DNA of 64,000 nucleotides from Rhodoluna limnophila. Lineage in GTDB: Bacteria > Actinomycetota > Actinomycetes > Actinomycetales > Microbacteriaceae. The translations under genes and the position numbers were made by a program. Shown piece by piece: positions 1 through 64,000 of the stretch (its first letter is position 1; each line of letters begins with the position of its first letter). The stretch covers positions 682,001-746,000 of the forward strand of contig NZ_CP040509.1 in assembly GCF_005845365.1 (NCBI RefSeq). Reading direction: 5' to 3'. Below the pieces are notes generated by a model, which was not told the DNA's origin, ran no database searches, and saw only the letters and a list, made by a program, of their open reading frames with translations.

Positions 1-862
1 TGACACGGCGCATGATTCCGCCCTTTGGGTGGAACACGGCTAAGCCAGACCCTATTTCCTCAGGAAAGGAGAACAGGTCTAGGTCGACACCCAGGCGCCG
101 GTGGTCACGACGCGCTGCTTCTTCCAATCGCTCTTGGTGCGCTCGGAGTTCATCCTTGCTCGGCCAGGCGGTTCCATAGATTCTCTGAAGCTGTTTGTTG
201 TTTTCGTTGCCGCGCCAATAGGCAGATGCAACTCGGGTAAGTGCAAATCCATTACCAATCATGCGGGTGTTTGGGAGGTGCGGTCCACGACAAAGGTCAC
301 GCCACACTGTCTCGCCCGATTGTGGGTCAACGTTGTCATAAATCGTCAGGTCTCCTGCGCCCACCTCGGCACTACCCTCACCGAGATCTGACCCCTTTAG
401 TCCAATCAACTCGAGCTTGTATGGCTCGTTGGCAAGTTCAACGCGAGCGTCTCCGTCATTAGTAACTCGGCGAACAAAACGCTGGCCTGAGCGAATGATT
501 CGCTCCATTGCCTTCTCTAGGCCCTTTAGGTCTTCTGGTGTGAATGCTTCGAGAACGTCAAAGTCGTAGTAAAAGCCATCTTTAATTGGAGGGCCGATTC
601 CGAGCTTGGCTTCAGGATTGATGTTTTGGACAGCCTGAGCGAGGACGTGTGCAGCCGAGTGGCGAAGTATGTTCAAACCATCAGGCGAGCTGATTTCAAC
701 AGCCTCGACGGTGTCGCCGTCCTTGAGTCGATGGGCAAGGTCACGGAGCTCACCGTTGACACGCTGGGCCACGACTGTGCGAGAGGTGAAAACCTTGAAG
801 CCATCGGAATTTGGCTCGAGCTCGACTGATAAACCATCGACTACGACGCTGAATTTGGACAC
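1..862 (-). CDS. thrS: Threonyl-tRNA synthetase, N-terminal part (C-terminus beyond the left edge)
   Basis: Charges tRNA-Thr with threonine in the cytoplasm. The visible 287 codons hold the N-terminal TGS domain (about residues 1-60), then the second additional (editing) domain with the HxxxH motif HSAAH at 68-72 and the later [13 protein letters not shown] motif, then the start of the class II catalytic core ([21 protein letters not shown]). The rest lies off the window. I chose the GTG at 862 because an in-frame ATG at 895 overlaps a good -10 box (TAGAAT, 899-894), so transcription would start downstream of that ATG. Divergent from mqo. Family assignment is firm; the exact start is less so. 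Confidence 0.93.
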
Positions 863-893
863 GAGAACCCCATCTGACTGAAATAACTGTCTC

Positions 894-899
894 ATTCTA
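894..899 (-). promoter_or_regulatory. -10 box of thrS
   Basis: TAGAAT on the minus strand, which would start transcription near 886 and give a leader of about 24 nt before the GTG at 862. Assignment is by motif only. Confidence 0.4.
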
Positions 900-961
900 C
901 TTTGGAGCAGCTCGGAGCCCGCCTAGGCCCACAAACGCGCCTTTAGCGACGCCCTGAAAGT

Positions 962-967
962 TATGCT
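962..967 (+). promoter_or_regulatory. -10 box of mqo, leaderless geometry
   Basis: TATGCT followed by 6 nt and then the GTG start at 974. This matches the TANNNT-N6/7-start pattern seen upstream of many genes here, implying that the mRNA begins at or beside the start codon. Confidence 0.5.
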
Positions 968-973
968 TGAACA

Positions 974-2455
974 GTGAGTATTTCTAGAGATTCCAGAGTC
1001 GTTCTAATTGGCGCAGGTGTGATGAGTGCAACTTTGGGCACTTTCATCAAATTGCTTAGTCCGTCAACTCAGATTCAGGTCTTTGAGCGACTACCGGATG
1101 TTGCTTTGGAAAGCTCAAACCCTTGGAATAACGCTGGCACCGGTCATGCGGCGCTTTGTGAACTTAACTACATGCCTGACTCGAAGGATGGGTCTCTGCC
1201 ATCTGCGGCCAAGGCTGAGTCCATCAATGAGCAGTTTCAGCTTTCTCGTCAGTTTTGGTCGTATCTAGTAAACCAAGGGATTCTCGGCGATCCTGACACC
1301 TTTATTCACTCCACGCCTCACATGACATTTGTCCGTGGCGCCAAGGATGTTGACTACCTAAGTCGACGTTTCCAGGCTTTGAAGGACCTTCCGCTCTTTG
1401 CAGGAATGAAGTACTCGGAAGACGCAAAGGAAATTGCTAAGTGGGCTCCCCTTCTAATTGACGGTCGAAATTCAGATGAACCAATTGCGGCAACCTACAT
1501 CGAATCTGGAACAGACGTTGATTTTGGCTCAATCACACGCCAGCTGTTTGGTTTTCTCAAATCTAAAGGCGTTGAAGTTCGCACTTCAGCCGAAGTCTCC
1601 TCCTTGGTTCGAACCCAAGATGGTGATTGGCAACTCGTCGTTACAGATACAACTACCGGACAGAAGTCGTATTCACGAGCAGACTTTGTTTTTGTTGGAG
1701 CTGGTGGTTGGGCGCTGAAGTTGCTGCAGAAGTCAGGGATATCCGAGGCCAAGGGATACGGCACATTCCCAGTGGGCGGTCAGTGGCTAAAAACCGACAA
1801 TCCTGCGGTTGTGGCCAAGCACCAGGCCAAGGTTTACAGCCAGGCCAGCGTTGGTGCGCCACCGATGTCGGTACCTCACCTAGACACCCGTGTGGTCAAT
1901 GGCAAAGCCAGTCTGCTGTTTGGCCCTTACGCGACGGCCAATCCAAAATTCTTGAAGAACGGTTCCGTTTGGGACTTGCCGAGTTCCATTCGTCCAGCCA
2001 ATCTAATTCCGTATTTGGCAGTTGGCTTGGGCAACGTTCCACTAATCAAGTACTTGGTTGGTGAGCTGGCTAAATCCAAGCGCAAGAAGTTTGAATCGCT
2101 TCTTGATTTCTACCCGAAGGCCAACGAATCGGATTGGGAGCTACTCAACGCGGGTCAGCGGGCCCAGGTGATCAAGAAGGACCGAAAGAAAGGCGGAGTG
2201 CTTCAGTTTGGAACTGAGGTCGTCACTGCCAACGACGGTTCGGTTAGCGGGCTTCTGGGAGCCTCACCTGGTGCCTCCACTGCCGTTCACGTCATGCTTC
2301 AGGTCTTGCAGCGTTCATTCTCAGCAGAGTTTGATTCATGGCGCCCAAAGTTGCAGGAGATCATCCCAAGTTTTGGAAGCAGGCTAAGCGACGATCCAGC
2401 GTTGGCCAAGGCCTCCTTAGCCGCAACGGCAAGGACTCTGAAACTTCGCGGATAG
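974..2455 (+). CDS. mqo: Malate:quinone oxidoreductase
   Basis: FAD-dependent peripheral membrane enzyme that oxidises malate to oxaloacetate and passes electrons to the quinone pool, a TCA step parallel to or replacing soluble malate dehydrogenase. The 493-aa length is normal for Mqo. The N-terminus has the dinucleotide-binding fold (VVLIGAGVMSATLG, about residues 9-22) and the family signature NPWNNAGTGHAALCELNY near residues 49-66. The C-terminal LLGASPGASTAVHVML closes the FAD domain. GTG start with a -10 box 6 nt upstream and no Shine-Dalgarno sequence, so probably a leaderless message. A strong terminator follows. No mdh is seen in the window. Confidence 0.96.
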   Translation: MSISRDSRVVLIGAGVMSATLGTFIKLLSPSTQIQVFERLPDVALESSNPWNNAGTGHAALCELNYMPDSKDGSLPSAAKAESINEQFQLSRQFWSYLVNQGILGDPDTFIHSTPHMTFVRGAKDVDYLSRRFQALKDLPLFAGMKYSEDAKEIAKWAPLLIDGRNSDEPIAATYIESGTDVDFGSITRQLFGFLKSKGVEVRTSAEVSSLVRTQDGDWQLVVTDTTTGQKSYSRADFVFVGAGGWALKLLQKSGISEAKGYGTFPVGGQWLKTDNPAVVAKHQAKVYSQASVGAPPMSVPHLDTRVVNGKASLLFGPYATANPKFLKNGSVWDLPSSIRPANLIPYLAVGLGNVPLIKYLVGELAKSKRKKFESLLDFYPKANESDWELLNAGQRAQVIKKDRKKGGVLQFGTEVVTANDGSVSGLLGASPGASTAVHVMLQVLQRSFSAEFDSWRPKLQEIIPSFGSRLSDDPALAKASLAATARTLKLRG

Positions 2456-2465
2456 CCCTTAAGCG

Positions 2466-2494
2466 AAAAACCCGTCCAATGGACGGGTTTTTTG
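2466..2494 (+). terminator. Bidirectional rho-independent terminator between mqo and the tRNA cluster
   Basis: Perfect 7-bp stem (CCCGTCC/GGACGGG, loop AAT) flanked by A5 on the left and T6 on the right. It can end mqo on the plus strand and the tRNA operon on the minus strand. Confidence 0.9.
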
Positions 2495-2511
2495 TTTGAA
2501 GCTCTTTATCG

Positions 2512-2583
2512 TGGTCGATACTGGGATCGAACCAGTGACCCCTTCCATGTCAAGGAAGTGCGCTACCGCTGCGCCAATCGACC
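2512..2583 (-). tRNA. tRNA-Val (GAC)
   Basis: Full cloverleaf on the minus strand: 7-bp acceptor GGTCGAT/ATCGACC, anticodon stem CTTCC/GGAAG around loop TTGACAT (anticodon GAC), T arm with GGTTCGATCCC. The CCA end is not encoded. Last gene of a three-tRNA cluster (Gly, Cys, Val). Confidence 0.93.
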
Positions 2584-2600
2584 ATTTTGTTTTGTTTTTG

Positions 2601-2678
2601 TGGAGGTGGAGACGGGATTTGAACCCGTGGGTTTACAGCTTTGCAGGCTGTTGCTTTGGGCCGCTCAGCCACTCCACC
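2601..2678 (-). tRNA. tRNA-Cys (GCA)
   Basis: Acceptor GGTGGAG/CTCCACC, anticodon arm ACAGC-CTGCAAA-GCTGT (anticodon GCA), T arm GGGTTCAAATCCC. The discriminator base is U, as expected for tRNA-Cys. CCA follows it in the DNA (2601-2603), unlike the two neighbouring tRNA genes. Confidence 0.92.
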
Positions 2679-2708
2679 ATGCTTTCACGAGGCTTACGCC
2701 CTACTGCG

Positions 2709-2781
2709 AGCGGATGACGAGATTCGAACTCGCGACCCCAACCTTGGCAAGGTTGTGCTCTACCAACTGAGCCACATCCGC
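2709..2781 (-). tRNA. tRNA-Gly (GCC)
   Basis: Acceptor GCGGATG/CATCCGC, anticodon arm CAACC-TTGCCAA-GGTTG (anticodon GCC), T arm with GAGTTCGAATCTC. Discriminator U and no encoded CCA. First gene of the minus-strand tRNA cluster. Confidence 0.93.
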
Positions 2782-2805
2782 GTGCCTTCTTTCGAAGACT
2801 TAGAT

Positions 2806-2834
2806 ACTCTAACCCAAGTTTTTCGACTTCGCAA
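2806..2834 (-). promoter_or_regulatory. Promoter of the Gly-Cys-Val tRNA cluster
   Basis: On the minus strand, TTGCGA (-35), a 17-nt spacer and TAGAGT (-10), ending about 25 nt before the tRNA-Gly 5' end. The leader between them holds a small hairpin, CTTC-GAAA-GAAG. Confidence 0.5.
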
Positions 2835-2852
2835 ACTCAAGCCAGAGTGTGT

Positions 2853-4130
2853 CTAACCTTTCCAGGTCCAACGAGGGTCAGACTCGGAATATGCGTTTTC
2901 TCCGTGCAAAACAGAGTCAACTCCCGCGATCTCATCGGTTGATGTAACGCGGAAGCCAATGGTCTTCTGAATAGCCCAACCGATGGCATAGGACACAGTG
3001 AATGAGAAAACCAGAACAACCGCGGCACCGATTGCTTGGCGTCCAAGTTGCTCAGCGCCGAAGCCTAGGAAAAGACCAACGTTGGTGCCGAAAAGACCAA
3101 TGAAGAGGGTTCCAACCAGGCCACCGACAAGGTGGATACCGACTACATCTAGAGAGTCGTCAAAGCCGAGTACAAACTTCAGTTCAATTGCTAGGGCACA
3201 AACGACACCGACAATGACGCCAAGTAGTAGTGCCCAAATTGGCTCAAGGTACGCGCAGGACGGCGTGATTGCCACGAGTCCGGCTACGGCGCCCGATGCG
3301 GCTCCAATAGAGGTTGGTTTGCCGTGAGCAAGCTTCTCGTAGGTAATCCAGCTCAGCATTGCGCCTACAGGTGCTGCCAGTGTGTTTACGAACGCGAGGG
3401 CCGCAACGCCATCGGCGGCAAGTTGCGAGCCAGCATTGAATCCCAGCCATCCGAACCAAAGAATCGCAGCACCGATGATGGTCAGTGGCACATTGTGAGG
3501 TGCGTGCATACCCTTTGTGAAACCAAAGCGCTTCCCCAGAACCAAGGCCAGGGCTAGAGCTGACGCTCCTGAGGCGATTTCGACGACTGTACCTCCCGCG
3601 AAGTCCATTACGCCAATGTTGTAGACCAGCCACCCACCATCGACAACTTTTCCCTCCTCGACCGTGAAGTTGAAAATCCAGCTCGCGACAGGGAAATAGA
3701 CCAGCACCGCCCAAATTCCAGCAAAGATCATCCAGGACCCGAACTTTGCTCGGTCGGCGATTGCCCCGGAGATTAGTGCAACGGTGATGATTGCGAATGT
3801 GCCCTGGAATCCTGCGAAGGCTAGGCCAAAGCCGTCTCCCCCCTTGGCCAGAGCAATTTCTGTGCCAAGGAAAAGGCGTTCAAAGTCAATACCGAACACG
3901 CCGTCGATTCCAAAATAACTGCCAGCCCCGGCGTTGCTGAAGCTAATTGCGTAACCAAAAATCACCCACAACACACCGATTAGCGCGATGGAGCCGAAGC
4001 TCATCATCATCATAGAAACCACGCTCGAGGCGCGCACCAGCCCGCCGTAGAAAAAGGCAAGCCCAGGTGTCATGAAGAGCACCATGGCCGAGCAGATGAT
4101 CAAAAACATAGTGGTGTTTTGGTGGAGCAT
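2853..4130 (-). CDS. amt: Ammonium transporter, Glu variant at the first pore histidine (Amt paralogue 1)
   Basis: Eleven-helix Amt/Rh channel that moves ammonium across the cytoplasmic membrane; 425 aa is the usual length. Family landmarks are PGLAFFYGGLVR near the N-terminus, DFAGGTVV and the second pore histidine in GIHLVGG near residue 325. In the first twin-His segment the sequence reads DFAGGTVVEIASG: the position of E. coli AmtB His168 is Glu184 here (codon GAA, 3581-3579). The tandem paralogue keeps His. Start ATG with AGAGGT 6 nt upstream. No glnK lies next to it. Function as a transporter is likely; its ion form and selectivity are open. Confidence 0.95.
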   Translation of the reverse strand: MLHQNTTMFLIICSAMVLFMTPGLAFFYGGLVRASSVVSMMMMSFGSIALIGVLWVIFGYAISFSNAGAGSYFGIDGVFGIDFERLFLGTEIALAKGGDGFGLAFAGFQGTFAIITVALISGAIADRAKFGSWMIFAGIWAVLVYFPVASWIFNFTVEEGKVVDGGWLVYNIGVMDFAGGTVVEIASGASALALALVLGKRFGFTKGMHAPHNVPLTIIGAAILWFGWLGFNAGSQLAADGVAALAFVNTLAAPVGAMLSWITYEKLAHGKPTSIGAASGAVAGLVAITPSCAYLEPIWALLLGVIVGVVCALAIELKFVLGFDDSLDVVGIHLVGGLVGTLFIGLFGTNVGLFLGFGAEQLGRQAIGAAVVLVFSFTVSYAIGWAIQKTIGFRVTSTDEIAGVDSVLHGENAYSESDPRWTWKG

Positions 4131-4157
4131 TTACTACCTCTCGAATAACGCACCAAA

Positions 4158-4185
4158 GGAGGGACTCTCTTTCGAGAGCCCCTCC
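4158..4185 (-). terminator. Stem-loop between the two amt genes
   Basis: A 12-bp inverted repeat with one mismatch and a 4-nt loop in the 77-bp gap. On the minus strand it is followed by only TTTGG, so it is a poor terminator; it may stabilise the upstream amt mRNA or partly attenuate the downstream gene. Confidence 0.5.
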
Positions 4186-4207
4186 GAGGTGTTGCTAATA
4201 GGTGTTA

Positions 4208-5476
4208 CTAACCTCGGTCAGCACCGAAAGCGTAAGCCTCTTCACCGTGAACTACGGTGTCGATACCTGCGATTTCGTCTTCTGCCTTTACGCGGAATCC
4301 CATGGTCTTTTCAATTGCGAAGCCGATGATTAGTGAGATAACGAAGCTGTAAACAAGTACCGCTACCGCACCAAGTGCCTGCATCGCGAACTGGTGCCAG
4401 CCGAAGCCAAAGGCTGCGCCTACACCGTTTCCGAAGATACCGATCCAAAGGGTTCCAACGATTCCACCGACTAGGTGGATACCTACGACGTCTAGTGAGT
4501 CGTCGAAGCCCAATGAAAACTTCAGGTCAACAGCTAGAGCACAAAGCGCACCGGCTACTAGGCCCAGGAGAATTGCATAAACAGGGTCAAGAGACGCACA
4601 GGCTGGAGTAACTGCTACCAGACCGGCGATCGCACCTGAACCAGCACCGATTGAGGTTGCCTTGCCGTGCTTGATCTTCTCGATGATGATCCAGCCGAGC
4701 ATCGCAGCAGCAGGCGCCGCAAGGGTGTTGATGAAGGCGATTGAGGCAATTCCGTCAGCAGCAAGCTCTGAACCCGAGTTGAATCCGAACCAACCAAACC
4801 ATAGCAACGCAACACCAAGCAGGGTCAGTGGAACGTTGTGAGGCTGGGTGATTCCCTTGCTGAAGCCAAAGCGCTTACCCAAGACAATGGCCAGAGCCAA
4901 ACCGGCTGCACCAGCGTTGATGTGAACTGCGGTACCACCTGCGAAGTCAATTACTCCTAGGCCGTAAACAATCCAGCCACCGTCAACAACCTTGCCGTCT
5001 TCAAGTGTGAAGTTGAATACCCAGTTTGCAACTGGGAAGTACACAACAGTTGCCCAGATACCTGCGAAGACCATCCATGCGCCGAACTTGGCACGGTCAG
5101 CAATGGCACCCGAAATCAGGGCCACGGTGATGATTGCGAAAGTTGCCTGGAAGGCTACGAAAGCCATCGAAGGGAATGCGCCAGCAGGAGCTGCAGCATC
5201 TGCAACCTGAGCTTCAAGCCCGAGGAATGAGGTATCGATACCGAACCATCCATCGATACCGATGAAGGTGTCGACTCCCCCGTTAGCAAATGCGATGGCG
5301 TAACCGTAAAGGACCCAAAGTACTGCAATCAGTCCGAGTGAGCCAAAGCTCAACATCATCATGCTTACAACGCTCTTGGCCTTGACCATACCGCCGTAAA
5401 AGAACGCCAAACCTGGCGTCATTAGTAGAACTAGTGCCGCTGAAATTAGCACGAATGCCGTGTTTCCTTGATCCAC
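4208..5476 (-). CDS. amt: Ammonium transporter, canonical twin-His type (Amt paralogue 2)
   Basis: Second Amt/Rh-family ammonium channel, 422 aa, strongly similar to the gene just downstream. PGLAFFYGGMVK is near the N-terminus, the first pore histidine is present (DFAGGTAVHINAG, His185) and so is the second (GIHLVGG). GTG start preceded by AGAGAGGT. It is the first gene of a probable two-gene unit, and an operator-like sequence resembling GlnR boxes lies about 100 bp upstream, so nitrogen-starvation induction is plausible. No glnK or glnD is adjacent. Confidence 0.96.
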   Translation of the reverse strand: MDQGNTAFVLISAALVLLMTPGLAFFYGGMVKAKSVVSMMMLSFGSLGLIAVLWVLYGYAIAFANGGVDTFIGIDGWFGIDTSFLGLEAQVADAAAPAGAFPSMAFVAFQATFAIITVALISGAIADRAKFGAWMVFAGIWATVVYFPVANWVFNFTLEDGKVVDGGWIVYGLGVIDFAGGTAVHINAGAAGLALAIVLGKRFGFSKGITQPHNVPLTLLGVALLWFGWFGFNSGSELAADGIASIAFINTLAAPAAAMLGWIIIEKIKHGKATSIGAGSGAIAGLVAVTPACASLDPVYAILLGLVAGALCALAVDLKFSLGFDDSLDVVGIHLVGGIVGTLWIGIFGNGVGAAFGFGWHQFAMQALGAVAVLVYSFVISLIIGFAIEKTMGFRVKAEDEIAGIDTVVHGEEAYAFGADRG

Positions 5477-5560
5477 TTGTTTACCTCTCTCTAAGAAAAC
5501 AAATTGTCACCAAGAGAATCTTGGCTACGTAGAGAGTTTGGCTCACTCAGATTTCACGCG

Positions 5561-5588
5561 ATAACGAGAAATGTTTCGTGTTTGTAAA
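5561..5588 (-). promoter_or_regulatory. GlnR-like operator upstream of amt paralogue 2
   Basis: On the minus strand: TTTAC (5588-5584), 6 nt, GAAAC (5577-5573), then ATTTCTC and GTTAT. The first part fits the GlnR half-site pattern gTnAC-N6-GaAAC known from Streptomyces, and TTTAC-N6-GAAACATT recurs upstream of glnA1 (39585). Another TetR- or OmpR-type regulator could be responsible. Confidence 0.5.
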
Positions 5589-5591
5589 AAG

Positions 5592-6593
5592 TCAGGCGCT
5601 GGTCAGGGCACCGATGCGTGAAACGGCTCGAAGGTACTTTTTGCGGTATCCGCCTGATAAATACTTGGGTGCAAAGACGTCCGTTAGCGGGTGTCCGGTC
5701 GCGCGAATTGCTACCTGCGCCTCATAGGCACGGTCAATAAAGGCAACAAGTCGAAGGGCGTCAACCTGGTCATCAAGCTGATGCACGCTTTCGATGGCTA
5801 GTGCACCAAGCCCCTCAAGCAAAAAGCCATAACGCGATGGGTGGATTGTTGATAGATGTTTCAGCAGCGCTCCGAAATCAACAATTCCAGTCTGAGTGTT
5901 GACTCGTGATTGCAACCAAGCCTCAAGTTCAAATTGCGAAGTTGACACTGGCTCGAGAGTTACTGGGCGATGGCGGTGGTCCTCGCCGTCAATTCGAACC
6001 ATTTCAAACTGGTTCGAAATACCCAATATTTCGCGCTGGAAGTCCGCTGCGGCGAATCTACCCTCACCTAAGGCATTCGGTGGAGTGTTTGACGTTGCCG
6101 CGAAACGAACACCTTTGGGTGCCAACTCGTTTAGCAGTCGAGACATCATCATGGTGTCACCCGGATCATCGAGCTCAAACTCATCGATGCACAGAAGTTG
6201 GAACTTGCCTAGGGCCTCTACTGCTCCAGCAAAACCGATTGCTCCAATCAGACTGGTGTAGGCAATGAAGCTTCCGAACGCTTTTGCCCCTCGAAACTCG
6301 TGCCAGATTCCTGCCAGTAGGTGCGTCTTTCCCACACCAAAGCCACCGTCTAAATAAACACCGGGAGGCGGGGTCTCGCGACGGAAGAGTTTCTTTGCCC
6401 CAGAAGCTCCCAGAAAGACTCGTGCTCGATCTAGTGCGTGTTGCTGGCTTGGATACTCGGCGTGCGGGACGTAGTTAGCGAGGCGTGCCTCCGTGAATTC
6501 ACGAGGGGGCGCCAACTGGGCTAGCAACTGGCTGATACTTGGTTCTGGCTGGCGCAAAGTAATGTTCACAAACGCAGCGTGGTCGATTGCCAA
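5592..6593 (-). CDS. zapE: Cell division protein ZapE / AFG1-family ATPase
   Basis: AAA-type ATPase of the ZapE/Afg1 family; the E. coli protein acts at the divisome, while the actinobacterial role is not settled. 333 aa. Walker A GGFGVGKT at about 83-90 and Walker [10 protein letters not shown] at about 133-141, with the family's DEFEL extension, then sensor-like [10 protein letters not shown] accept the TTG start (6593) with AGGTAA 6 nt upstream; a GTG eight codons later is the alternative. Divergent from the sulfurtransferase gene. Confidence 0.88.
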
Positions 6594-6685
6594 TTATTAC
6601 CTATCGGTTGGTCCAAGGCTCCGAGCGAGTTAACCTTGTTAGAGACACAAAAAGTCTAATCAACCTCCAGAAAGAGTTTCATCCC

Positions 6686-7588
6686 ATGACGATTGAATTC
6701 GACCAGACAGCCAAGTTCGCAGAGTACGCCGATCCATCGGTGTTGGTTTCTACTGCATGGCTGGCGAACAACCTAAACCGCGAGGGACTCGTTGTTGTTG
6801 AATCAGATGAAGATGTTCTTCTGTATGAAATTGGACACATCCCCGGCGCAGTCAAAGTGGACTGGCACACCGAACTAAACGACACAGTTCTTCGCGACTA
6901 TGTTTCTGACGAGGAGTTTGCCGCGCTCATGTCACGCAAGGGCATCTCGCGTGACACCACGGTTGTCGTCTACGGAGATAAAAGTAACTGGTGGGCTGCC
7001 TACGCAATGTGGGTGTTCAAACTGTTTGGCCACCCGGATGTTCGCCTACTTGATGGCGGACGAGAGGCGTGGATTGCTGAAGGTCGCGAATTGACCCGCG
7101 AGGCTACCCAAGTTACCCCTGCCGAGTATCCGGTTGTAAAGCGCGACGACAGCACCCTCCGTGCTTTCCGCGATGATGTTCTAGCGCATTTCGGTAATCC
7201 CCTAATTGATGTTCGCTCAACAGAGGAGTACACCGGTGAGCGCACCCACATGCCTGCATACCCTGATGAGGGTGCGCTTCGTGGTGGCCACATTCCATCA
7301 GCTAAATCTGTCCCTTGGGCTCGTGCTGCTGGCGAGAACGGTGTGTTCAAGTCTCGTGCTGAGCTTGAGGAAATTTATCTGGATGAAGCCGGCTTGAAAG
7401 CTGGCGACAATGTGATCGCATATTGCCGCATCGGTGAGCGTTCGAGTCACACCTGGTTTGTTTTGAACTACCTCCTGGGCTTCGAGAATGTTCGCAACTA
7501 CGACGGTTCGTGGACTGAGTGGGGCAGCTTGGTTGGCGTGCCAATCGTTAAGGGCATCGAGCCTGGTCTAGCGCCTGCGGCTAAGTAG
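6686..7588 (+). CDS. sseA: Thiosulfate / 3-mercaptopyruvate sulfurtransferase (rhodanese)
   Basis: Two tandem rhodanese domains, 300 aa. The C-terminal one carries the active cysteine in [12 protein letters not shown] (Cys247), the form typical of actinobacterial CysA2/SseA enzymes; the N-terminal domain is structural. It accepts sulfane sulfur from thiosulfate or mercaptopyruvate. I placed the start at the ATG 6686, which gives the usual family N-terminus; the frame is open further upstream to 6587 but that would overlap zapE. The next gene is a SufE homologue, a common actinobacterial pair suggesting sulfur transfer towards Fe-S assembly or cofactor synthesis. TCTAAT at 6655 may be its -10 box. 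Confidence 0.9.
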
Positions 7589-7597
7589 AGTCCTTCC

Positions 7598-8017
7598 GTG
7601 CAAAGTGTTGATGAAATAGTTGAAGATTTCAACGCAGTGGGCGTAAACGACCGCTTGACCCTACTGCTTGAGTATTCCGAGGCGCTACCAGAGCTTCCGG
7701 CAAGATACAAGGACCACCCAGATTTACTGGAACGCGTAGAAGAGTGCCAGAGCCCAATTTTCCTTTTCGTAGAGGTCGATGACGCCAAGTTGGTGCACCT
7801 GTTCTTCACCGCACCAGCCGAGTCTCCTACAACTCGCGGATTTGCATCGATTCTGCATTCCGCTCTTGATGGGCATTCGGTAGAAGAGGTGCTAGCGGTC
7901 GATGACGATTTTCCGTCGCGTATCGGTCTTTCCGCCGCGGTCTCCCCGCTGCGCATGAGGGGTATGCGAGGAATGTTGGCCCGCATTAAGAGGCAAGTCA
8001 CCGAAAAGTCAGCCTAG
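7598..8017 (+). CDS. sufE: SufE-like sulfur acceptor protein
   Basis: 139 aa, SufE/CsdE family. SufE proteins take persulfide sulfur from a cysteine desulfurase; the acceptor cysteine is expected in the VxxCQS motif and is present here as VEECQSP (Cys50). GTG start 9 nt after the sulfurtransferase stop codon, so the two are almost certainly co-transcribed. In this context it may instead take sulfur from the rhodanese next door. The C-terminal tail (MRGMRGMLARIKRQ) is basic. Confidence 0.88.
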   Translation: MQSVDEIVEDFNAVGVNDRLTLLLEYSEALPELPARYKDHPDLLERVEECQSPIFLFVEVDDAKLVHLFFTAPAESPTTRGFASILHSALDGHSVEEVLAVDDDFPSRIGLSAAVSPLRMRGMRGMLARIKRQVTEKSA

Positions 8018-8021
8018 AGCT

Positions 8022-8669
8022 GTGATTTTTTCAGACCACCCAGAATTATTTGAACTCCAACCTGGCTGGAATGTCGCTATGGTCATCTCACCAAATGGCT
8101 TAACTGCAGACCCTAGTGGCTCATCCGACGGCATTAGCAATCGTGAAGATCGTGCGATGCTCGGTTACCTCAGGAGTCAATCCGACTTGATTGTCACCAC
8201 TGGGGCTACCGCTCGAGCTGAAAATTATCGAAGTTCAAAGTACGCTCCCCTAGCTATCATCACCACGGGCAGTGTTGACCTTTCAAGCATTCCTGCGATG
8301 CAGGATTCGAGTATTTTTTCCCACTATCTAATTACGACCAAGCCGAATGCACGACTTGCAAAGTTCACCAACGTGCCCGAAGAGCATGTGCTCGTTGTAA
8401 GGGATTTGCAGGCAGCCTTTTTGGCCATCGAAAACCTTATCTCAGTCAATCCAATCGCAAAAATTCTGTTTGAAGGTGGCCCATTGGTTACCCAAGAGCT
8501 GCTGAGATTCAAACCTGAGACAAGGTTCATCTTGACAGTTTCGGGCGTGTCCCCGGGTGCGATAGAAGTGGCTGAAACATTTGTACAGAATCGGTTCGGA
8601 ACCGCACTCAGCGATCGTCCAAGCATATCGATGCAAACTACCGTAAACAGCTACTTAGTTTTGCCCTAA
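8022..8669 (+). CDS. RibD C-terminal-domain (DHFR-fold) reductase-like protein
   Basis: 215 aa. Recognisable as the RibD_C / bifunctional deaminase-reductase family by the N-terminal WNVAMVISPNGLTA strand, a phosphate-binding stretch around LIVTTGATARAENY (about 57-70) and FEGGPLVTQEL near residue 150. No deaminase domain is fused, so it is an orphan NAD(P)H-dependent reductase whose substrate I cannot name. GTG start only 4 nt after sufE, hence the same operon. There is no riboflavin gene in the window to support a role in riboflavin synthesis. Confidence 0.75.
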   Translation: MIFSDHPELFELQPGWNVAMVISPNGLTADPSGSSDGISNREDRAMLGYLRSQSDLIVTTGATARAENYRSSKYAPLAIITTGSVDLSSIPAMQDSSIFSHYLITTKPNARLAKFTNVPEEHVLVVRDLQAAFLAIENLISVNPIAKILFEGGPLVTQELLRFKPETRFILTVSGVSPGAIEVAETFVQNRFGTALSDRPSISMQTTVNSYLVLP

Positions 8670-8725
8670 GCGGCATTACTGCCTACGCTGCGGCGTGGCA
8701 ACGGGTACCGGCTAGGTCAAATGTC

Positions 8726-8731
8726 TAGTCT
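8726..8731 (+). promoter_or_regulatory. -10 box of the DUF3000 gene, leaderless geometry
   Basis: TAGTCT, 7 nt, then ATG at 8739; no Shine-Dalgarno sequence. Confidence 0.45.
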
Positions 8732-8738
8732 TTAATCA

Positions 8739-9329
8739 ATGATCGAGTTTGACGTCCCATCCGATGCCCCTGCTGAATTCCGAGTAGCCCTCGAGTCGCT
8801 TAAGCATGCCGCAATTCGGAGTGAAATCGACGTTGAAACCATCCCAGCACCACCTGCAATCGCATCTCATGCGATCACATTTAAAGCAAACATCAAAGAG
8901 AACCTAACCGGTGTTGAGGGTGACGCGGGTACAGGACGTTTTGTCATGCTTTGGGAGCCAGAACCCCAGGAGGCATGGGCGTCACGATTTAGAGTCGTCA
9001 TTTTCGCCAAGTCGCCGCTTGAAACCAACATCGGTGCTGACGAAGAAATCAGTGATGTTGTTTGGGCATGGCTCAATGAGGCCCTCCAGAACCGGCACGC
9101 TGAGTTTGGTGCGATTGCTGGAACTGCTACCAGAATTATGTCTACTGGATACGGTTCACTAAGCGCGCAGCATGATCACGCTGAGCTGGAACTTCGTGCG
9201 TCTTGGTCACCGTTGACCACAGATATTGCCGGCAGCTTCGAAGCGTGGTTGGACCTTATCTGCATCATGTCAGGATTCCCAAACCTACCTGCAGGGATAT
9301 CTACTATTGACTTCTCGGGTCGTCGATGA
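8739..9329 (+). CDS. DUF3000 family protein
   Basis: 196 aa, soluble, no known catalytic motif. It belongs to the actinobacterial DUF3000 family, whose members usually sit directly before the ribonuclease D gene, as here: the ATG of rnd overlaps this stop codon (ATGA). The conserved part covers about residues 45-185, with FVMLWEPEPQEAWASRFR and a C-terminal stretch ending LPAGISTIDFSGRR. Function unknown. Translation coupling with rnd hints at a related role in RNA metabolism, but that is inference only. Confidence 0.85.
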   Translation: MIEFDVPSDAPAEFRVALESLKHAAIRSEIDVETIPAPPAIASHAITFKANIKENLTGVEGDAGTGRFVMLWEPEPQEAWASRFRVVIFAKSPLETNIGADEEISDVVWAWLNEALQNRHAEFGAIAGTATRIMSTGYGSLSAQHDHAELELRASWSPLTTDIAGSFEAWLDLICIMSGFPNLPAGISTIDFSGRR

Positions 9330-10567
9330 ACGACCAAGAGCAAGTTGAACTTCCTCTGCTCAAAAGTGCCCGGGCAAGTGTCGTTTTTGTCGACAATCAG
9401 GAGCTGCTCAATGAAGCGGTTGCGGTTCTGGCAAATGCCTCGGGCCCATTCGCTCTCGATGCCGAGCGAGCTTCTGGATTTAAGTATTCTCAGCGTGCGT
9501 ACCTTATCCAAGTGCACCGATCAGGAACACCGATTTACCTAGTTGACCCGATCGCGATTAGCCCTGAGTTTTCAACGGAACCCTTCAGAGAATTAGCCGA
9601 GTTGCTTTCTCAGGACGAGTGGGTTCTTCACGCCGCAAGCCAAGACATTCCCTGCCTTTCCGAGCTTGGGTTTAGTCCGGTCTCACTGTTCGACACTGAA
9701 CTAGGTTCCAGAATCGCAGGTCTACCTCGCGTGAGCCTCGGAGCCGTCTGTGAGCACTTTCTGGGTCTCCGGTTAGCAAAGGAACATTCTGCGGTGGACT
9801 GGAGCACTCGCCCGCTTCACGCGGACTGGCTGAACTACGCTGCATTGGACGTCGACGTTCTGCTTGAACTTCGCGAGAAATTGGAAGTTGAACTCGAGAC
9901 ATTGGGCAAGCTCGACTGGGCTCGCCAAGAGTTTGCAAATACTGCAAGGATGAAACCCAAGCCGCCAAAGGCCGACAAATGGCGCTCCCTTACTGGTCTG
10001 AGTGCTCTTAAAGATGCCCGAAAGTACGCAGTAGCAAAGGCGATGTGGGAGGCAAGAGAATTGCTAGCAATAAAGCTAGACGTCTCACCTGGCCGCCTAA
10101 TTCCTGATTCTGCGATCGTGCACGTTGCAAACACACTGCCCAAGTCGCGTCCTGAGTTGGCGGGCGATCGTGCCTTTGTTGGCCGTGCCAGTAGGTCATA
10201 CATCGACACTTGGTGGACCGCCGTGGAGAATGGTCTCAAGTCTCGTGACTTACCACCTATCAAGGTGAAGACCGAGGGAATACCTAATCACCGCACTTGG
10301 CCGGGGCGTTTTACCGACGCAGACAACAGACTCAAAGCTGTCAAGCCTGTGCTGCAAGAGCTTTCGGAGTCGCTCAAAATTCCTGCCGAGAATCTCATAA
10401 CACCGGACTTCGTTCGTCAAGTCTGTTGGGAGCCACCTGTGGAGGCAAGTGCCTATGCAATCGGGCATTTCCTAGCAACTCTTGGAGCTAGGCAGTGGCA
10501 GATAGATTTGGTCGCTGAACCGATTCACTTGGCCATTTCGGCCGTGAGCCAAGGCGACGAGGACTAA
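9326..10567 (+). CDS. rnd: Ribonuclease D (DEDD exonuclease with HRDC domain)
   Basis: 413 aa. 3'-5' exoribonuclease family involved in tRNA 3' processing. The DEDDy residues are visible: DAE in FALDAERASG (about 48), SQD in HAASQDIPCL, and YAALDVDVLLEL near residue 170. An HRDC-like nucleic-acid-binding domain follows at about 230-310, plus a C-terminal extension typical of actinobacterial members. Start codon overlaps the DUF3000 stop by 4 nt. Convergent with dxs, 33 bp between stops. Confidence 0.9.
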   Translation: MNDQEQVELPLLKSARASVVFVDNQELLNEAVAVLANASGPFALDAERASGFKYSQRAYLIQVHRSGTPIYLVDPIAISPEFSTEPFRELAELLSQDEWVLHAASQDIPCLSELGFSPVSLFDTELGSRIAGLPRVSLGAVCEHFLGLRLAKEHSAVDWSTRPLHADWLNYAALDVDVLLELREKLEVELETLGKLDWARQEFANTARMKPKPPKADKWRSLTGLSALKDARKYAVAKAMWEARELLAIKLDVSPGRLIPDSAIVHVANTLPKSRPELAGDRAFVGRASRSYIDTWWTAVENGLKSRDLPPIKVKTEGIPNHRTWPGRFTDADNRLKAVKPVLQELSESLKIPAENLITPDFVRQVCWEPPVEASAYAIGHFLATLGARQWQIDLVAEPIHLAISAVSQGDED

Positions 10568-10600
10568 ACGCCGGCAATAAATCGCGGAACAAGCCAGAAA

Positions 10601-12538
10601 CTAGTGGGAGTTCAGCTCAGCTGAACTGCTTGAACCATCCTGGAGTGGTCTTGCATGCGGAACCTTAGACCCCACAACCTGGGCAACAATGTCAATTGCA
10701 ATGCTCTGTGCCGTCAACCCAACTCGTTCTAGGATTTCGTCGCGCGAAGCGTGTTCAAGGAATTCGTCCGGCAGACCAACCTCGTTTAGAGCTGTGTCTA
10801 CCTGCGCCGCACGCAATGTTTGTCTGATTCGCGTGCCAACGCCACCAACCTTGATGCCGTCTTCGATTGACACTACCAATCGGTGTTCAGCAGCCATTGA
10901 AACCACTGACGGTGCCACCGGAACCACCCACCGCGGGTCGAGAACCGTTGCACCGATACCCTGGGCGGCGAGCAGCTCAGCCACCTTCAACGCGGTTGTT
11001 GCCATAGCTCCGACGCTCACGATCAAAACGTCCTTGCTTGGGGCTTCTGATAGGACGTCAACGCCGTCTTCGGTTCGCCGGATTGCAGGTATCTCAGCTC
11101 CGACTGACCCCTTAGAGAAACGAACTACTGTCGGTGCATTGTCTACAGCTACCGCCTCGTTGAGTTCCTCTCGAAGGCGTAGGCCGTCTCTTGGTGAAGC
11201 AATTCTTATGCCCGGCACAATCTGAAGAACTGAGAGATCCCACATACCGTGGTGGCTCGCTCCATCGGGACCTGTCACACCAGAGCGGTCCAAGACAATT
11301 GTTACGCCAGCTTTGTGAAGGGCAACGTCCATAAGGACCTGGTCGAATGCTCGGTTGATGAATGTCGCGTAAACGGCAACCACCGGGTGGAGACCACCGA
11401 AAGCCATACCCGCGGCAGACGTGACGGCGTGCTGCTCAGCAATACCGACATCAAAGACTCGGCTTGGATACTTCTTTGCAAACTTATCGAGCCCAACAGG
11501 AATCAGCATGGCACCAGTAATTCCGACAACGCTTGGGTTCTGGTCGGCGATGGTTACAATCTCATCTGCAAACACCGATGTCCACGATGCGCCTGAGGAC
11601 TTCTCCAGCGACTCCCCTGTTTCTGGGTCAATCTTTCCCACCGCGTGGAACTGGTCGTCGATGTTTAGAGCCGCAGGGTCGTACCCGCGACCCTTTTCGG
11701 TTATCGCGTGCACGATCACTGGAGCCGCGTACTTCTTCGCCTGACTCAAAGCCTGTTCCATGGCAACAATGTCGTGACCATCTACCGGGCCGATGTACTT
11801 TATGTCTAGGTTTGGAAACATACCCTTAGGTGCAAAGGTGCTTAGCAAGCCTTTTCCTGCGCCTCTTGCTGCTGAGTAAACCAGACGACCGATCAGGCCA
11901 AATTTGTAGAACAGCTTCTTACTTAGTTTGTAGAGCCTTCTGTAGTTTGCATCAGTCCTGACACCGTTTAGGTATCTGGCAAGTCCACCGATGGTCGGCG
12001 CGTATGAACGGCCGTTGTCGTTGACAATAATGACCAGTTTTCGGTCGTTGTCATCGGAGATATTGTTTAGTGCTTCCCAGGCCATGCCGCCGGTCAAGGC
12101 TCCATCACCAATTACAGCAACGACATACCGATCGTCTTGCTTGGTTAGTTTGAATGCCTTGGCAATACCGTCAGCCCAAGAGAGTGAAGACGAGGCGTGG
12201 GAGCTTTCAACGATGTCGTGCTCTGACTCGCTTCTCTGCGGGTATCCTGCGATTCCGTCTTTTTGACGTAGTGAGCTCAGATCCTTGCGGCCGGTAAGTA
12301 ATTTGTGAACATAGGACTGATGACCCGTGTCAAAAATAACCGCATCACGTGGTGAATCAAAAACACGGTGGATTGCCACAGTTGTTTCGACTACGCCAAG
12401 ATTTGGTCCAAGGTGACCACCCGTTGCCGAAACCGCCCCTACTAGGTAGGTGCGAATTTCGTCACAAAGCCGCTTTAGCTCGGGTGCGCTTAGCGAATCA
12501 AGGTCGCGAGGTCCGGAAATCCGCTCTAACAAAGTCAT
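10601..12538 (-). CDS. dxs: 1-deoxy-D-xylulose-5-phosphate synthase
   Basis: First enzyme of the MEP isoprenoid pathway: condenses pyruvate and glyceraldehyde 3-phosphate using thiamine diphosphate. 645 aa, normal length. The N-terminal ThDP half has [15 protein letters not shown] and the diphosphate motif GDGALTGG...NN; the middle Pyr domain has [17 protein letters not shown] with the catalytic Glu; the transketolase C-terminal domain follows from about residue 490. It lies 35 bp after acnA, with a weak terminator hairpin in the gap just before its ATG. Confidence 0.96.
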
Positions 12539-12543
12539 AACTC

Positions 12544-12568
12544 TTAAAACTCAAGCTGCGCTTGAGTT
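12544..12568 (-). terminator. Weak terminator/attenuator between acnA and dxs
   Basis: On the minus strand an 8-bp perfect stem (AACTCAAG/CTTGAGTT, 5-nt loop) runs into TTTAAG. The U-tract is short, so read-through from acnA into dxs is likely. The hairpin ends about 9 nt before the dxs start codon. Confidence 0.5.
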
Positions 12569-12573
12569 ATTCC

Positions 12574-15252
<2,679 letters not shown>

Positions 15253-15296
15253 GTGTCTTCCTTACTATTTGCGCCATCGCTACTAGAAATTTACCA

Positions 15297-15956
15297 CTAT
15301 TGACGTGAACGAATTGTTTCGCGGGTGAGTAACCAAGTGGTCCATAGCAAAAACGCGTACAACGGTACGCCCATTGCTACCCTAAAGAAGCCAAGGGCCG
15401 CAAGTTGATCGGTTAGATACAGGGGAACTTGAACGAGTAGCCTCGAGGCGAAAAGTCCTACCCAAAGCAGAGTCACTAGCTGAAACCGGCGTAAAATAGC
15501 CGGTTCGTGCCGCCACGACATGTCGGTTTTCGCGGTCAATACTGAGATTAAGAGTCCGACGACAGGCCAGCGAATTAGAACCGAAACTAGAAGCACCGCA
15601 AAATAGATGCTGTTGGAGATGAATCCTTGGATGAAGTAATCCGCGGGTTGACCACCCTCGCGAAGCGGTAGGTATGCAGAGATGGCGATTCCGACGGAAC
15701 CCGCAATTGCCTGAGTCAGGGGCTTTTTTCGAATGATTTGGATTAGAAGTGAGACCGCAGAGAGTGAAGCTGCCGTAATCACAGCTACCACTGCATTGTT
15801 CGTTATTGACAGCAGAATTACGAAAACGGTAGCCGGGACAATGGCCTCGAAAACTCCGAACCAACCACCGAGTGCACCTAGAACGCCTTTTGAAGTCAGA
15901 GAGTAACCCTCGTCTGTTTTTGATACCCCTAGCTGGCTGGGTTGTTCTTTCGGCAC
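15297..15956 (-). CDS. DUF3159 family membrane protein
   Basis: 219 aa with five to six hydrophobic segments (about residues 35-55, 60-78, 88-105, 112-140, 165-180, 190-212) and short polar ends, so an integral membrane protein. It matches the actinobacterial DUF3159 family in its GxLxGxFExIVPxxVF-like start and in its position after dut and DUF3710. Its GTG start directly abuts the stop codon of the DUF3710 gene (TAG-GTG), so translation is coupled. Function unknown. Confidence 0.82.
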   Translation of the reverse strand: MPKEQPSQLGVSKTDEGYSLTSKGVLGALGGWFGVFEAIVPATVFVILLSITNNAVVAVITAASLSAVSLLIQIIRKKPLTQAIAGSVGIAISAYLPLREGGQPADYFIQGFISNSIYFAVLLVSVLIRWPVVGLLISVLTAKTDMSWRHEPAILRRFQLVTLLWVGLFASRLLVQVPLYLTDQLAALGFFRVAMGVPLYAFLLWTTWLLTRETIRSRQ

Positions 15957-16559
15957 CTAGAGGCTCCTTGGTGGCGCAACGGTTCCGCCGGGCATTTTTA
16001 GCGGCAAAAGGTCCTTTGGTGGCAGTGGAATATCGCCACGAGCCACGATTACCGACCGGAATAGGTCGTCAATGTCGGCTGCTGCCATCGGATCATTAAT
16101 TGCAGCTCCACCAACAACACCGCGCAAGAACCACTTTGGGCCGTCCACGCCGATAAAGCGCGCTATCCGAAAACCTGCTGCGTTTCCAGCCTCATCCATC
16201 AGCGGGATGCGGGCCAGTAATTCAGGACCAAGAGAACCGATCCGCTCTTCGGCCTGACCACCCTGGGTGGTGATTGATTGCTGCATTCCAGATCTAATTT
16301 CGTGCCAAATGCCCTCTGATTTTGGCGCAGCGAAGGCTTGCAGCTGGACTGAGGAGCCGTTCCACTCGAGGGTAACTGCGACAACGCGTTTTGAACCTTC
16401 CTCGACGTCCAAGCGCATTTGTAGACCTTCGCGAGGAGGAACTCGCATAGAGCCAAAGTCGAGATACGGACTTACGTCTGTGACCTCAGAAACGTCGAAT
16501 GGGCCTGCGGAATGACGGTCCACAGGAGCGGACTTACCGTTTGAATATGAAGCCGTCAT
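15957..16559 (-). CDS. DUF3710 family protein
   Basis: 200 aa, soluble. DUF3710 is an actinobacterial family regularly found beside dut. Conserved blocks are GPFDVSEV...DFGSMRVPP (about 19-42), VQLQAFAAPKSEGIWHEIR (about 70-88) and FIGVDGPKWFLRGVVGG (about 135-151). The start is 2 nt after the dut stop, and the stop touches the next start. Function unknown; the operon suggests nucleotide or cell-envelope housekeeping, but this is not demonstrated. Confidence 0.85.
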   Translation of the reverse strand: MTASYSNGKSAPVDRHSAGPFDVSEVTDVSPYLDFGSMRVPPREGLQMRLDVEEGSKRVVAVTLEWNGSSVQLQAFAAPKSEGIWHEIRSGMQQSITTQGGQAEERIGSLGPELLARIPLMDEAGNAAGFRIARFIGVDGPKWFLRGVVGGAAINDPMAAADIDDLFRSVIVARGDIPLPPKDLLPLKMPGGTVAPPRSL

Positions 16560-16561
16560 GA

Positions 16562-16999
16562 CTAGTTGACACCCGTCGATCCAAATCCAGCATCGCCACG
16601 GTGGCTCTCGGGTAGCGTCTCCACTCGGATAAAGTTGGCACGCTCCACCTTCTGGAACACCAGTTGGGCGATGCGGTCTCCGGCGGTGATTGAAAAGTCC
16701 TGCTCCCCCGTGTTGTAGAGATTTACTGCGATCTCCCCGCGGTAACCGGCATCAACGGTACCTGGCGTGTTCAGAACCGTAATTCCGTGCTTAGCAGCCA
16801 ATCCTGACCGTGGGTGTACCAAACACACATAGCCATCTGGCAGGGCGATAGAAACACCGGTTGGAACCATTACTCGACCTCGTGCTGGTACAACTGTGTT
16901 AATCCGGGACCTCAAATCGGCACCGGCGTCACCGGGCTGGGCATAGGCCGGGAGCATTTGATCGTCACAAACTATAAGTACAGGCAATTGATTGTTCAC
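16562..16999 (-). CDS. dut: Deoxyuridine 5'-triphosphate nucleotidohydrolase
   Basis: Trimeric dUTPase that cleaves dUTP to dUMP, keeping uracil out of DNA and feeding dTMP synthesis. 145 aa. All five family motifs can be read: AQPGDAGADLRS, HPRSGLAAKHGITVLN, GTVDAGYRGEI, GDRIAQLVF and the C-terminal GDAGFGSTG arm. GTG start with TACGCT 6 nt upstream: leaderless. First gene of the dut-DUF3710-DUF3159 operon and divergent from the DUF3093 gene, with overlapping -10 boxes. Confidence 0.96.
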   Translation of the reverse strand: MNNQLPVLIVCDDQMLPAYAQPGDAGADLRSRINTVVPARGRVMVPTGVSIALPDGYVCLVHPRSGLAAKHGITVLNTPGTVDAGYRGEIAVNLYNTGEQDFSITAGDRIAQLVFQKVERANFIRVETLPESHRGDAGFGSTGVN

Positions 17000-17005
17000 G
17001 GTTAG

Positions 17006-17011
17006 AGCGTA
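17006..17011 (-). promoter_or_regulatory. -10 box of dut, leaderless geometry
   Basis: TACGCT on the minus strand, 6 nt, then the GTG at 16999. It overlaps by 2 bp the -10 box of the divergent DUF3093 gene. Confidence 0.5.
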
Positions 17012-17015
17012 ATCT
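17010..17015 (+). promoter_or_regulatory. -10 box of the DUF3093 gene, leaderless geometry
   Basis: TAATCT, 6 nt, then GTG at 17022. It shares bases 17010-17011 with the dut -10 box, so RNA polymerase can open only one of the two promoters at a time. Confidence 0.5.
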
Positions 17016-17021
17016 AAAAGG

Positions 17022-17480
17022 GTGATGACTTCGCTAAAGACAAGCTCGGCTATTCGCTTCGAGGAGAGGGTTTACCCGAGCGTTGGTGCCTTCGGTGCAT
17101 CACTGATGGTTTGGCCGACGATTTGGCTAGCCTTGGCCCCACTAAACAGCACACTGGGGGCAGTGCTCGGACTTGTGCTGAACCTAGGCGTAGTAGCCCT
17201 GATGTACTTCGGTGCACCAATGGTTGTCGTAACCGACGACGAAATTTCTGTCGGTAGGGCAAGAATCCAGTTGTCGCTGGTTGCCGAACCGAGGAAAATT
17301 ACTAAAGAGGAGCGTCGTGCCGAGATTGGGCCGAAGCTAAATGCTCGCGCTTATCTACAGTTGCAGGCAACTGTGAAAGAAATGGTGCGGGTCAAGGTTC
17401 TCGATGATTCGGATCCGACACCGTACTGGATTTTTTCAACCCGAAACGCTGACGAAGTCTGCAGGCTCATCAAGGGTTAG
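17022..17480 (+). CDS. DUF3093 family membrane protein
   Basis: 152 aa. Two hydrophobic segments (about residues 23-40 and 44-64) precede a soluble C-terminal domain with VVTDDEISVGRARI and PYWIFSTRNADEVCRLI. This is the pattern of the actinobacterial DUF3093 family, which is normally encoded opposite dut and next to DUF4193. Probably a small membrane protein with the C-terminal domain in the cytoplasm. Function unknown. GTG start (an ATG follows at once), no Shine-Dalgarno sequence. Confidence 0.85.
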   Translation: MMTSLKTSSAIRFEERVYPSVGAFGASLMVWPTIWLALAPLNSTLGAVLGLVLNLGVVALMYFGAPMVVVTDDEISVGRARIQLSLVAEPRKITKEERRAEIGPKLNARAYLQLQATVKEMVRVKVLDDSDPTPYWIFSTRNADEVCRLIKG

Positions 17481-17494
17481 CAAGTAGGTACTTG

Positions 17495-17779
17495 CTACTC
17501 ACACTCAACGCAGATTTGGCCAAACTTACCTTTACGCGCAGAAAGTAGCGAGTGGTGCTTCACGATGAAGCACTCACTGCATGTAAATTCGTCATCCTGC
17601 GGTGGCAGTACAACAACGTCGAGGTCCTCGGAGACTACATCCGGAATTGAAAAGCCTTCACCGTGTTCTTCGTCAACGTCGACGACACCGGAAAGCTTGT
17701 CTGGAATACGCTCCTTGATTGCCTCGATTGACTCGTTATCGTCATCGTTCTTTCTAGGTGCGTCGTAATCGGTTGCCAT
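17495..17779 (-). CDS. DUF4193 family small acidic protein
   Basis: 94 aa. The very acidic first two-thirds lead to a C-terminal zinc-ribbon-like part: CSEC (about 69-72) and CVEC near the end, with FIVKHHSLLS between. It belongs to DUF4193, a small actinobacterial family in this same dut/sepH neighbourhood. Start ATG preceded by GAGAGGC. Function unknown; metal binding by the four cysteines is likely by pattern only. Confidence 0.85.
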   Translation of the reverse strand: MATDYDAPRKNDDDNESIEAIKERIPDKLSGVVDVDEEHGEGFSIPDVVSEDLDVVVLPPQDDEFTCSECFIVKHHSLLSARKGKFGQICVECE

Positions 17780-17853
17780 CTGGCTTGCCTCTCGTTTGCA
17801 TATCTAAGCGTGCATAGTGTGCAACAGAAAACCGAAGATAGCAAACCTGCAAC

Positions 17854-17950
17854 GCCGAAAACACAAAACGTGTCGCATCTAATTTTCGGCACACCATTTC
17901 GAATCTCGGTGAAACACCAACTGTGATGCCAAACTTTCAGTTGGAGGCAT
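17854..17950 (+). promoter_or_regulatory. Structured leader of sepH
   Basis: Holds an 8-bp inverted repeat GCCGAAAA (17854-17861)/TTTTCGGC (17883-17890), then a 7-bp stem CCAACTG (17917-17923)/CAGTTGG (17938-17944) whose right arm covers the first two bases of the Shine-Dalgarno sequence GGAGG (17943-17947). A competing pairing ATGCC (17926-17930)/GGCAT (17946-17950) also covers it. A possible -10 box (TCTAAT) lies between the arms of the first repeat. Confidence 0.4.
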
Positions 17951-17954
17951 TTCA

Positions 17955-18944
17955 ATGGAAGACATTAGATTTATCGAGGCCGAGGGCGATTTCTTAGTTC
18001 TCGAGTCCACCGATGGCCAGCGCTTTCGATTGCTAGCCGATGACCAGATCAGGTCAGCGCTTAGACGCGAGGATGCGCCAAAGTTGGACGCCGTGAAAAT
18101 GACCCCTCGTGAAATTCAGGATGCTGTCCGAGACGGTGAGGACATCGCCAGCCTTGTTGAGCGTTCCGGCGCAACTTTCGATTTCGTTGAGAAGTTCGCG
18201 GCACCGGTAATCGCTGAATTGGCCCACATTATTGATTCGGCCCTCACTGTGAGACTAGGCATCGTCGTTGATCGTGATCACACGACTGTTGAGTTTGGTG
18301 AAATGATGTCGGCAAGGATTCATAATCTGGGTGCGGCCACTATTACCTGGAAAGCAAAACGCAGCGACCTTGGGATTTGGCACCTGGCAGCTGAGTATGA
18401 ACTTCCAAACGGCTCTTCCACCGCAGTCTGGTCATTTGATCCGAAGCGGCTAGCACTTTCACCAGAGAACGAAAATGCAATCAATTTGACGAATAACGAA
18501 GCGCAAAAGAGTTCGTCCGCACCGGCTGCTTTTGCAAATCCTATTCTTAAGGTTGTCGACCAGCCGGCTAGCGAAGTCACTGAGGTTTTAAGTGCTACAC
18601 CTGTCGAGAATGTTGCGAGCCTTCCCGCAGTTGAATCTCGGGCGTCCGCAGCAGATGTCGTTCCGGAACTGGCATCTAGTAAGACCAAGCGTCCTGCAAT
18701 GCCTGCACCAGCAGAGCCTTTGAGCGCTACCGCCGACCTGCTCGAGGCTCTTCGCAGAAAGCGGACCGAGCGGAGCGAAACTCAAGAGACATCGGCGATT
18801 CAAGAGCCGGCAGTTCTTAATGTTGATAACGAAGTGACCGAAACTCAAGTAATTTCTGAAGCAGAGGCTTCCCCGGTAAAAAAGGGCCGTGCCAGCATGC
18901 CTAGCTGGGATGAAATTGTATTTGGAACCAAGACCGACGACTAG
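17955..18944 (+). CDS. sepH: Septation protein SepH
   Basis: Actinobacterial cell-division protein; in Streptomyces SepH stimulates FtsZ assembly. 329 aa. The N-terminal DUF3071 domain covers about residues 1-165 (start MEDIRFIEAEGDFLVLES; helix-turn-helix-like segment MTPREIQDAVRDGEDIASLV at about 49-68). A long disordered, Ala/Glu/Ser-rich middle follows, and the tail ends RASMPSWDEIVFGTK, the conserved C-terminal motif. ATG start with a strong GGAGG that can be hidden in a leader hairpin. The stop codon overlaps that of the convergent phosphodiesterase gene in a CTAG. Confidence 0.9.
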   Translation: MEDIRFIEAEGDFLVLESTDGQRFRLLADDQIRSALRREDAPKLDAVKMTPREIQDAVRDGEDIASLVERSGATFDFVEKFAAPVIAELAHIIDSALTVRLGIVVDRDHTTVEFGEMMSARIHNLGAATITWKAKRSDLGIWHLAAEYELPNGSSTAVWSFDPKRLALSPENENAINLTNNEAQKSSSAPAAFANPILKVVDQPASEVTEVLSATPVENVASLPAVESRASAADVVPELASSKTKRPAMPAPAEPLSATADLLEALRRKRTERSETQETSAIQEPAVLNVDNEVTETQVISEAEASPVKKGRASMPSWDEIVFGTKTDD

Positions 18945-20068
18945 AGGTATTGGGCAAATCTAAGTAGTGGCACAGCAGTCTCTTCGGGGCTTAGTCCACC
19001 GTGCTGCCCAATCATCTTTAGGCTTTTTGGTTTCGCGAACCCACGATGATAAACCGCAGACTTCGCACTGGCCAGCAAAAATAAGTCCGGTAACCGGCCG
19101 TGAAAGTTGGGTAGGACCTCTCCATACCAACCAGCTTCTATAACCTGTTCTTTTGTCAGTACGGTAGCCCGCGAATCAAGCGATCTTTGGAGGGCATCTC
19201 TAACCGAATTCAAGTCTGTATCAGGTTCAAAATAAAGAAAATTGACCCGCGGATCACCGCCAACGAACTTCAAACCGCTTAGGTCTTGGTTGAACTCATC
19301 CAAGTAAATGTGCTTCGACTCGTCCACGTCTATGATTCCATGATCCGCTGTTAGCAGCACCCCCGAGCGATTTCCCACCCGAGAAACAAAATCGTTCGTT
19401 AGGCCATCGAGTTCCTCGAGTTTTTGTCGCCAACGGTCAGAATCGGCACCGTACGCGTGCGCCAATTGATCTAGCTCGGGGACATATACGTAAACCAGAT
19501 TTCCCTGCGATGAGTTCAATAACTTATAGGCTTCGGCAAATCGGTCTTCGATCGACTTGGCCGCAATAAACGTTGCGTCGGGCATAGTGGCCTTGGTGAA
19601 GCTGGATGTGGCGTACTCCCCCGGACCAATTGAATAGCACTTAACTTCGGCTATTTTGGCCTGGGTTGACACTGTCTCGTGCGTCTGCCAGTTTCTGACA
19701 GCTTTGGAGTCCATCCCAGTAAGAAGATTTACTGAGGCTGAGTCCCGGTTGTCCCAAATTTGGTAGCCCACGATACCGTGCTGGCCGGGTAGAACTCCGG
19801 TGGCAAAACTTGTAATAGCCGATGCTGTGGTGCTCGGGAAAACTGTCGATAGTTTGGAACCGGTTGCTCGTGACAAAAATTTGGCATAGCCGCTGTTTTC
19901 GTTGAGATTGTGGTGACCCAGCCCATCGACCAAAATGACGCATGAGTTTTTTACTCGTCGCAGTCCTAGCCGATTGTTTACACCAGTTATTGAACCAAGT
20001 GCCGAAACAAAAACGTCTGACAGCCTCCCGAAGGATTTAGGAAGGGAAGGTAGCATCGAAGGCATCAC
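18941..20068 (-). CDS. Alkaline phosphatase family protein (nucleotide pyrophosphatase/phosphodiesterase type)
   Basis: 375 aa. Phosphodiesterase/alkaline phosphatase superfamily with two-metal sites: VILVDGLG (Asp, about 48), [22 protein letters not shown] with the nucleophile Thr (about 79), [11 protein letters not shown] (Asp/His), TADHGIIDV (Asp-His) and QHGGLSPEE near the C-terminus (His). No signal peptide is evident, so a cytoplasmic location is likely. Start is GTG 20068 or ATG 20065; GGGGTG precedes the ATG. Substrate unknown. Only about 20 bp separates it from the divergent parC. Confidence 0.85.
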
Positions 20069-20088
20069 CCCAGTCTGCCATAACCGAT

Positions 20089-22521
20089 TTGAGTAATGAA
20101 TTAATGACCCTGGAACATCTGCCTGAGGAACGCATTGTTGACATTGATTTGTCGCAAGAAATGCAAGATTCTTTTCTCGAGTACTCCTACTCGGTCATCT
20201 ATGCGCGAGCACTTCCTGACGCCCGTGATGGCCTGAAGCCGGTTCACCGACGAATCATCTTTCAGATGGGCGAGATGGGTCTCAGGCCAGATCGCGGTCA
20301 CGTTAAATCTGCTCGCGTTGTCGGCGAGGTTATGGGCAAACTCCACCCGCACGGTGACAGCGCAATCTACGACGCCCTGGTGCGTATGGCGCAACCATTT
20401 TCGCTTCGCGTTCCGATGATTGATGGGCACGGAAACTTTGGAAGCCTAGATGACGGGCCCGCTGCTGCCAGATATACAGAAGCCAGGTTGTCTACCGCAT
20501 CACTACTTATGAACGAAGGCCTCGACGAGGACGTTGTTGACTTCAAACCCAACTACGATGCACAACTCACCGAACCCGACGTGTTGCCTGCCGCTTTCCC
20601 AAACCTCTTGGTCAACGGTGCCTCGGGCATCGCTGTTGGTATGGCAACTAACATGCCGCCCCACAATTTGCGCGAGGTTATTGCTGGCGCGCGGTTCTTG
20701 CTTGAAACTCCGCAGGCAACCACTGAAGACCTGATGCAGTATGTTCCTGGCCCTGATCTTCCGAATGGTGGAATCATCATGGGTCTCGAAGGCGTAAAAG
20801 ATGCCTACGAGACTGGACGTGGCGTTTTCAAAACCCGTGCCCGAGTTTCGATTGAGAGTGTTTCCCCTCGAAAAATGGGCATCGTGGTCACCGAGCTGCC
20901 TTATCTAGTCGGCCCGGAAAAGGTAATCGAGAAGATCAAGGATGGCGTTAACGCCAAGAAACTGCAGGGCATTGCAGATGTGACTGATCTAACCGACAGA
21001 ACTAATGGCCTAAAGCTCGTTATCGAGTTGAAAACCGGATTTGACCCCCAAGTTGTTCTCGATCTTCTCTACCGATTCACCCCGATGGAAGACTCCTTCG
21101 GTATCAACAACGTTGCTTTGGTTGACGGCAGGCCACAAACCTTGGGGCTGCGGGACATGTTGGGCGTTTATTTAGCGCACCGCATAACCGTAACCAGACG
21201 CAGAACCAAGAATCGCCTAGGTAAGAGACAAGCCCGTCTGCACCTGCTCGAAGGCCTCCTTGTTGCAATTGACTCCATCGATGAGGTCATTGCGATTATT
21301 AGGAACAGCGACGAAGTTGATGAAGCCCGGCAGGCACTTCGCAGCCGATTTGCTCTGTCGGAAATCCAAGCTGAGTACATTCTCGAACTACGCCTTCGTC
21401 GCTTGACTAAGTTTTCCAAGATTGAACTCGAAACCGAGCGGGCGAATCTGTTAGAAGAAATTGCTCGTCTGGAATCGATTCTGGCTTCAGACCAGAACCT
21501 CCGAGCTGTGGTTTCTGCAGAGTTAGCTGAGATCGCCGATAAGTACGGTGATGAGCGTCGAACTACTTTGATCAGCGATGTAACCGAAGTCAAGCCAATT
21601 TCACTGGCTAAAGCTGCGTCCGTGAGCGCCGAGTTGGCCGACGCGCCTTGCACGATTGTGGTCAGTTCCTCCGGTCGTGTTGCTCGCGTCGAAGGACACG
21701 AGGTTTTGCTACCGAGCGGTAAGCGCCAGAGCCACGATGCCATCCGAACCCTGATTAGTACATCAACGCGCTCTGACATCGGATTCCTAACCAGTGATGG
21801 TCTGGTACATCGAATTCACGTTGGTGACGTACCTAACATTTCAGACGCAAGTTTGATGGGAAGTGCAGTTCAAGCTGATAACTTCCTTGGCCTAACCAAG
21901 GGCGTTCGATTCGTATCAGTGTTTGGTCTTGAAGATGGCGTCTCCATCGCGCTAGGCACCAAGCAGGGAGTGGTAAAGCGCGTTCTCTCGCATTACCCCG
22001 CCAAGGACGAGTTTGAAATGATCTCTCTAAAACCAGGCGATGAAGTTATCGGTGCCGCGGTGTGTTCGGACGGCGCAACCCTTGTTTTTGTGGCCAGCGA
22101 TGCCCAACTGCTGCATTTCAGTGCTTCCGTGGTTAGGCCTCAAGGGCGTCCGGCCGGCGGAATGGCCGGTATCAACCTTTCGCCAGATGCCACTGTGATT
22201 AATTTTGAGGTTATCGACGACGTTGAAAATGCTTCAGTAATTACTGCTGCGAATAGCTCTCTGGCCATACCGGGCACTGATGCTGGAAGCATAAAAATGT
22301 CTTCGTTTAGCGAGTTCCCTGGAAAGGGTCGAGCCACCGGTGGCGTGCGGGCGCAGCGATTCATCCGTGGTGAGGATCAGCTTTACTTCGCTGCGGTGGT
22401 CTCGGGCGAACCAAAGGCGCTAACTCCTGACGGAAAACCTCTTGCACTGAATTTGGATCTTGCCAAGCGTGACGCTTCGGGAAGCCCGCTTCCGGCAGTT
22501 GTTGGTTCCCTGGGAATCTAG
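20089..22521 (+). CDS. parC: DNA topoisomerase IV subunit A (GyrA/ParC family)
   Basis: Cleaves and rejoins DNA as the A subunit of a type II topoisomerase, decatenating daughter chromosomes. 810 aa. Breakage-reunion domain: [23 protein letters not shown] (QRDR start), [20 protein letters not shown], and the catalytic Tyr in AARYTEARL near residue 128. The C-terminal beta-propeller follows from about residue 500; I do not see a clear GyrA box, which favours topoisomerase IV over gyrase. TTG start at 20089, with an in-frame ATG at 20104 as the alternative. Convergent with parE. Confidence 0.92.
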
Positions 22522-22536
22522 AGCAAAGGCTCTAAT

Positions 22537-24618
22537 CTAGGCGTCGATTCTTTCTCGTTCGAAGCCATCGGCTGAGTCGATGATGAAATCACGTCTAGGG
22601 GCAACATCGTTACCCATGAGGAGCTCAAACATGGCCTCCGCCGCGGCAGCGTCTTCAACGCGAACACGCCTCAAGGTGCGTCTAGAGCGATCCATCGTGG
22701 TTTCGGCCAGCTGGTCCGCATCCATCTCGCCAAGTCCCTTGTAGCGCTGGATAGGCTCCTTGTACTTTTTTCCAGCCTTGGCTAATTTACTGAGCAGTTC
22801 CTCAAGTTCAGCTTGTGAATAGGTGTAAATAACCTCGTTGGCCTTTGAACCTGCGTTGATTACCTCCACTCGGTGCAGCGGCGGAACGGCAGCAAACACG
22901 CGCCCAACCTCAACCAGAGGCCTCATGTAGCGGAAAAACAATGTGAGTAGCAGGGTTCGAATGTGAGCACCATCCACATCGGCATCGCTCATTAGGATTA
23001 CCTTGCCGTAACGTGCCACATCTAAGTCAAAGCTTCGCCCAGAGCCTGCCCCGAGCACTTGGATGATCGACGCGCATTCGGTGTTAGACAACATGTCAGA
23101 AACCGAGGCCTTCTGGACGTTGAGAATTTTTCCTCGAATTGGAAGTAGAGCTTGGAACTCGCTGTCACGAGCTAGCTTTGCGGTTCCGAGAGCTGAGTCA
23201 CCCTCAACAATAAATAGTTCTGAACCGGCAGTCTCTTGAGTCCTGCAATCCACCAACTTGGTTGGAAGGGAACTACTCTCCAGTGCGTTCTTCCTCCGCT
23301 GCGTCTCCTTGTGTGTGCGAGCTGAAATACGGGACTTCATCTCGGCAACTACCTTTTCGAGCAAAAGGGCCGCTTGCGACTTGTCGTCACGCTTAGGGCT
23401 GTTGAATTTTTCAAGCAAAGCCTTAGAGACAACATTCGCAACAATGTTCTTGACGGCAGGGGTGCCCAGAATCTCCTTGGTTTGACCCTCAAACTGAGGT
23501 TCAGCAAGGCGGACCGTGACCACTGCAGTTAGACCGGCAAGTGCGTCTTCCTTTTCAACTTTGTCGTTGCCAGCCTTCAATTTTCTTGCGTTGGCTTCAA
23601 CCTGAGAACGCAGAACTTTAAGCACAGACTGTTCAAAACCGGCGATGTGCGTGCCGCCCTTAGGCGTCGCGATTATGTTGACGAAGCTCTTTACCTCGGT
23701 GTCGTACCCCGTCCCCCATCGGACGGCTATGTCTACGTCACACTTTCTGGAGACTTCGCGAGAAACCATGTTTCCAGACTCATCAAGCACCGGCACAGTT
23801 TCGTTGAAATCTCCCGAACCAGATAGCTTCCAGGTCGCGGTTAGAGCTGCGTCCTTGGCTAAATACTCAACGAATTCGGCAATTCCACCGTCGTACTTGA
23901 AATCGTGCTTTGCAATCTCCTGCCCTCGGCGGTCCTCAATGCCAATGGCAAGCCCTGGCACCAAAAAGGCGGTTTGCCGGGCACGACTGAAAAGTTCTTC
24001 GGACGCAAACACTGCGTCCTTGATAAAGATCTGGGGGTCCGCCCAGTAGCGCACGCGCGTACCAGAGACACCCTTTGCTACTTTGCCAACCTCGCGCAAA
24101 ACCGAAGCATCCTCAAATGGCTTGAATGGGTTTGACGGTGAAATACCGGTGGCGTCATCAAATACTCCCGGCTCACCGCGACGGAAGGACATTGCGTAAG
24201 TCTTGCCGTCTCGATCAACCTGTACATCGAGACGCTGGGACAAGGCATTAACTACCGAGGCGCCAACACCATGAAGTCCACCCGACGCGGCATAGCTACC
24301 AGATCCGAACTTTCCGCCTGCGTGGAGCTTGGTAAAGACCACTTCAACACCCGAGAGCCCGGTTTTAGGCTCAATGTCGACAGGTATACCTCTAGCACGG
24401 TCAGAAACCTCTACAGAGGTGTCGGCGTGAAGAACAATGTCAATTTGGTTACCATGCCCAGCCAGTGCCTCATCTACAGAGTTGTCGATAATCTCCCAAA
24501 GGCAGTGCATGAGGCCGCGGCTATCGGTCGAACCGATATACATTCCAGGACGCTTGCGAACGGCATCCAAACCTTCTAGAACCGATAGGTGGCGGGCTGA
24601 ATAGTCTGAATTAGGCAC
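22537..24618 (-). CDS. parE: DNA topoisomerase IV subunit B (GyrB/ParE family)
   Basis: ATPase subunit partnering the ParC encoded opposite. 693 aa. GHKL ATPase: LEGLDAVRKRPGMYIGST, EIIDNSVDEALAGH with the catalytic Glu, and GLHGVGASVVNALS. TOPRIM: IVEGDSALGTAKLARD and MSDADVDGAHIRTLLLTLFF. C-terminal QRYKGLGEMDADQLAETTMD. GTG start with TAACAT 6 nt upstream, so leaderless. A split, convergent parC/parE arrangement is common in actinobacteria and distinct from the dnaN-linked gyrBA. Confidence 0.94.
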   Translation of the reverse strand: MPNSDYSARHLSVLEGLDAVRKRPGMYIGSTDSRGLMHCLWEIIDNSVDEALAGHGNQIDIVLHADTSVEVSDRARGIPVDIEPKTGLSGVEVVFTKLHAGGKFGSGSYAASGGLHGVGASVVNALSQRLDVQVDRDGKTYAMSFRRGEPGVFDDATGISPSNPFKPFEDASVLREVGKVAKGVSGTRVRYWADPQIFIKDAVFASEELFSRARQTAFLVPGLAIGIEDRRGQEIAKHDFKYDGGIAEFVEYLAKDAALTATWKLSGSGDFNETVPVLDESGNMVSREVSRKCDVDIAVRWGTGYDTEVKSFVNIIATPKGGTHIAGFEQSVLKVLRSQVEANARKLKAGNDKVEKEDALAGLTAVVTVRLAEPQFEGQTKEILGTPAVKNIVANVVSKALLEKFNSPKRDDKSQAALLLEKVVAEMKSRISARTHKETQRRKNALESSSLPTKLVDCRTQETAGSELFIVEGDSALGTAKLARDSEFQALLPIRGKILNVQKASVSDMLSNTECASIIQVLGAGSGRSFDLDVARYGKVILMSDADVDGAHIRTLLLTLFFRYMRPLVEVGRVFAAVPPLHRVEVINAGSKANEVIYTYSQAELEELLSKLAKAGKKYKEPIQRYKGLGEMDADQLAETTMDRSRRTLRRVRVEDAAAAEAMFELLMGNDVAPRRDFIIDSADGFERERIDA

Positions 24619-24624
24619 TAGTCG

Positions 24625-24630
24625 ATGTTA
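24625..24630 (-). promoter_or_regulatory. -10 box of parE, leaderless geometry
   Basis: TAACAT on the minus strand, 6 nt, then GTG at 24618. The rest of the 24631-24757 gap shows nothing I can name. Confidence 0.45.
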
Positions 24631-24757
24631 ACTCTTGCCAGACTCAGACTCGGGCACAGACACGAACCACAATGGACTTCGCAGTTAGCGAACTTAGGCC
24701 ATCGATGCGCCAGTTTGGGGCAGGTTTGTGGTCCAATTGAGAGAGGAAAGGTGCATT

Positions 24758-24979
24758 ATGCAAACTGAAGCAACGACTGAAACTGGCGAGACCACCGAGA
24801 GCTACCAACTAACTGCGTTGGACCGCTGCGATGAGTGCGGCGCACAGGCTTATATTCGCGTCGAATTAGCCTCGGGTGACCTTTTGTTTTGCTCGCACCA
24901 CGGAAACGAAAAGAAGCCAGCACTTGAGCCTGTGGCTGTTGCTTGGCACGACGAGAGCAAAAAACTACTCGCTCGCTAG
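24758..24979 (+). CDS. DUF7455 family small metal-binding protein
   Basis: 73 aa. Core: YQLTALDRCDECGAQAYIRV, then LLFCSHHGNE and VAVAWHDESK, a small zinc-ribbon pattern (CDEC...CSHH) typical of the actinobacterial DUF7455 family, which is usually encoded near the primary sigma factor. I chose the ATG at 24758 because a strong Shine-Dalgarno sequence (GAGAGGAAAGG) precedes it; a GTG at 24728 gives a meaningless extension. Its 3' end overlaps the end of the convergent gatD-like gene by 15 bp. Function unknown. Confidence 0.88.
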   Translation: MQTEATTETGETTESYQLTALDRCDECGAQAYIRVELASGDLLFCSHHGNEKKPALEPVAVAWHDESKKLLAR

Positions 24980-25609
24980 TTCGGATTCCAGCTTCCATAT
25001 TTCTGAGACGTAGCCATCGATTGCGGTGGCTACGTTTCTATTTAAGCGGCCTGGCAGAGCAGAACCACGTCGCTCGAAAATCATTTCGAGAATCAGTGAA
25101 AGCAACTTCGGATTCTTAGCCAAGACCGGGCCATGAAGCTTTGTGCCAATAACGTTTCCCTGGCGAGAGATAACGGGCAGATCGTTGTCACTATTCACGT
25201 AGCCGAGAACCTCAAAACCATCGAACGGTTCGACCCAAAACTTGGACACTCGTTCGGTAGCAACAAACCTGGTCTGAATGTGCCCAAGAAGCTGTCCATG
25301 TGTGTCGCTGCCCAGGTGCAGAACCTCGAAACCGGAGTTAACGGCTAGAGTAGGCACCCCTGACTTCAATACCTCAACCAACTCGGCACCACGGTGGGAT
25401 CCAATCAGATTGATCTCACTCCAGGCGGCCTTGGATCCATGGCCGACCAACAAGAAGTCCAAATCCTTGGGAATTGCATCGGTCAACGTCACAGAAACAA
25501 CTTCGCAGGAAACACCTCTCCAAGCCAATTCCTTGGCCAGTACCAGGCTGTTGGCAGCATCACCATTCAGGTCTAGGTGGCCAGGATACAAAACACCGAT
25601 TCGAATCAT
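24965..25609 (-). CDS. GatD-like glutamine amidotransferase homologue lacking the catalytic cysteine
   Basis: 214 aa, class I (triad) GATase fold of the CobB/CobQ-like GatD family. In GatD the nucleophilic Cys lies in a LAVCxGxQ-type elbow; here the sequence is TLAVNSGFEVL, with Asn91 (codon AAC) in its place. The catalytic His is kept (GTKLHGPVLAKNP, His159). The GGGQD-type substrate loop is also altered (LLVGHGSKAAW). Glutamine hydrolysis therefore looks impossible by the usual mechanism. Its start overlaps the stop of the murT-like gene by 4 nt, so the two products probably still form a complex. It may use free ammonia, or serve as a structural subunit for ligation of another amine. Confidence 0.82.
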   Translation of the reverse strand: MIRIGVLYPGHLDLNGDAANSLVLAKELAWRGVSCEVVSVTLTDAIPKDLDFLLVGHGSKAAWSEINLIGSHRGAELVEVLKSGVPTLAVNSGFEVLHLGSDTHGQLLGHIQTRFVATERVSKFWVEPFDGFEVLGYVNSDNDLPVISRQGNVIGTKLHGPVLAKNPKLLSLILEMIFERRGSALPGRLNRNVATAIDGYVSEIWKLESELASE

Positions 25610-26874
25610 CGAGATACTGCCTCCGGGTCGGTAAAACCAAGCATTCGTCGAGTTCGACGCATGGCGTCGGCAGAGAAAATTACTGTACGGCGAGAGTGTG
25701 TCGGTGCGGGAAGTGCAAAGAAGGTATCCAGGGCAACCTGCAAATCATCAGTCACGAATCCCACAGGGATCTCCGAATACGCTAATCGAAGAGCCATTTC
25801 GTATGCGTTGTAACCAGAGACCACATCGGCATGTGACAGTACATCCATGTTCACGGTCCATAGCCAAGACGGGTCATGGACATCTCGGCCGATCATCACC
25901 ATGATTCGCTCTGGGTTGGTGGTTAGGTTATCAAGGTTGAGTTGGAAACTCATCGGGTTCTGAACCAGGATGAACTCAACTTCTTCACCGTTGACCACCG
26001 CGATCTCACCACGCGCAAAGACCGGCGGCATAGTGTTGATGGTATTTGAGGCCAATTCAAGGTCGAAATCTGCTCCGAGGTATGCCTCTGCGCTCTGTAA
26101 GGCTGCAATTGCATCAAGGGCAAAGTGCAAGCCACGATTCGGTAGCTCGACCTCAGTGACCGCCCCACTCAAAATTACACTCGCACGAAGACTGTCAACG
26201 CGCATAACCTCGGCGCTTGGAATTGGTCTTGGTATTTCTGCTTCATAAGTAGGTGCTGTACCCAGCCCGTGTTTTGCCTCCGCCAAGAGTGAGCCTGTGA
26301 TACCAAACCATTTAGTGCCTGGATGCTGAACATCTCGGTTAATGATGAGAGTGTTTTGGTCGTCAGCGTTGAGTAGGACTGTGTCATTTGCACGTCGCGC
26401 AACTTGGGCCAACTTGTCGCGAACCACGGCTGGGTCGACAAATCGATCGAGTTGATCCTCGAGGACATTAAGAATCGTTACCTGTTTCGGTCGAATTAGG
26501 CGAGTGATCTCCTCGGCATGACCCTCATCCATTTCGAGAATCGCAACGTCACCCTTTATGCGACCAAAGATATCTGATTGCTCGATGATCGACGAAAAAA
26601 ACCCTTGCGCGATGTTGGCTGTGGACGGATTCGTAAACACAGTCTTGCCATGAGCACGAGCGATTCCCACGAGCATCTTTGTAGTCGTGGATTTACCCGC
26701 AGACCCCGTGACCACAATGAGTCCATCCGAGAACTTCGAAAGAGTTGCTGCCAAAAGGCCCGGCGCAACCTTACTCACGACCAGACCGGGAAGAGCCGAA
26801 CCGCCGCCTGGACGAACCAGTCGCACAAGGACACGAACAAACCGCCCTAGGAGAATGGCCGGCAAAAAACGCAT
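25606..26874 (-). CDS. MurT-like Mur ligase without the zinc ribbon
   Basis: 422 aa. Mur-ligase central domain with P-loop VTGSAGKSTTTK (about 55-66), TNPSTANIAQGF (81-92) and LNVLEDQLDRF (about 135-145), then a DUF1727 C-terminal domain with RDVHDPSWLWTV (330-341), whose Asp334 aligns with the MurT residue thought to complete the GatD triad. MurT normally amidates the alpha-carboxyl of D-Glu in lipid II together with GatD and carries a Cys4 zinc ribbon inserted in the central domain. This protein contains no cysteine at all. It starts 2 nt after the sigma factor stop codon, so sigma factor, murT-like and gatD-like genes form one unit. Confidence 0.85.
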   Translation of the reverse strand: MRFLPAILLGRFVRVLVRLVRPGGGSALPGLVVSKVAPGLLAATLSKFSDGLIVVTGSAGKSTTTKMLVGIARAHGKTVFTNPSTANIAQGFFSSIIEQSDIFGRIKGDVAILEMDEGHAEEITRLIRPKQVTILNVLEDQLDRFVDPAVVRDKLAQVARRANDTVLLNADDQNTLIINRDVQHPGTKWFGITGSLLAEAKHGLGTAPTYEAEIPRPIPSAEVMRVDSLRASVILSGAVTEVELPNRGLHFALDAIAALQSAEAYLGADFDLELASNTINTMPPVFARGEIAVVNGEEVEFILVQNPMSFQLNLDNLTTNPERIMVMIGRDVHDPSWLWTVNMDVLSHADVVSGYNAYEMALRLAYSEIPVGFVTDDLQVALDTFFALPAPTHSRRTVIFSADAMRRTRRMLGFTDPEAVSR

Positions 26875-26876
26875 GC

Positions 26877-28430
26877 TTAGTTTTCTAGGTAGTCGCGAAG
26901 CATCTGTGAGCGCGATGGGTGGCGCAACTTAGACATTGTCTTCGACTCGATCTGACGAATGCGCTCACGGGTAACCCCGAATTCCTCACCGATCTGATCA
27001 AGAGTCTTTTGAACGCCGTCACCAAGACCGAAGCGACTTCTAATCACGCCTGCTTCACGCGGGTGTAGTGAATCAAGAATTCGCTCAAGCTCACGCTGAA
27101 GCATTGTGAAACCAACCGCATCTGCTGGCACAACCGCTTCGGTGTCCTCGATAAGGTCACCGAACTCGCTGTCGCCGTCTTCACCCAATGGAGTCGAGAG
27201 CGAAATTGGCTCGCGCCCATACTTCTGAACCTCAACGACTTTCTCAGGAGTCATGTCAAGTTCTCTCGCTAGCTCTTCAGGAGTCGGTTCGCGACCGAGG
27301 TCCTGAAGCAACTGACGCTGGACTCGAGCAAGCTTGTTGATTACCTCAACCATGTGAACTGGAATTCGGATGGTTCGCGCCTGGTCGGCCATCGCTCGTG
27401 TGATCGCTTGGCGAATCCACCAGGTTGCATAGGTCGAAAACTTGTAGCCCTTGGTGTAGTCAAACTTTTCTACCGCACGGATAAGGCCGAGGTTACCCTC
27501 TTGGATTAGATCTAGGAACTGCATACCGCGGCCGGTGTAGCGCTTAGCAAGGCTAACCACCAAACGCAGGTTTGCCTCTAGAAGATGGCTCTTAGCTCGC
27601 TGACCGTCCTTGACAACCCACTTGAGGTCGCGCTCTTCTTCTCGCGTTAGACCGGTTGCCAAAGCTAATTTCTCTTCGGCAAAAAGGCCAGCTTCGATTC
27701 GCTTAGCAAGCTCAACTTCAAGCTCTGCGTTAAGTAGGGCTACCTTTCCAATCTGCTTTAGGTAGTCCTTAACCGGGTCAGCTGTCGCACCGGTGATGGT
27801 TGTGGTCTGAACCGGAATGTCATCTTCTTCACGATTCGAAAGAACCAAAGCGCCCTCAGGAACAACGATTTTTTCGGTTTCTTCGTGCTCGTCATCGTGG
27901 TGTTCATCATCAACCGCTGCGATGTCGACTGCTGAAGCTGCCTCAGCTACGATCTCTTCGACTGACTCAAGGTCATCGATCTCTTCTTCTTCGGCATCAT
28001 CGCCGAGACCCTTAGGGGCCTTTGCTGCTTTTGGAGCCTTGGCCTTCGTTGCGGCCTTTGCCTTCGGTGCGGCTTTCTTTGCCTTTGGCTCAGATTCGAC
28101 AACGGCGTCAAGATCATTAACCTCAACGACTGCTTCAACCTTTGCTTTTGCTGTCGTTTTACCTGCTGCCTTAGGCTTCGCAGGGGCCTTCACGGCAGCC
28201 GGCGCCTCGGTAGCTGCCGACACGGCCTTCTTTGGCTTGACTGCAGCAGCTGGCTTTGCTGCCTCGGTTGAAGCCTTTGGTTGGGCCTTGGTCTTAACTG
28301 GAGTGCTAATGGTCTCAGGTTCCTTACTGATTGTTGCTGTGTCCCCCGACGACTTTTCATTTGGGTGTAAAAAGCTAGCTAGAAACCCCCGTTTTTTGCC
28401 CGGCACAGAATCATTAGATTGCTTAGCCAC
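26877..28430 (-). CDS. rpoD: Primary RNA polymerase sigma factor (SigA/HrdB type)
   Basis: Directs RNA polymerase to housekeeping promoters. 517 aa. The first 170 residues are a low-complexity Lys/Ala/Pro-rich then Glu/Asp-rich extension common in actinobacteria. Conserved regions follow: 1.2 ([20 protein letters not shown]), 2 ([40 protein letters not shown]), 3 and 4 ([13 protein letters not shown]-type segment, then [20 protein letters not shown]). GTG start preceded by GAGAGGTAGAA. It leads a tight unit with the murT-like and gatD-like genes. Confidence 0.96.
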
Positions 28431-28612
28431 TTCTACCTCTCGACATCCCCCGCCTCACGAGCGGGATCGCACGCACCGTTTCGGGCATTACTAAGACCCA
28501 TGTCAAATCCGCAAATGCGACAGACTGGGTCTAAGTGACAATTATGACACGAATCCAGACAAATCCACTAATTTGGACTGCGTTTCAAGTTCGTCGAAGT
28601 CTAGAACACCTC
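28431..28612 (-). promoter_or_regulatory. Leader/promoter region of the sigma factor gene
   Basis: 182 bp without a gene. On the minus strand it holds CATAAT (a candidate -10), TTTGACA, and a small hairpin CCCGC-N7-GCGGG about 15 nt before the Shine-Dalgarno sequence. I cannot assign a single start site. Confidence 0.3.
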
Positions 28613-29890
28613 TTAGACCCCGGTTATTCCTGCCCTTAGGAGTCGTTGAAGGCTTTTTCTTTCAACTAGATACATCGTTAGACCAATGGCAACGACTACA
28701 AATTGAACACTCATAGCCCACCTGAATCCCAAAGCTGTGTAGAGACCTACGTCGAGACCAGCAGAATTTTGAGACTGTTGAACGGCATCCAAAATAAGAC
28801 CCGCGACAAACATGGCCATGAATGTGGCCAGAAACCCACCGATGTTCACCAGCCCGTTAGTTGCTCCAAGCGAGGACTTTTTGACAAATGTCCGGGTGTA
28901 GTCGAAGGCAATCATAGAAAAGGGTGCGCTAGACGAAAGCACGACAACTAGAAGAGCCAGCGTAAGCGACGAAACTCTTTCCGGACCAAAAATGGTGAGC
29001 GACCAAGCGAGGACGATGGCTAGCGAAACCACCACAACTGCCCTATCGCGAATCGCAGGGTATTTGGAACACACGGTGCTCACTAATGGGCCAACCATGA
29101 AACCCATAATGACGAACGACCCAATGATGAGTGAGGCCAATTCTTTCGATAGTCCCTGACCATTTACTAAAAATGGGTATCCCCAAAGCAAGATAAAAAC
29201 TGATGTTGCCGACTGGAGTGTGAAGTGCGTCCAAAATGCCATTCGAACCCCCGGATGGCGGCTATTTACAAGGAGCGTACTGAATACACTCTTCAGTGAC
29301 TTGACCTTGTGGTGATGAACATCGGGCTCACGATCATCCCTTACAACCACCAGGCTCACAACCACCAGCAACAGGGTCACGATACTGAGCGTTGAAAACG
29401 CAATCGACCAACCTTGTAGATGGAGTAGAGCCGCAAACGGGATCGCTGATACTGCCTGCCCCAACTGCCCAATGTTGGTAAGCAGCTGCTGGCGACGTGA
29501 GGCCTTGGCTCCCGAGTACCAACCATTAATGAGCCGGATCATGGAGATGAAAATGAACGCATCCCCCATGCCTAAGAGCATTCGACCTACCACTGCAGGT
29601 GAGATTTCGACACTGACTGCCACCAAAATCTGACCAACGCTCATTAGTACTGAACCAAGAACCAACAGGATGCGTGCCCCGTAGCGATCAAGGAGTAGGC
29701 CAACTGGAACCTGCATGGCGGCGTATACCGCCAACTGGGCAACAGCCAGGGTTGACAATTGGGCAGCTGAAACCGCAAACCTTTCGGAAGCCTCAAGCGT
29801 TGCCACACCAAGGCTGCTTCGATTAGTCACTGCGAGGAGGTAGGCAAAGGCCCCGGCAGCCATAACCCAGGAACCTCGCGAATTTCTCAC
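28613..29890 (-). CDS. MFS transporter
   Basis: 425 aa with about twelve hydrophobic helices. The major facilitator signature between helices 2 and 3 is present as GLLLDRYGARILLVLG (about 63-78). A basic cytoplasmic loop (VVVRDDREPDVHHHKVKSLK) sits near the middle. It resembles uncharacterised actinobacterial MFS permeases of the nitrate/sugar-phosphate-like (GlpT/UhpT) subgroup in layout only, so I do not assign a substrate. GTG start, with CATGAT 6 nt upstream as a possible leaderless -10. Divergent from the SDR gene. Confidence 0.85.
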   Translation of the reverse strand: MRNSRGSWVMAAGAFAYLLAVTNRSSLGVATLEASERFAVSAAQLSTLAVAQLAVYAAMQVPVGLLLDRYGARILLVLGSVLMSVGQILVAVSVEISPAVVGRMLLGMGDAFIFISMIRLINGWYSGAKASRRQQLLTNIGQLGQAVSAIPFAALLHLQGWSIAFSTLSIVTLLLVVVSLVVVRDDREPDVHHHKVKSLKSVFSTLLVNSRHPGVRMAFWTHFTLQSATSVFILLWGYPFLVNGQGLSKELASLIIGSFVIMGFMVGPLVSTVCSKYPAIRDRAVVVVSLAIVLAWSLTIFGPERVSSLTLALLVVVLSSSAPFSMIAFDYTRTFVKKSSLGATNGLVNIGGFLATFMAMFVAGLILDAVQQSQNSAGLDVGLYTALGFRWAMSVQFVVVAIGLTMYLVERKSLQRLLRAGITGV

Positions 29891-29918
29891 TCTGCCATCA
29901 TGACAGCACTTGAAGTCC

Positions 29919-29924
29919 TACGCT
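29919..29924 (+). promoter_or_regulatory. -10 box of the SDR gene, leaderless geometry
   Basis: TACGCT, 6 nt, then ATG at 29931; same hexamer as the dut promoter. Confidence 0.45.
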
Positions 29925-29930
29925 GACTAG

Positions 29931-30779
29931 ATGAGCAAAAAACTGGCAATCGTCACCGGAGGCACTGCGGGAATCGGCTTAGAAACTGCAATTGCTTTGG
30001 CAAAAGCAGGCTTTGACCTTGTCATAACCGGCCGCTCAAAATTCAAGGCCGATTTGGCATTGGAGAGGCTATCCGTAGCTGCGAGCAACGCCAAGGTTGA
30101 GTGGGTTGAGCTGGACCTATCTGACCTGGAGTCGGTGCGCTTCTTCAGCCGCTGGCTAGGTATCAGAAAATGGGACCTGCTGGTGAATAACGCTGGAGCA
30201 AAGGTTGAACGCCCTTTCAAAACCACGAAGCAGGGATTCGAATGGCACATCGGTGTAAACCACATAGCCCACCTCTTTTTGTCGCAGGTCTTGGTAAATC
30301 GCGGAAGAGACGGCGCACGGATTGTATTTGTTTCCTCCATCGTTGCGCGAAGGAGCGCAGGAACGGTTCTGAATGACTACGAGTCGCAGTCCCCCGGTGT
30401 TGCCTATCGCGACTCCAAACTCGCGAATCTGGTCACCGCTATCAATCTGGGAAAAGTCTTAGCTGAAAACAACTTAGACATCACAGTGACCATGGCTCAC
30501 CCGGGTTTTACAAGGGCGTCAGCCTACGGCACAAAGTTGATCAGAGCGGCGGAGATTGTATTGGCCCAACCGGCTTCTAAGGGAGCCAAGCCGGTCATAT
30601 CAGCGTGCTTCTCCGAAGCCGATGTCTACTGGGGACCAAAGTATTTCCAACTTTGGGGTCCTCCGACTCAGGTGAATCTACCTGAGTCAGTAGTTTCTGC
30701 TCTCGACAAGGGTGATATTTGGTCCGACTCTCTCGGAGAGATTCGAAGGTATCTAGCCGCTGAATTAAGACCTGATTAG
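29931..30779 (+). CDS. Short-chain dehydrogenase/reductase
   Basis: 282 aa, classical SDR fold. Cofactor motif TGGTAGIG (about 9-16), NNAGA (about 88-92), catalytic Ser in VFVSSIVARR and the YxxxK pair in AYRDSKLAN (about 161-169). An Arg/Ser-containing loop after strand 2 (ITGRSKFKAD) favours NADP(H). C-terminal part (SACFSEADVYWGPKYF) resembles retinol-dehydrogenase/protochlorophyllide-reductase-like SDRs. Substrate unknown. Convergent with the PAC2 gene, stops 1 nt apart. Confidence 0.88.
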   Translation: MSKKLAIVTGGTAGIGLETAIALAKAGFDLVITGRSKFKADLALERLSVAASNAKVEWVELDLSDLESVRFFSRWLGIRKWDLLVNNAGAKVERPFKTTKQGFEWHIGVNHIAHLFLSQVLVNRGRDGARIVFVSSIVARRSAGTVLNDYESQSPGVAYRDSKLANLVTAINLGKVLAENNLDITVTMAHPGFTRASAYGTKLIRAAEIVLAQPASKGAKPVISACFSEADVYWGPKYFQLWGPPTQVNLPESVVSALDKGDIWSDSLGEIRRYLAAELRPD

Positions 30780-30780
30780 G

Positions 30781-31698
30781 TCAATCCTCGTCGGCTGAGT
30801 TTTTTCGACGATTTGCCAGGTAGCTCTCAAGTTCTTCGGCGATTTCTTCTGCAGATGGAATGCGCGATTCTGGCTTGACCATCGGTGCTCTAATTGGGCC
30901 ACTTGATTCAGAGCCGTAACCCGCCTCAAGAGCCGAAATCATCTTGGCCAGATCCTCATTCTTCTCTACCTGTTCGTTGATCTTCCCAAGGACTACATCG
31001 CCTAACTCTCGCAAGCTGTCAGTGGGGAAAACTAGACCGGTGGCAGCGGATACTTGCTCGAATGCCTTGACGGCAGCCTGAGGATAATCGGTGTCTGAAA
31101 GGTAATGAGGAACAAGCATCACGAGCCCAGCAATAGGTAAGTCAATCGCCGAGAGTTTGAACTCGATCAAATGCAGAACGTTGCCTGGAACCTGGGTTTG
31201 AGGCTTCCACTCTGAAACTGAGGCAATGATTTCGGCTCGATTACCTGAGACAGTTACGCCGACAGGTTTGGTGTGTGGAACTGGAAAAGGAATAGCGTTC
31301 ACCCACGTGAAATCCTTCACCGCAAGATCTTCCACTATTTCCTGAACCGCAAAGGTGAAGTTCTCCCAGCGGAAATCGGGCTCATAGCCATGCAGGTAGA
31401 GGAACGGCTGATTTGCTTCGTCATGAACAAGATACAGACCCAGGGTTGCCGGCTCGTAGTCGGCGATGTGATCGCGCTCGAAGTACATAACTGGTCTTCT
31501 TGAGCGGTAGTCAAGTAAATCGTCGTTACTAAATCGCAGCACGAGTTCGTGAGAAAGCGAAGAAAAAATGTGATCAGACATCTGGGTTAGAACATGCCCA
31601 GCATCAGTGAAGCCACTGAATCCAGCCAACAGACTGAGCCCCGGAGGTATGCTCGCAGGATCTACGGCGTAGGTGTAAAGGTCTTGTTCCTGAGTCAT
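30781..31698 (-). CDS. PAC2 family protein (proteasome assembly chaperone 2-like)
   Basis: 305 aa. Recognised by the PAC2 pattern: LLAGFSGFTDAGHVLTQM (about 22-39), DYRSRRPVM, FLYLHGYEPDFRWENF (about 98-113) and MLVPHYLSDTDYPQAA. The C-terminal tail (SAEEIAEELESYLANRRK) is charged and helical. Start set at ATG 31698, where TAGGAT lies 7 nt upstream (leaderless). PAC2 proteins in actinobacteria are uncharacterised; no proteasome gene is in the window. Divergent from pepA. Confidence 0.85.
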   Translation of the reverse strand: MTQEQDLYTYAVDPASIPPGLSLLAGFSGFTDAGHVLTQMSDHIFSSLSHELVLRFSNDDLLDYRSRRPVMYFERDHIADYEPATLGLYLVHDEANQPFLYLHGYEPDFRWENFTFAVQEIVEDLAVKDFTWVNAIPFPVPHTKPVGVTVSGNRAEIIASVSEWKPQTQVPGNVLHLIEFKLSAIDLPIAGLVMLVPHYLSDTDYPQAAVKAFEQVSAATGLVFPTDSLRELGDVVLGKINEQVEKNEDLAKMISALEAGYGSESSGPIRAPMVKPESRIPSAEEIAEELESYLANRRKNSADED

Positions 31699-31705
31699 GA
31701 CGACA

Positions 31706-31711
31706 ATCCTA
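31706..31711 (-). promoter_or_regulatory. -10 box of the PAC2 gene, leaderless geometry
   Basis: TAGGAT on the minus strand, 7 nt, then ATG at 31698. Confidence 0.45.
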
Positions 31712-31724
31712 ACTTTCGGCCGAT

Positions 31725-31730
31725 TAACAT
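31725..31730 (+). promoter_or_regulatory. -10 box of pepA, leaderless geometry
   Basis: TAACAT, 7 nt, then ATG at 31738. This decides against the in-frame ATG at 31729, which overlaps the box. Confidence 0.5.
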
Positions 31731-31737
31731 GGTCATT

Positions 31738-33222
31738 ATGAATAACTTCAAGGTCCAAGTCACCGCCAAAATTCCTACGGCCAAACAGGGTTCGGTGATT
31801 GTATGTGGTGTCTCTAAGACTCCTAAAGAGCTGGCCTTGATTTCAGCAGATTTGAACTTGGACGTACTTACCGGGCAAAAGCTTGAACTTTTGGGAGTGA
31901 AGGCAAACCTCGAATCGCTCACACTTATACCCGGCCCTTTGGGTTCAGTAATTGGGTTGGTCGGCCTAGATGCTGACCTGGCACCAGAAGACAAACTTCG
32001 CCAGCTTGGAGGCGTAATTGCTCGCGGCTGCAAGGGATTTTCGGAAGTAGTAGTTGCACTCCCAGACCTGGATGCGAACGCTGTATTGAATCTCATTGAG
32101 GGTTTTTCCCTCGGGTTGTACGAGTACAACTCTTATAAGTCGGATGCGTCTAAGACTGTGGTTAAGAAGCTCACTGTTGTGTCATCAGCCAAGGTAACTG
32201 CAGCGGCACTTACTGAAATTGAATTGACCTGCCAAGCCGTCCATGTTGCGCGCGACCTGGTTAACCAGCCGGCCAATGACTTGTACCCAGCATCGTTTGA
32301 GGCACATGCCAAAAAATCCGTTAAAGGGCTACCTCTATCCATCGAAACCTGGGATGAGAAGGCCTTGGCTAAGGCTGGCTTTGGAGGAATCGTTGCCGTT
32401 GGTGCTGGATCCTCCAGGCCTCCACGCCTCCTAAAAATTACTTACGCACCTAGGGGTGCCAAAAAGCACCTTGCTCTGGTTGGAAAAGGAATCACCTTCG
32501 ACACTGGCGGCTTGAGTCTGAAACCTGCTGAGTCAATGGTTGGAATGAAGTACGACATGACCGGAGCAGCCACCGTATTGCAGTCGATAATTGCGGTGGC
32601 GCAGTTGGGCGTAAAGACCAGAGTGACGGGCTGGATATGCTTAGCCGAAAACATGCCATCGGGTACAGCAACCAGACCAAACGACGTTATAAAGGCTCGT
32701 AATGGAAAGACCATTGAGGTTCTCAACACAGATGCAGAAGGACGGCTAGTCCTGGCTGATGGCCTCTCGGCCGCCAGCGAGGAGCATCCTGACCTAATCG
32801 TTGACATCGCTACCCTTACCGGAGCAGCCACCATTGCGCTCGGAAATCGTACGGCCGGTTTGATGGGCGATGAGGAAGCTGTTGACCTAGTAAAAGGTGC
32901 AGCGTCAGAGACGGCCGAACCCGTTTGGCACATGCCCCTGCCACAGGAACTACGCCCGCTACTGAATTCTGACATCGCTGACATAGCGAATGTGAAGATC
33001 GGCAACCGTGCTGGCGGAATGCTTATCGGCGGGCTATTTCTTCGTGAGTTTGTTGGCTTCGAGAAAAGGAATCCGTCCAAACGAATTTCTTGGGCACACC
33101 TCGACATTGCCGGACCATCAGACAACTCATCTGGCCCCTACGGCTTCACACCAAAGGGTGCCACCGGAACAATGGTCCGAACCATGGTCGTTTTGATAAA
33201 GCGACTGGCCTCAAAGGTTTAG
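31738..33222 (+). CDS. pepA: Leucyl aminopeptidase (M17)
   Basis: Cytosolic two-metal aminopeptidase releasing N-terminal residues from peptides. 494 aa. The M17 catalytic domain shows GKGITFDTGGLSLKP (metal/substrate Lys and Asp), MKYDMTGAATVL and the signature NTDAEGRLVLADGL. Other conserved parts are ARDLVNQPANDLYP and the C-terminal AHLDIAGPSDN. Start ATG 31738 from the promoter geometry. Followed by lpdA after 48 bp, probably separately promoted. Confidence 0.95.
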   Translation: MNNFKVQVTAKIPTAKQGSVIVCGVSKTPKELALISADLNLDVLTGQKLELLGVKANLESLTLIPGPLGSVIGLVGLDADLAPEDKLRQLGGVIARGCKGFSEVVVALPDLDANAVLNLIEGFSLGLYEYNSYKSDASKTVVKKLTVVSSAKVTAAALTEIELTCQAVHVARDLVNQPANDLYPASFEAHAKKSVKGLPLSIETWDEKALAKAGFGGIVAVGAGSSRPPRLLKITYAPRGAKKHLALVGKGITFDTGGLSLKPAESMVGMKYDMTGAATVLQSIIAVAQLGVKTRVTGWICLAENMPSGTATRPNDVIKARNGKTIEVLNTDAEGRLVLADGLSAASEEHPDLIVDIATLTGAATIALGNRTAGLMGDEEAVDLVKGAASETAEPVWHMPLPQELRPLLNSDIADIANVKIGNRAGGMLIGGLFLREFVGFEKRNPSKRISWAHLDIAGPSDNSSGPYGFTPKGATGTMVRTMVVLIKRLASKV

Positions 33223-33270
33223 TCGCGAAACATAGTAAAGTTTGAGGGTATTCGCGAGATGGAGATATAA

Positions 33271-34647
33271 GTGGCCGACCACAACTTTGACGTTGTAATC
33301 CTTGGTGGAGGAAGTGGTGGCTATGCAGCCGCCCTACGATCAGCACAATTGGGTAAAACCGTTGCTCTGGTAGAGAAAGACAAACTAGGCGGAACTTGCC
33401 TTCACCGTGGTTGTATCCCAACCAAAGCACTGCTTCACTCTGCGGAAATTGCCGACAATGTTAAAGAAGCAGCTCACTTCGGTGTTCAGGCTACCTTCGG
33501 CTCAATTGACATGCCAGCCGTCAACAACTACCGAAACTCAATTGTTGACCGCCTCTTCAAAGGTCTAACCGGCTTGGTCGGATCAAAGAACATCACCGTT
33601 GTCTCAGGAGAAGGCCGCCTAGTAGGCCCTAAGACTATTCAGGTCAACGGCGATAACTACACCGGCGAGAACATTGTTCTCGCGTCAGGCTCATACAGTC
33701 GAACACTTCCAGGCCTAGAAATCGGCGGCCGTGTAATCACTTCAGAGCACGCGCTCCAGTTGAACTTTGTCCCAAACAAGGTCGTCGTTCTCGGCGGCGG
33801 CGTCATCGGTGTTGAATTCGCTTCTATCTGGAAGTCTTTCGGAGCCGAAGTCACAATCATTGAGGGCCTACCTTCACTGGTACCTAATGAAGACGCATCA
33901 GTTAGCAAGGCCTTGGAGCGCGCATTCCGCAAGCGCGGCATTGACTTTAAGACTGGTGTTCGATTCTCTGGCGTTGACCAGAACGAGCACGGCGTGATCG
34001 TTCGCTTGGAGTCTGGCGAAGCGATTGAGGCAGAACTACTGCTTGTTGCTGTCGGGCGTGGCCCAAACACTGCTGGTCTCGGCTATGAAGAGCAGGGCGT
34101 GCACATGGACAGAGGATATGTCCTCACCAACGAGCGCCTTCAGACCAACCTTCCAGGCGTTTACGCAGCAGGCGACATTGTTCCGGGCCTTCAGCTGGCT
34201 CACCGAGGATTCCAGCAGGGTATTTTCATCGCAGAAGAGATTGCTGGGCTCAAGCCAGCAGTCATCGATGAAAACGGAATTCCAAAGGTCACCTACTGTG
34301 AGCCTGAGATTGCCTCTGTCGGTTTGAGTGAGGCAAAGGCGGCCGAAACTTACGGTGCCGAAAACATCTCTACTTACGAGTACAACCTCGGTGGCAACGG
34401 CAAGAGCCAGATTCTTGGCACCGCCGGCTTCATCAAGCTAGTTCGTCGCAACAACGGTCCGATTATCGGCGTTCACATGATTGGATCACGTGTCGGCGAG
34501 CAGATCGGCGAAGCACAACTTATTGTGAACTGGGAGGCTTATCCTGAGGATGTCGCAACCCTGGTACACGCCCACCCAACCATGAATGAAGCAATCGGAG
34601 AGGCTCACCTAGCCATCGCCGGCAAGCCACTTCACGCCCACGCATAA
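33271..34647 (+). CDS. lpdA: Dihydrolipoyl dehydrogenase (E3)
   Basis: FAD enzyme that re-oxidises the dihydrolipoyl arm of 2-oxoacid dehydrogenase complexes, passing electrons to NAD+. 458 aa. FAD motif VILGGGSGGYAAALR, redox disulfide GGTCLHRGCIPTKAL (Cys pair spaced by four), NAD motif VVVLGGGVIGVEFAS, and the C-terminal HAHPTMNEAIGEAHL with the catalytic His-Glu. GTG start with GGAGATATAA upstream. The E2 gene follows after 29 bp, so E3 and E2 are one operon. Confidence 0.96.
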   Translation: MADHNFDVVILGGGSGGYAAALRSAQLGKTVALVEKDKLGGTCLHRGCIPTKALLHSAEIADNVKEAAHFGVQATFGSIDMPAVNNYRNSIVDRLFKGLTGLVGSKNITVVSGEGRLVGPKTIQVNGDNYTGENIVLASGSYSRTLPGLEIGGRVITSEHALQLNFVPNKVVVLGGGVIGVEFASIWKSFGAEVTIIEGLPSLVPNEDASVSKALERAFRKRGIDFKTGVRFSGVDQNEHGVIVRLESGEAIEAELLLVAVGRGPNTAGLGYEEQGVHMDRGYVLTNERLQTNLPGVYAAGDIVPGLQLAHRGFQQGIFIAEEIAGLKPAVIDENGIPKVTYCEPEIASVGLSEAKAAETYGAENISTYEYNLGGNGKSQILGTAGFIKLVRRNNGPIIGVHMIGSRVGEQIGEAQLIVNWEAYPEDVATLVHAHPTMNEAIGEAHLAIAGKPLHAHA

Positions 34648-34676
34648 AGAATATTTCCCACAAGGAGCAGCATTAA

Positions 34677-36047
34677 ATGAGTGAATCAGTAGTACTTCCA
34701 GCGCTGGGTGAAAGCGTGACCGAGGGAACTGTTACCCGTTGGCTAAAGAAGGTCGGTGACAGCGTTGCCGTAGACGAACCTCTAGTAGAGGTTTCCACCG
34801 ACAAGGTTGATACCGAGATTCCTTCGCCAGTCGCCGGTGTTATTGAGCAGATTTTGGTTCAAGAAGACGAAACCGTTCAGGTTGGCGCGGTCCTAGTAGT
34901 AATTGGAGACGGTTCAGGTTCTGCCGCTGCTCCAGTTGCAGACTCGCCAGCGGCAGCTCCGGTTGCAGCTGAGCCAGTTGTGGCCCCTGTTGTTGCAGCG
35001 CCTGTTGCTCCACCGGTTGCAGCAGTTGTTGCTGCTCCAGTTGCACCAGTTGTTCCTCCAGTTGTTGCAGCTCCTGTGGTTGCTCCAGTGGCACCAGTTG
35101 CTCCGGCTCCAGCTGTGACCACTCCATCAGTTACTTCAGATGCTGGCTACGTGACACCACTGGTGCGCAAGCTGGCTAATGAGACCGGCATTGACTTGAC
35201 CCAAATCGCTGGCACTGGCGTTGGTGGTCGTATCCGTAAGGATGACGTTCTCGCCGCTCAGTCAGCGCCTACACAGGCTGTTCAAGCTGCTCCGTCTGCG
35301 CCAATTCACACCCCTGCCGAGGCGTCACCGCTTCGTGGAACCACTGCTCCGATGTCTCGCCTACGCAAGGTACTTGCCGAACGAGCAGTTGCGTCTATGG
35401 TCTCTACGGCACAGCTGACCACGGTTGTTGAGGTGGATGTCACCAAGATCGCTTTGCTCCGACAGCGTGTACAGGCCGACTTCGTTGCCAAATCTGGTGG
35501 CAAATTGAACTTCATGCCATTCTTTGCTCTTGCCGCGGCCGAGGCCCTTCGCGTTCACCCGAAGCTAAACGCAACAATCGATGGCGACAACATTGTTTAC
35601 CACGGTACCGAGAACATCTCATTTGCGGTTGACACTGAAAAGGGACTGCTCACCCCGGTTATCCGTGATGCAGCAAGCCTGAACATCATGCAGACCGCCC
35701 AGCAGATCGCCGATCTAGCCGGCCGTACACGTGCCAACCAGCTGAAGCCTGATGAACTCGGCGGCGGAACATTCACACTGACCAACACCGGTTCACGAGG
35801 AGCACTCTTCGACACTCCAGTTGTTTTCCTTCCTCAGGTCGCGATTCTCGGAACCGGCGTCGTCACCAAGCGCCCTGTAGTTGTAACCGATTCAAACGGT
35901 CAGGACGCCATCGCAATTCGCAGCATGGTTTACCTGGCGTTGTCTTATGACCACCGCTTGGTCGATGGCGCTGACGCCAGCCGTTTCTTGGTTGATGTCA
36001 AGACACGCCTAGAAGAAGCAAACTTTGAGAGCTTGCTAGGCCTGTAG
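34677..36047 (+). CDS. sucB: Dihydrolipoamide acyltransferase (E2 of 2-oxoacid dehydrogenase), single lipoyl domain
   Basis: 456 aa. One N-terminal lipoyl domain (lipoyl Lys in VSTDKVDTEIPSPVAG, about 40-55), a long Ala/Pro/Val linker (about 80-155), a peripheral subunit-binding domain (YVTPLVRKLANETGID, then GTGVGGRIRKDDVL) and the catalytic domain ending SYDHRLVDGADASRFL with the active His-Asp. It could serve the pyruvate or the 2-oxoglutarate complex; in actinobacteria one E2 often serves both. Many relatives have two or three lipoyl domains. GGAG precedes the ATG. A strong terminator follows. Confidence 0.93.
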   Translation: MSESVVLPALGESVTEGTVTRWLKKVGDSVAVDEPLVEVSTDKVDTEIPSPVAGVIEQILVQEDETVQVGAVLVVIGDGSGSAAAPVADSPAAAPVAAEPVVAPVVAAPVAPPVAAVVAAPVAPVVPPVVAAPVVAPVAPVAPAPAVTTPSVTSDAGYVTPLVRKLANETGIDLTQIAGTGVGGRIRKDDVLAAQSAPTQAVQAAPSAPIHTPAEASPLRGTTAPMSRLRKVLAERAVASMVSTAQLTTVVEVDVTKIALLRQRVQADFVAKSGGKLNFMPFFALAAAEALRVHPKLNATIDGDNIVYHGTENISFAVDTEKGLLTPVIRDAASLNIMQTAQQIADLAGRTRANQLKPDELGGGTFTLTNTGSRGALFDTPVVFLPQVAILGTGVVTKRPVVVTDSNGQDAIAIRSMVYLALSYDHRLVDGADASRFLVDVKTRLEEANFESLLGL

Positions 36048-36066
36048 CGGTCAGTTTGGTTCTCAG

Positions 36067-36103
36067 GATTGCCCGGTAGATCTGCTACCGGGCAATCTTT
36101 TTT
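36067..36103 (+). terminator. Rho-independent terminator of the E3-E2 operon
   Basis: Perfect 13-bp stem GATTGCCCGGTAG/CTACCGGGCAATC with a 5-nt loop, followed by T6. The right arm also encodes the last four codons and stop of the convergent gene. Confidence 0.92.
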
Positions 36104-36696
36104 AACTGCCAGGTAGAGCCACTCTTTACTAGCGTTGCCTTCAAAATTCTGGGGCCCTCCGCACAGTCAACCTCGACCACAAGCAGGCGTAAACCGCCGA
36201 GATCTACTCGGCTAACTTCTCTGAATCCAGAGCCCTCCCTCAGGAGTGACCCAACGGACTTTAAATCATCACTGGCGGCTTCGCAAAGCCCCAGCGGGGG
36301 CTTTTCCGCAGACTTGGAATGGGCACTTACAACCGGCATCGGATGCATTTGTTGCCCGCTCTCGATTTCCCAAGGAAATGCCGCGATTACCAAGAGTGCT
36401 GAAACCAGCGCTATGGGCAGTGCCAGAAACAAGCGCCAGCCACGCAAGTACCTACTGGGTGACACAGTGCGGACCTCACCTGGTTCGCTCGACATGAGCC
36501 AAATGCGGCCGGACCGACATCGCAGTATGTCAACAAGGTTTTCATCCTGGTACAAATAAACAGCCCAAGGAGTAAGCACCGAGCGGCGTAACATTACTCC
36601 CCCATTTGGACCGGTGTACTTGAAACCCCGTGAGTATCGGCGCAAGGATTTCTTGGGAATACCCCGGATGTTTGGCTTAGGTGAGAGGTGGACCAT
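36085..36696 (-). CDS. Uncharacterised single-pass membrane protein
   Basis: 203 aa; I do not recognise a family. The basic N-terminal part includes a PH-like stretch (TPWAVYLYQDENLVDILRCR, about 42-61). One hydrophobic segment spans about 88-108 (LFLALPIALVSALLVIAAF), then a polar C-terminal half ends LVVEVDCAEGPRILKATLVK, which would lie outside the membrane. Start ATG 36696 with CATGAT 6 nt upstream. Its stop codon lies inside the terminator stem of the E3-E2 operon. Divergent from lipB. Confidence 0.7.
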   Translation of the reverse strand: MVHLSPKPNIRGIPKKSLRRYSRGFKYTGPNGGVMLRRSVLTPWAVYLYQDENLVDILRCRSGRIWLMSSEPGEVRTVSPSRYLRGWRLFLALPIALVSALLVIAAFPWEIESGQQMHPMPVVSAHSKSAEKPPLGLCEAASDDLKSVGSLLREGSGFREVSRVDLGGLRLLVVEVDCAEGPRILKATLVKSGSTWQLKKIAR

Positions 36697-36785
36697 GCAC
36701 TCATCATGCTCGCGGTCTCATCCCGTCTGGGCGCATGAAGCAAAACTGTTGAGAATTAGGGAACATACTCGGCGGGGGGCGAGTT

Positions 36786-36791
36786 TAGACT
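36786..36791 (+). promoter_or_regulatory. -10 box of lipB, leaderless geometry
   Basis: TAGACT, 6 nt, then ATG at 36798; no Shine-Dalgarno sequence. Confidence 0.5.
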
Positions 36792-36797
36792 TAACAA

Positions 36798-37433
36798 ATG
36801 CCTGACTTTCTCACCGCCGGACTTAGCCCTGATTTGGTCGGCTATGAAGAGGGATGGCAACTGCAGCGTGAGATCCACAGCAAGGTTGTTGCCCATGAAA
36901 TCCCAGACACAGTAATCCTGCTTGAACATTCATCGGTATTTACCGCTGGTAAGCGCACAGAAGACTCGGAGCGCCCAGTTGATGGCACCCCTGTAATAGA
37001 TGTTGACCGCGGTGGAAAAATCACTTGGCACGGTCCGGGTCAGCTGGTTGGCTATCCGATTATGAAACTCCCAAGACCTATTGATGTTGTCGGCTATGTC
37101 CGATGGCTCGAAGATGTTCTTATAAAAACCTGCGCCGAGTTTGGCCTGATCACAGAGCGAGTCGAGGGGCGAAGTGGGGTGTGGGCACCTCTGAATGGAA
37201 GCCATGTCAAAGTGGCTGCAATAGGCATTCGCGTAGCGGAGCACACCACAATGCACGGGTTTGCTCTCAACTGCAATAATTCACTCGATCCCTATGAAAC
37301 AATCATTGCTTGTGGCATCAGAGACGCTAAAACCAGCACACTCACCGAACTTTTAGGGCGAGAGATCACCCCCGCTATGGCGGCCGAAGTTGTAAAAAAA
37401 CACCTCAAAGAGATTGGCAAGGTCGAACTGTGA
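36798..37433 (+). CDS. lipB: Octanoyl-[ACP]:protein N-octanoyltransferase
   Basis: Transfers octanoate from acyl carrier protein to the lipoyl-domain lysine, the first step of lipoate assembly on E2. 211 aa. Motifs: [32 protein letters not shown] and [20 protein letters not shown]; the catalytic Lys is in KVAAIG and the Cys in IIACGI. Leaderless start. Its TGA overlaps the GTG of lipA (GTGA). It sits just after the E2/E3 genes whose product it modifies. Confidence 0.95.
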
Positions 37434-38425
37434 CCGAACAAAAACCCGAGCGCAAGCTACTGAGAATCGAAGCTCGCAACAGCTCAGTACCAATCGAAAA
37501 GAAGCCGGAATGGATCAAGACCACGGCGCATATGGGACCTGAGTATCAAGCCCTACAGAAGCTGGTAAAAGGCGAGAACCTTCACACCGTCTGCCAAGAG
37601 GCAGGATGCCCAAACATCTTCGAGTGTTGGGAAGACCGCGAGGCAACATTTCTGATCGGTGGGTCTCAGTGCACCAGACGCTGCGATTTCTGCCAGATCG
37701 ACACTGGTAAGCCAGACGCTTTTGACGCAGATGAACCGCGGCGCGTGGGCGATTCGGTTCGACAGATGGAACTTCGATACGCAACCGTCACTGGAGTTGC
37801 CAGAGACGATCTTGAGGATGAAGGTGCTTGGTTGTATGCCGAAACCATCCGCCAAATCCACCAGCAATCGCCGGGTACGGGTGTTGAAATTCTGGTTCCT
37901 GACTTCTCGGGGAATCCGGAACTTCTTGGAAAAGTGTTTGACGCGCGCCCAGAGGTTTTTGCTCACAATGTCGAGACGGTTCCACGAATCTTCAAAGAGA
38001 TTCGACCTGCTTTCCGTTATGAGCGCTCACTTGATGTACTTACGCAGGCTAGAGACTATGGTCTCGTGACCAAATCCAACCTCATTCTTGGCATGGGAGA
38101 AACCCGCGAAGAGATTTCGCAGGCCATGCAGGACCTGTTTGACGCCGGAACTGACATCCTCACCATTACCCAGTACCTGCGACCAACACCTAAGCACCAC
38201 CCAGTCAGCCGATGGGTAAAGCCAATTGAGTTTGCAGAAATGGCCGAAGAAGCCGAGGAAATCGGATTCCTTGGGGTTCTATCGGGGCCACTGGTCCGCA
38301 GTTCCTATCGCGCCGGACGACTCTGGGCTCAAACGATGCAGAAGAAGGGCTTTGAAATCCCCGCCCATCTCAGTCATCTAGCCGAGGCTGCTGCGAAAAG
38401 CGGTTTTGGACAAGCAGTTCACTAG
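37430..38425 (+). CDS. lipA: Lipoyl synthase
   Basis: Radical SAM enzyme that inserts two sulfurs into octanoyl-E2. 331 aa. The auxiliary cluster cysteines are in [13 protein letters not shown], and the radical SAM cluster in CTRRCDFC (CxxxCxxC). [14 protein letters not shown]-like substrate segment is present as [19 protein letters not shown]. The C-terminal RSSYRAG supplies the conserved serine that ligates the auxiliary cluster. GTG start overlapping the lipB stop; translationally coupled. Confidence 0.97.
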
Positions 38426-38448
38426 AAACTTCGCGATAAGGTTATTCA

Positions 38449-39147
38449 ATGGCTAAAAAAGACACCAAAACTCAAAAAGCACCTGGTCAAATGCGTCAGC
38501 TTTGGCGCGTCTATGTAATGACCGCCAAGGGCGACAAGACTTCCGTACTATGGGCGTCCCTTGGGTTTGTGCTCACCGTTTTGGCAGCCATCACATTTAG
38601 CGCCGTGACTGCTCCGGGCAACGTGACTAACCTGGTTCTATTCAGCATTACCGGAGTTCTCTCGGGCATTTTGGTCGCGATGATTGTCATGTCTCGCAAG
38701 GCCGAGCGCGTGGCGTACATGCAAATCGAAGGTCAACAGGGCGCAGTTGGCGCAGTTGTGGCCAATGGACTGCGCCGTAACTGGCGCGGTAGCGAGATGC
38801 CGGTTGCAATCAACGGCAAGACGCGCGATGCCGTCTACCGCACCATCGGTCCGGGCGGAATCGTCTTGATTGGCGAGGGTCCAAAGTCACGCGTGCAGCC
38901 TTTGCTCGAAGATGAGCGCAAGAAGGTTTCACGAATCGCTCCGGGTGCGCCGATTCAGACCATTATTGTCGGCACCGATGAGAATTCAGTGCGAATTTAC
39001 GACTTGAAGAAGTCCCTATACAAACTTAAGAAAGTTCTGAACCGGTCTGAGGTTTCAGTGGTCGACAAGCGTCTGGCTTCACTTGGTATGAACATTCCAA
39101 TTCCAAAGGGAATGGATCCTGCAAAAATCCGCGCATCACGCAAGTAA
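38449..39147 (+). CDS. DUF4191 family membrane protein
   Basis: 232 aa. Two hydrophobic helices (about residues 35-54 and 60-82) followed by a soluble domain of 145 residues with AVGAVVANGLRRNWR and DAVYRTIGPGGIVLIGEG. This is the DUF4191 family, which in actinobacteria regularly follows lipA and precedes an RDD protein and glnA, as here. AAGG lies upstream of the ATG. Function unknown. Confidence 0.87.
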   Translation: MAKKDTKTQKAPGQMRQLWRVYVMTAKGDKTSVLWASLGFVLTVLAAITFSAVTAPGNVTNLVLFSITGVLSGILVAMIVMSRKAERVAYMQIEGQQGAVGAVVANGLRRNWRGSEMPVAINGKTRDAVYRTIGPGGIVLIGEGPKSRVQPLLEDERKKVSRIAPGAPIQTIIVGTDENSVRIYDLKKSLYKLKKVLNRSEVSVVDKRLASLGMNIPIPKGMDPAKIRASRK

Positions 39148-39170
39148 TCGCAGCTTCTAGCGGAGTGTTT

Positions 39171-39563
39171 TTAGCGCAGTACTAACGCTGTTCCCGCCAA
39201 TTTGTCGTGTAGACCGCGATTATCGTTGTCCCAAACAATTGCCGGGATGATCAGCAAGATCATCGAAACACGCAAAAATGCAGCTCTGAATCCGACGTAT
39301 GGATGCCCCAGTCTAAGAACACGCATTCGACAAACCATGTGACCGAAGCTCGCACCGAGCGTGGCAACCATTAGCCATTGCATCAACCCAAAGGCAACCA
39401 GGGTGGCTAGGTTATCGCCGGCGAACAACCCGGCAGAGATTAGCAGCGAAATCCCCCAGTCAATACAAAGCCCAAAAACTCTCCTTGGAACCTTTGCGAG
39501 GGATCCGGTGCCCTGTTCTGGGAGGCCTAGCCGCTTTCCGGCCCACAGTTTTTCTGTCATCAC
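39171..39563 (-). CDS. RDD family membrane protein
   Basis: 130 aa with about three hydrophobic segments (residues 30-48, 52-75, 93-112). RDD proteins are small membrane proteins named for Arg-Asp-Asp; here the first part reads VPRRVFGLCIDWG, with Asp retained and the motif partly changed, and the end reads DNRGLHDKLAGTALV, the usual RDD C-terminal signature. GTG start (ATG next) with TAGGCT 6 nt upstream: leaderless. Divergent from glnA1. Function unknown. Confidence 0.82.
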   Translation of the reverse strand: MMTEKLWAGKRLGLPEQGTGSLAKVPRRVFGLCIDWGISLLISAGLFAGDNLATLVAFGLMQWLMVATLGASFGHMVCRMRVLRLGHPYVGFRAAFLRVSMILLIIPAIVWDNDNRGLHDKLAGTALVLR

Positions 39564-39569
39564 ACGTCG

Positions 39570-39575
39570 AGCCTA
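39570..39575 (-). promoter_or_regulatory. -10 box of the RDD gene, leaderless geometry
   Basis: TAGGCT on the minus strand, 6 nt, then GTG at 39563. Its expected -35 region falls in the GlnR-like box of glnA1. Confidence 0.4.
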
Positions 39576-39584
39576 CTCAAAAGT

Positions 39585-39600
39585 TTTACATGGCTGAAAC
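39585..39600 (+). promoter_or_regulatory. GlnR-like operator upstream of glnA1
   Basis: TTTAC-ATGGCT-GAAAC, continued by ATT and a GTTA 5 nt later. It matches the GlnR half-site pattern gTnAC-N6-GaAAC and is shared with the box upstream of amt paralogue 2 (5573-5588). About 33 bp before the glnA1 -10 box. Confidence 0.5.
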
Positions 39601-39632
39601 ATTCGCTGGTTAGCGAGCACGGCGCGAAAAGA

Positions 39633-39638
39633 TAGACT
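39633..39638 (+). promoter_or_regulatory. -10 box of glnA1
   Basis: TAGACT, which would start RNA at about 39646 and give a leader near 56 nt. The RNA would begin with a three-codon open frame ATG-GCG-TAA. Confidence 0.4.
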
Positions 39639-39701
39639 TTTCTTGATGGCGTAATGATGTGCCAGAGTTTCCACCATCCACCATTTGAAGGGATTCCCCC
39701 T

Positions 39702-41126
39702 ATGTTCAAGACTGCCTCAGAGGTTGTTAAGTACATCAAGGACAACGACGTAAAGTTCCTTGACGTTCGATTCACCGACCTACCTGGTGTTCAGCAGCAC
39801 TTCAACCTTCCAGCAGCGATGATCGATGAGCAGTTCTTCATCGATGGTCAGTTGTTCGACGGTTCATCGATCCGCGGCTTTGCCTCAATCAATGAGTCAG
39901 ACATGCAGCTCATCCCAGACGTCGGCACCGCATACATCGATGCATTCCGTGCTCAGAAGACTCTGGTTATGATCTTCGACGTTTACAACCCACGTAACGG
40001 TGAAATCTACGGTCGCGACCCACGCCAGACTGCCAAGAAGGCTCAGGCTTACCTTGCAACCACCGGCATCGCAGACACCGCATTCTTTGCTCCAGAAGCT
40101 GAATTCTTCATCTTTGATGACGTTCGCTACGAGTACAAGCAGAACGGCTCAATGCACTTTGTTGACTCAGATGAAGCTGCTTGGAACTCAGGTCGCGAAG
40201 AGGCCGGCGGTAACCTAGCTAACAAGACCCCTTACAAGGGTGGATACTTCCCAGTTACCCCAACCGACAAGCACGCTGACATGCGCGATGACATTGTTTC
40301 AGAGCTTCTTGCAGTAGGACTAGAGGTAGAGCGCAGCCACCACGAGGTTGGTACTGCAGGCCAGGGTGAGATCAACTACAAGTTCGACACCCTACTTTCA
40401 TCTGCAGATGACATCCTGAAGTTCAAGTACATCGTCAAGAACGTAGCTGAGCGTTGGGGCAAGACTGCCACCTTCATGCCGAAGCCACTATTCGGCGACA
40501 ACGGCTCAGGTATGCACGTTCACATGTCTCTTTGGAAAGATGGCAAGCCATTGTTCTACGACGAGTCAGGCTACGGCGGTCTTTCAGACCTAGCACGCTG
40601 GTACATCGGTGGTATTTTGAAGCACGCTCCATCACTGCTTGCATTCACCAACCCAACCGTAAACAGCTACCACCGCCTAGTTCCAGGTTTCGAAGCGCCA
40701 GTAAACCTTGTTTACTCAGCTGGTAACCGTTCAGCTGCCATCCGCATCCCGATGACCGGAACAAACCCTAAGGCAAAGCGCATTGAGTTCCGCGCTCCTG
40801 ATGCATCGTCTAACCCATACCTAGCGTTCGCAGCAATGCTTATGGCTGGTCTTGACGGTATCAAGAACCGCATCGAGCCACACGAGCCTGTTGACAAGGA
40901 CCTTTACGAGCTACCGGCAGAGGAAGCAGCACTTATTCCTCAGGTTCCTGGAAACCTTGAAGATGTTCTTAAGGCACTTGAGGCAGACCACGACTACCTA
41001 CTAGAGGGCGGCGTGTTCACCAAGGACCTAATCGAGAACTGGATCAACTACAAGCGCGAGCACGAAATCAAGCCTCTTGCTCTTCGTCCTCACCCATACG
41101 AGTTCGAGCTGTACTTCGGTTGCTAA
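39702..41126 (+). CDS. glnA: Glutamine synthetase type I (adenylylation-regulated)
   Basis: Main ammonium-assimilating enzyme: glutamate + NH3 + ATP to glutamine. 474 aa, the dodecameric GSI-beta length. Catalytic segments [30 protein letters not shown] and [12 protein letters not shown]. The adenylylation Tyr is present in [12 protein letters not shown] near residue 400, and GlnE is encoded next door. I start at ATG 39702 (GAAGGG upstream), the standard N-terminus; an in-frame ATG at 39654 would add 16 unusual residues. Candidate GlnR box and -10 upstream, strong terminator downstream. Confidence 0.97.
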
Positions 41127-41132
41127 TCAACT

Positions 41133-41169
41133 AAAAAAGGACCCTGCCGAAAGGCGGGGTCCTTTTTTT
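41133..41169 (+). terminator. Rho-independent terminator of glnA1
   Basis: 10-bp stem (GGACCCTGCC/GGCGGGGTCC) with a GAAA tetraloop, A6 before and T7 after. The A-tract makes it potentially bidirectional, but the convergent glnE ends 23 bp further right. Confidence 0.95.
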
Positions 41170-41191
41170 ATACCGAATTCAAGAGTGAATC

Positions 41192-44100
41192 CTATTCGGG
41201 CTTGGCGTCCGGTTCGAATCCGTAAAAGATGCGCTCAAACACTGCGCGAGAGCGCCGAGTGAACGCCAAATAATCCTCCTGAAGCTGGCCCGCTCCCCCT
41301 CGCGGATATTCCAGAATTCGAGCCATACCCTCGAGTTGACGACGATCAGTCGGAAGTACATCCGTGCGCTTATTGGCCCACAAGATTGAAGCAGAGCGAA
41401 CCCGAGACGCAAGTGTCCAAGCCTCAGCCAACACGCGTGCGTCATGCTCCGCAATTAGCCCTTCACGTGCGCACGCTTCAAGCGCCTGCAGAGTTTTTGG
41501 TGTGCGAATTGAGGGGTGTTCATTTCCGTACTGAAGTTGAAGAAGCTGCACGAGCCACTCGACGTCACTCAATGAACCTCGGCCTAGTTTCAAGTGGCGG
41601 CGAGGGTCAGCGCCTAGCGGAAGTCGTTCAGTCTCAACCCGGGCCTTGATTCTGCGAATCTCTACTATGGCGCTTTCCGTCAGCTCGGTTGGGTATCGGT
41701 ACTGATTGATGAGCGTCAGAAATTGCGATTGCAACTCGGGGGACCCGGCTATCGGGCGTGCTCGCAGGAGGGCCTGAGCCTCCCAAGTGTTAGCCCATCG
41801 GGCATAGTAGGCAGCATAGGAATCAAGCGACCGAGCAACCGGACCGTTTTTACCTTCAGGTCGCAGATCAAGATCCAACTCAAATTCAAGAAGTGGGTCA
41901 GAACTTAGCCGCTTAATTTCACTTATAACTCTCTCGGCCACTTTTTGCGCGAGAGCGGGATCGGCGCCATCAGCTACCCGGTAGACGAACATGACGTCCG
42001 CATCCGAACCAAAGCCAAGCTCTTCGCCGCCGAAGCGACCCATTGCAATAATGCCGAGATCTACGTGCTCGCTGACTGATCCTGGTGCTAGATCGAGGTC
42101 TTTGAATTCAACTGCGATGCTCAACACCGCCCGCAGATAGGCCTCAAAAAGGCCGCTAAGGCTGTTTGACACCTGCGTTATGTCGATGTCTCCAAGGACA
42201 GCCCCAAGCGCTATACGAAGGGTTTCACGCCTCCGAATACTCCGGACACCGTTGATCGCCTTCTCTGAAGAATCGTGGCGCCCGATAACCGCTTCGAATT
42301 CACTTGTGATCTCGGAAGTAGGCAACGGAATCAGGTCTTCTGGCTTCTCGAACCACGCCGCAGCCTCGGGGATACGCTCAAAAAGGCTTGTGGCCAGCTT
42401 GCTGTTAGCAAGAACCTGAGTCATTCGCTGAGCCGCATAAGTGCTGTCTCGTAGCATGCGCAGGTACCAGTGGGACTCCCCTAGGTCCTCACTCAGACGA
42501 CGGAAGGAAAGCAGCGCAGAATCTGGGTCAGAACCCTCTGAGAACCATTGCAGCAGGACAGGCAGCAACTGCTTTTGAATCGCAGCCCTCCTCGACAACC
42601 CTGAAGTCAACGCGGCGATGTGGACAAGCGCTCCCTTTGGGTCCTGAAAACCGATGGCGTGCAGTCGGTCCTCGGCCTGGGTGTCAGTGAGGGAAAGACT
42701 TTCACCATCTAGACGAGATACGGCGCTCAGCAGTGGCCGGTAAAAAATCTTTTGATGAAGAGCCCTAACTTCCAGCTTGACCGAGTCCCAAGCCGACAAA
42801 AGCTCCTCGACTGTCCACTTTGGATTCACAGCGCGAGCCAATGCGCGACGGCGGGTATCACTCGCGGGCATCAGATGGGTACGACGCATGTCCGAAAGTT
42901 GAATCCGGTGCTCAAGAAGGCGCAAGAATCGGTAACTCTCTGCAAAAGCCGCTGCCTCTGAACGGCCGACATACCCTGCAGTGGCGAGGGCGTTTATAGC
43001 CGAAATCGTATCTCTGTGCCTGACCGATGGGTCGGTACGTCCATGCACAAGCTGCAGCAGCTGCACAGTGAATTCAACGTCTCTAAGGCCGCCAGGGCCG
43101 AGCTTAATTTGAGCGTCCACTTCACTTGCCGGAATGTAATCGGTGACACGCTCACGCATCTTTTGCACCGACTCAACGAAATTCTCACGTGATGCAGAGG
43201 ACCAAACCTTTGGCGCGAGAGCGTTGACATAGGCTTCGCCAAGTTCCAAAGATCCTGCAAGCGGCCTAGCTTTTAGGAGCGCTTGGAACTCCCAACTTTG
43301 GGCCCAGCGCTCGTAGTAAGCCAGGTGTGATTCGAGAGTGCGAACCAGTGCCCCTGATTTACCCTCTGGTCGCAGATTTGGGTCTACCTGCCACAACATA
43401 GGTTCAGCAGCCGTCGCGTCAATAGCTCGCATCATTCGGGTGGCAAGCTTGGTGGCGATTTCAACTGCACGCTCATTAGCAAGTTCGGCGCTTTTGCTGC
43501 CAGCAACATAAATTACGTCAACATCGCTGATGTAATTCAGCTCACGGGCACCGCACTTACCCATAGCAATAACAGAAAATTCCGTGTTTTGAATCTCCTC
43601 GGCAGTAAATACTCCATGGTCGGTAGTGCTCGACAGTTCAACCCGAGCAATTTCGATTGCTACTTCCAAAGCCGCTCCGGCAATGTCTGCCAGAGATGCC
43701 GCCACAGAAGGCAATCCGCCTTTGACGTCAACCATCGAAAGGTCATAGATAGCGATTTGAAGCAAGGATTCTCGGTAGGCAATTCGAAGTGCAGACCAGA
43801 CATCAGGCGAATTGAACCCCGGCACCAAGAGAGGCACGACTCTGGACCTAAAAAATTCCGTGGCCAAAGCCTGAGTTGGCAAGGCGGCAATTGCCTTATC
43901 GAAGTAGTTCAGGCATTCGGGCCGACGCTTCAGGAAATCACCAAGCGCTGATGACGCTCCGAGCAGCAAACAAAGCCTGCGGGATGAGTCCGACTTCTTG
44001 AGGATTGCCTTTACCTTGGCCGAGTTTGATTCAGCTAGAAATAGCAAGGCATTCAATGCCTGGTCAGGATCAGCGCAAACCGCCAAGTCAGCCAATGCTG

Positions 44101-44221
44101 AACGACCCGAGTCACCAACCAGCTTCACCAGTTGGTCGAGTTTTGCGGTCGTGGAGCTTAGGTCTGCAAAACCGAACCTGGCCAGCTCAGACAGACCCAT
44201 GCCACGACCTCTATCGGACAT
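41192..44221 (-). CDS. glnE: Bifunctional glutamine synthetase adenylyltransferase/adenylyl-removing enzyme
   Basis: Adenylylates and de-adenylylates the GS tyrosine according to nitrogen status. 1009 aa, the usual actinobacterial length. Two nucleotidyltransferase domains are visible: ELNYISDVDVIYVAG (about 230) and ELGFGSDADVMFVYRV (about 740), each followed by RPEGKSG/RPEGKNG and a helical GlnD-UR-UTase-type domain (KLGPGGLRDVEFTVQLLQL; KLGRGSLSDVEWLVQLLQL). Starts 9 nt after glnA2 with GGGGAG, so co-transcribed with it. Convergent with its presumed substrate gene glnA1. Confidence 0.97.
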   Translation of the reverse strand: MSDRGRGMGLSELARFGFADLSSTTAKLDQLVKLVGDSGRSALADLAVCADPDQALNALLFLAESNSAKVKAILKKSDSSRRLCLLLGASSALGDFLKRRPECLNYFDKAIAALPTQALATEFFRSRVVPLLVPGFNSPDVWSALRIAYRESLLQIAIYDLSMVDVKGGLPSVAASLADIAGAALEVAIEIARVELSSTTDHGVFTAEEIQNTEFSVIAMGKCGARELNYISDVDVIYVAGSKSAELANERAVEIATKLATRMMRAIDATAAEPMLWQVDPNLRPEGKSGALVRTLESHLAYYERWAQSWEFQALLKARPLAGSLELGEAYVNALAPKVWSSASRENFVESVQKMRERVTDYIPASEVDAQIKLGPGGLRDVEFTVQLLQLVHGRTDPSVRHRDTISAINALATAGYVGRSEAAAFAESYRFLRLLEHRIQLSDMRRTHLMPASDTRRRALARAVNPKWTVEELLSAWDSVKLEVRALHQKIFYRPLLSAVSRLDGESLSLTDTQAEDRLHAIGFQDPKGALVHIAALTSGLSRRAAIQKQLLPVLLQWFSEGSDPDSALLSFRRLSEDLGESHWYLRMLRDSTYAAQRMTQVLANSKLATSLFERIPEAAAWFEKPEDLIPLPTSEITSEFEAVIGRHDSSEKAINGVRSIRRRETLRIALGAVLGDIDITQVSNSLSGLFEAYLRAVLSIAVEFKDLDLAPGSVSEHVDLGIIAMGRFGGEELGFGSDADVMFVYRVADGADPALAQKVAERVISEIKRLSSDPLLEFELDLDLRPEGKNGPVARSLDSYAAYYARWANTWEAQALLRARPIAGSPELQSQFLTLINQYRYPTELTESAIVEIRRIKARVETERLPLGADPRRHLKLGRGSLSDVEWLVQLLQLQYGNEHPSIRTPKTLQALEACAREGLIAEHDARVLAEAWTLASRVRSASILWANKRTDVLPTDRRQLEGMARILEYPRGGAGQLQEDYLAFTRRSRAVFERIFYGFEPDAKPE

Positions 44222-44230
44222 GCAACTCCC

Positions 44231-45571
44231 CTAGAGGGTCTCGAGGTTCTGCTTTAGTTCGAACGGCGTTACCTGCGCTCGGTAGGCGGCCCACTCGCGG
44301 CGCTTGTTAGCCAGCACGTAACTGAATACTTCCTCGCCCAAGGTCTCGGCTACCAACTCAGACTCTTCTAGCTTGCGAATCGCGTGGTCAAGGCTTTGTG
44401 GCAGCGGCTGAATTCCCATGGCGCGTCGTTCCGCATCATTTAGGCTCCAAACATTGTCTTCGGTCTCAGCTGGAAGAGGATACTCCTCTTGAATCCCCTT
44501 GAGACCAGCGTTCAGCAGCAACGCGTACGCAAGATACGGATTCGCGGCTGAATCGATCGCCCGGTATTCAATGCGCGAAGAGTTTCCCTTGTCTGGCTTG
44601 TACAGGGGAACCCTAATTAGAGCTGAGCGGTTGTTGTGGCCCCAGCAAACAAAGCTCGGAGCCTCGCCTCCACCCCAGAGACGCTTATACGAATTCACGT
44701 ACTGGTTTGTTACAGCGGTGATTTCTGGTGCGTGTCGAAGCAGTCCGGCAATAAAGTGCTTTGCGGTTTTTGAAAGGTGATACTGGGAGCTTGGGTCGAA
44801 AAATGCGTTGGTATCACCCTCGAATAGCGACATGTGAGTATGCATTCCAGAACCAGGGTGTTGGGTAAACGGCTTTGGCATGAAGGTGGCATAAACACCC
44901 TGCTCAATAGCAACCTCTTTGATCACAGTTCTAAAGGTCATGATGTTGTCGGCCATGGTTAGTGCGTCTGCATAACGAAGGTCAATCTCGTTCTGCCCCG
45001 GGCCACCTTCGTGGTGGCTAAACTCGACTGAAATTCCGAGTTGCTCGAGCATCGAAACCGCACGGCGACGGAAATCGTGGGCTGTTCCGCCCGGAACATT
45101 GTCAAAGTAGCCAGCGTTGTCAACTGGAACAGGCTCGCCGTTGGCGTCAAGCTGGGTGGACTTCAGAAGGTAAAACTCAATCTCAGGGTGGATGTAGAAC
45201 GAGAATCCCATGTCAGAGGCCTTGGCAAGTGCCCGGCGCAAAACATTTCGTGGATCAGCCGCAGCTGGCAAGCCATCCGGAGTCTGAATATCACAGAACA
45301 TTCGCGCAGTTGGATCGATCTCGCCACGCCAAGGAAGGATCTGGAAGGTGCTTGGATCAGGTTGAGCAAGCATGTCCGCCTCGTAGGTACGGGCTAGTCC
45401 CTCAATCGCTGACCCATCAAAGCCAAGACCCTCGGCAAACGCCCCCTCGACTTCAGCCGGCGCGATCGCAACAGACTTCAATGTTCCTGCCACGTCCGTG
45501 AACCAAAGGCGAATAAATTTCACGCCTCGCTCTTCAATTGTGCGAAGGACGAAATCTGTCTGCTTATCCAT
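44231..45571 (-). CDS. glnA2: Glutamine synthetase, GlnA2 type
   Basis: 446 aa, GSI-alpha-like. Catalytic segments GFDGSAIEGLAR, PEIEFYLL, SHHEGGPGQNEIDL and HPGSGMHTHMSLF are intact. At the place of the adenylylation tyrosine it has DNVWSLNDAERRAMG, with no Tyr, so GlnE probably does not control it. The homologous GlnA2 of mycobacteria is a minor or specialised glutamine synthetase. ATG start with AGAGAGAGG upstream. First gene of a glnA2-glnE unit, divergent from nadE with 40 bp between start codons. Confidence 0.94.
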   Translation of the reverse strand: MDKQTDFVLRTIEERGVKFIRLWFTDVAGTLKSVAIAPAEVEGAFAEGLGFDGSAIEGLARTYEADMLAQPDPSTFQILPWRGEIDPTARMFCDIQTPDGLPAAADPRNVLRRALAKASDMGFSFYIHPEIEFYLLKSTQLDANGEPVPVDNAGYFDNVPGGTAHDFRRRAVSMLEQLGISVEFSHHEGGPGQNEIDLRYADALTMADNIMTFRTVIKEVAIEQGVYATFMPKPFTQHPGSGMHTHMSLFEGDTNAFFDPSSQYHLSKTAKHFIAGLLRHAPEITAVTNQYVNSYKRLWGGGEAPSFVCWGHNNRSALIRVPLYKPDKGNSSRIEYRAIDSAANPYLAYALLLNAGLKGIQEEYPLPAETEDNVWSLNDAERRAMGIQPLPQSLDHAIRKLEESELVAETLGEEVFSYVLANKRREWAAYRAQVTPFELKQNLETL

Positions 45572-45598
45572 CGAGTGTTCCTCTCTCTACCCTGCTAC

Positions 45599-45604
45599 TA
45601 GGCT
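45599..45604 (+). promoter_or_regulatory. -10 box of nadE, leaderless geometry
   Basis: TAGGCT, 7 nt, then ATG at 45612. The same bases read on the other strand give a -10 for glnA2. Confidence 0.45.
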
Positions 45605-45605
45605 A
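45600..45605 (-). promoter_or_regulatory. -10 box of glnA2, overlapping that of nadE
   Basis: TAGCCT on the minus strand (TAGGCTA is the shared 7-mer on the plus strand). RNA would start near 45592, leaving about 20 nt with the Shine-Dalgarno sequence AGAGAGAGG. Confidence 0.4.
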
Positions 45606-45611
45606 ATGGTT

Positions 45612-47273
45612 ATGCCGATTGTTCGCTTAGCTATGGCCCAGACCAACCCGATAGTTGGAGACATTTCTGGAAACCTGGCCAATTGCCTCGCCACAGTTCG
45701 TGAAGCAGCCGCCAACCAGGCTAATTTGGTGGTTTTCGGAGAAATGTGTGTTGCCGGCTACCCAATCGAGGACCTAGCAACCAGCCCTGAATTTATTGAG
45801 GCAGCCGAATCTGCCGTTCGGGAGTTTGCCATTGCTCTTGAAAAAGATGGATTCGGTGACATTGCAGTGGTTATCGGGCATCCGAGCCGGGCATCCGCGA
45901 GTACCTGGGCGATTGCGCACAACAGCGCCTCAGTCCTGCTTGGTGGAACAGTCTTAGGGCGGTATGACAAGCACCACCTGCCAAACTATTCAGTTTTTGA
46001 TGAGTACCGCGTTTTTGTACCAGGTAACCAACTCTTTACTTTCGAACACTGTGGCCTGAAGTTTTCGACCCTCATTTGCGAGGATATTTGGCAAAGTGGC
46101 GGACCAGTGGCTCAGATTTCTAACCACGGAACCGACATTGCCCTGGTGTTGAATGGCTCCCCATTTGAAGTTGATAAGGGCGACCGCCGTCTTGAGCTGG
46201 TCAAGAGTCTTGCCCTGACCCAAGACATAGCTGTATCGTATGTGAACCTGACAGGTGGCCAGGATGATTTGGTTTTTGACGGCGACAGTCTCTTTGTTGA
46301 TTCCAGTGGCGAACTAGTTGTTCGAGCTGAGCAGTTTCAGACCTCAATCGACTACGTCGACATCACGAGCAAATCAACCGCTGAAAGTAAAAACATGCGT
46401 GCCCCTGCCGTTACTCGCTCCAGCCTCGAAGAGCAGGTCTGGAATGCGCTGGTCACCGGCCTAAAGGACTACGTAGCGAAGAACGGTTTCAAATCGGTGA
46501 TTTTGGGACTGTCAGGCGGAATTGATTCTGCTGTGTGTGCTTCCATCGCCGCGGATGCAATCGGTGCTGAGAACGTGTTTGGTGTACTGATGCCGAGTGA
46601 GCACTCATCTGATCACTCCATCGGGGACGCAGTGGATCTTGCCCAGCGGATTGGGTTGAATTATCAGACAGAGTCAATCAAGGATTTTGTCGATGCTTTT
46701 GAGAAGCAAATTCCGCTGACCGGTCTGGCCGCAGAGAACCTTCAGGCTCGCGCACGCGGGTTGATCCTGATGTCGCTGTCCAACGAGCGGGGCCACCTAA
46801 CTCTGACCACTGGAAACAAAACTGAACTCGCGGTTGGATACAGCACCATCTACGGCGACTCGGTCGGAGGCTTTGCACCCATCAAGGATGTTGAGAAGAC
46901 GTTGGTCTGGCGCCTAGCAAACTGGAGAAATCAGCATGCCGTCGCCATGAGTCACACTCCCCCAATTCCACAGAACTCGATTGAGAAACCTCCGTCAGCG
47001 GAATTGAGACCCGGGCAAGTTGATCAAGACAGCCTTCCAGATTACGAAACTCTTGACGCGCTTCTTGAGCTATACGTCGAAAAGTCTTTCGGTAGAAAGC
47101 AGATAATTGATGCTGGGTTTGAAGTTGAAACCGTCGACCGAGTGATCTCTCTAGTAGATCGTTCGGAATGGAAGCGTCGACAGGGTGCAATTGGCCCAAA
47201 AATTTCTCCACTCGCCTTCGGGCGTGACCGTAGATTTCCGATTACCAATCGTTGGACACATAGAAAGAGTTAG
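45612..47273 (+). CDS. nadE: Glutamine-dependent NAD+ synthetase
   Basis: Final step of NAD synthesis; an N-terminal nitrilase-type domain frees ammonia from glutamine for the C-terminal synthetase. 553 aa. The nitrilase triad is visible: Glu in VVFGEMCVAGYP, Lys in DKHHLPNYSVFDEYR, Cys in STLICEDIW. The ATP-pyrophosphatase motif LSGGIDSAVCASIA follows, and LTTGNKTELAVGYSTIYGD. Start at ATG 45612 because a -10 box lies 7 nt upstream; ATG 45606 and a longer upstream frame are alternatives. Glutamine use links it to the neighbouring GS genes. Confidence 0.94.
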   Translation: MPIVRLAMAQTNPIVGDISGNLANCLATVREAAANQANLVVFGEMCVAGYPIEDLATSPEFIEAAESAVREFAIALEKDGFGDIAVVIGHPSRASASTWAIAHNSASVLLGGTVLGRYDKHHLPNYSVFDEYRVFVPGNQLFTFEHCGLKFSTLICEDIWQSGGPVAQISNHGTDIALVLNGSPFEVDKGDRRLELVKSLALTQDIAVSYVNLTGGQDDLVFDGDSLFVDSSGELVVRAEQFQTSIDYVDITSKSTAESKNMRAPAVTRSSLEEQVWNALVTGLKDYVAKNGFKSVILGLSGGIDSAVCASIAADAIGAENVFGVLMPSEHSSDHSIGDAVDLAQRIGLNYQTESIKDFVDAFEKQIPLTGLAAENLQARARGLILMSLSNERGHLTLTTGNKTELAVGYSTIYGDSVGGFAPIKDVEKTLVWRLANWRNQHAVAMSHTPPIPQNSIEKPPSAELRPGQVDQDSLPDYETLDALLELYVEKSFGRKQIIDAGFEVETVDRVISLVDRSEWKRRQGAIGPKISPLAFGRDRRFPITNRWTHRKS

Positions 47274-47278
47274 AGCAA

Positions 47279-47668
47279 ATGGCAGCAGACAAGTTGATTT
47301 CAAGCGGTGGACCATGGGAGTCAGTTTTGGGCTACTCTCGTGCGGTAGTTGCTGGCGATTACGTCCACGTGTCCGGCTCCACAGCAACTGTGGACGGCCA
47401 ACTTCAGCACGAGGGTGATGCCTACGGTCAGACCAAGGTTGCTCTTGAAGTAATTGCCAAGGCGCTTGCTCAGGTTGGTTATGGAGTTGAAGATGTTGTC
47501 CGCTCAAGGGTTTACCTAGCCAACGGTGCTGACATGGATGCCGCAGGTAAAGCGCATGGTGAAGTCTTTGGTGAAATTCGCCCAGCACTAACCATGCTCG
47601 CTGGCATTCAGTTCATCAACCCAAACATGCTGGTCGAGATTGAAGTGGATGCCTGGAAGCGTAGCTAA
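47279..47668 (+). CDS. RidA-superfamily protein
   Basis: 129 aa, YjgF/YER057c/UK114 family; trimeric. RidA proteins hydrolyse reactive enamine/imine intermediates. The fold signatures are present (VVAGDYVHVSGSTA, ENGADMDAAGKAHGEVFGEIRPALTML-type segment, LVEIEVDAW). The Arg that contacts substrate in archetypal RidA (PARS) seems to be replaced here (RPALTMLAG), so it likely belongs to another Rid subgroup. Starts 5 nt after nadE and overlaps panB by one base (TAATG): one operon. Confidence 0.85.
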   Translation: MAADKLISSGGPWESVLGYSRAVVAGDYVHVSGSTATVDGQLQHEGDAYGQTKVALEVIAKALAQVGYGVEDVVRSRVYLANGADMDAAGKAHGEVFGEIRPALTMLAGIQFINPNMLVEIEVDAWKRS

Positions 47669-48480
47669 TGGAATTCCTTCCAAAGAAGGTTAGAACCTCT
47701 ACTCTCAAAGAATTTAAGGCAAACGGGCACAAGTTCAGTTGCCTTACCAGTTATGACCACCTGACAGCCGGTCTGTTTGATCAATCTGGGATAGACGTTC
47801 TCTTGGTGGGCGATTCCGCCGCTGATAACAGCTTGGGGTACTCGAGCACTTTGCCCATCACGGTAGCCGAGATGGCAACCTTTGGTCGCGCAGTGGCGTC
47901 GGCAGCTCAACGCGCGCTTGTCGTTATTGACATGCCGTTTGGCTCGTACGAGACAGGCCCCGCGGACGCCCTCGCAAACGCGATAGCGCTAATGAAGCCA
48001 ACTGGTGCTGATGCCGTGAAGCTTGAAGGTGGCCAACGAAGTGCAGAACAGATTCGCACTCTTGTGGAGGCTGGAATCCCGGTTATGGGACACATTGGCT
48101 TCACACCGCAGAGCGTCAATGTTCTGGGCGGCTTTAAGATTCAAGGTCGCGGAGATGCAGCCGAACAATTGCTTGAGGACGCCCTAGCCGTCCAGAATGC
48201 GGGTGGATTTGCAGTAGTACTCGAAATGGTTCCATCAGCAATCGCCGGTGAAATTAGCTCCAAGCTAGACATTCCAACGATTGGAATTGGCGCTGGCCCG
48301 CAGGTTGATGGTCAAATTTTGGTCTGGACGGATTTTGCTGGCATGACAGCAGGCCGGCCAAGGAAGTTTGTCAAGCGCTATGCAAACCTCGGGGAACAAC
48401 TGGCATCAGCAGCATCGAACTACCGAACTGAAGTGGCTAACGGGGAGTTTCCAACGGCTAACCATTCATTCGAGGACTAG
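47668..48480 (+). CDS. panB: 3-methyl-2-oxobutanoate hydroxymethyltransferase
   Basis: Adds a hydroxymethyl group from methylene-tetrahydrofolate to 2-oxoisovalerate, the first committed step to pantothenate and CoA. 270 aa. Mg-binding LLVGDSAADNSLGY near residue 45, DMPFGSY (about 90), KLEGG (about 112), GHIGFTPQSVNVLGGF (about 135) and the late VPSAIAGEISSKLDIPTIGI segment with the catalytic Glu. Translationally coupled to the RidA-like gene. The 3' end overlaps that of a convergent 65-aa gene by 4 bp. Confidence 0.96.
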   Translation: MEFLPKKVRTSTLKEFKANGHKFSCLTSYDHLTAGLFDQSGIDVLLVGDSAADNSLGYSSTLPITVAEMATFGRAVASAAQRALVVIDMPFGSYETGPADALANAIALMKPTGADAVKLEGGQRSAEQIRTLVEAGIPVMGHIGFTPQSVNVLGGFKIQGRGDAAEQLLEDALAVQNAGGFAVVLEMVPSAIAGEISSKLDIPTIGIGAGPQVDGQILVWTDFAGMTAGRPRKFVKRYANLGEQLASAASNYRTEVANGEFPTANHSFED

Positions 48481-48674
48481 TCCTGCTCCTCTGCCTTCCG
48501 CCAGGCTTCAGAGCGCAACCGAATAGTCTGCAGAGCTTCTGCAGCCTCCTGCGAGGTCGCAAACGGTCCTACCCGATTAGGTGAAGGCGATTTGCGACCC
48601 ACCTCAATCTTTAGCGTCTTCAGATTGAACCAGTACTCCGGTTTTTCCTCATGTTCTGAGTATGAACTTTCCAT
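48477..48674 (-). CDS. Small SPOR-like protein
   Basis: 65 aa. Reads as the short actinobacterial protein often found before map: YWFNLKTLKIEVGRKS...RVGPFATSQEAAEALQTIRLRSEAW. The pattern (aromatic start, RxGPFAT, helix of EAAEAL) resembles half of a SPOR repeat. AAAGGGG lies 5 nt before the ATG. Divergent from map and convergent with panB. Function unknown. Confidence 0.8.
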   Translation of the reverse strand: MESSYSEHEEKPEYWFNLKTLKIEVGRKSPSPNRVGPFATSQEAAEALQTIRLRSEAWRKAEEQD

Positions 48675-48713
48675 TTGAACCCCTTTTGTGAAAAGCCTAG
48701 CCCCAACGCAAAA

Positions 48714-48719
48714 TAGACT
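48714..48719 (+). promoter_or_regulatory. -10 box of map, leaderless geometry
   Basis: TAGACT, 6 nt, then ATG at 48726; same hexamer and spacing as lipB. Confidence 0.5.
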
Positions 48720-48725
48720 TTAGTA

Positions 48726-49595
48726 ATGCCTCGCGATTCGAAAACTGGCCATCTGATTCCCGGTGCCCTTAGTCCAACCCGGCAAGTTCCGGCAGAAATT
48801 GCCAGACCGGCCTACGTTGGCAAAAAGTCGCCTGCGCCTTGGACTGGTGGCGACGTTCGAACACCGAGTGAAATCGCCAAGATCCGAGCCGCGGGTCGTA
48901 TTGCCGCGCAGGCAATTGAACTGGTCGGAAAGCATGCCGTACCAGGAGTCACAACCGATGAACTTGATCGCATCGGGCACGAGTTCTTGATTGGCCAGGG
49001 CGCGTATCCATCAACCCTCGGTTACAGAGGTTTCCCAAAGTCGCTCTGCTCGTCAATCAACGAGGTCATCTGCCACGGCATTCCTGACGATACAGTCCTT
49101 CAGGAAGGTGACATCGTCAACATTGACATCACCGCGTTCAAGGACGGCTTCCACGGAGATAGCAATCAGACTTTCAAAGTTGGCGAAGTCTCGGATGAAG
49201 TTAGCCTTCTGGTCGAGCGCACACACGAGGCCATGATGCGGGGAATTCGGGCAGCCACAGTCGGTCGCCAAGTGAACATCATCGGCCGCGCCATCGAAAC
49301 TTATGCAAAGCGCTTCAACTATGGGGTGGTTCGTGACTTTACCGGTCACGGGATCGGCGAGGCTTTCCATTCCGGACTAATCATTCCCCACTACGACTCA
49401 TCACCGGCGTACGACACCGAGATTAAGGTAGGTATGGTGTTTACCATCGAGCCGATGCTTACCCTCGGCACGCACGAATGGAACATGTGGTCGGACAACT
49501 GGACCGTAGTCACGCGAGATAGCAGCATTACCGCTCAGTTTGAGCACACTATTGCCATCACCGAGGATGGCCCGGAAATCCTTACTCTTCCTTAG
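48726..49595 (+). CDS. map: Methionine aminopeptidase, type I
   Basis: Removes the initiator methionine from nascent proteins. 289 aa, with the N-terminal extension (about 40 residues, Pro-rich) seen in actinobacterial MAPs. Metal ligands: [19 protein letters not shown] (two Asp), [11 protein letters not shown] (His), [10 protein letters not shown] (Glu) and QFEHTIAIT (Glu). Leaderless start. Followed 8 nt later by the polyphosphate glucokinase gene. Confidence 0.96.
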
Positions 49596-49603
49596 GAGCA
49601 GAC

Positions 49604-50362
49604 ATGGCAAAGATTGCAATTGGAATTGACATTGGCGGTACCGGAATTAAGGGTGCTCTCGTCGATGTTTCAAGCGGCGAGCTGCTCTCCAGCAGAGTTC
49701 GCATCGAGACTCCTGAGGGCGGCCGGCCTAACGACATCGCTGAAGTGCTTAAGGTTCTGATCTCACAGATTCCGGGTGCGACTCCAGATCTTCCGGTCGG
49801 CATCTGCTTTCCCGCTGTGGTCCAACACGGTGTCACTATGTCAGCCGCAAATGTTTCTCCTGAGTGGATTGGGCTCGACGCCGATTCTCTATTCACCAAA
49901 TCGCTCGGACGTCCGGTCCATGTGATCAACGACGCAGATGCCGCAGGTGTTGCTGAGGTCAAGTTTGGGGCAGGTCGTAAACAAGATGGCCTAGTCATCA
50001 TGACCACGTTGGGTACCGGAATTGGCACCGCCTTATTCCTTAATGGAAAGCTCGTGCCCAACACAGAGCTAGGTCATCTAGAAATTGATGGCGTTGATTA
50101 TGAATCTAAAGCCTCATTCGCAGCCAAAGAACGTGAAGAACTGGGTTGGGACACCTGGGCCGAGCGACTTCAAAAGTACTACTCGACGCTTGAACGACTT
50201 TTCAGCCCCGACCTCTTCATCATCGGTGGCGGTGTCTCTAAACAGCACGAGGAATTTGTTCCGCTACTAAAACTTCGCGCCAAGGTAGTTCCAGCAAAGA
50301 AGCGCAACAACGCCGGCATACTTGGAGCGGCTGCGCTGGCGATTCGGTCAACTAAGAATTAG
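49604..50362 (+). CDS. ppgK: Polyphosphate glucokinase
   Basis: ROK-type kinase phosphorylating glucose with polyphosphate (and often ATP). 252 aa, the short PPGK length. The phosphate-binding [16 protein letters not shown] (about 5-20), [40 protein letters not shown] (catalytic region) and [15 protein letters not shown] are clear. GGAGCAG upstream of the ATG. Its stop codon abuts the 3' end of rnpB on the opposite strand. Confidence 0.92.
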
Positions 50363-50708
50363 TGGATGGGCCGGCTATTACGCCGGGTTCTGTACCAAAA
50401 GGTGACGGTCATCTATCTAGGAATGCCGTTGCCGGCACTCTCGAGCGGTCTACCCGAGAACATGAGCGAGCAGCTCTTAACGTTCTCTGTCTGACCTTGC
50501 TTCAAACGAGGTTTACATAGCCGCCATGTTCACACACGGCGCTGGTGGTCTCTTACACCACCGTTTCACCCTTACCGCAAAGCGGCGGTTTACTTTCTGT
50601 TGCACTATCTCGCGGGTTACCCCGGGTGGCCGTTAGCCACCGTCTTGCTCTATGAAGCCCGGACGTTCCTCGATGTTGCCATCGCGACCGTCTTGCCGAC
50701 CCATCCGA
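50363..50708 (-). ncRNA. rnpB: RNase P RNA (bacterial type A)
   Basis: Catalytic RNA that trims tRNA 5' leaders. On the minus strand the molecule begins near 50708 with GGATGGGTCGG, which pairs with CCGGCCCATCC at its 3' end (P1). Conserved core elements are readable: GAGGAACGTCCGGGCTTCATAG-type CR-I near the 5' end, GGTAAGGGTGAAACGGTGG, AGAG in the middle and ACAGAACCCGGC before the 3' end. Size about 345 nt is typical. Ends are estimated to within a few bases. Confidence 0.95.
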
Positions 50709-50731
50709 TAAAAGACTACTGGCTAAATGCC

Positions 50732-51886
50732 TTAGAGGTGACTTGTTGAATTTATCGTGACGACCTCAGCGCTTTGGCTGCCCCAAAACCTCAACACCGA
50801 TAGAGAACAGGGCGCGACCTGTGGTCGCCAGTAGCCAGAAATGCCAGACTCCATGGCCTCTCGGATGATTCCCCGAATTGGCATGACGTGACTAACTACC
50901 ACGACTGTCTTACCTGCGTGTTGAATGAGTATCTCCTGTAGGCCAAGCATGACGCGCTGATCGAAGGCCTCTAAAGATTCACCGTTCGGCGGCGAGACAC
51001 TCCATGAGCCCTGCCACGCCGAGAACTCGGCCGGCCACTGGCTCTTAACCTCGTCATTGGTGTGCCCATCCCAGTCGCCGAATGAGATCTCAGCAATCTC
51101 AGGCAGAGTGCTTACGCCGAGGCCAAGTTCGTTGGCGATGATGTTTGCTGTGTCCTGCGTTCGCTGAATCGGTGATGCCACAATCGCCGAAATGGGCGCG
51201 ATGTGAGCCCAAGGCCCCTTCGAACCAATTTCCGCCAAGGCTTTTGCCGCTGCGCGAGCATCAGCGCGACCTAGGTCAGAGAGACCAGGATTTTCACCGC
51301 CGCTGCCAGAAATTCGCTTGGATTCTGTCAAATGGGTGCGCCCATGGCGTACCAGCACAAGAGTGGTTAGCGGCTCGGTTACCTCATCTGGGCTACGAAC
51401 CGAACTCGGCTTTACCTGATTGAACTCAGCAACCGGAGAGCGTTGCTTAGCGCCCTCACTGTGAACAATCGAGTCCTCGCGCTCATCCATTGCCTTATTG
51501 GCCAACGCGTCTGCACGTGAATTCTCTTCACGAGGAATCCACATCCAGCGAACCTGAACATTAGCTACAAGTCGCTGCACCTGACTGCCGATCTGGATCA
51601 TGTCTGGGTGCTTGATCTTCCAACGGCCTGCCATTTGCTCAATAACGAGTTTGGAGTCCATACGAACCAAAATCCGTGCCTCTGGATTTAGCTCGATTGC
51701 CGCTTCGAGCCCTGATTTCAATGCCAAATACTCTGCAACGTTGTTAGTTGCGATGCCAATGTACCTAGCAATCTCGATCAAGACTTCGCCACTGTCAGCA
51801 TCGATAACAACTGCGCCCGAACCGGCAAGACCTGGATTACCTCGAGAGCCGCCATCAGCCTCGATTATGAGATTGCTTGCCGCCAC
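50732..51886 (-). CDS. Bifunctional RNase HI / acid phosphatase (CobC-like) fusion
   Basis: 384 aa. N-terminal RNase HI domain (about 1-140): IEADGGSRGNPG, TNNVAEYLAL, RMDSKLVIEQMAG and ENSRADALANKAMD carry the DEDD residues. A Ser/Glu-rich linker (about 140-170) leads to a histidine phosphatase domain (LVLVRHGRTHLTES with the catalytic RHG; VVVVSHVMPIRG with the second His). This fusion is characteristic of actinobacteria (Rv2228c-like); the phosphatase half is annotated as alpha-ribazole phosphatase in relatives. GTG start overlaps the upstream stop by one base. Confidence 0.94.
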   Translation of the reverse strand: MAASNLIIEADGGSRGNPGLAGSGAVVIDADSGEVLIEIARYIGIATNNVAEYLALKSGLEAAIELNPEARILVRMDSKLVIEQMAGRWKIKHPDMIQIGSQVQRLVANVQVRWMWIPREENSRADALANKAMDEREDSIVHSEGAKQRSPVAEFNQVKPSSVRSPDEVTEPLTTLVLVRHGRTHLTESKRISGSGGENPGLSDLGRADARAAAKALAEIGSKGPWAHIAPISAIVASPIQRTQDTANIIANELGLGVSTLPEIAEISFGDWDGHTNDEVKSQWPAEFSAWQGSWSVSPPNGESLEAFDQRVMLGLQEILIQHAGKTVVVVSHVMPIRGIIREAMESGISGYWRPQVAPCSLSVLRFWGSQSAEVVTINSTSHL

Positions 51887-52599
51887 TAGCGGACCAAGAA
51901 TGCTTGGCAGTCAGGGCAGGTAGCAAACTCATCGAACGGAAGAGCGTTGATTTCTGCAAGAGCGGTTGCGCCAATACCGATGCGGCAGGCACCGCACTCG
52001 CGACCCACTAGGCGGCCAACAGCAATCGAGCGTTCAAGCTTCTTCTCGTAGGCCTGCAGGAGATCAGGCGCGGTCGAGGCAGCCTGCTGCGCTCTGCGCT
52101 GAGTCAAAAGGTCCAGACCCGAGCGAAGTTTTATAACCTCTACTTCGACAGCGGCCTCTTTAGTTGCAATCTCGGCGTCGAGGCTAGACTTACGGGCCAT
52201 TACCTCGTCAAACGAAGCTAGGCATTCGTCTTTGCGCTCAAGAATCTGAAGTTCGGCGTCTTCTAAATCAGACTGTCTGCGAGCAAGAGTGGCCAATTCT
52301 GCTTGGATACCCTGCGCATCCTTTGCCGAAGTTGTTTGATTGAGTAGGGCATTGTCTTTTTTTACCCTCTCTTCTACCAGCTTGAGGTCTGCTTCAGCTC
52401 GTTTGAGTTCAAGCTCCACGGTGTCCAAAGCATTACGCGCTTCGATGAGCTCGGTTGCCAAAGAAAGCTGCTGTGCTCTGAGGGTCTCAAACTGGTGACC
52501 GTTGGTCAGCTGTGCAAGAGCAGTTTTTGATCTCTTAATCTCAAGGTCCAACTCCCCCAGACTCAATAGTTCAGTCTGCTGATTATTGGTTGCTTTCAT
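51886..52599 (-). CDS. Coiled-coil C4-type zinc-ribbon protein
   Basis: 237 aa. Residues about 10-170 form a long coiled coil (heptad-rich, many Glu/Leu/Ala). The C-terminus has a Cys4 ribbon: CGACRIGI (about 200-207) and CPDCQAFLV. Related to the DUF164/CdsZ family. Roles proposed for relatives are in nucleic acid binding; not known here. Regularly placed between nif3-like and the RNase H fusion in actinobacteria, as in this window. AAAGAGAG precedes the ATG. Confidence 0.87.
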   Translation of the reverse strand: MKATNNQQTELLSLGELDLEIKRSKTALAQLTNGHQFETLRAQQLSLATELIEARNALDTVELELKRAEADLKLVEERVKKDNALLNQTTSAKDAQGIQAELATLARRQSDLEDAELQILERKDECLASFDEVMARKSSLDAEIATKEAAVEVEVIKLRSGLDLLTQRRAQQAASTAPDLLQAYEKKLERSIAVGRLVGRECGACRIGIGATALAEINALPFDEFATCPDCQAFLVR

Positions 52600-52631
52600 T
52601 TACTGCTCTCTTTTGAATTGGTACTACAAGT

Positions 52632-53450
52632 TTACTGAGTGATGACAAAGTCCCAGGGGTCAGTCCGAAGTTGGCTAACCACAAATTGGACCTGAGGAAA
52701 CTTCTCCGACAACTGATTTGCGGCAACGTCCAGCCAGAGCCATTCGCTTGCCCAGTGTGAAACATCGATGATTGCCGGCCCCGTGCCCTGAGTAAGCGCG
52801 TACTCTCGTGCATCTTGAACCGGATGATGTCTTAGGTCCGAACTCATGTAGACGTCGGCGCCGGATGAAATTGCGTCGCCAATAAAAGAGTCACCGGCAC
52901 CACCACACAGTGCGACCGTTTGAACCAGTTGGGTAAATTCACCCGATACTCGCACACCAGTCGCGGTGGAAGGCATGACTTTAGCTATCCGCCGGGCTAA
53001 CTCACCAAGCGGCATCTTCTCTGGAAGGGTACCGATTCGTCCGTGTCCGACTCCCGGCGAGCTTTCGACCAGCGGTCGAATGTTGGCTAGACCAATGGCC
53101 TTTGCAATAACGTCAGACACTCCATTTTGAACAATGTCAGCATTGGTGTGTGCTGCGAACAGAGAGACTCCAGCTCTGACAGCTCTTGAGATCAAATGCC
53201 CCTTGGAGGTCTGTTCGGAAAGGCTGGTAACGCCCCGCATGAGAAACGGGTGGTGTGAGATCACCATGTCGAATGCGCCGTCGATTGCCTCGTCAAGCAC
53301 TGAAGAGGTTACATCAACGGTCAGCAGGACTCGCGAGATTTGCTGACGGGCGCTTCCTGAGACGAGCCCCGGAGCATCCCAGCCCTCGGCACCTGCGGTG
53401 GGCCACAAAACTTCTGCAGCGTCTATAAGACCTTTAATGGGTACGGACAT
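52632..53450 (-). CDS. Nif3-like dinuclear metal centre protein
   Basis: 272 aa, Nif3/YbgI/DUF34 family, which forms hexameric toroids with two metals per subunit. Metal ligands are visible: ISHHPFLM (His-His, about 64-71), AAHTNADIVQNGV (His/Asp, about 99) and late VSHWASEWLW (His, Glu). Biochemical role unsettled; a GTP cyclohydrolase I type 2-like or metallochaperone function has been proposed for relatives. Starts 2 nt after the CodB-like permease gene. Confidence 0.92.
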   Translation of the reverse strand: MSVPIKGLIDAAEVLWPTAGAEGWDAPGLVSGSARQQISRVLLTVDVTSSVLDEAIDGAFDMVISHHPFLMRGVTSLSEQTSKGHLISRAVRAGVSLFAAHTNADIVQNGVSDVIAKAIGLANIRPLVESSPGVGHGRIGTLPEKMPLGELARRIAKVMPSTATGVRVSGEFTQLVQTVALCGGAGDSFIGDAISSGADVYMSSDLRHHPVQDAREYALTQGTGPAIIDVSHWASEWLWLDVAANQLSEKFPQVQFVVSQLRTDPWDFVITQ

Positions 53451-53452
53451 TG

Positions 53453-55465
53453 TTACTCCAAAATCCCTAGAACGTCGAGCAATTCGGTGCGTCGAGCTTC
53501 GATTGCAAGCACCTCGGCCTCCTGGCGTTTAATCCGCGGTATTCCTGTGGCCACGGGAACTAGTACCCCAATCGCCAATGCGACTAGGACACCGAAATTC
53601 GTACTCAGCCAGTAATCAGGGTTAGTCAATGATGGCGCCAAGTAGCCAAGCCAGGTCAAGCCTGGCGATGAAGCATCGACCAGACCAAGTCCGATGACTG
53701 ATGCAACAAACCAACCTGCAAGATTCAAAACGTTAACGCTTTTGTAAAAGCCGTAAGTTCGGCTCAAAGAAATCTCGTGATACGCGATTCTCCGGATTAG
53801 TACATCTGCAGCAAAAATGCCAGACCACGCTGCCATCGGGACGGCGAAAAATACGGCATAGTCCGCAACCAGATTCCAAGCGAAATCAGTACTGACTGAA
53901 TAGACCACAAGCCCCGCAATTAGTGCCACCAAAATCGCCAGAGCGGGTTGGGCGACAATTGGCCTTAACTTCAGGCCAAGAGCGTGTAGGCCAAGGTTGG
54001 TTGAGTACTGGGACATTGCCAAAATAACGGCAAGCGACACCAGCGCGCTTACCCCGAGAACGGCAGCCAACCACGGATAGCCGTAGGCGGCCAGCGCCGA
54101 AACAAAGTTTGCCTCATATGCGCCACGGAACTCTGGCCCGAACGTGCGCATTCCTCTAGCGAGAGCAAGACCGAATGAACCGAACAAGGTTGGAATGATT
54201 GCCAAACTAATGAAGGCAAGACCGACAACCTTTGCCCCCAACTGACTTGCTGAAAGTTTCCGAGCAAAATCGGCACCGGTCCCAGACCAAGCCAATCCGA
54301 ATATCGAAAATATGAGCGTGGCACTGGCAAAGGTTGCAACCCAGCTTCGATTGCTTTCGAGTAAGAGGTCATTCCAGGCAATGCCCGAAGTTGTCACTGA
54401 AATCAACAGCAGACCCACAACCGCACCGATAGTGCCCGCAATTTGCTGTGCTTTGAACAGAACCTTCCCGCCGTAGAAAGCTAACGCGGAGGCAATTATC
54501 AGGACTGCAACGGGCGCGACTAGAGCTACACCATTGAATGGAATGGTTTGGGAAGCAGAAGCGTCAACCGACTCGCTCATCACAAAAAGTGACCACAGCA
54601 GGACGGAGGACCAAAAAACCCTGGACAAGACTAAGACAATTGCCGGAGCAGCGTTTGCGCCCACACCAAAGGCTGCCCGCGAAAGAAAGACCGTTGCCAA
54701 ACCGCTTCTTTTACCCGCCAGCGAACCAATTGAAATCACTGAAGCCGATGCCAAAGAGGCCAGAGCAACAGCCAAAACCCCTTGCAGGAAGGACACGTCA
54801 AACTGTCCCAGAATTGCGCCCATGCCAAAAGGCAGTACTGATCCGCTCAGTCCAAGCCAGGCCCAAAACTGAGATATAGCCTGGCTTCGACGATTTACAC
54901 GGGGTTCTGAATCGACTGTGATGACTTCTGCCGCAAGGCTTGGAGCAGGTACCGGATCTGGAACCGGCACAGGAACAGAACTTGGAACTGGTGCAGCAAC
55001 TGACTGCAAAACTGAATCCGCGGACACAGGCTCCGGCGAAATCTGAGGGGCAATGGAAGGCAGATCCGTTGGCGCAGTGTCGACCTCGGTCTCGACCTCG
55101 ACCCACGCAGAACCCAGAACTTGAGGGGCCTCCCGATCGCTTGATGGAAGCAGAACGCCTGATGTGTCCGGAAGATCATTTTCTATTTGATTGAAATTCG
55201 GGGCCGGAAGCGGCGGAAGGCCACTTCGCTGACGCATGGCGTTTTCTAGAGCCCAAAGTGCTTGAGGCGTGCCGTTCTGCTGCATTTTCTCAACCCAAGT
55301 TGAGAACTGCACATTGTCTTCTGCTCGAAGTTTGGCCTGTTCCTCTAAGAAGGCCATAGCCTCCAGAGTGCCCTCGTAGTCCGACCGTACCCGACCTAAT
55401 GCCTCTTGAAGATCACTGTCAGATAGCGACCGCTGAGAAGGCGGGATGTATGAGCTGGAGTCCAT
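53453..55465 (-). CDS. Purine/cytosine permease-like (CodB/NCS1) protein with long N-terminal extension
   Basis: 670 aa. Residues about 225-640 form roughly twelve hydrophobic helices with the NCS1/CodB-type segment LSRAAFGVGANAAPAIVLVL (about 258-277). Residues 1-200 are hydrophilic: a helical, probably coiled part (LSDSDLQEALGRVRSDYEG, then LEAMAFLEEQAKLRAEDN) and a Pro/Val-rich linker (about 130-190). Such an extension is not part of ordinary CodB. Start at ATG 55465, set by TAGAAT 7 nt upstream; a longer open frame runs into the terminator and tRNA-Val and is rejected. Substrate unknown. Confidence 0.82.
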   Translation of the reverse strand: MDSSSYIPPSQRSLSDSDLQEALGRVRSDYEGTLEAMAFLEEQAKLRAEDNVQFSTWVEKMQQNGTPQALWALENAMRQRSGLPPLPAPNFNQIENDLPDTSGVLLPSSDREAPQVLGSAWVEVETEVDTAPTDLPSIAPQISPEPVSADSVLQSVAAPVPSSVPVPVPDPVPAPSLAAEVITVDSEPRVNRRSQAISQFWAWLGLSGSVLPFGMGAILGQFDVSFLQGVLAVALASLASASVISIGSLAGKRSGLATVFLSRAAFGVGANAAPAIVLVLSRVFWSSVLLWSLFVMSESVDASASQTIPFNGVALVAPVAVLIIASALAFYGGKVLFKAQQIAGTIGAVVGLLLISVTTSGIAWNDLLLESNRSWVATFASATLIFSIFGLAWSGTGADFARKLSASQLGAKVVGLAFISLAIIPTLFGSFGLALARGMRTFGPEFRGAYEANFVSALAAYGYPWLAAVLGVSALVSLAVILAMSQYSTNLGLHALGLKLRPIVAQPALAILVALIAGLVVYSVSTDFAWNLVADYAVFFAVPMAAWSGIFAADVLIRRIAYHEISLSRTYGFYKSVNVLNLAGWFVASVIGLGLVDASSPGLTWLGYLAPSLTNPDYWLSTNFGVLVALAIGVLVPVATGIPRIKRQEAEVLAIEARRTELLDVLGILE

Positions 55466-55472
55466 AGGGGAA

Positions 55473-55478
55473 ATTCTA
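55473..55478 (-). promoter_or_regulatory. -10 box of the CodB-like gene, leaderless geometry
   Basis: TAGAAT on the minus strand, 7 nt, then ATG at 55465. Confidence 0.5.
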
Positions 55479-55507
55479 GTGTCGGCGCTGAACAGGACAG
55501 CAAAAGC

Positions 55508-55540
55508 AAAATCCCCAGACACATCGTGTCTGGGGATTTC
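55508..55540 (-). terminator. Terminator after tRNA-Val (TAC)
   Basis: Perfect 12-bp stem ATCCCCAGACAC/GTGTCTGGGGAT with a 3-nt loop; TTTT follows on the minus strand. Confidence 0.88.
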
Positions 55541-55545
55541 ATTTG

Positions 55546-55618
55546 TGGGCCCTACCGGGATCGAACCGATGACATCCACGGTGTAAGCGTGGCGCTCTAC
55601 CAGCTGAGCTAAAGGCCC
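55546..55618 (-). tRNA. tRNA-Val (TAC)
   Basis: Cloverleaf on the minus strand: acceptor GGGCCTT/AGGGCCC (one G-U pair), anticodon arm CCACG-CTTACAC-CGTGG (anticodon TAC), T arm GGTTCGATCCC. CCA not encoded. Second valine isoacceptor in the window. Confidence 0.93.
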
Positions 55619-55656
55619 CTCTTTCGAGGGCTGCAGCGAACTGCAACTCGAAAGAG
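55619..55656 (-). promoter_or_regulatory. Leader hairpin immediately 5' of tRNA-Val (TAC)
   Basis: Perfect 10-bp inverted repeat CTCTTTCGAG/CTCGAAAGAG, 18-nt spacer, directly abutting the mature tRNA 5' end. TAGGCT just upstream (minus strand) is a candidate -10, so the hairpin would form the pre-tRNA leader. It could also serve the end of the peroxiredoxin mRNA, but no U-tract follows. Confidence 0.4.
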
Positions 55657-55686
55657 CCTACCGCATAAATGTGGTGGAATGCCAAA

Positions 55687-56145
55687 TTACAGCGAAGCTA
55701 GTGCTCGTTTGTACTCATCAAGGCTTCTAGCCTGACCTGGGGCGGTGACGAACTTAGCCACTAGATCGCCGTCTTTATTGATCACAAACGTAGCGCGATT
55801 GGCGATTCCAGCATCTTCGATGAAGACACCATACTGCTTGGCAACCGCACCGTGAGGCCAGAAATCAGCTAGAACGGAGAACTCGTACTTCTCTTCTTCG
55901 GCGAACTTCTTCTGAACAAACTTTGAGTCCACTGAGATGGCAAGCAGCTCTACGTCAGCAGACTGGAACTGTGCGAAGTTATCTCGGAGCTCACACAACT
56001 CGCCGGTGCAGATACCCGAGAATGAAAGAGGGTAGAACACCAAGACCACAGGTTTCTTGCCAGCAAAATCAGACAACTTTACGGTTGCACCGAATTGATT
56101 AACCAGTTCAAAATCTGGTGCCTTGTCGCCGATAAGTAGTGTCAT
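55687..56145 (-). CDS. Peroxiredoxin (AhpE/Bcp-like)
   Basis: Thiol peroxidase reducing hydrogen peroxide and organic hydroperoxides. 152 aa, AhpC/TSA fold. Peroxidatic Cys46 in YPLSFSGICTGELC, close to the PLxFTGICxGEL form of mycobacterial AhpE, but with a second Cys51 five residues on. The C-terminal RATFVINKDGDLVAKFVTAPG is conserved. I start at ATG 56145 (AAGGAG and AGGA upstream); an open frame upstream to 56271 overlaps aceE and is not needed. Divergent from aceE. Confidence 0.9.
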   Translation of the reverse strand: MTLLIGDKAPDFELVNQFGATVKLSDFAGKKPVVLVFYPLSFSGICTGELCELRDNFAQFQSADVELLAISVDSKFVQKKFAEEEKYEFSVLADFWPHGAVAKQYGVFIEDAGIANRATFVINKDGDLVAKFVTAPGQARSLDEYKRALASL

Positions 56146-56293
56146 TCCTAAATTCTCCTTTGGTCTTTTACTAATTCTGCGGTCAAGAACCGGCAAAACT
56201 AACATTTGCTTCCCTTTGTCGTCATAAACTTTTAGAGGCTTTACCAAAGCCAATCGGAATTCTTTGTCCATCCCCCACGAAAGAGGATGTCAG

Positions 56294-59020
56294 TTGTCCA
56301 TCAACAACAACGATGCATACGCGGTCAACACCCCAGACCAAGACCCACAAGAGACCAGCGAGTGGCTCGAGTCACTCGACGCGGTAGCACGAGTTCATGG
56401 CCGAGGCCGTGCCCGTGAAATCATGTTGAACCTTTTGCGTCGTTCACACGAACTTCAGCTGAATGTTCCGATTGTTCCAACCACGGACTACATCAACACC
56501 ATCGCGCCTGAGAACGAGGCCGAATTTCCTGGTGACGAAAAAATTGAGCGCACCTACCGTGCCTGGATGCGTTGGAATGCTGCTATGTTGGTGCACCGAG
56601 CTCAGCGCCCTGGCGTTGGCGTTGGTGGCCACATCTCAACTTTTGCCTCTTCAGCTTCGCTGTACGAGGTCGGTTTCAACCACTTCTTCAAGGGCCAAGA
56701 CCACCCATCCGGCGGAGACCAGATATTTATCCAAGGCCACGCATCACCTGGCCCGTATGCCCGCGCGTTCCTCGAAGGTCGCCTAAGTGCCGGCCAGCTA
56801 GACGGATTCCGTCAGGAAAAGTCTCACGCGGGTGGAAGCCTTTCTTCATACCCACACCCAAGACTTATGCCGGACTTCTGGCAATTCCCGACCGTTTCAA
56901 TGGGACTCGGTCCGATCAACGCAATCTATCAGGCGCAGTTCAACCGTTACTTGGCTGGACGTGGCTTCAAGGACACCTCGGAACAGCACGTATGGGCGTT
57001 CCTCGGTGATGGTGAACTCGACGAAGTTGAGTCACGTGGCGCTCTTCAACTTGCGGCAAACGACAACCTTGACAACCTGACTTTCGTGGTGAACGCAAAC
57101 CTCCAGCGCCTTGATGGTCCTGTTCGAGGTAACGGCAAAATTATTCAGGAACTTGAAAGCTTCTTCCGAGGTGCTGGATGGAATGTCATCAAGGTCGTTT
57201 GGGGCCGTGAGTGGGACAGCCTGCTAGCGAATGACCACGAGGGCGCCCTAGTTGACCTGATGAACAAGACCCCAGACGGCGACTACCAGACCTACAAGAC
57301 CGAAGATGGCGCCTTCGTGCGCGAGAACTTCTTTGGCCGCGACCCACGAACTCTTAAGTTGGTTGAGCACCTCTCAGATGACGAAATTTGGGGCCTCAAG
57401 CGCGGCGGACACGACTACCGCAAGGTCTACGCTGCCTATAAGTCCGCCCTCGAGCACAAGGGTCAGCCAACCGTAATCATCGCCAAGACAATCAAGGGCT
57501 TTACCCTCGGAAAGTCATTTGAGGGGCGCAATGCGACCCACCAGATGAAGAAGCTGACGCTGGACAACCTGAAGAGCTTCCGCGATGAATTGCACATTCC
57601 AATCTCTGACTCTCAGCTTGAAGAGAACCCGTACCAGCCGCCGTACTTCCACCCTGGACAGGACGCGCCTGAGATCCAGTACATGCACGAGCGTCGTCGC
57701 GAATTGGGCGGTTACCTTCCAGAGCGAAGAAGTAAGTACGTTGACTTCAAGCTTCCTGAAGACTCTGCCTATGCGGTTTCTAAGAAGGGCTCCGGCACTC
57801 AGGAAGTTGCAACCACAATGGCATTCGTCCGTCTTTTCAAGGATCTCCTGCGCTCGCCAGAGTTCGGTGAGCGAATCGTGCCGATCATCCCGGATGAGGC
57901 CCGCACCTTCGGTATGGATGCTTTCTTCCCAAGTGCCAAAATTTACAACCCGAATGGTCAGCACTACATCTCGGTGGACCGTGAATTGCTTTTGGCCTAT
58001 AAGGAAAGCTCCGCTGGGCAGATTCTTCACACCGGTATCAACGAAGCCGGATCAGTAGCGGGCTTTACCGCTGCTGCCACCAGCTATGCAACTCAGGGTC
58101 AGCCGATGATCCCGTTCTACGTCTTCTACTCGATGTTCGGCTTCCAGCGCACCGCAGATGCGTTCTGGGCTGCGGCCGACCAGATGTCGCGTGGATTCAT
58201 CATCGGTGCCACCGCTGGACGCACAACTTTGACCGGTGAAGGTCTTCAGCACGCCGATGGCCACTCACCGCTCATTGCTGCCACAAACACCGCGGTGATC
58301 ACCTACGACGCAGCCTACGGCTACGAAATTGGGCACATTGTCCGCTCTGGTATTGAGCGCATGTACGGAGGCCAGCACCCGGACCCGAACGTGATGTATT
58401 ACCTAACCGTTTACAACGAACCATACGTCCAGCCTGCCGAGCCAGAGAACGTTGACGTCAACGGCATCGTTCGAGGAATCCACAAGATCAGCACTAACGA
58501 GCGCGCAGGTCGAAAGGCCCAAATTCTCGCTTCTGGCGTTGCGGTTCCTTGGGCTTACGAGGCGCAGCAGCTACTACAGAACGACTGGGGTGTATCAGCC
58601 GACATTTGGTCAGTTACCTCATGGACTGAGCTTCGCCGCGATGGTCTAGTCTGCGACGAAGCCAAGTTCTTGAACCCTAGCCTTCCAGCTCCAAAGGCAT
58701 TCGTGACTTCACAGCTCGAGGGATCTGAGGGTCCATTCCTTGGTGTGAGCGACTTCATGCACGCGGTGCAGGATCAGATTCGACCATGGGTACCGGGCGA
58801 CTACGCAACGCTTGGTGCCGAGGGCTTCGGCTTCTCTGACACACGCGCAGCCGCTCGCCGATTCTTCAAGATTGACGGACCGTCAATTGTGGTGCGCGTT
58901 CTTGAGCAGCTCGTTGAGCGCGGCGAGATGGACCCAAGTGTTCCACAGATGGCAATCGACCGATACCGCCTTCACGACGTGAATGCCGGTACCTCAGGGT
59001 CAACCGGTGGCGAAAACTAA
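56294..59020 (+). CDS. aceE: Pyruvate dehydrogenase E1, homodimeric type
   Basis: ThDP enzyme that decarboxylates pyruvate and acetylates the E2 lipoyl arm. 908 aa, typical of the single-chain AceE. ThDP motif [48 protein letters not shown] near the N-terminus, and [19 protein letters not shown] with the catalytic Glu of the pyrimidine domain. The start is TTG 56294: AAGAGGA lies 8 nt upstream and it gives the family N-terminus [12 protein letters not shown]; a TTG at 56264 lacks a ribosome-binding site. Works with E2/E3 encoded at 33-36 kb. Confidence 0.95.
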
Positions 59021-60176
59021 GCAAGAGACCCTCGACTGGCTGCAGTCGATATCTGGCGACCTTGCCACGATAACTCTGCAGCAACTCGACGAACTTTTGC
59101 CTTGGTATCGAACAATGCCGGCAGCCCGGCGATCGACCATTGGTTTGGTGGCTCAAGCCGGCATTACCTCGTTCGTTGCTTGGTATAAGGACCCAAAGTC
59201 GCAACCTTGGGTTGCTGCCGACGTCTTTGGCACCGCGCCAAGAGAACTGCTCAGGTCAATCTCGCTGCAGGAAACCTTGCAATTGATTCGAGTAGTTGTA
59301 CAGGTGGTTGAAGACCGCGTCGTTCAAGAGGATGAGTCGCTCCGTGAGGCGGTTCTGCTCTACTCGCGTGAAATCGCATTCTCAGCCGCCGATGTTTACG
59401 CTCGGGCAGCTGAGGCAAGAGGCTTGTGGGACGCAAGGCTGGAGGCCCTGGTAGTTGATTCAATCTTGAGCGGCGAGCATGAAGAGGAACTTCCCTCGAG
59501 AATTGCAGCCCTTGGCTGGCGCGCCCGAGGAGCTGTGGCCGCTGTAATCGGCACCGCAGCAGAGCCAATCGATCAAGATGGACTCCGCAGAGTAGCCAGA
59601 AAACACAGCGTTGATGCACTTATCGGGGTACATGGAAATCGCCTCATCGTGGTTTTGGGTCGCATCGATGAGTCCAAAACTGAGAGCCAGCCATCATTTC
59701 AGAAGATCGCAACAGAGCTCGATCCCTTCTTCGGCGCCGGTGGCGTTGTTATCGGGCCAGAAGTTGGCTCCGTTGCCCAGGCTCATCGCTCAGCGAAAGC
59801 GGCACTAGCCGGTTTCGCTGCAATAAAGTCATGGCCCAAGCCACCTCGGCACATCGCAGCTGATGACCTACTTGCTGAGCGGGCACTCGGCGGCGACATG
59901 CTTGCCAAATCAACGCTGCTGGACATTATTTACCGACCTTTAGCCAGCAACTCCCCCGAACTTCTCGAAACCTTGGCCCACTACCTTGAAACCGGAAGGT
60001 CCCTCGAATCCACCGCGCGGGAATTGTTTGTTCACCCCAACACCGTCCGATACCGCCTAAAGCGAATTTCAGAGGTTATCGGCTGGGATGCCACTGGCCC
60101 CCGCGAGGCATTCGTTCTTCAGGTGGCTATGGTTTTAGGCTCAATGAGTGAAATCGAAGCGCGCAAGCGCAGATAG
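59007..60176 (+). CDS. fasR: PucR-type transcriptional regulator, FasR homologue
   Basis: 389 aa. The C-terminal PucR helix-turn-helix [19 protein letters not shown] (about residues 330-350) and a GGDEF-like/CdaR middle domain are present; the N-terminal 150 residues are family-specific. The Streptomyces homologue FasR controls the downstream fabD-fabH-acpP-fabF genes, and the order is the same here. GTG start at 59007 with AGGG 7 nt upstream, inside the end of aceE (14-bp overlap); an ATG at 58983 is an alternative. fabD starts 6 nt after its stop. Confidence 0.9.
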
Positions 60177-60182
60177 GCAAAA

Positions 60183-61109
60183 ATGATCGTTGTCGTATGC
60201 CCTGGGCAGGGCTCTCAAACCCCAGGTTTTCTATCACCTTGGCTAGAACTACCAGCCTTCAGTGATTCAATCCAGCTAATGGAGAAGAGCTCAGGGATTT
60301 CGATTTCAGAATTCGGCACTACTGCCGATGCCGACACTATTCGTGACACCGCAGTGGCTCAACCCTTGATTGTTGCCGCGGGTGTTGCAGCCTTTGCTGC
60401 CCTGAGCGGCGGCAAAACCGCCATCGAGTTAGGAATTTCAGGCATTGCCGGTCACTCAGTTGGCGAAGTAACCGCCGCAGTTACCTCAGGAGTTTTTACA
60501 CCTGAACAAGGCATCAAATTTGTTAAAATCCGCGGTGACGCAATGGCTACCGCAGCCGCGATGGAGCAGACCAGCATGGCGGCAGTGCTTGGAGGCGACC
60601 AAACCGAGGTAGAGGCTCGACTGCTTGAACTTGGCTTGGAACCAGCAAACTACAACGGTGGCGGCCAAATCGTAGCTGCAGGAGCAGCTGAGGCTATTGC
60701 TGCACTTCAGGCTGAGCCAGCCGCTGGCACCAGAGTAATCCCCCTACAGGTGGCCGGTGCATTCCACACCCGATTTATGGCTCCAGCAGTTCAGGTGCTT
60801 GCCGATTACTCGGCAAATCTTGAAGTCAGCGACCCTTTGGTCTCACTTTGGAGCAACAACGGCGGACGAAAGATTGCCTCCGGTTCTGAATTTGTTCAAC
60901 TGATGGTTAACCAGGTTTCTAGTCCTGTGCGTTGGGATCTTTGCATGGCAGCCATGGTTGAAGCTGGAGTCACAGCGCTTATCGAGCTGGCACCGGCTGG
61001 AACCCTGACCGGTCTGGCAAAGCGCTCAATGCCGGGAATCGAAACTCTCGCTGTAAAGACCCCCGATAATCTCGACGCAGCTTTGTCGCTAATCAACAAC
61101 CACCGTTGA
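60183..61109 (+). CDS. fabD: Malonyl-CoA:ACP transacylase
   Basis: Loads malonyl groups onto acyl carrier protein for fatty acid elongation. 308 aa. N-terminal CPGQGSQTPG with the oxyanion Gln, the nucleophile in GIAGHSVGEVTAAV (GHSxG, about residue 92) and the catalytic His in VAGAFHTRFMAPA (about 199). First of the fab genes after fasR. Spacing to fasR is 6 nt, suggesting co-transcription with the regulator and possibly aceE. Confidence 0.96.
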   Translation: MIVVVCPGQGSQTPGFLSPWLELPAFSDSIQLMEKSSGISISEFGTTADADTIRDTAVAQPLIVAAGVAAFAALSGGKTAIELGISGIAGHSVGEVTAAVTSGVFTPEQGIKFVKIRGDAMATAAAMEQTSMAAVLGGDQTEVEARLLELGLEPANYNGGGQIVAAGAAEAIAALQAEPAAGTRVIPLQVAGAFHTRFMAPAVQVLADYSANLEVSDPLVSLWSNNGGRKIASGSEFVQLMVNQVSSPVRWDLCMAAMVEAGVTALIELAPAGTLTGLAKRSMPGIETLAVKTPDNLDAALSLINNHR

Positions 61110-61155
61110 TTTTTTAAACAGTAAATTTGAATAATCTTTAGAAAACCGAGGATAA

Positions 61156-62160
61156 ATGTCGCAGCCAACTCTCAAGCAGTACGAGACCGTAAAATTCTCG
61201 AAAATTTACTCACTCGGCGCCGCACGTGGTGACCTGACTGTCACCAACGATGACATCGCGGGCCCGATTGACTCAAGTGATGAGTGGATTCGTCAGCGCA
61301 CCGGCATCATTACCCGCAAGCGCGCCAGCACTGATTTGAGCCTAATGGACATGGCCGTATCGGCCTCTAACGAAGCCATTGCGAAGGCAGGCATCGATCC
61401 AAGTGAAATCGGTGCGGTTATTTTCAGCACGATCACTCACCCGCACCAGACACCGTCTGCGGCAGCGCTACTAGCCGACAAAATTGGCGCAAACCCGGCA
61501 CCCGCTTTTGACATTTCGGCTGCTTGCGCCGGCTACTGCTATGGAATCGCCCAGGCAGACGCTCTGGTCCGATCTGGTGTTGCCAAATACGTACTAGTTG
61601 TGGGTGGCGAGAAGCTTTCAGATTTCATCGATCCAACCGACCGCACAATTTCGTTCCTGCTCGGCGACGGTGCAGGTGCTGCCATCGTGGGCCCTTCAGA
61701 CAAACCAGGAATTAGCCCAACAGTTTGGGGCTCTGATGGCTCACACTGGGATGCAGTTGGCATGAGTGCATCGCTACTAGAGCTGCGCGACGGTACTGCA
61801 TCATGGCCGACCTTGCGTCAAGAGGGCCTCACCGTGTTTAAGTGGGCCGTCTGGGAGATGGTTAAGGTTGCTCGTCAGGCTCTCGAAGTTGCCGGCATCA
61901 CGGCCGATGACCTTACCGCGATTGTCACCCACCAGGCCAACATCCGAATCATTGACGAACTAGCCAAGCAGCTAGCTGTTCCAGAGCACGTAGTTGTTGC
62001 CAGGGACATCGTCTACACCGGCAATACTTCGGCCGCATCTATTCCACTGGCAATGCACGCACTACTTGAGTCGGGCGAGGTCAAGTCCGGTGGTTTGGCA
62101 CTGGAAATTGGATTCGGCGCGGGCCTTGCCTTCGGCGCTCAAGTAGTAGTACTCCCGTAA
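61156..62160 (+). CDS. fabH: 3-oxoacyl-[ACP] synthase III
   Basis: Starts each fatty acid by condensing a short acyl-CoA with malonyl-ACP. 334 aa. The catalytic triad is in DISAACAGYCYG (Cys), THQANIRIID (His) and YTGNTSAASIP (Asn). Actinobacterial FabH often prefers branched starters; that cannot be read directly here. A 46-bp A/T-rich gap precedes it (GAGGA before the ATG). Confidence 0.96.
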   Translation: MSQPTLKQYETVKFSKIYSLGAARGDLTVTNDDIAGPIDSSDEWIRQRTGIITRKRASTDLSLMDMAVSASNEAIAKAGIDPSEIGAVIFSTITHPHQTPSAAALLADKIGANPAPAFDISAACAGYCYGIAQADALVRSGVAKYVLVVGGEKLSDFIDPTDRTISFLLGDGAGAAIVGPSDKPGISPTVWGSDGSHWDAVGMSASLLELRDGTASWPTLRQEGLTVFKWAVWEMVKVARQALEVAGITADDLTAIVTHQANIRIIDELAKQLAVPEHVVVARDIVYTGNTSAASIPLAMHALLESGEVKSGGLALEIGFGAGLAFGAQVVVLP

Positions 62161-62197
62161 ACTTAACCACGGTCAAATAACCAATAAGGAGAAATCA

Positions 62198-62443
62198 ATG
62201 GCACTTTCACAGAGCGAAGTACTTGCCGGTCTTGCAGAGATCGTTAACGAAGAGACCGGTATTGCTACCGAGGCTGTTCAGCTAGAGAAGTCATTCACCG
62301 ACGACCTAGACATCGACTCAATCTCAATGATGACCATCGTTGTTAACGCTGAAGACAAGTTCGGCGTAAAGATCCCTGACGAAGAGGTTAAGAACCTAAT
62401 CACCGTTGGCGACGCAGTTAACTTCATCGTTTCAGCTCAGTAA
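62198..62443 (+). CDS. acpP: Acyl carrier protein
   Basis: 81 aa, acidic, four-helix carrier. The phosphopantetheine serine is in DLDIDSISMMTIV (DSI instead of the usual DSL, about residue 43). Strong Shine-Dalgarno AAGGAG 8 nt upstream of the ATG, fitting high expression. It serves FabD/FabH/FabF here and donates octanoate to LipB. Confidence 0.96.
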   Translation: MALSQSEVLAGLAEIVNEETGIATEAVQLEKSFTDDLDIDSISMMTIVVNAEDKFGVKIPDEEVKNLITVGDAVNFIVSAQ

Positions 62444-62463
62444 TTAGGCGAAGGCTAAAAACA

Positions 62464-63702
62464 TTGTCTAAAAAAATCGTTGTCACCGGAATCGGCGCTA
62501 CTACGCCTCTCGGTGGTGACGCGCGTTCAACCTGGCAGGCATTGCTTGCCGGAGAGTCTGGCATTTCGACTCTCGAACAGGAATGGATTGCGCGGTATGA
62601 GATCCCTGTAACTTTCGCCGGACAGGCTAAGGTTCCAGCAGCTGAGGTTCTAACCCCGCAGGAGGCCAAGCGCCTCGACCCATCAAGCCAGTTTGCGTTG
62701 ATCGCAGCACGCGAGGCTTGGGCTGACGCTGGTTCGCCAGACGTCGAGCCTGAGCGTCTCGCGGTTGAATTTGCCACCGGAATCGGTGGAGTGTGGACTC
62801 TACTTGACGCGTACGACACGCTCAAGGAGAAGGGCCCACGTCGCGTTATGCCGATGACCGTGCCGATGCTTATGCCTAACGGCCCTGCTGCCGCCATCGG
62901 TATGGAAATTTCAGCCCGTGGTGGTGTACGCACCTCTGTGTCGGCTTGTGCATCAAGTACCGAAGCAATTGCAAATGCACTAAACCGCCTACGTTCGGGC
63001 GAGGTTGACGTAATCGTTGCCGGTGGTTCCGAAGCTGCAATTCACCCAATGCCGATCGCAGCGTTTGCTTCGATGCACGCTCTATCTCGCCGAAACGAAG
63101 AGCCAACTCGCGCGTCGCGTCCGTACGACGTAGCCCGCGATGGTTTTGTAATGGGCGAGGGCGGTGGTGCGCTGGTTCTTGAGACCGAGGAGCACGCCAA
63201 GGCCCGTGGAGCAAAGATTTACGCCGAGGTAGTTGGTGGCGCTGTAACCTCTGATGCCTACCACATCACTGCTCCAGACCCAGAAGGTAGCGGTGCTGCG
63301 CGCGCAGTCTTGGCTGCACTAAAGCAGGCTGAGGCAGAGCTAACTGACGTAATCCACATCAATGCGCACGCAACCAGCACACCAGTCGGCGACATCGCCG
63401 AATACACCGCTCTTCGTCGAGTTTTTGGTGACCACCTTGATTCGGTAGCTATCTCGGCCACCAAGTCTTCGACTGGCCATCTACTAGGTGGAGCCGGGGC
63501 AATCGAGGCTATCTTCACCGTACTGGCTCTTCACGAGCGGACCGCTCCCCCAACAATCAACCTTGAGAACCAGGATCCAGAGATTCCACTTGATGTGGTT
63601 ACCTCTCCTCGTGAGCTACCAGCCGGACCAATCCTGGCTATGAGCAACTCATTTGGTTTTGGTGGTCACAACGCGGTAATTGTTTTCCGCAGCTACGAAT
63701 GA
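62464..63702 (+). CDS. fabF: 3-oxoacyl-[ACP] synthase II
   Basis: Elongation condensing enzyme of type II fatty acid synthesis. 412 aa. Catalytic Cys in VSACASSTEAIANAL, His in INAHATSTPVGD and in KSSTGHLLGGAGAIEAIF; C-terminal NSFGFGGHNAVIVF. TTG start at 62464, preceded by GGCGAAGG. Its stop overlaps the ATG of tdk (ATGA), so tdk is read as the next gene of the same message. Confidence 0.96.
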   Translation: MSKKIVVTGIGATTPLGGDARSTWQALLAGESGISTLEQEWIARYEIPVTFAGQAKVPAAEVLTPQEAKRLDPSSQFALIAAREAWADAGSPDVEPERLAVEFATGIGGVWTLLDAYDTLKEKGPRRVMPMTVPMLMPNGPAAAIGMEISARGGVRTSVSACASSTEAIANALNRLRSGEVDVIVAGGSEAAIHPMPIAAFASMHALSRRNEEPTRASRPYDVARDGFVMGEGGGALVLETEEHAKARGAKIYAEVVGGAVTSDAYHITAPDPEGSGAARAVLAALKQAEAELTDVIHINAHATSTPVGDIAEYTALRRVFGDHLDSVAISATKSSTGHLLGGAGAIEAIFTVLALHERTAPPTINLENQDPEIPLDVVTSPRELPAGPILAMSNSFGFGGHNAVIVFRSYE

Positions 63703-64000
63703 GCAAGCTTTACTTTCGCCACGGAGCAATGAACAGTGGCAAGAGCACCGCTCTGCTTCAGGCAGCACACAATTATGAAGAGCGTGACCAGCACGTTCTT
63801 TTGGCCAAACCAGCGATTGATATCAAGGGCGAGCGGGCAATTACCAGCCGACTCGGCGTTGACCGCGAGGTTGACTTTCTGATTACCCCTGAACTTAACC
63901 TGAGAGAAGAGTTTTCAGCGAGGGTTGAACAGTTCAGTGCGAAGACCGGCAAAGAAATAGCCTGCCTACTGATTGACGAGGCGCAATTTCTGACAGCTCA
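63699..64000 (+). CDS. tdk: Thymidine kinase, N-terminal part (cut by the right edge)
   Basis: Salvages thymidine to dTMP. The visible 100 codons carry the Walker A motif GAMNSGKST (about 9-17), a basic loop LAKPAIDIKGERAITSRLG and the Walker B / lid region LLIDEAQFL near residue 95, all typical of type II (prokaryotic) thymidine kinase. The zinc-binding C-terminal part lies outside the window. The start ATG overlaps the fabF stop codon. Confidence 0.92.
   Translation, partial: MSKLYFRHGAMNSGKSTALLQAAHNYEERDQHVLLAKPAIDIKGERAITSRLGVDREVDFLITPELNLREEFSARVEQFSAKTGKEIACLLIDEAQFLTA

Follow-up and report, generated by a model that had tools for sequence, protein, structure and literature searches.

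Which reaction is carried out by a MurT/GatD-like pair whose GatD subunit no longer has the nucleophilic cysteine of a glutaminase? The question is raised by two genes in a 64,000-nucleotide stretch of the Rhodoluna limnophila genome (NZ_CP040509.1, positions 682,001 to 746,000; hereafter the window, whose numbering is used throughout), and it touches on the cell wall: the family Microbacteriaceae has been described as group B, and in the open-access literature covered, mostly listings, no enzyme was found named for the step that links D-Glu to the cross-bridge in group-B peptidoglycan. In other bacteria the interpeptide bridges of group-A walls are made by FemABX and by D-Asp (ATP-grasp) ligases, which act on residue 3 and are not known to act on D-Glu; a FemAB (PF02388) search of the genome from which the window was taken gave no match at E<=1.

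The sigA-linked locus

The locus comprises the following features:

22537..24618, minus strand: ParE/GyrB-like topoisomerase gene, identified by eye; marks the outer limit of the conserved locus
24728..24979, plus strand: small zinc-finger-like gene, which we take to be DUF7455 by name; convergent with gatD and usually bordering the locus on the other side
24965..25609, minus strand: gatD-like gene, putative pseudo-glutaminase subunit, 214 aa (reading frame, sequence and fold matches)
25133..25135, minus strand: His159 of GatD, codon CAT, catalytic His column (alignment)
25250..25252, minus strand: Arg120 of GatD, codon CGA, in the column of the sole invariant Arg of this region in Cys-type GatDs
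25337..25339, minus strand: Asn91 of GatD, codon AAC, nucleophile column (alignment)
25606..26874, minus strand: murT-like gene, 422 aa (reading frame, Pfam, fold match)
26689..26706, minus strand: P-loop GSAGKS of MurT, codons 57-62 (sequence motif)
26877..28430, minus strand: sigA, primary sigma factor gene, directly upstream of murT and a conserved landmark

As the initial annotation had stated, the two genes are clean, overlapping and next to the primary sigma factor gene: both frames are open, they overlap by 4 bases and they come after sigA. The lipid II isoglutaminyl synthase MurT/GatD (S. aureus, S. pneumoniae and S. pyogenes; PDB 6gs2, 6h5e, 6fqb, 9sq9 and 9sqj) is likewise encoded by two adjacent genes, and shares with the pair the Mur-ligase middle and MurT_C domains, the GatD fold (best Foldseek matches), the P-loop, the acceptor Asn, the Asp-Glu pair and the DxSW motif. 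The pair differs from that enzyme in a GatD without nucleophilic Cys, oxyanion glycine loop or channel-plug Tyr, in a MurT with a GSxGKS P-loop and an altered DNAAD region, and in its position beside sigA. Mur ligases MurC-F and the archaeal pMur/MurT-like ligases resemble it in ATP-dependent amino-acid ligation through an acyl phosphate but, unlike the pair, have no GatD partner, and MurT is without the N-terminal UDP domain of MurC-F.

Loss of the glutaminase site in GatD

Codon and alignment evidence both confirmed that Asn91 replaces the nucleophilic Cys of GatD while His159 is retained, Asn91 falling in the nucleophilic Cys column of the Cys-type GatDs. A Pfam search of this protein gave no match at E<=0.001; by sequence it matched the solved S. 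aureus GatD (E 1.5e-9), and the fold comparison (Foldseek) matched the same structure and placed the protein within the class-I GATase fold. In addition, VGHG stands in place of the GGGG-type oxyanion loop and Asn15 in place of the channel-plug Tyr. With residue names assigned by motif from S. pneumoniae, the oxyanion Gly74 was present in 7/190 distinct GatDs of the ribbonless Cys-less class, Gln80 in 36/190 and the channel-plug Tyr in none of the 190, whereas each was found in all 63 Cys types. From its place in the alignment, Arg120 is interpreted as the Arg that captures glutamine (R128 in S. aureus, R142 in S. pneumoniae). Among the family sample's 147 Cys-less pairs, 84 kept the catalytic His and 63 had lost it; retention at this frequency is unexpected for an idle site and counts against the reading that we favour below.

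Ligase residues and zinc ribbon of MurT

In Pfam the window MurT scored above the cut-offs of both Mur_ligase_M and MurT_C, and the intact P-loop and DPSWLW motif attributed to it earlier were found, the former as GSAGKS and the latter beginning at codon 334; N87, E114, D116/E117, D140, R144 and D334 are also kept. Throughout the ribbonless Cys-less class, the P-loop Lys, N85, E110, D112, E113, R140, R304 and D355 were present in 189/189 aligned MurTs, and the DNAAD/ADGRD substrate region was altered. Judged by these alignments, MurTs of this class still have the residues needed for ATP use and for acyl-phosphate chemistry.

The protein contains no cysteine and hence no Cys4 zinc ribbon, which the initial annotation had counted as part of the anomaly. 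That argument was abandoned, and ribbon loss ruled out as evidence of a new function, because CxxC is missing from the MurT of 27 of the 41 Cys/His-intact pairs in other families of the order and is present in 15 family genomes that nevertheless have a Cys-less pair; the ribbon is neither universal in MurT/GatD nor defining for it. In the ribbon-bearing Cys-less class of the family, Asp355 was absent from 15/15 MurTs and D112 and R140 from two each, so this class is less clearly a functioning ligase.

Distribution of the Cys-less pairs

A Cys-less pair was present in 144/199 sampled Microbacteriaceae genomes, as against 0/41 MurT-bearing genomes from other families of the order. In a phylum-wide sample (66 new loci read among 90 genomes with a match, 4 further loci being known already, and no GatD found beside MurT in 6 of the 66), 2/60 pairs were Cys-less, both in genomes outside the family that carry a ribbon-bearing MurT-GatD fusion. 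These alignments and counts support the conclusion that the loss of Cys is genuine and conserved, and that it is concentrated in Microbacteriaceae, a group-B family. The printed walls of five pair-bearing genera (Rhodoluna, Clavibacter, Subtercola, Agreia and Frondihabitans) are all B2. TIGR00709 (Dab aminotransferase), tried as a marker of wall type, was uninformative, with loose matches in 35/36 genomes and matches over the cut-off in 9/36. The initial annotation had proposed asking whether Cys loss tracks with wall type. Against an exact match between the two stand, besides the fusions outside the family, 27/199 family genomes with neither a Cys-less pair nor a strong CofE-like gene: 18 had a Cys pair only and nine had neither MurT nor a CofE-like gene. 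In G151, one of the Cys-only genomes, a MurT-like ORF lies behind sigA, and a genome with the genus label Amnibacterium (G016) also has a Cys pair only; G038, represented by a fragment only, was scored as unknown.

The Cys-less pairs formed two separate clades in a tree built by a quick method (SH-aLRT 100 and 98), which replaced an earlier picture of many independent losses. They occurred in 4/22 genomes with a Cys pair versus 140/177 without one (p 2.6e-8), the mutual avoidance expected if both kinds compete for one carboxyl. The named loci are the best 80 of 216 from a Cys-less profile search, a set that cannot show Cys pairs to be absent there. A second intact murT-gatD, which the initial annotation held would speak against a new function, was looked for in the window's genome and no other MurT was found. 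The absence of MurT that a first search had suggested was rejected for some family genomes, in which divergent pairs were found; 36/199 remained without MurT and gave no MurT_C match.

A CofE-like gene in the same slot

Both Cys-less clades sit beside sigA. Counted per genome, the pair adjoins sigA in 126/129 ribbonless and 13/15 ribbon-bearing genomes, and Cys pairs lie beside sigA in 0/22. When sigA was looked for in all 36 MurT-free family genomes, only another sigma factor was found in one (G022), and in a second (G044) sigA is followed by only 186 bases before the end of the contig.

In many MurT-free genomes this sigA-adjacent slot is filled by a protein resembling CofE, F420-0:gamma-glutamyl ligase (PF01996). 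Of the 199 family genomes, 27 had a strong CofE-like gene; every one of these belonged to the 36 lacking MurT, and the 163 with MurT had none (Fisher 5.5e-26, uncorrected for relatedness). The gene lay directly 3' of sigA in 23 genomes, or in 24 when one intervening gene is allowed; weak CofE-like matches occurred in three MurT-bearing genomes. Ten genera contain both solutions, in one of them (g12) away from sigA. In the portion of PMC10861534 covered here, CofE is described as ligating glutamate via an acyl phosphate, is compared with the Mur ligase MurD and is called non-homologous to it; amino-acid ligation by this route is the likeness to the chemistry proposed for the pair. Gene position and occurrence thus support the view that a non-homologous gene of an amino-acid-ligase family replaces the pair at the sigA slot, its strong form excluding MurT in the family sample.

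Next to many clade II pairs, and next to several CofE-like genes, lies a split (two-gene) alanine-racemase-like pair, an arrangement consistent with a supply of D-amino acids at those loci. In clade I, to which the window belongs, a racemase lay alongside in 0/94 loci, an absence that weighs against the reading favoured below; the racemase locus counts include some genomes twice.

Proposed function and alternatives

The ammonia-making site has been lost in most of the family and the slot is shared with an unrelated kind of amino-acid ligase, which makes the pair a strong candidate for the bridge ligase. We consider it probable that the pair is a MurT/GatD-derived amino-acid ligase placing the group-B bridge amino acid on the alpha-carboxyl of D-Glu, the acceptor, donor and reaction all being inferred. 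MurT would bind ATP and phosphorylate the D-Glu alpha-carboxyl of a lipid-linked wall precursor, which is also the site of amidation by normal MurT/GatD. A free amino acid, taking the place of ammonia, would then attack the resulting acyl phosphate through its amino group and so become the residue with which the group-B (position 2 to 4) cross-bridge begins. GatD, no longer hydrolysing glutamine, would be kept as an obligate structural partner whose retained Arg perhaps docks the carboxylate of the incoming amino acid. The donor in a Rhodoluna-like genus would probably be D-diaminobutyrate (D-Dab); Dab and Orn have been reported for Cryobacterium, and L-Lys, D-Orn or Dab for Microbacterium species in the part of PMC10757982 covered.

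The main rival is that the pair still makes D-isoglutamine, using free NH3/NH4+ or NH3 from another glutaminase. Loss of Cys alone does not abolish amidation, because in S. aureus the C94G mutation of GatD abolished glutamine-dependent amidation while NH3-dependent activity was retained at pH 8.5 (PMC3266927, in the sections covered); moreover, D-Glu amidation is also listed, by MS, among Clavibacter muropeptides, and the catalytic residues of MurT are unchanged in the ribbonless class. The same sections, however, report no use of NH3 at pH 7.5 by either the C94G mutant or the wild-type enzyme. In addition, the ammonia path no longer has its Tyr plug or its oxyanion loop, and the CofE-like substitute at the locus comes from a family in which the known member is an amino-acid ligase. 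We rate this explanation as unlikely.

Quite unlikely, too, is that the substrate of the sigA-locus enzymes, whether Cys-less pair or CofE-like protein, is not lipid II but a cofactor such as F420 or some other glutamylated metabolite that they extend with amino acids. CofE proper tails F420 with glutamate, as stated in the covered portion of PMC10861534, and the neighbours sigA and parE are uninformative on walls; but the best solved-structure matches of the window MurT and GatD, by sequence and by fold, are the lipid II enzymes, the one CofE-like protein tested scored 30.7 bits against a cut-off of 180.65 bits for true CofE, and Cys and Cys-less pairs avoid each other. The one CofE-like domain read outside the family (L375), fused to an asparagine-synthetase domain and beside a dapA-like gene, also points away from F420. 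That the pair is a relic, decaying or without catalysis, in which a pseudo-amidotransferase serves as scaffold or regulator, is very improbable despite the lost GatD active site, since the initial judgement that it is not decaying was borne out by apparent purifying selection (dN/dS ~0.07 and 0.17 for the two genes, well below 1, from one genome pair with the nearest relative, G092) and by the 189/189 MurT ligase residues of the ribbonless class, and another kind of ligase substitutes at the locus.

The analysis thus names the pair as a candidate bridge ligase, the non-homologous CofE-like protein as a further candidate, and a locus holding both; if the proposed function is true, a glutamine amidotransferase became a ligase through loss of its glutaminase, and the origin of a wall type characteristic of one bacterial family is accounted for. 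More tentatively, and with somewhat more doubt than belief, we suggest that group-B walls in Microbacteriaceae may have arisen by the conversion of amidating enzymes to amino-acid ligases, with three or more ligases, unrelated or of separate derivation, interchanging at one sigA-linked locus, each without the ammonia-making part of an amidating relative, some beside a split racemase that would make the D-amino acid, and with the dead GatD possibly docking the amino acid by its conserved Arg. The three ligases in question would be the ribbonless Cys-less MurT/GatD, the ribbon-bearing Cys-less MurT/GatD and the stand-alone CofE-like protein.

The MurT/GatD pair of Rhodoluna limnophila

The pair lies directly behind the primary sigma factor gene:

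24965-25609, minus strand, gatD, with a four-base overlap with murT
25606-26874, minus strand, murT, directly behind sigA
26877-28430, minus strand, sigA, adjoining murT

Beyond gatD, the window carries a small zinc-finger-like gene and parE. Codon reading and alignments bore out the initial annotation, in that the nucleophile column of GatD holds Asn (codon 91, AAC) and no Cys, the catalytic His159 is retained, and MurT has no Cys at all and possesses both the P-loop GSAGKS and the DPSWLW motif. GatD further retains Arg120 and has Asn15 in place of the channel-plug Tyr. MurT scored above the Pfam cut-offs for Mur_ligase_M and MurT_C, and the best matches of both subunits, by sequence and by predicted fold (mean pLDDT 90.9 for MurT and 86.5 for GatD), were solved MurT/GatD structures. 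A second murT-gatD was sought in the genome (1,398,704 bases, 99.94% complete), where the only MurT_C gene is the window's own. Decay of the pair is unlikely because dN/dS against the relative G092 was approximately 0.07 for MurT and 0.17 for GatD.

Distribution of Cys-less pairs

MurT was searched for in 199 Microbacteriaceae genomes (63 re-searched with a profile and 36 with MurT_C), and the loci were then read. A Cys-less pair without ribbon motifs (ribbonless) was the sole type in 125 of the 199 genomes, a Cys-less pair with CxxC ribbon motifs in MurT was present in 15, Cys and Cys-less pairs occurred together in four, and 18 had Cys pairs only; no MurT was found by the MurT, profile and MurT_C searches in 36, and one gave a fragment. 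The nucleophile column of 169 family pairs read Gly (96), Ala (23), Cys (22), His (12), Ser (8), Asn (5) or Thr (3). Ser was the residue at locus L068 of G015, a genome of 927,303 bases.

In the alignment with other actinobacteria, Cys-less pairs proved concentrated in this family, with two exceptions in the phylum sample. The order sample (119 genomes) includes 41 genomes of other families with MurT, and every one of these has both Cys and His. In the phylum sample (198 genomes, 90 with MurT), GatD was found beside MurT in 60 of 66 newly read loci, with Cys/His/Tyr in 58 of the 60; the other two, both from a single genus that does not belong to this family, are MurT-GatD fusions without the Cys. 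These fusions (L445 and L448; genomes G408 and G419) are single chains with a Cys-less GatD and CxxC motifs. Six phylum-sample genomes (L401, L407, L408, L409, L412 and L413) had MurT with no GatD found in the stretch, and 73 of the 119 order-sample genomes had no MurT match at E<=1e-20, as against a published claim that murT-gatD is universal in Actinobacteria.

Among titled records (the best 80 of 216 matches to a Cys-less profile), most were Microbacteriaceae genera by title, the closest being Rhodoluna MAGs, and a few were MAGs or assemblies titled Auritidibacter, Cellulomonadaceae, Acidobacteria and Planococcus (titles taken as given). The nucleophilic Cys was present in none of the 77 of these loci with a readable GatD, the search profile itself being Cys-less.

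Residues lost and retained

We compared distinct Cys-less sequences, 190 of them ribbonless and 15 ribbon-bearing, with 63 Cys sequences, naming residues by motif after S. pneumoniae and assigning roles after portions of PMC6113224, PMC5871853 and PMC6085368. Along with the Cys, ribbonless GatD has largely lost the third oxyanion Gly (7/190 versus 63/63 in the Cys type), Gln80 (36/190 versus 63/63), the Tyr next to the catalytic His (2/190 versus 63/63) and the ammonia-channel-plug Tyr (0/190, with 1/15 in the ribbon class, versus 63/63); the Arg taken as glutamine-capturing is present in 170/190, 14/15 and 63/63 ribbonless, ribbon and Cys sequences, respectively. Ribbonless MurT has the P-loop Lys, acceptor Asn, Glu110, Asp112-Glu113, Arg140, Arg304 and Asp355 in 189/189 sequences (one row gapped). 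From the MurT residues retained and the GatD residues lost, carboxylate activation looks preserved in the window's class and glutamine hydrolysis does not. The ribbon class is altered more than the ribbonless class, Asp355 being replaced by Asn in 13/15 and by Met or Thr in two, with Asp112 and Arg140 each absent in 2/15.

The sigA locus and a CofE-like substitute

The Cys-less pair adjoins sigA in 126 of 129 ribbonless and 13 of 15 ribbon genomes, and a Cys pair does so in none of 22. Of the 18 Cys-only genomes, 16 show the small gene, parE or both directly behind sigA, and in one (G181) nothing was recognised; G151 (L359), counted as Cys-only, has a MurT-like frame there, any GatD lying outside the stretch. 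In a MurT tree of 145 representatives (a quick method, with some long branches), ribbonless and ribbon Cys-less pairs formed two separate clades (SH-aLRT 100 and 98). The Cys has thus probably disappeared on two or more occasions, both products having ended at one locus.

Directly behind sigA in 23 of the 36 MurT-less genomes was a frame of 229-254 aa belonging to one protein family, two tested members of which scored above the cut-off for F420_ligase (PF01996); one tested member scored far under the true-CofE cut-off. CofE is described, in a section of PMC10861534, as adding glutamate via an acyl phosphate, by a mechanism likened to that of MurD, the two being called non-homologous. Across the 199 family genomes, the strong CofE-like form (E<1e-100) turned up in 27, each lacking MurT, and in 0 of the 163 that have it (Fisher 5.5e-26, relatedness not corrected). 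Both solutions occur within each of ten genera, and the exchange of pair and CofE-like gene has thus happened repeatedly; in one of the ten (g12) the CofE-like gene lies away from sigA. Weak matches (1e-38 to 1e-45) occurred in three MurT-bearing genomes, and in G123 and G053 the weak CofE-like gene adjoins a Cys-less ribbon MurT/GatD. The G123 locus (L376, 3857-8879, minus strand) is an apparent operon of sigA, CofE-like gene, ribbon MurT, Cys-less GatD and a racemase-like gene that is without the PLP Lys and has the N-terminal motif GADAWGHG. Neither MurT nor a strong CofE-like gene was found in nine family genomes; behind sigA lie the small gene, parE or both in five of these and an apparent transporter operon in three, and one more gave no reading. 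In G020 (L379, 5445-8603), a class-III aminotransferase (TIGR00709, over cut-off) lies between sigA and the CofE-like gene, followed on the other strand by a sugar-transfer-associated ATP-grasp gene; no ectoine genes were noticed beside the aminotransferase.

Weaker CofE-like matches (1e-47 to 1e-60) were present in eight order-sample genomes outside the family, none of which has MurT. The sole one read (G209; L375, 1441-3714, minus strand) joins a CofE-like domain (PF01996, 19.5 bits, under cut-off) and one of the asparagine-synthetase kind (PF00733, E 4.7e-13) in a single protein and adjoins a dapA-like gene (named by eye); this fusion is possibly an alternative wall-amidating enzyme. We read amidating systems as a ligase plus an ammonia maker, and the two ligase kinds of the group-B family as both having dropped the ammonia maker.

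Proposed function and published wall chemistry

Attachment of the bridge amino acid to D-Glu is the most likely function of the pair, as had initially been suggested. Microbacteriaceae are described as group B overall in the part of PMC10978784 consulted, and portions of other reports give B2beta with Dab, with D-Ala-D-Dab found, for Rhodoluna lacicola (PMC4156110), and B2gamma for Subtercola and Agreia and B2beta for Frondihabitans (PMC5945732). Clavibacter too has a B2 wall (PMC9603630), and all five genera are among the titled loci with Cys-less pairs. Against the ligase reading stand 27 family genomes with neither a Cys-less pair nor a strong CofE-like gene, the two fusions found in the wider phylum, the altered residues of the ribbon class, the NH3 activity that the S. 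aureus C94G mutant had at pH 8.5, with none at 7.5 (excerpt of PMC3266927), and the D-Glu amidation reported for Clavibacter, where it is listed by MS (excerpt of PMC9603630). It is rather improbable that the pair still amidates, using ammonia: amidation would require free ammonia in vivo and leaves unexplained why an amino-acid-ligase family, the CofE-like proteins, took over the slot.

Racemase-like neighbours

Alanine-racemase-family genes adjoin 62 of 120 clade II loci (many flanks short), and each of the four longer stretches with a CofE-like gene has them beside it too. In clade I, to which the window's pair belongs, they adjoin no pair (0/94 loci). Such genes would fit a supply of D-amino acids in some members of the family. 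They comprise a half A, with the PLP Lys in 29 of 30 covered and the Tyr motif absent in 54 of 55, and a half B, with the PLP Lys in 0 of 37 covered and the Tyr in 43 of 46, these complementary half-site genes at the ligase locus looking like a split heterodimeric racemase. Adjacent complementary halves were observed at L386 (4044-5923, minus strand), L104 (5147-6837), L122, L123, L137 and other loci.
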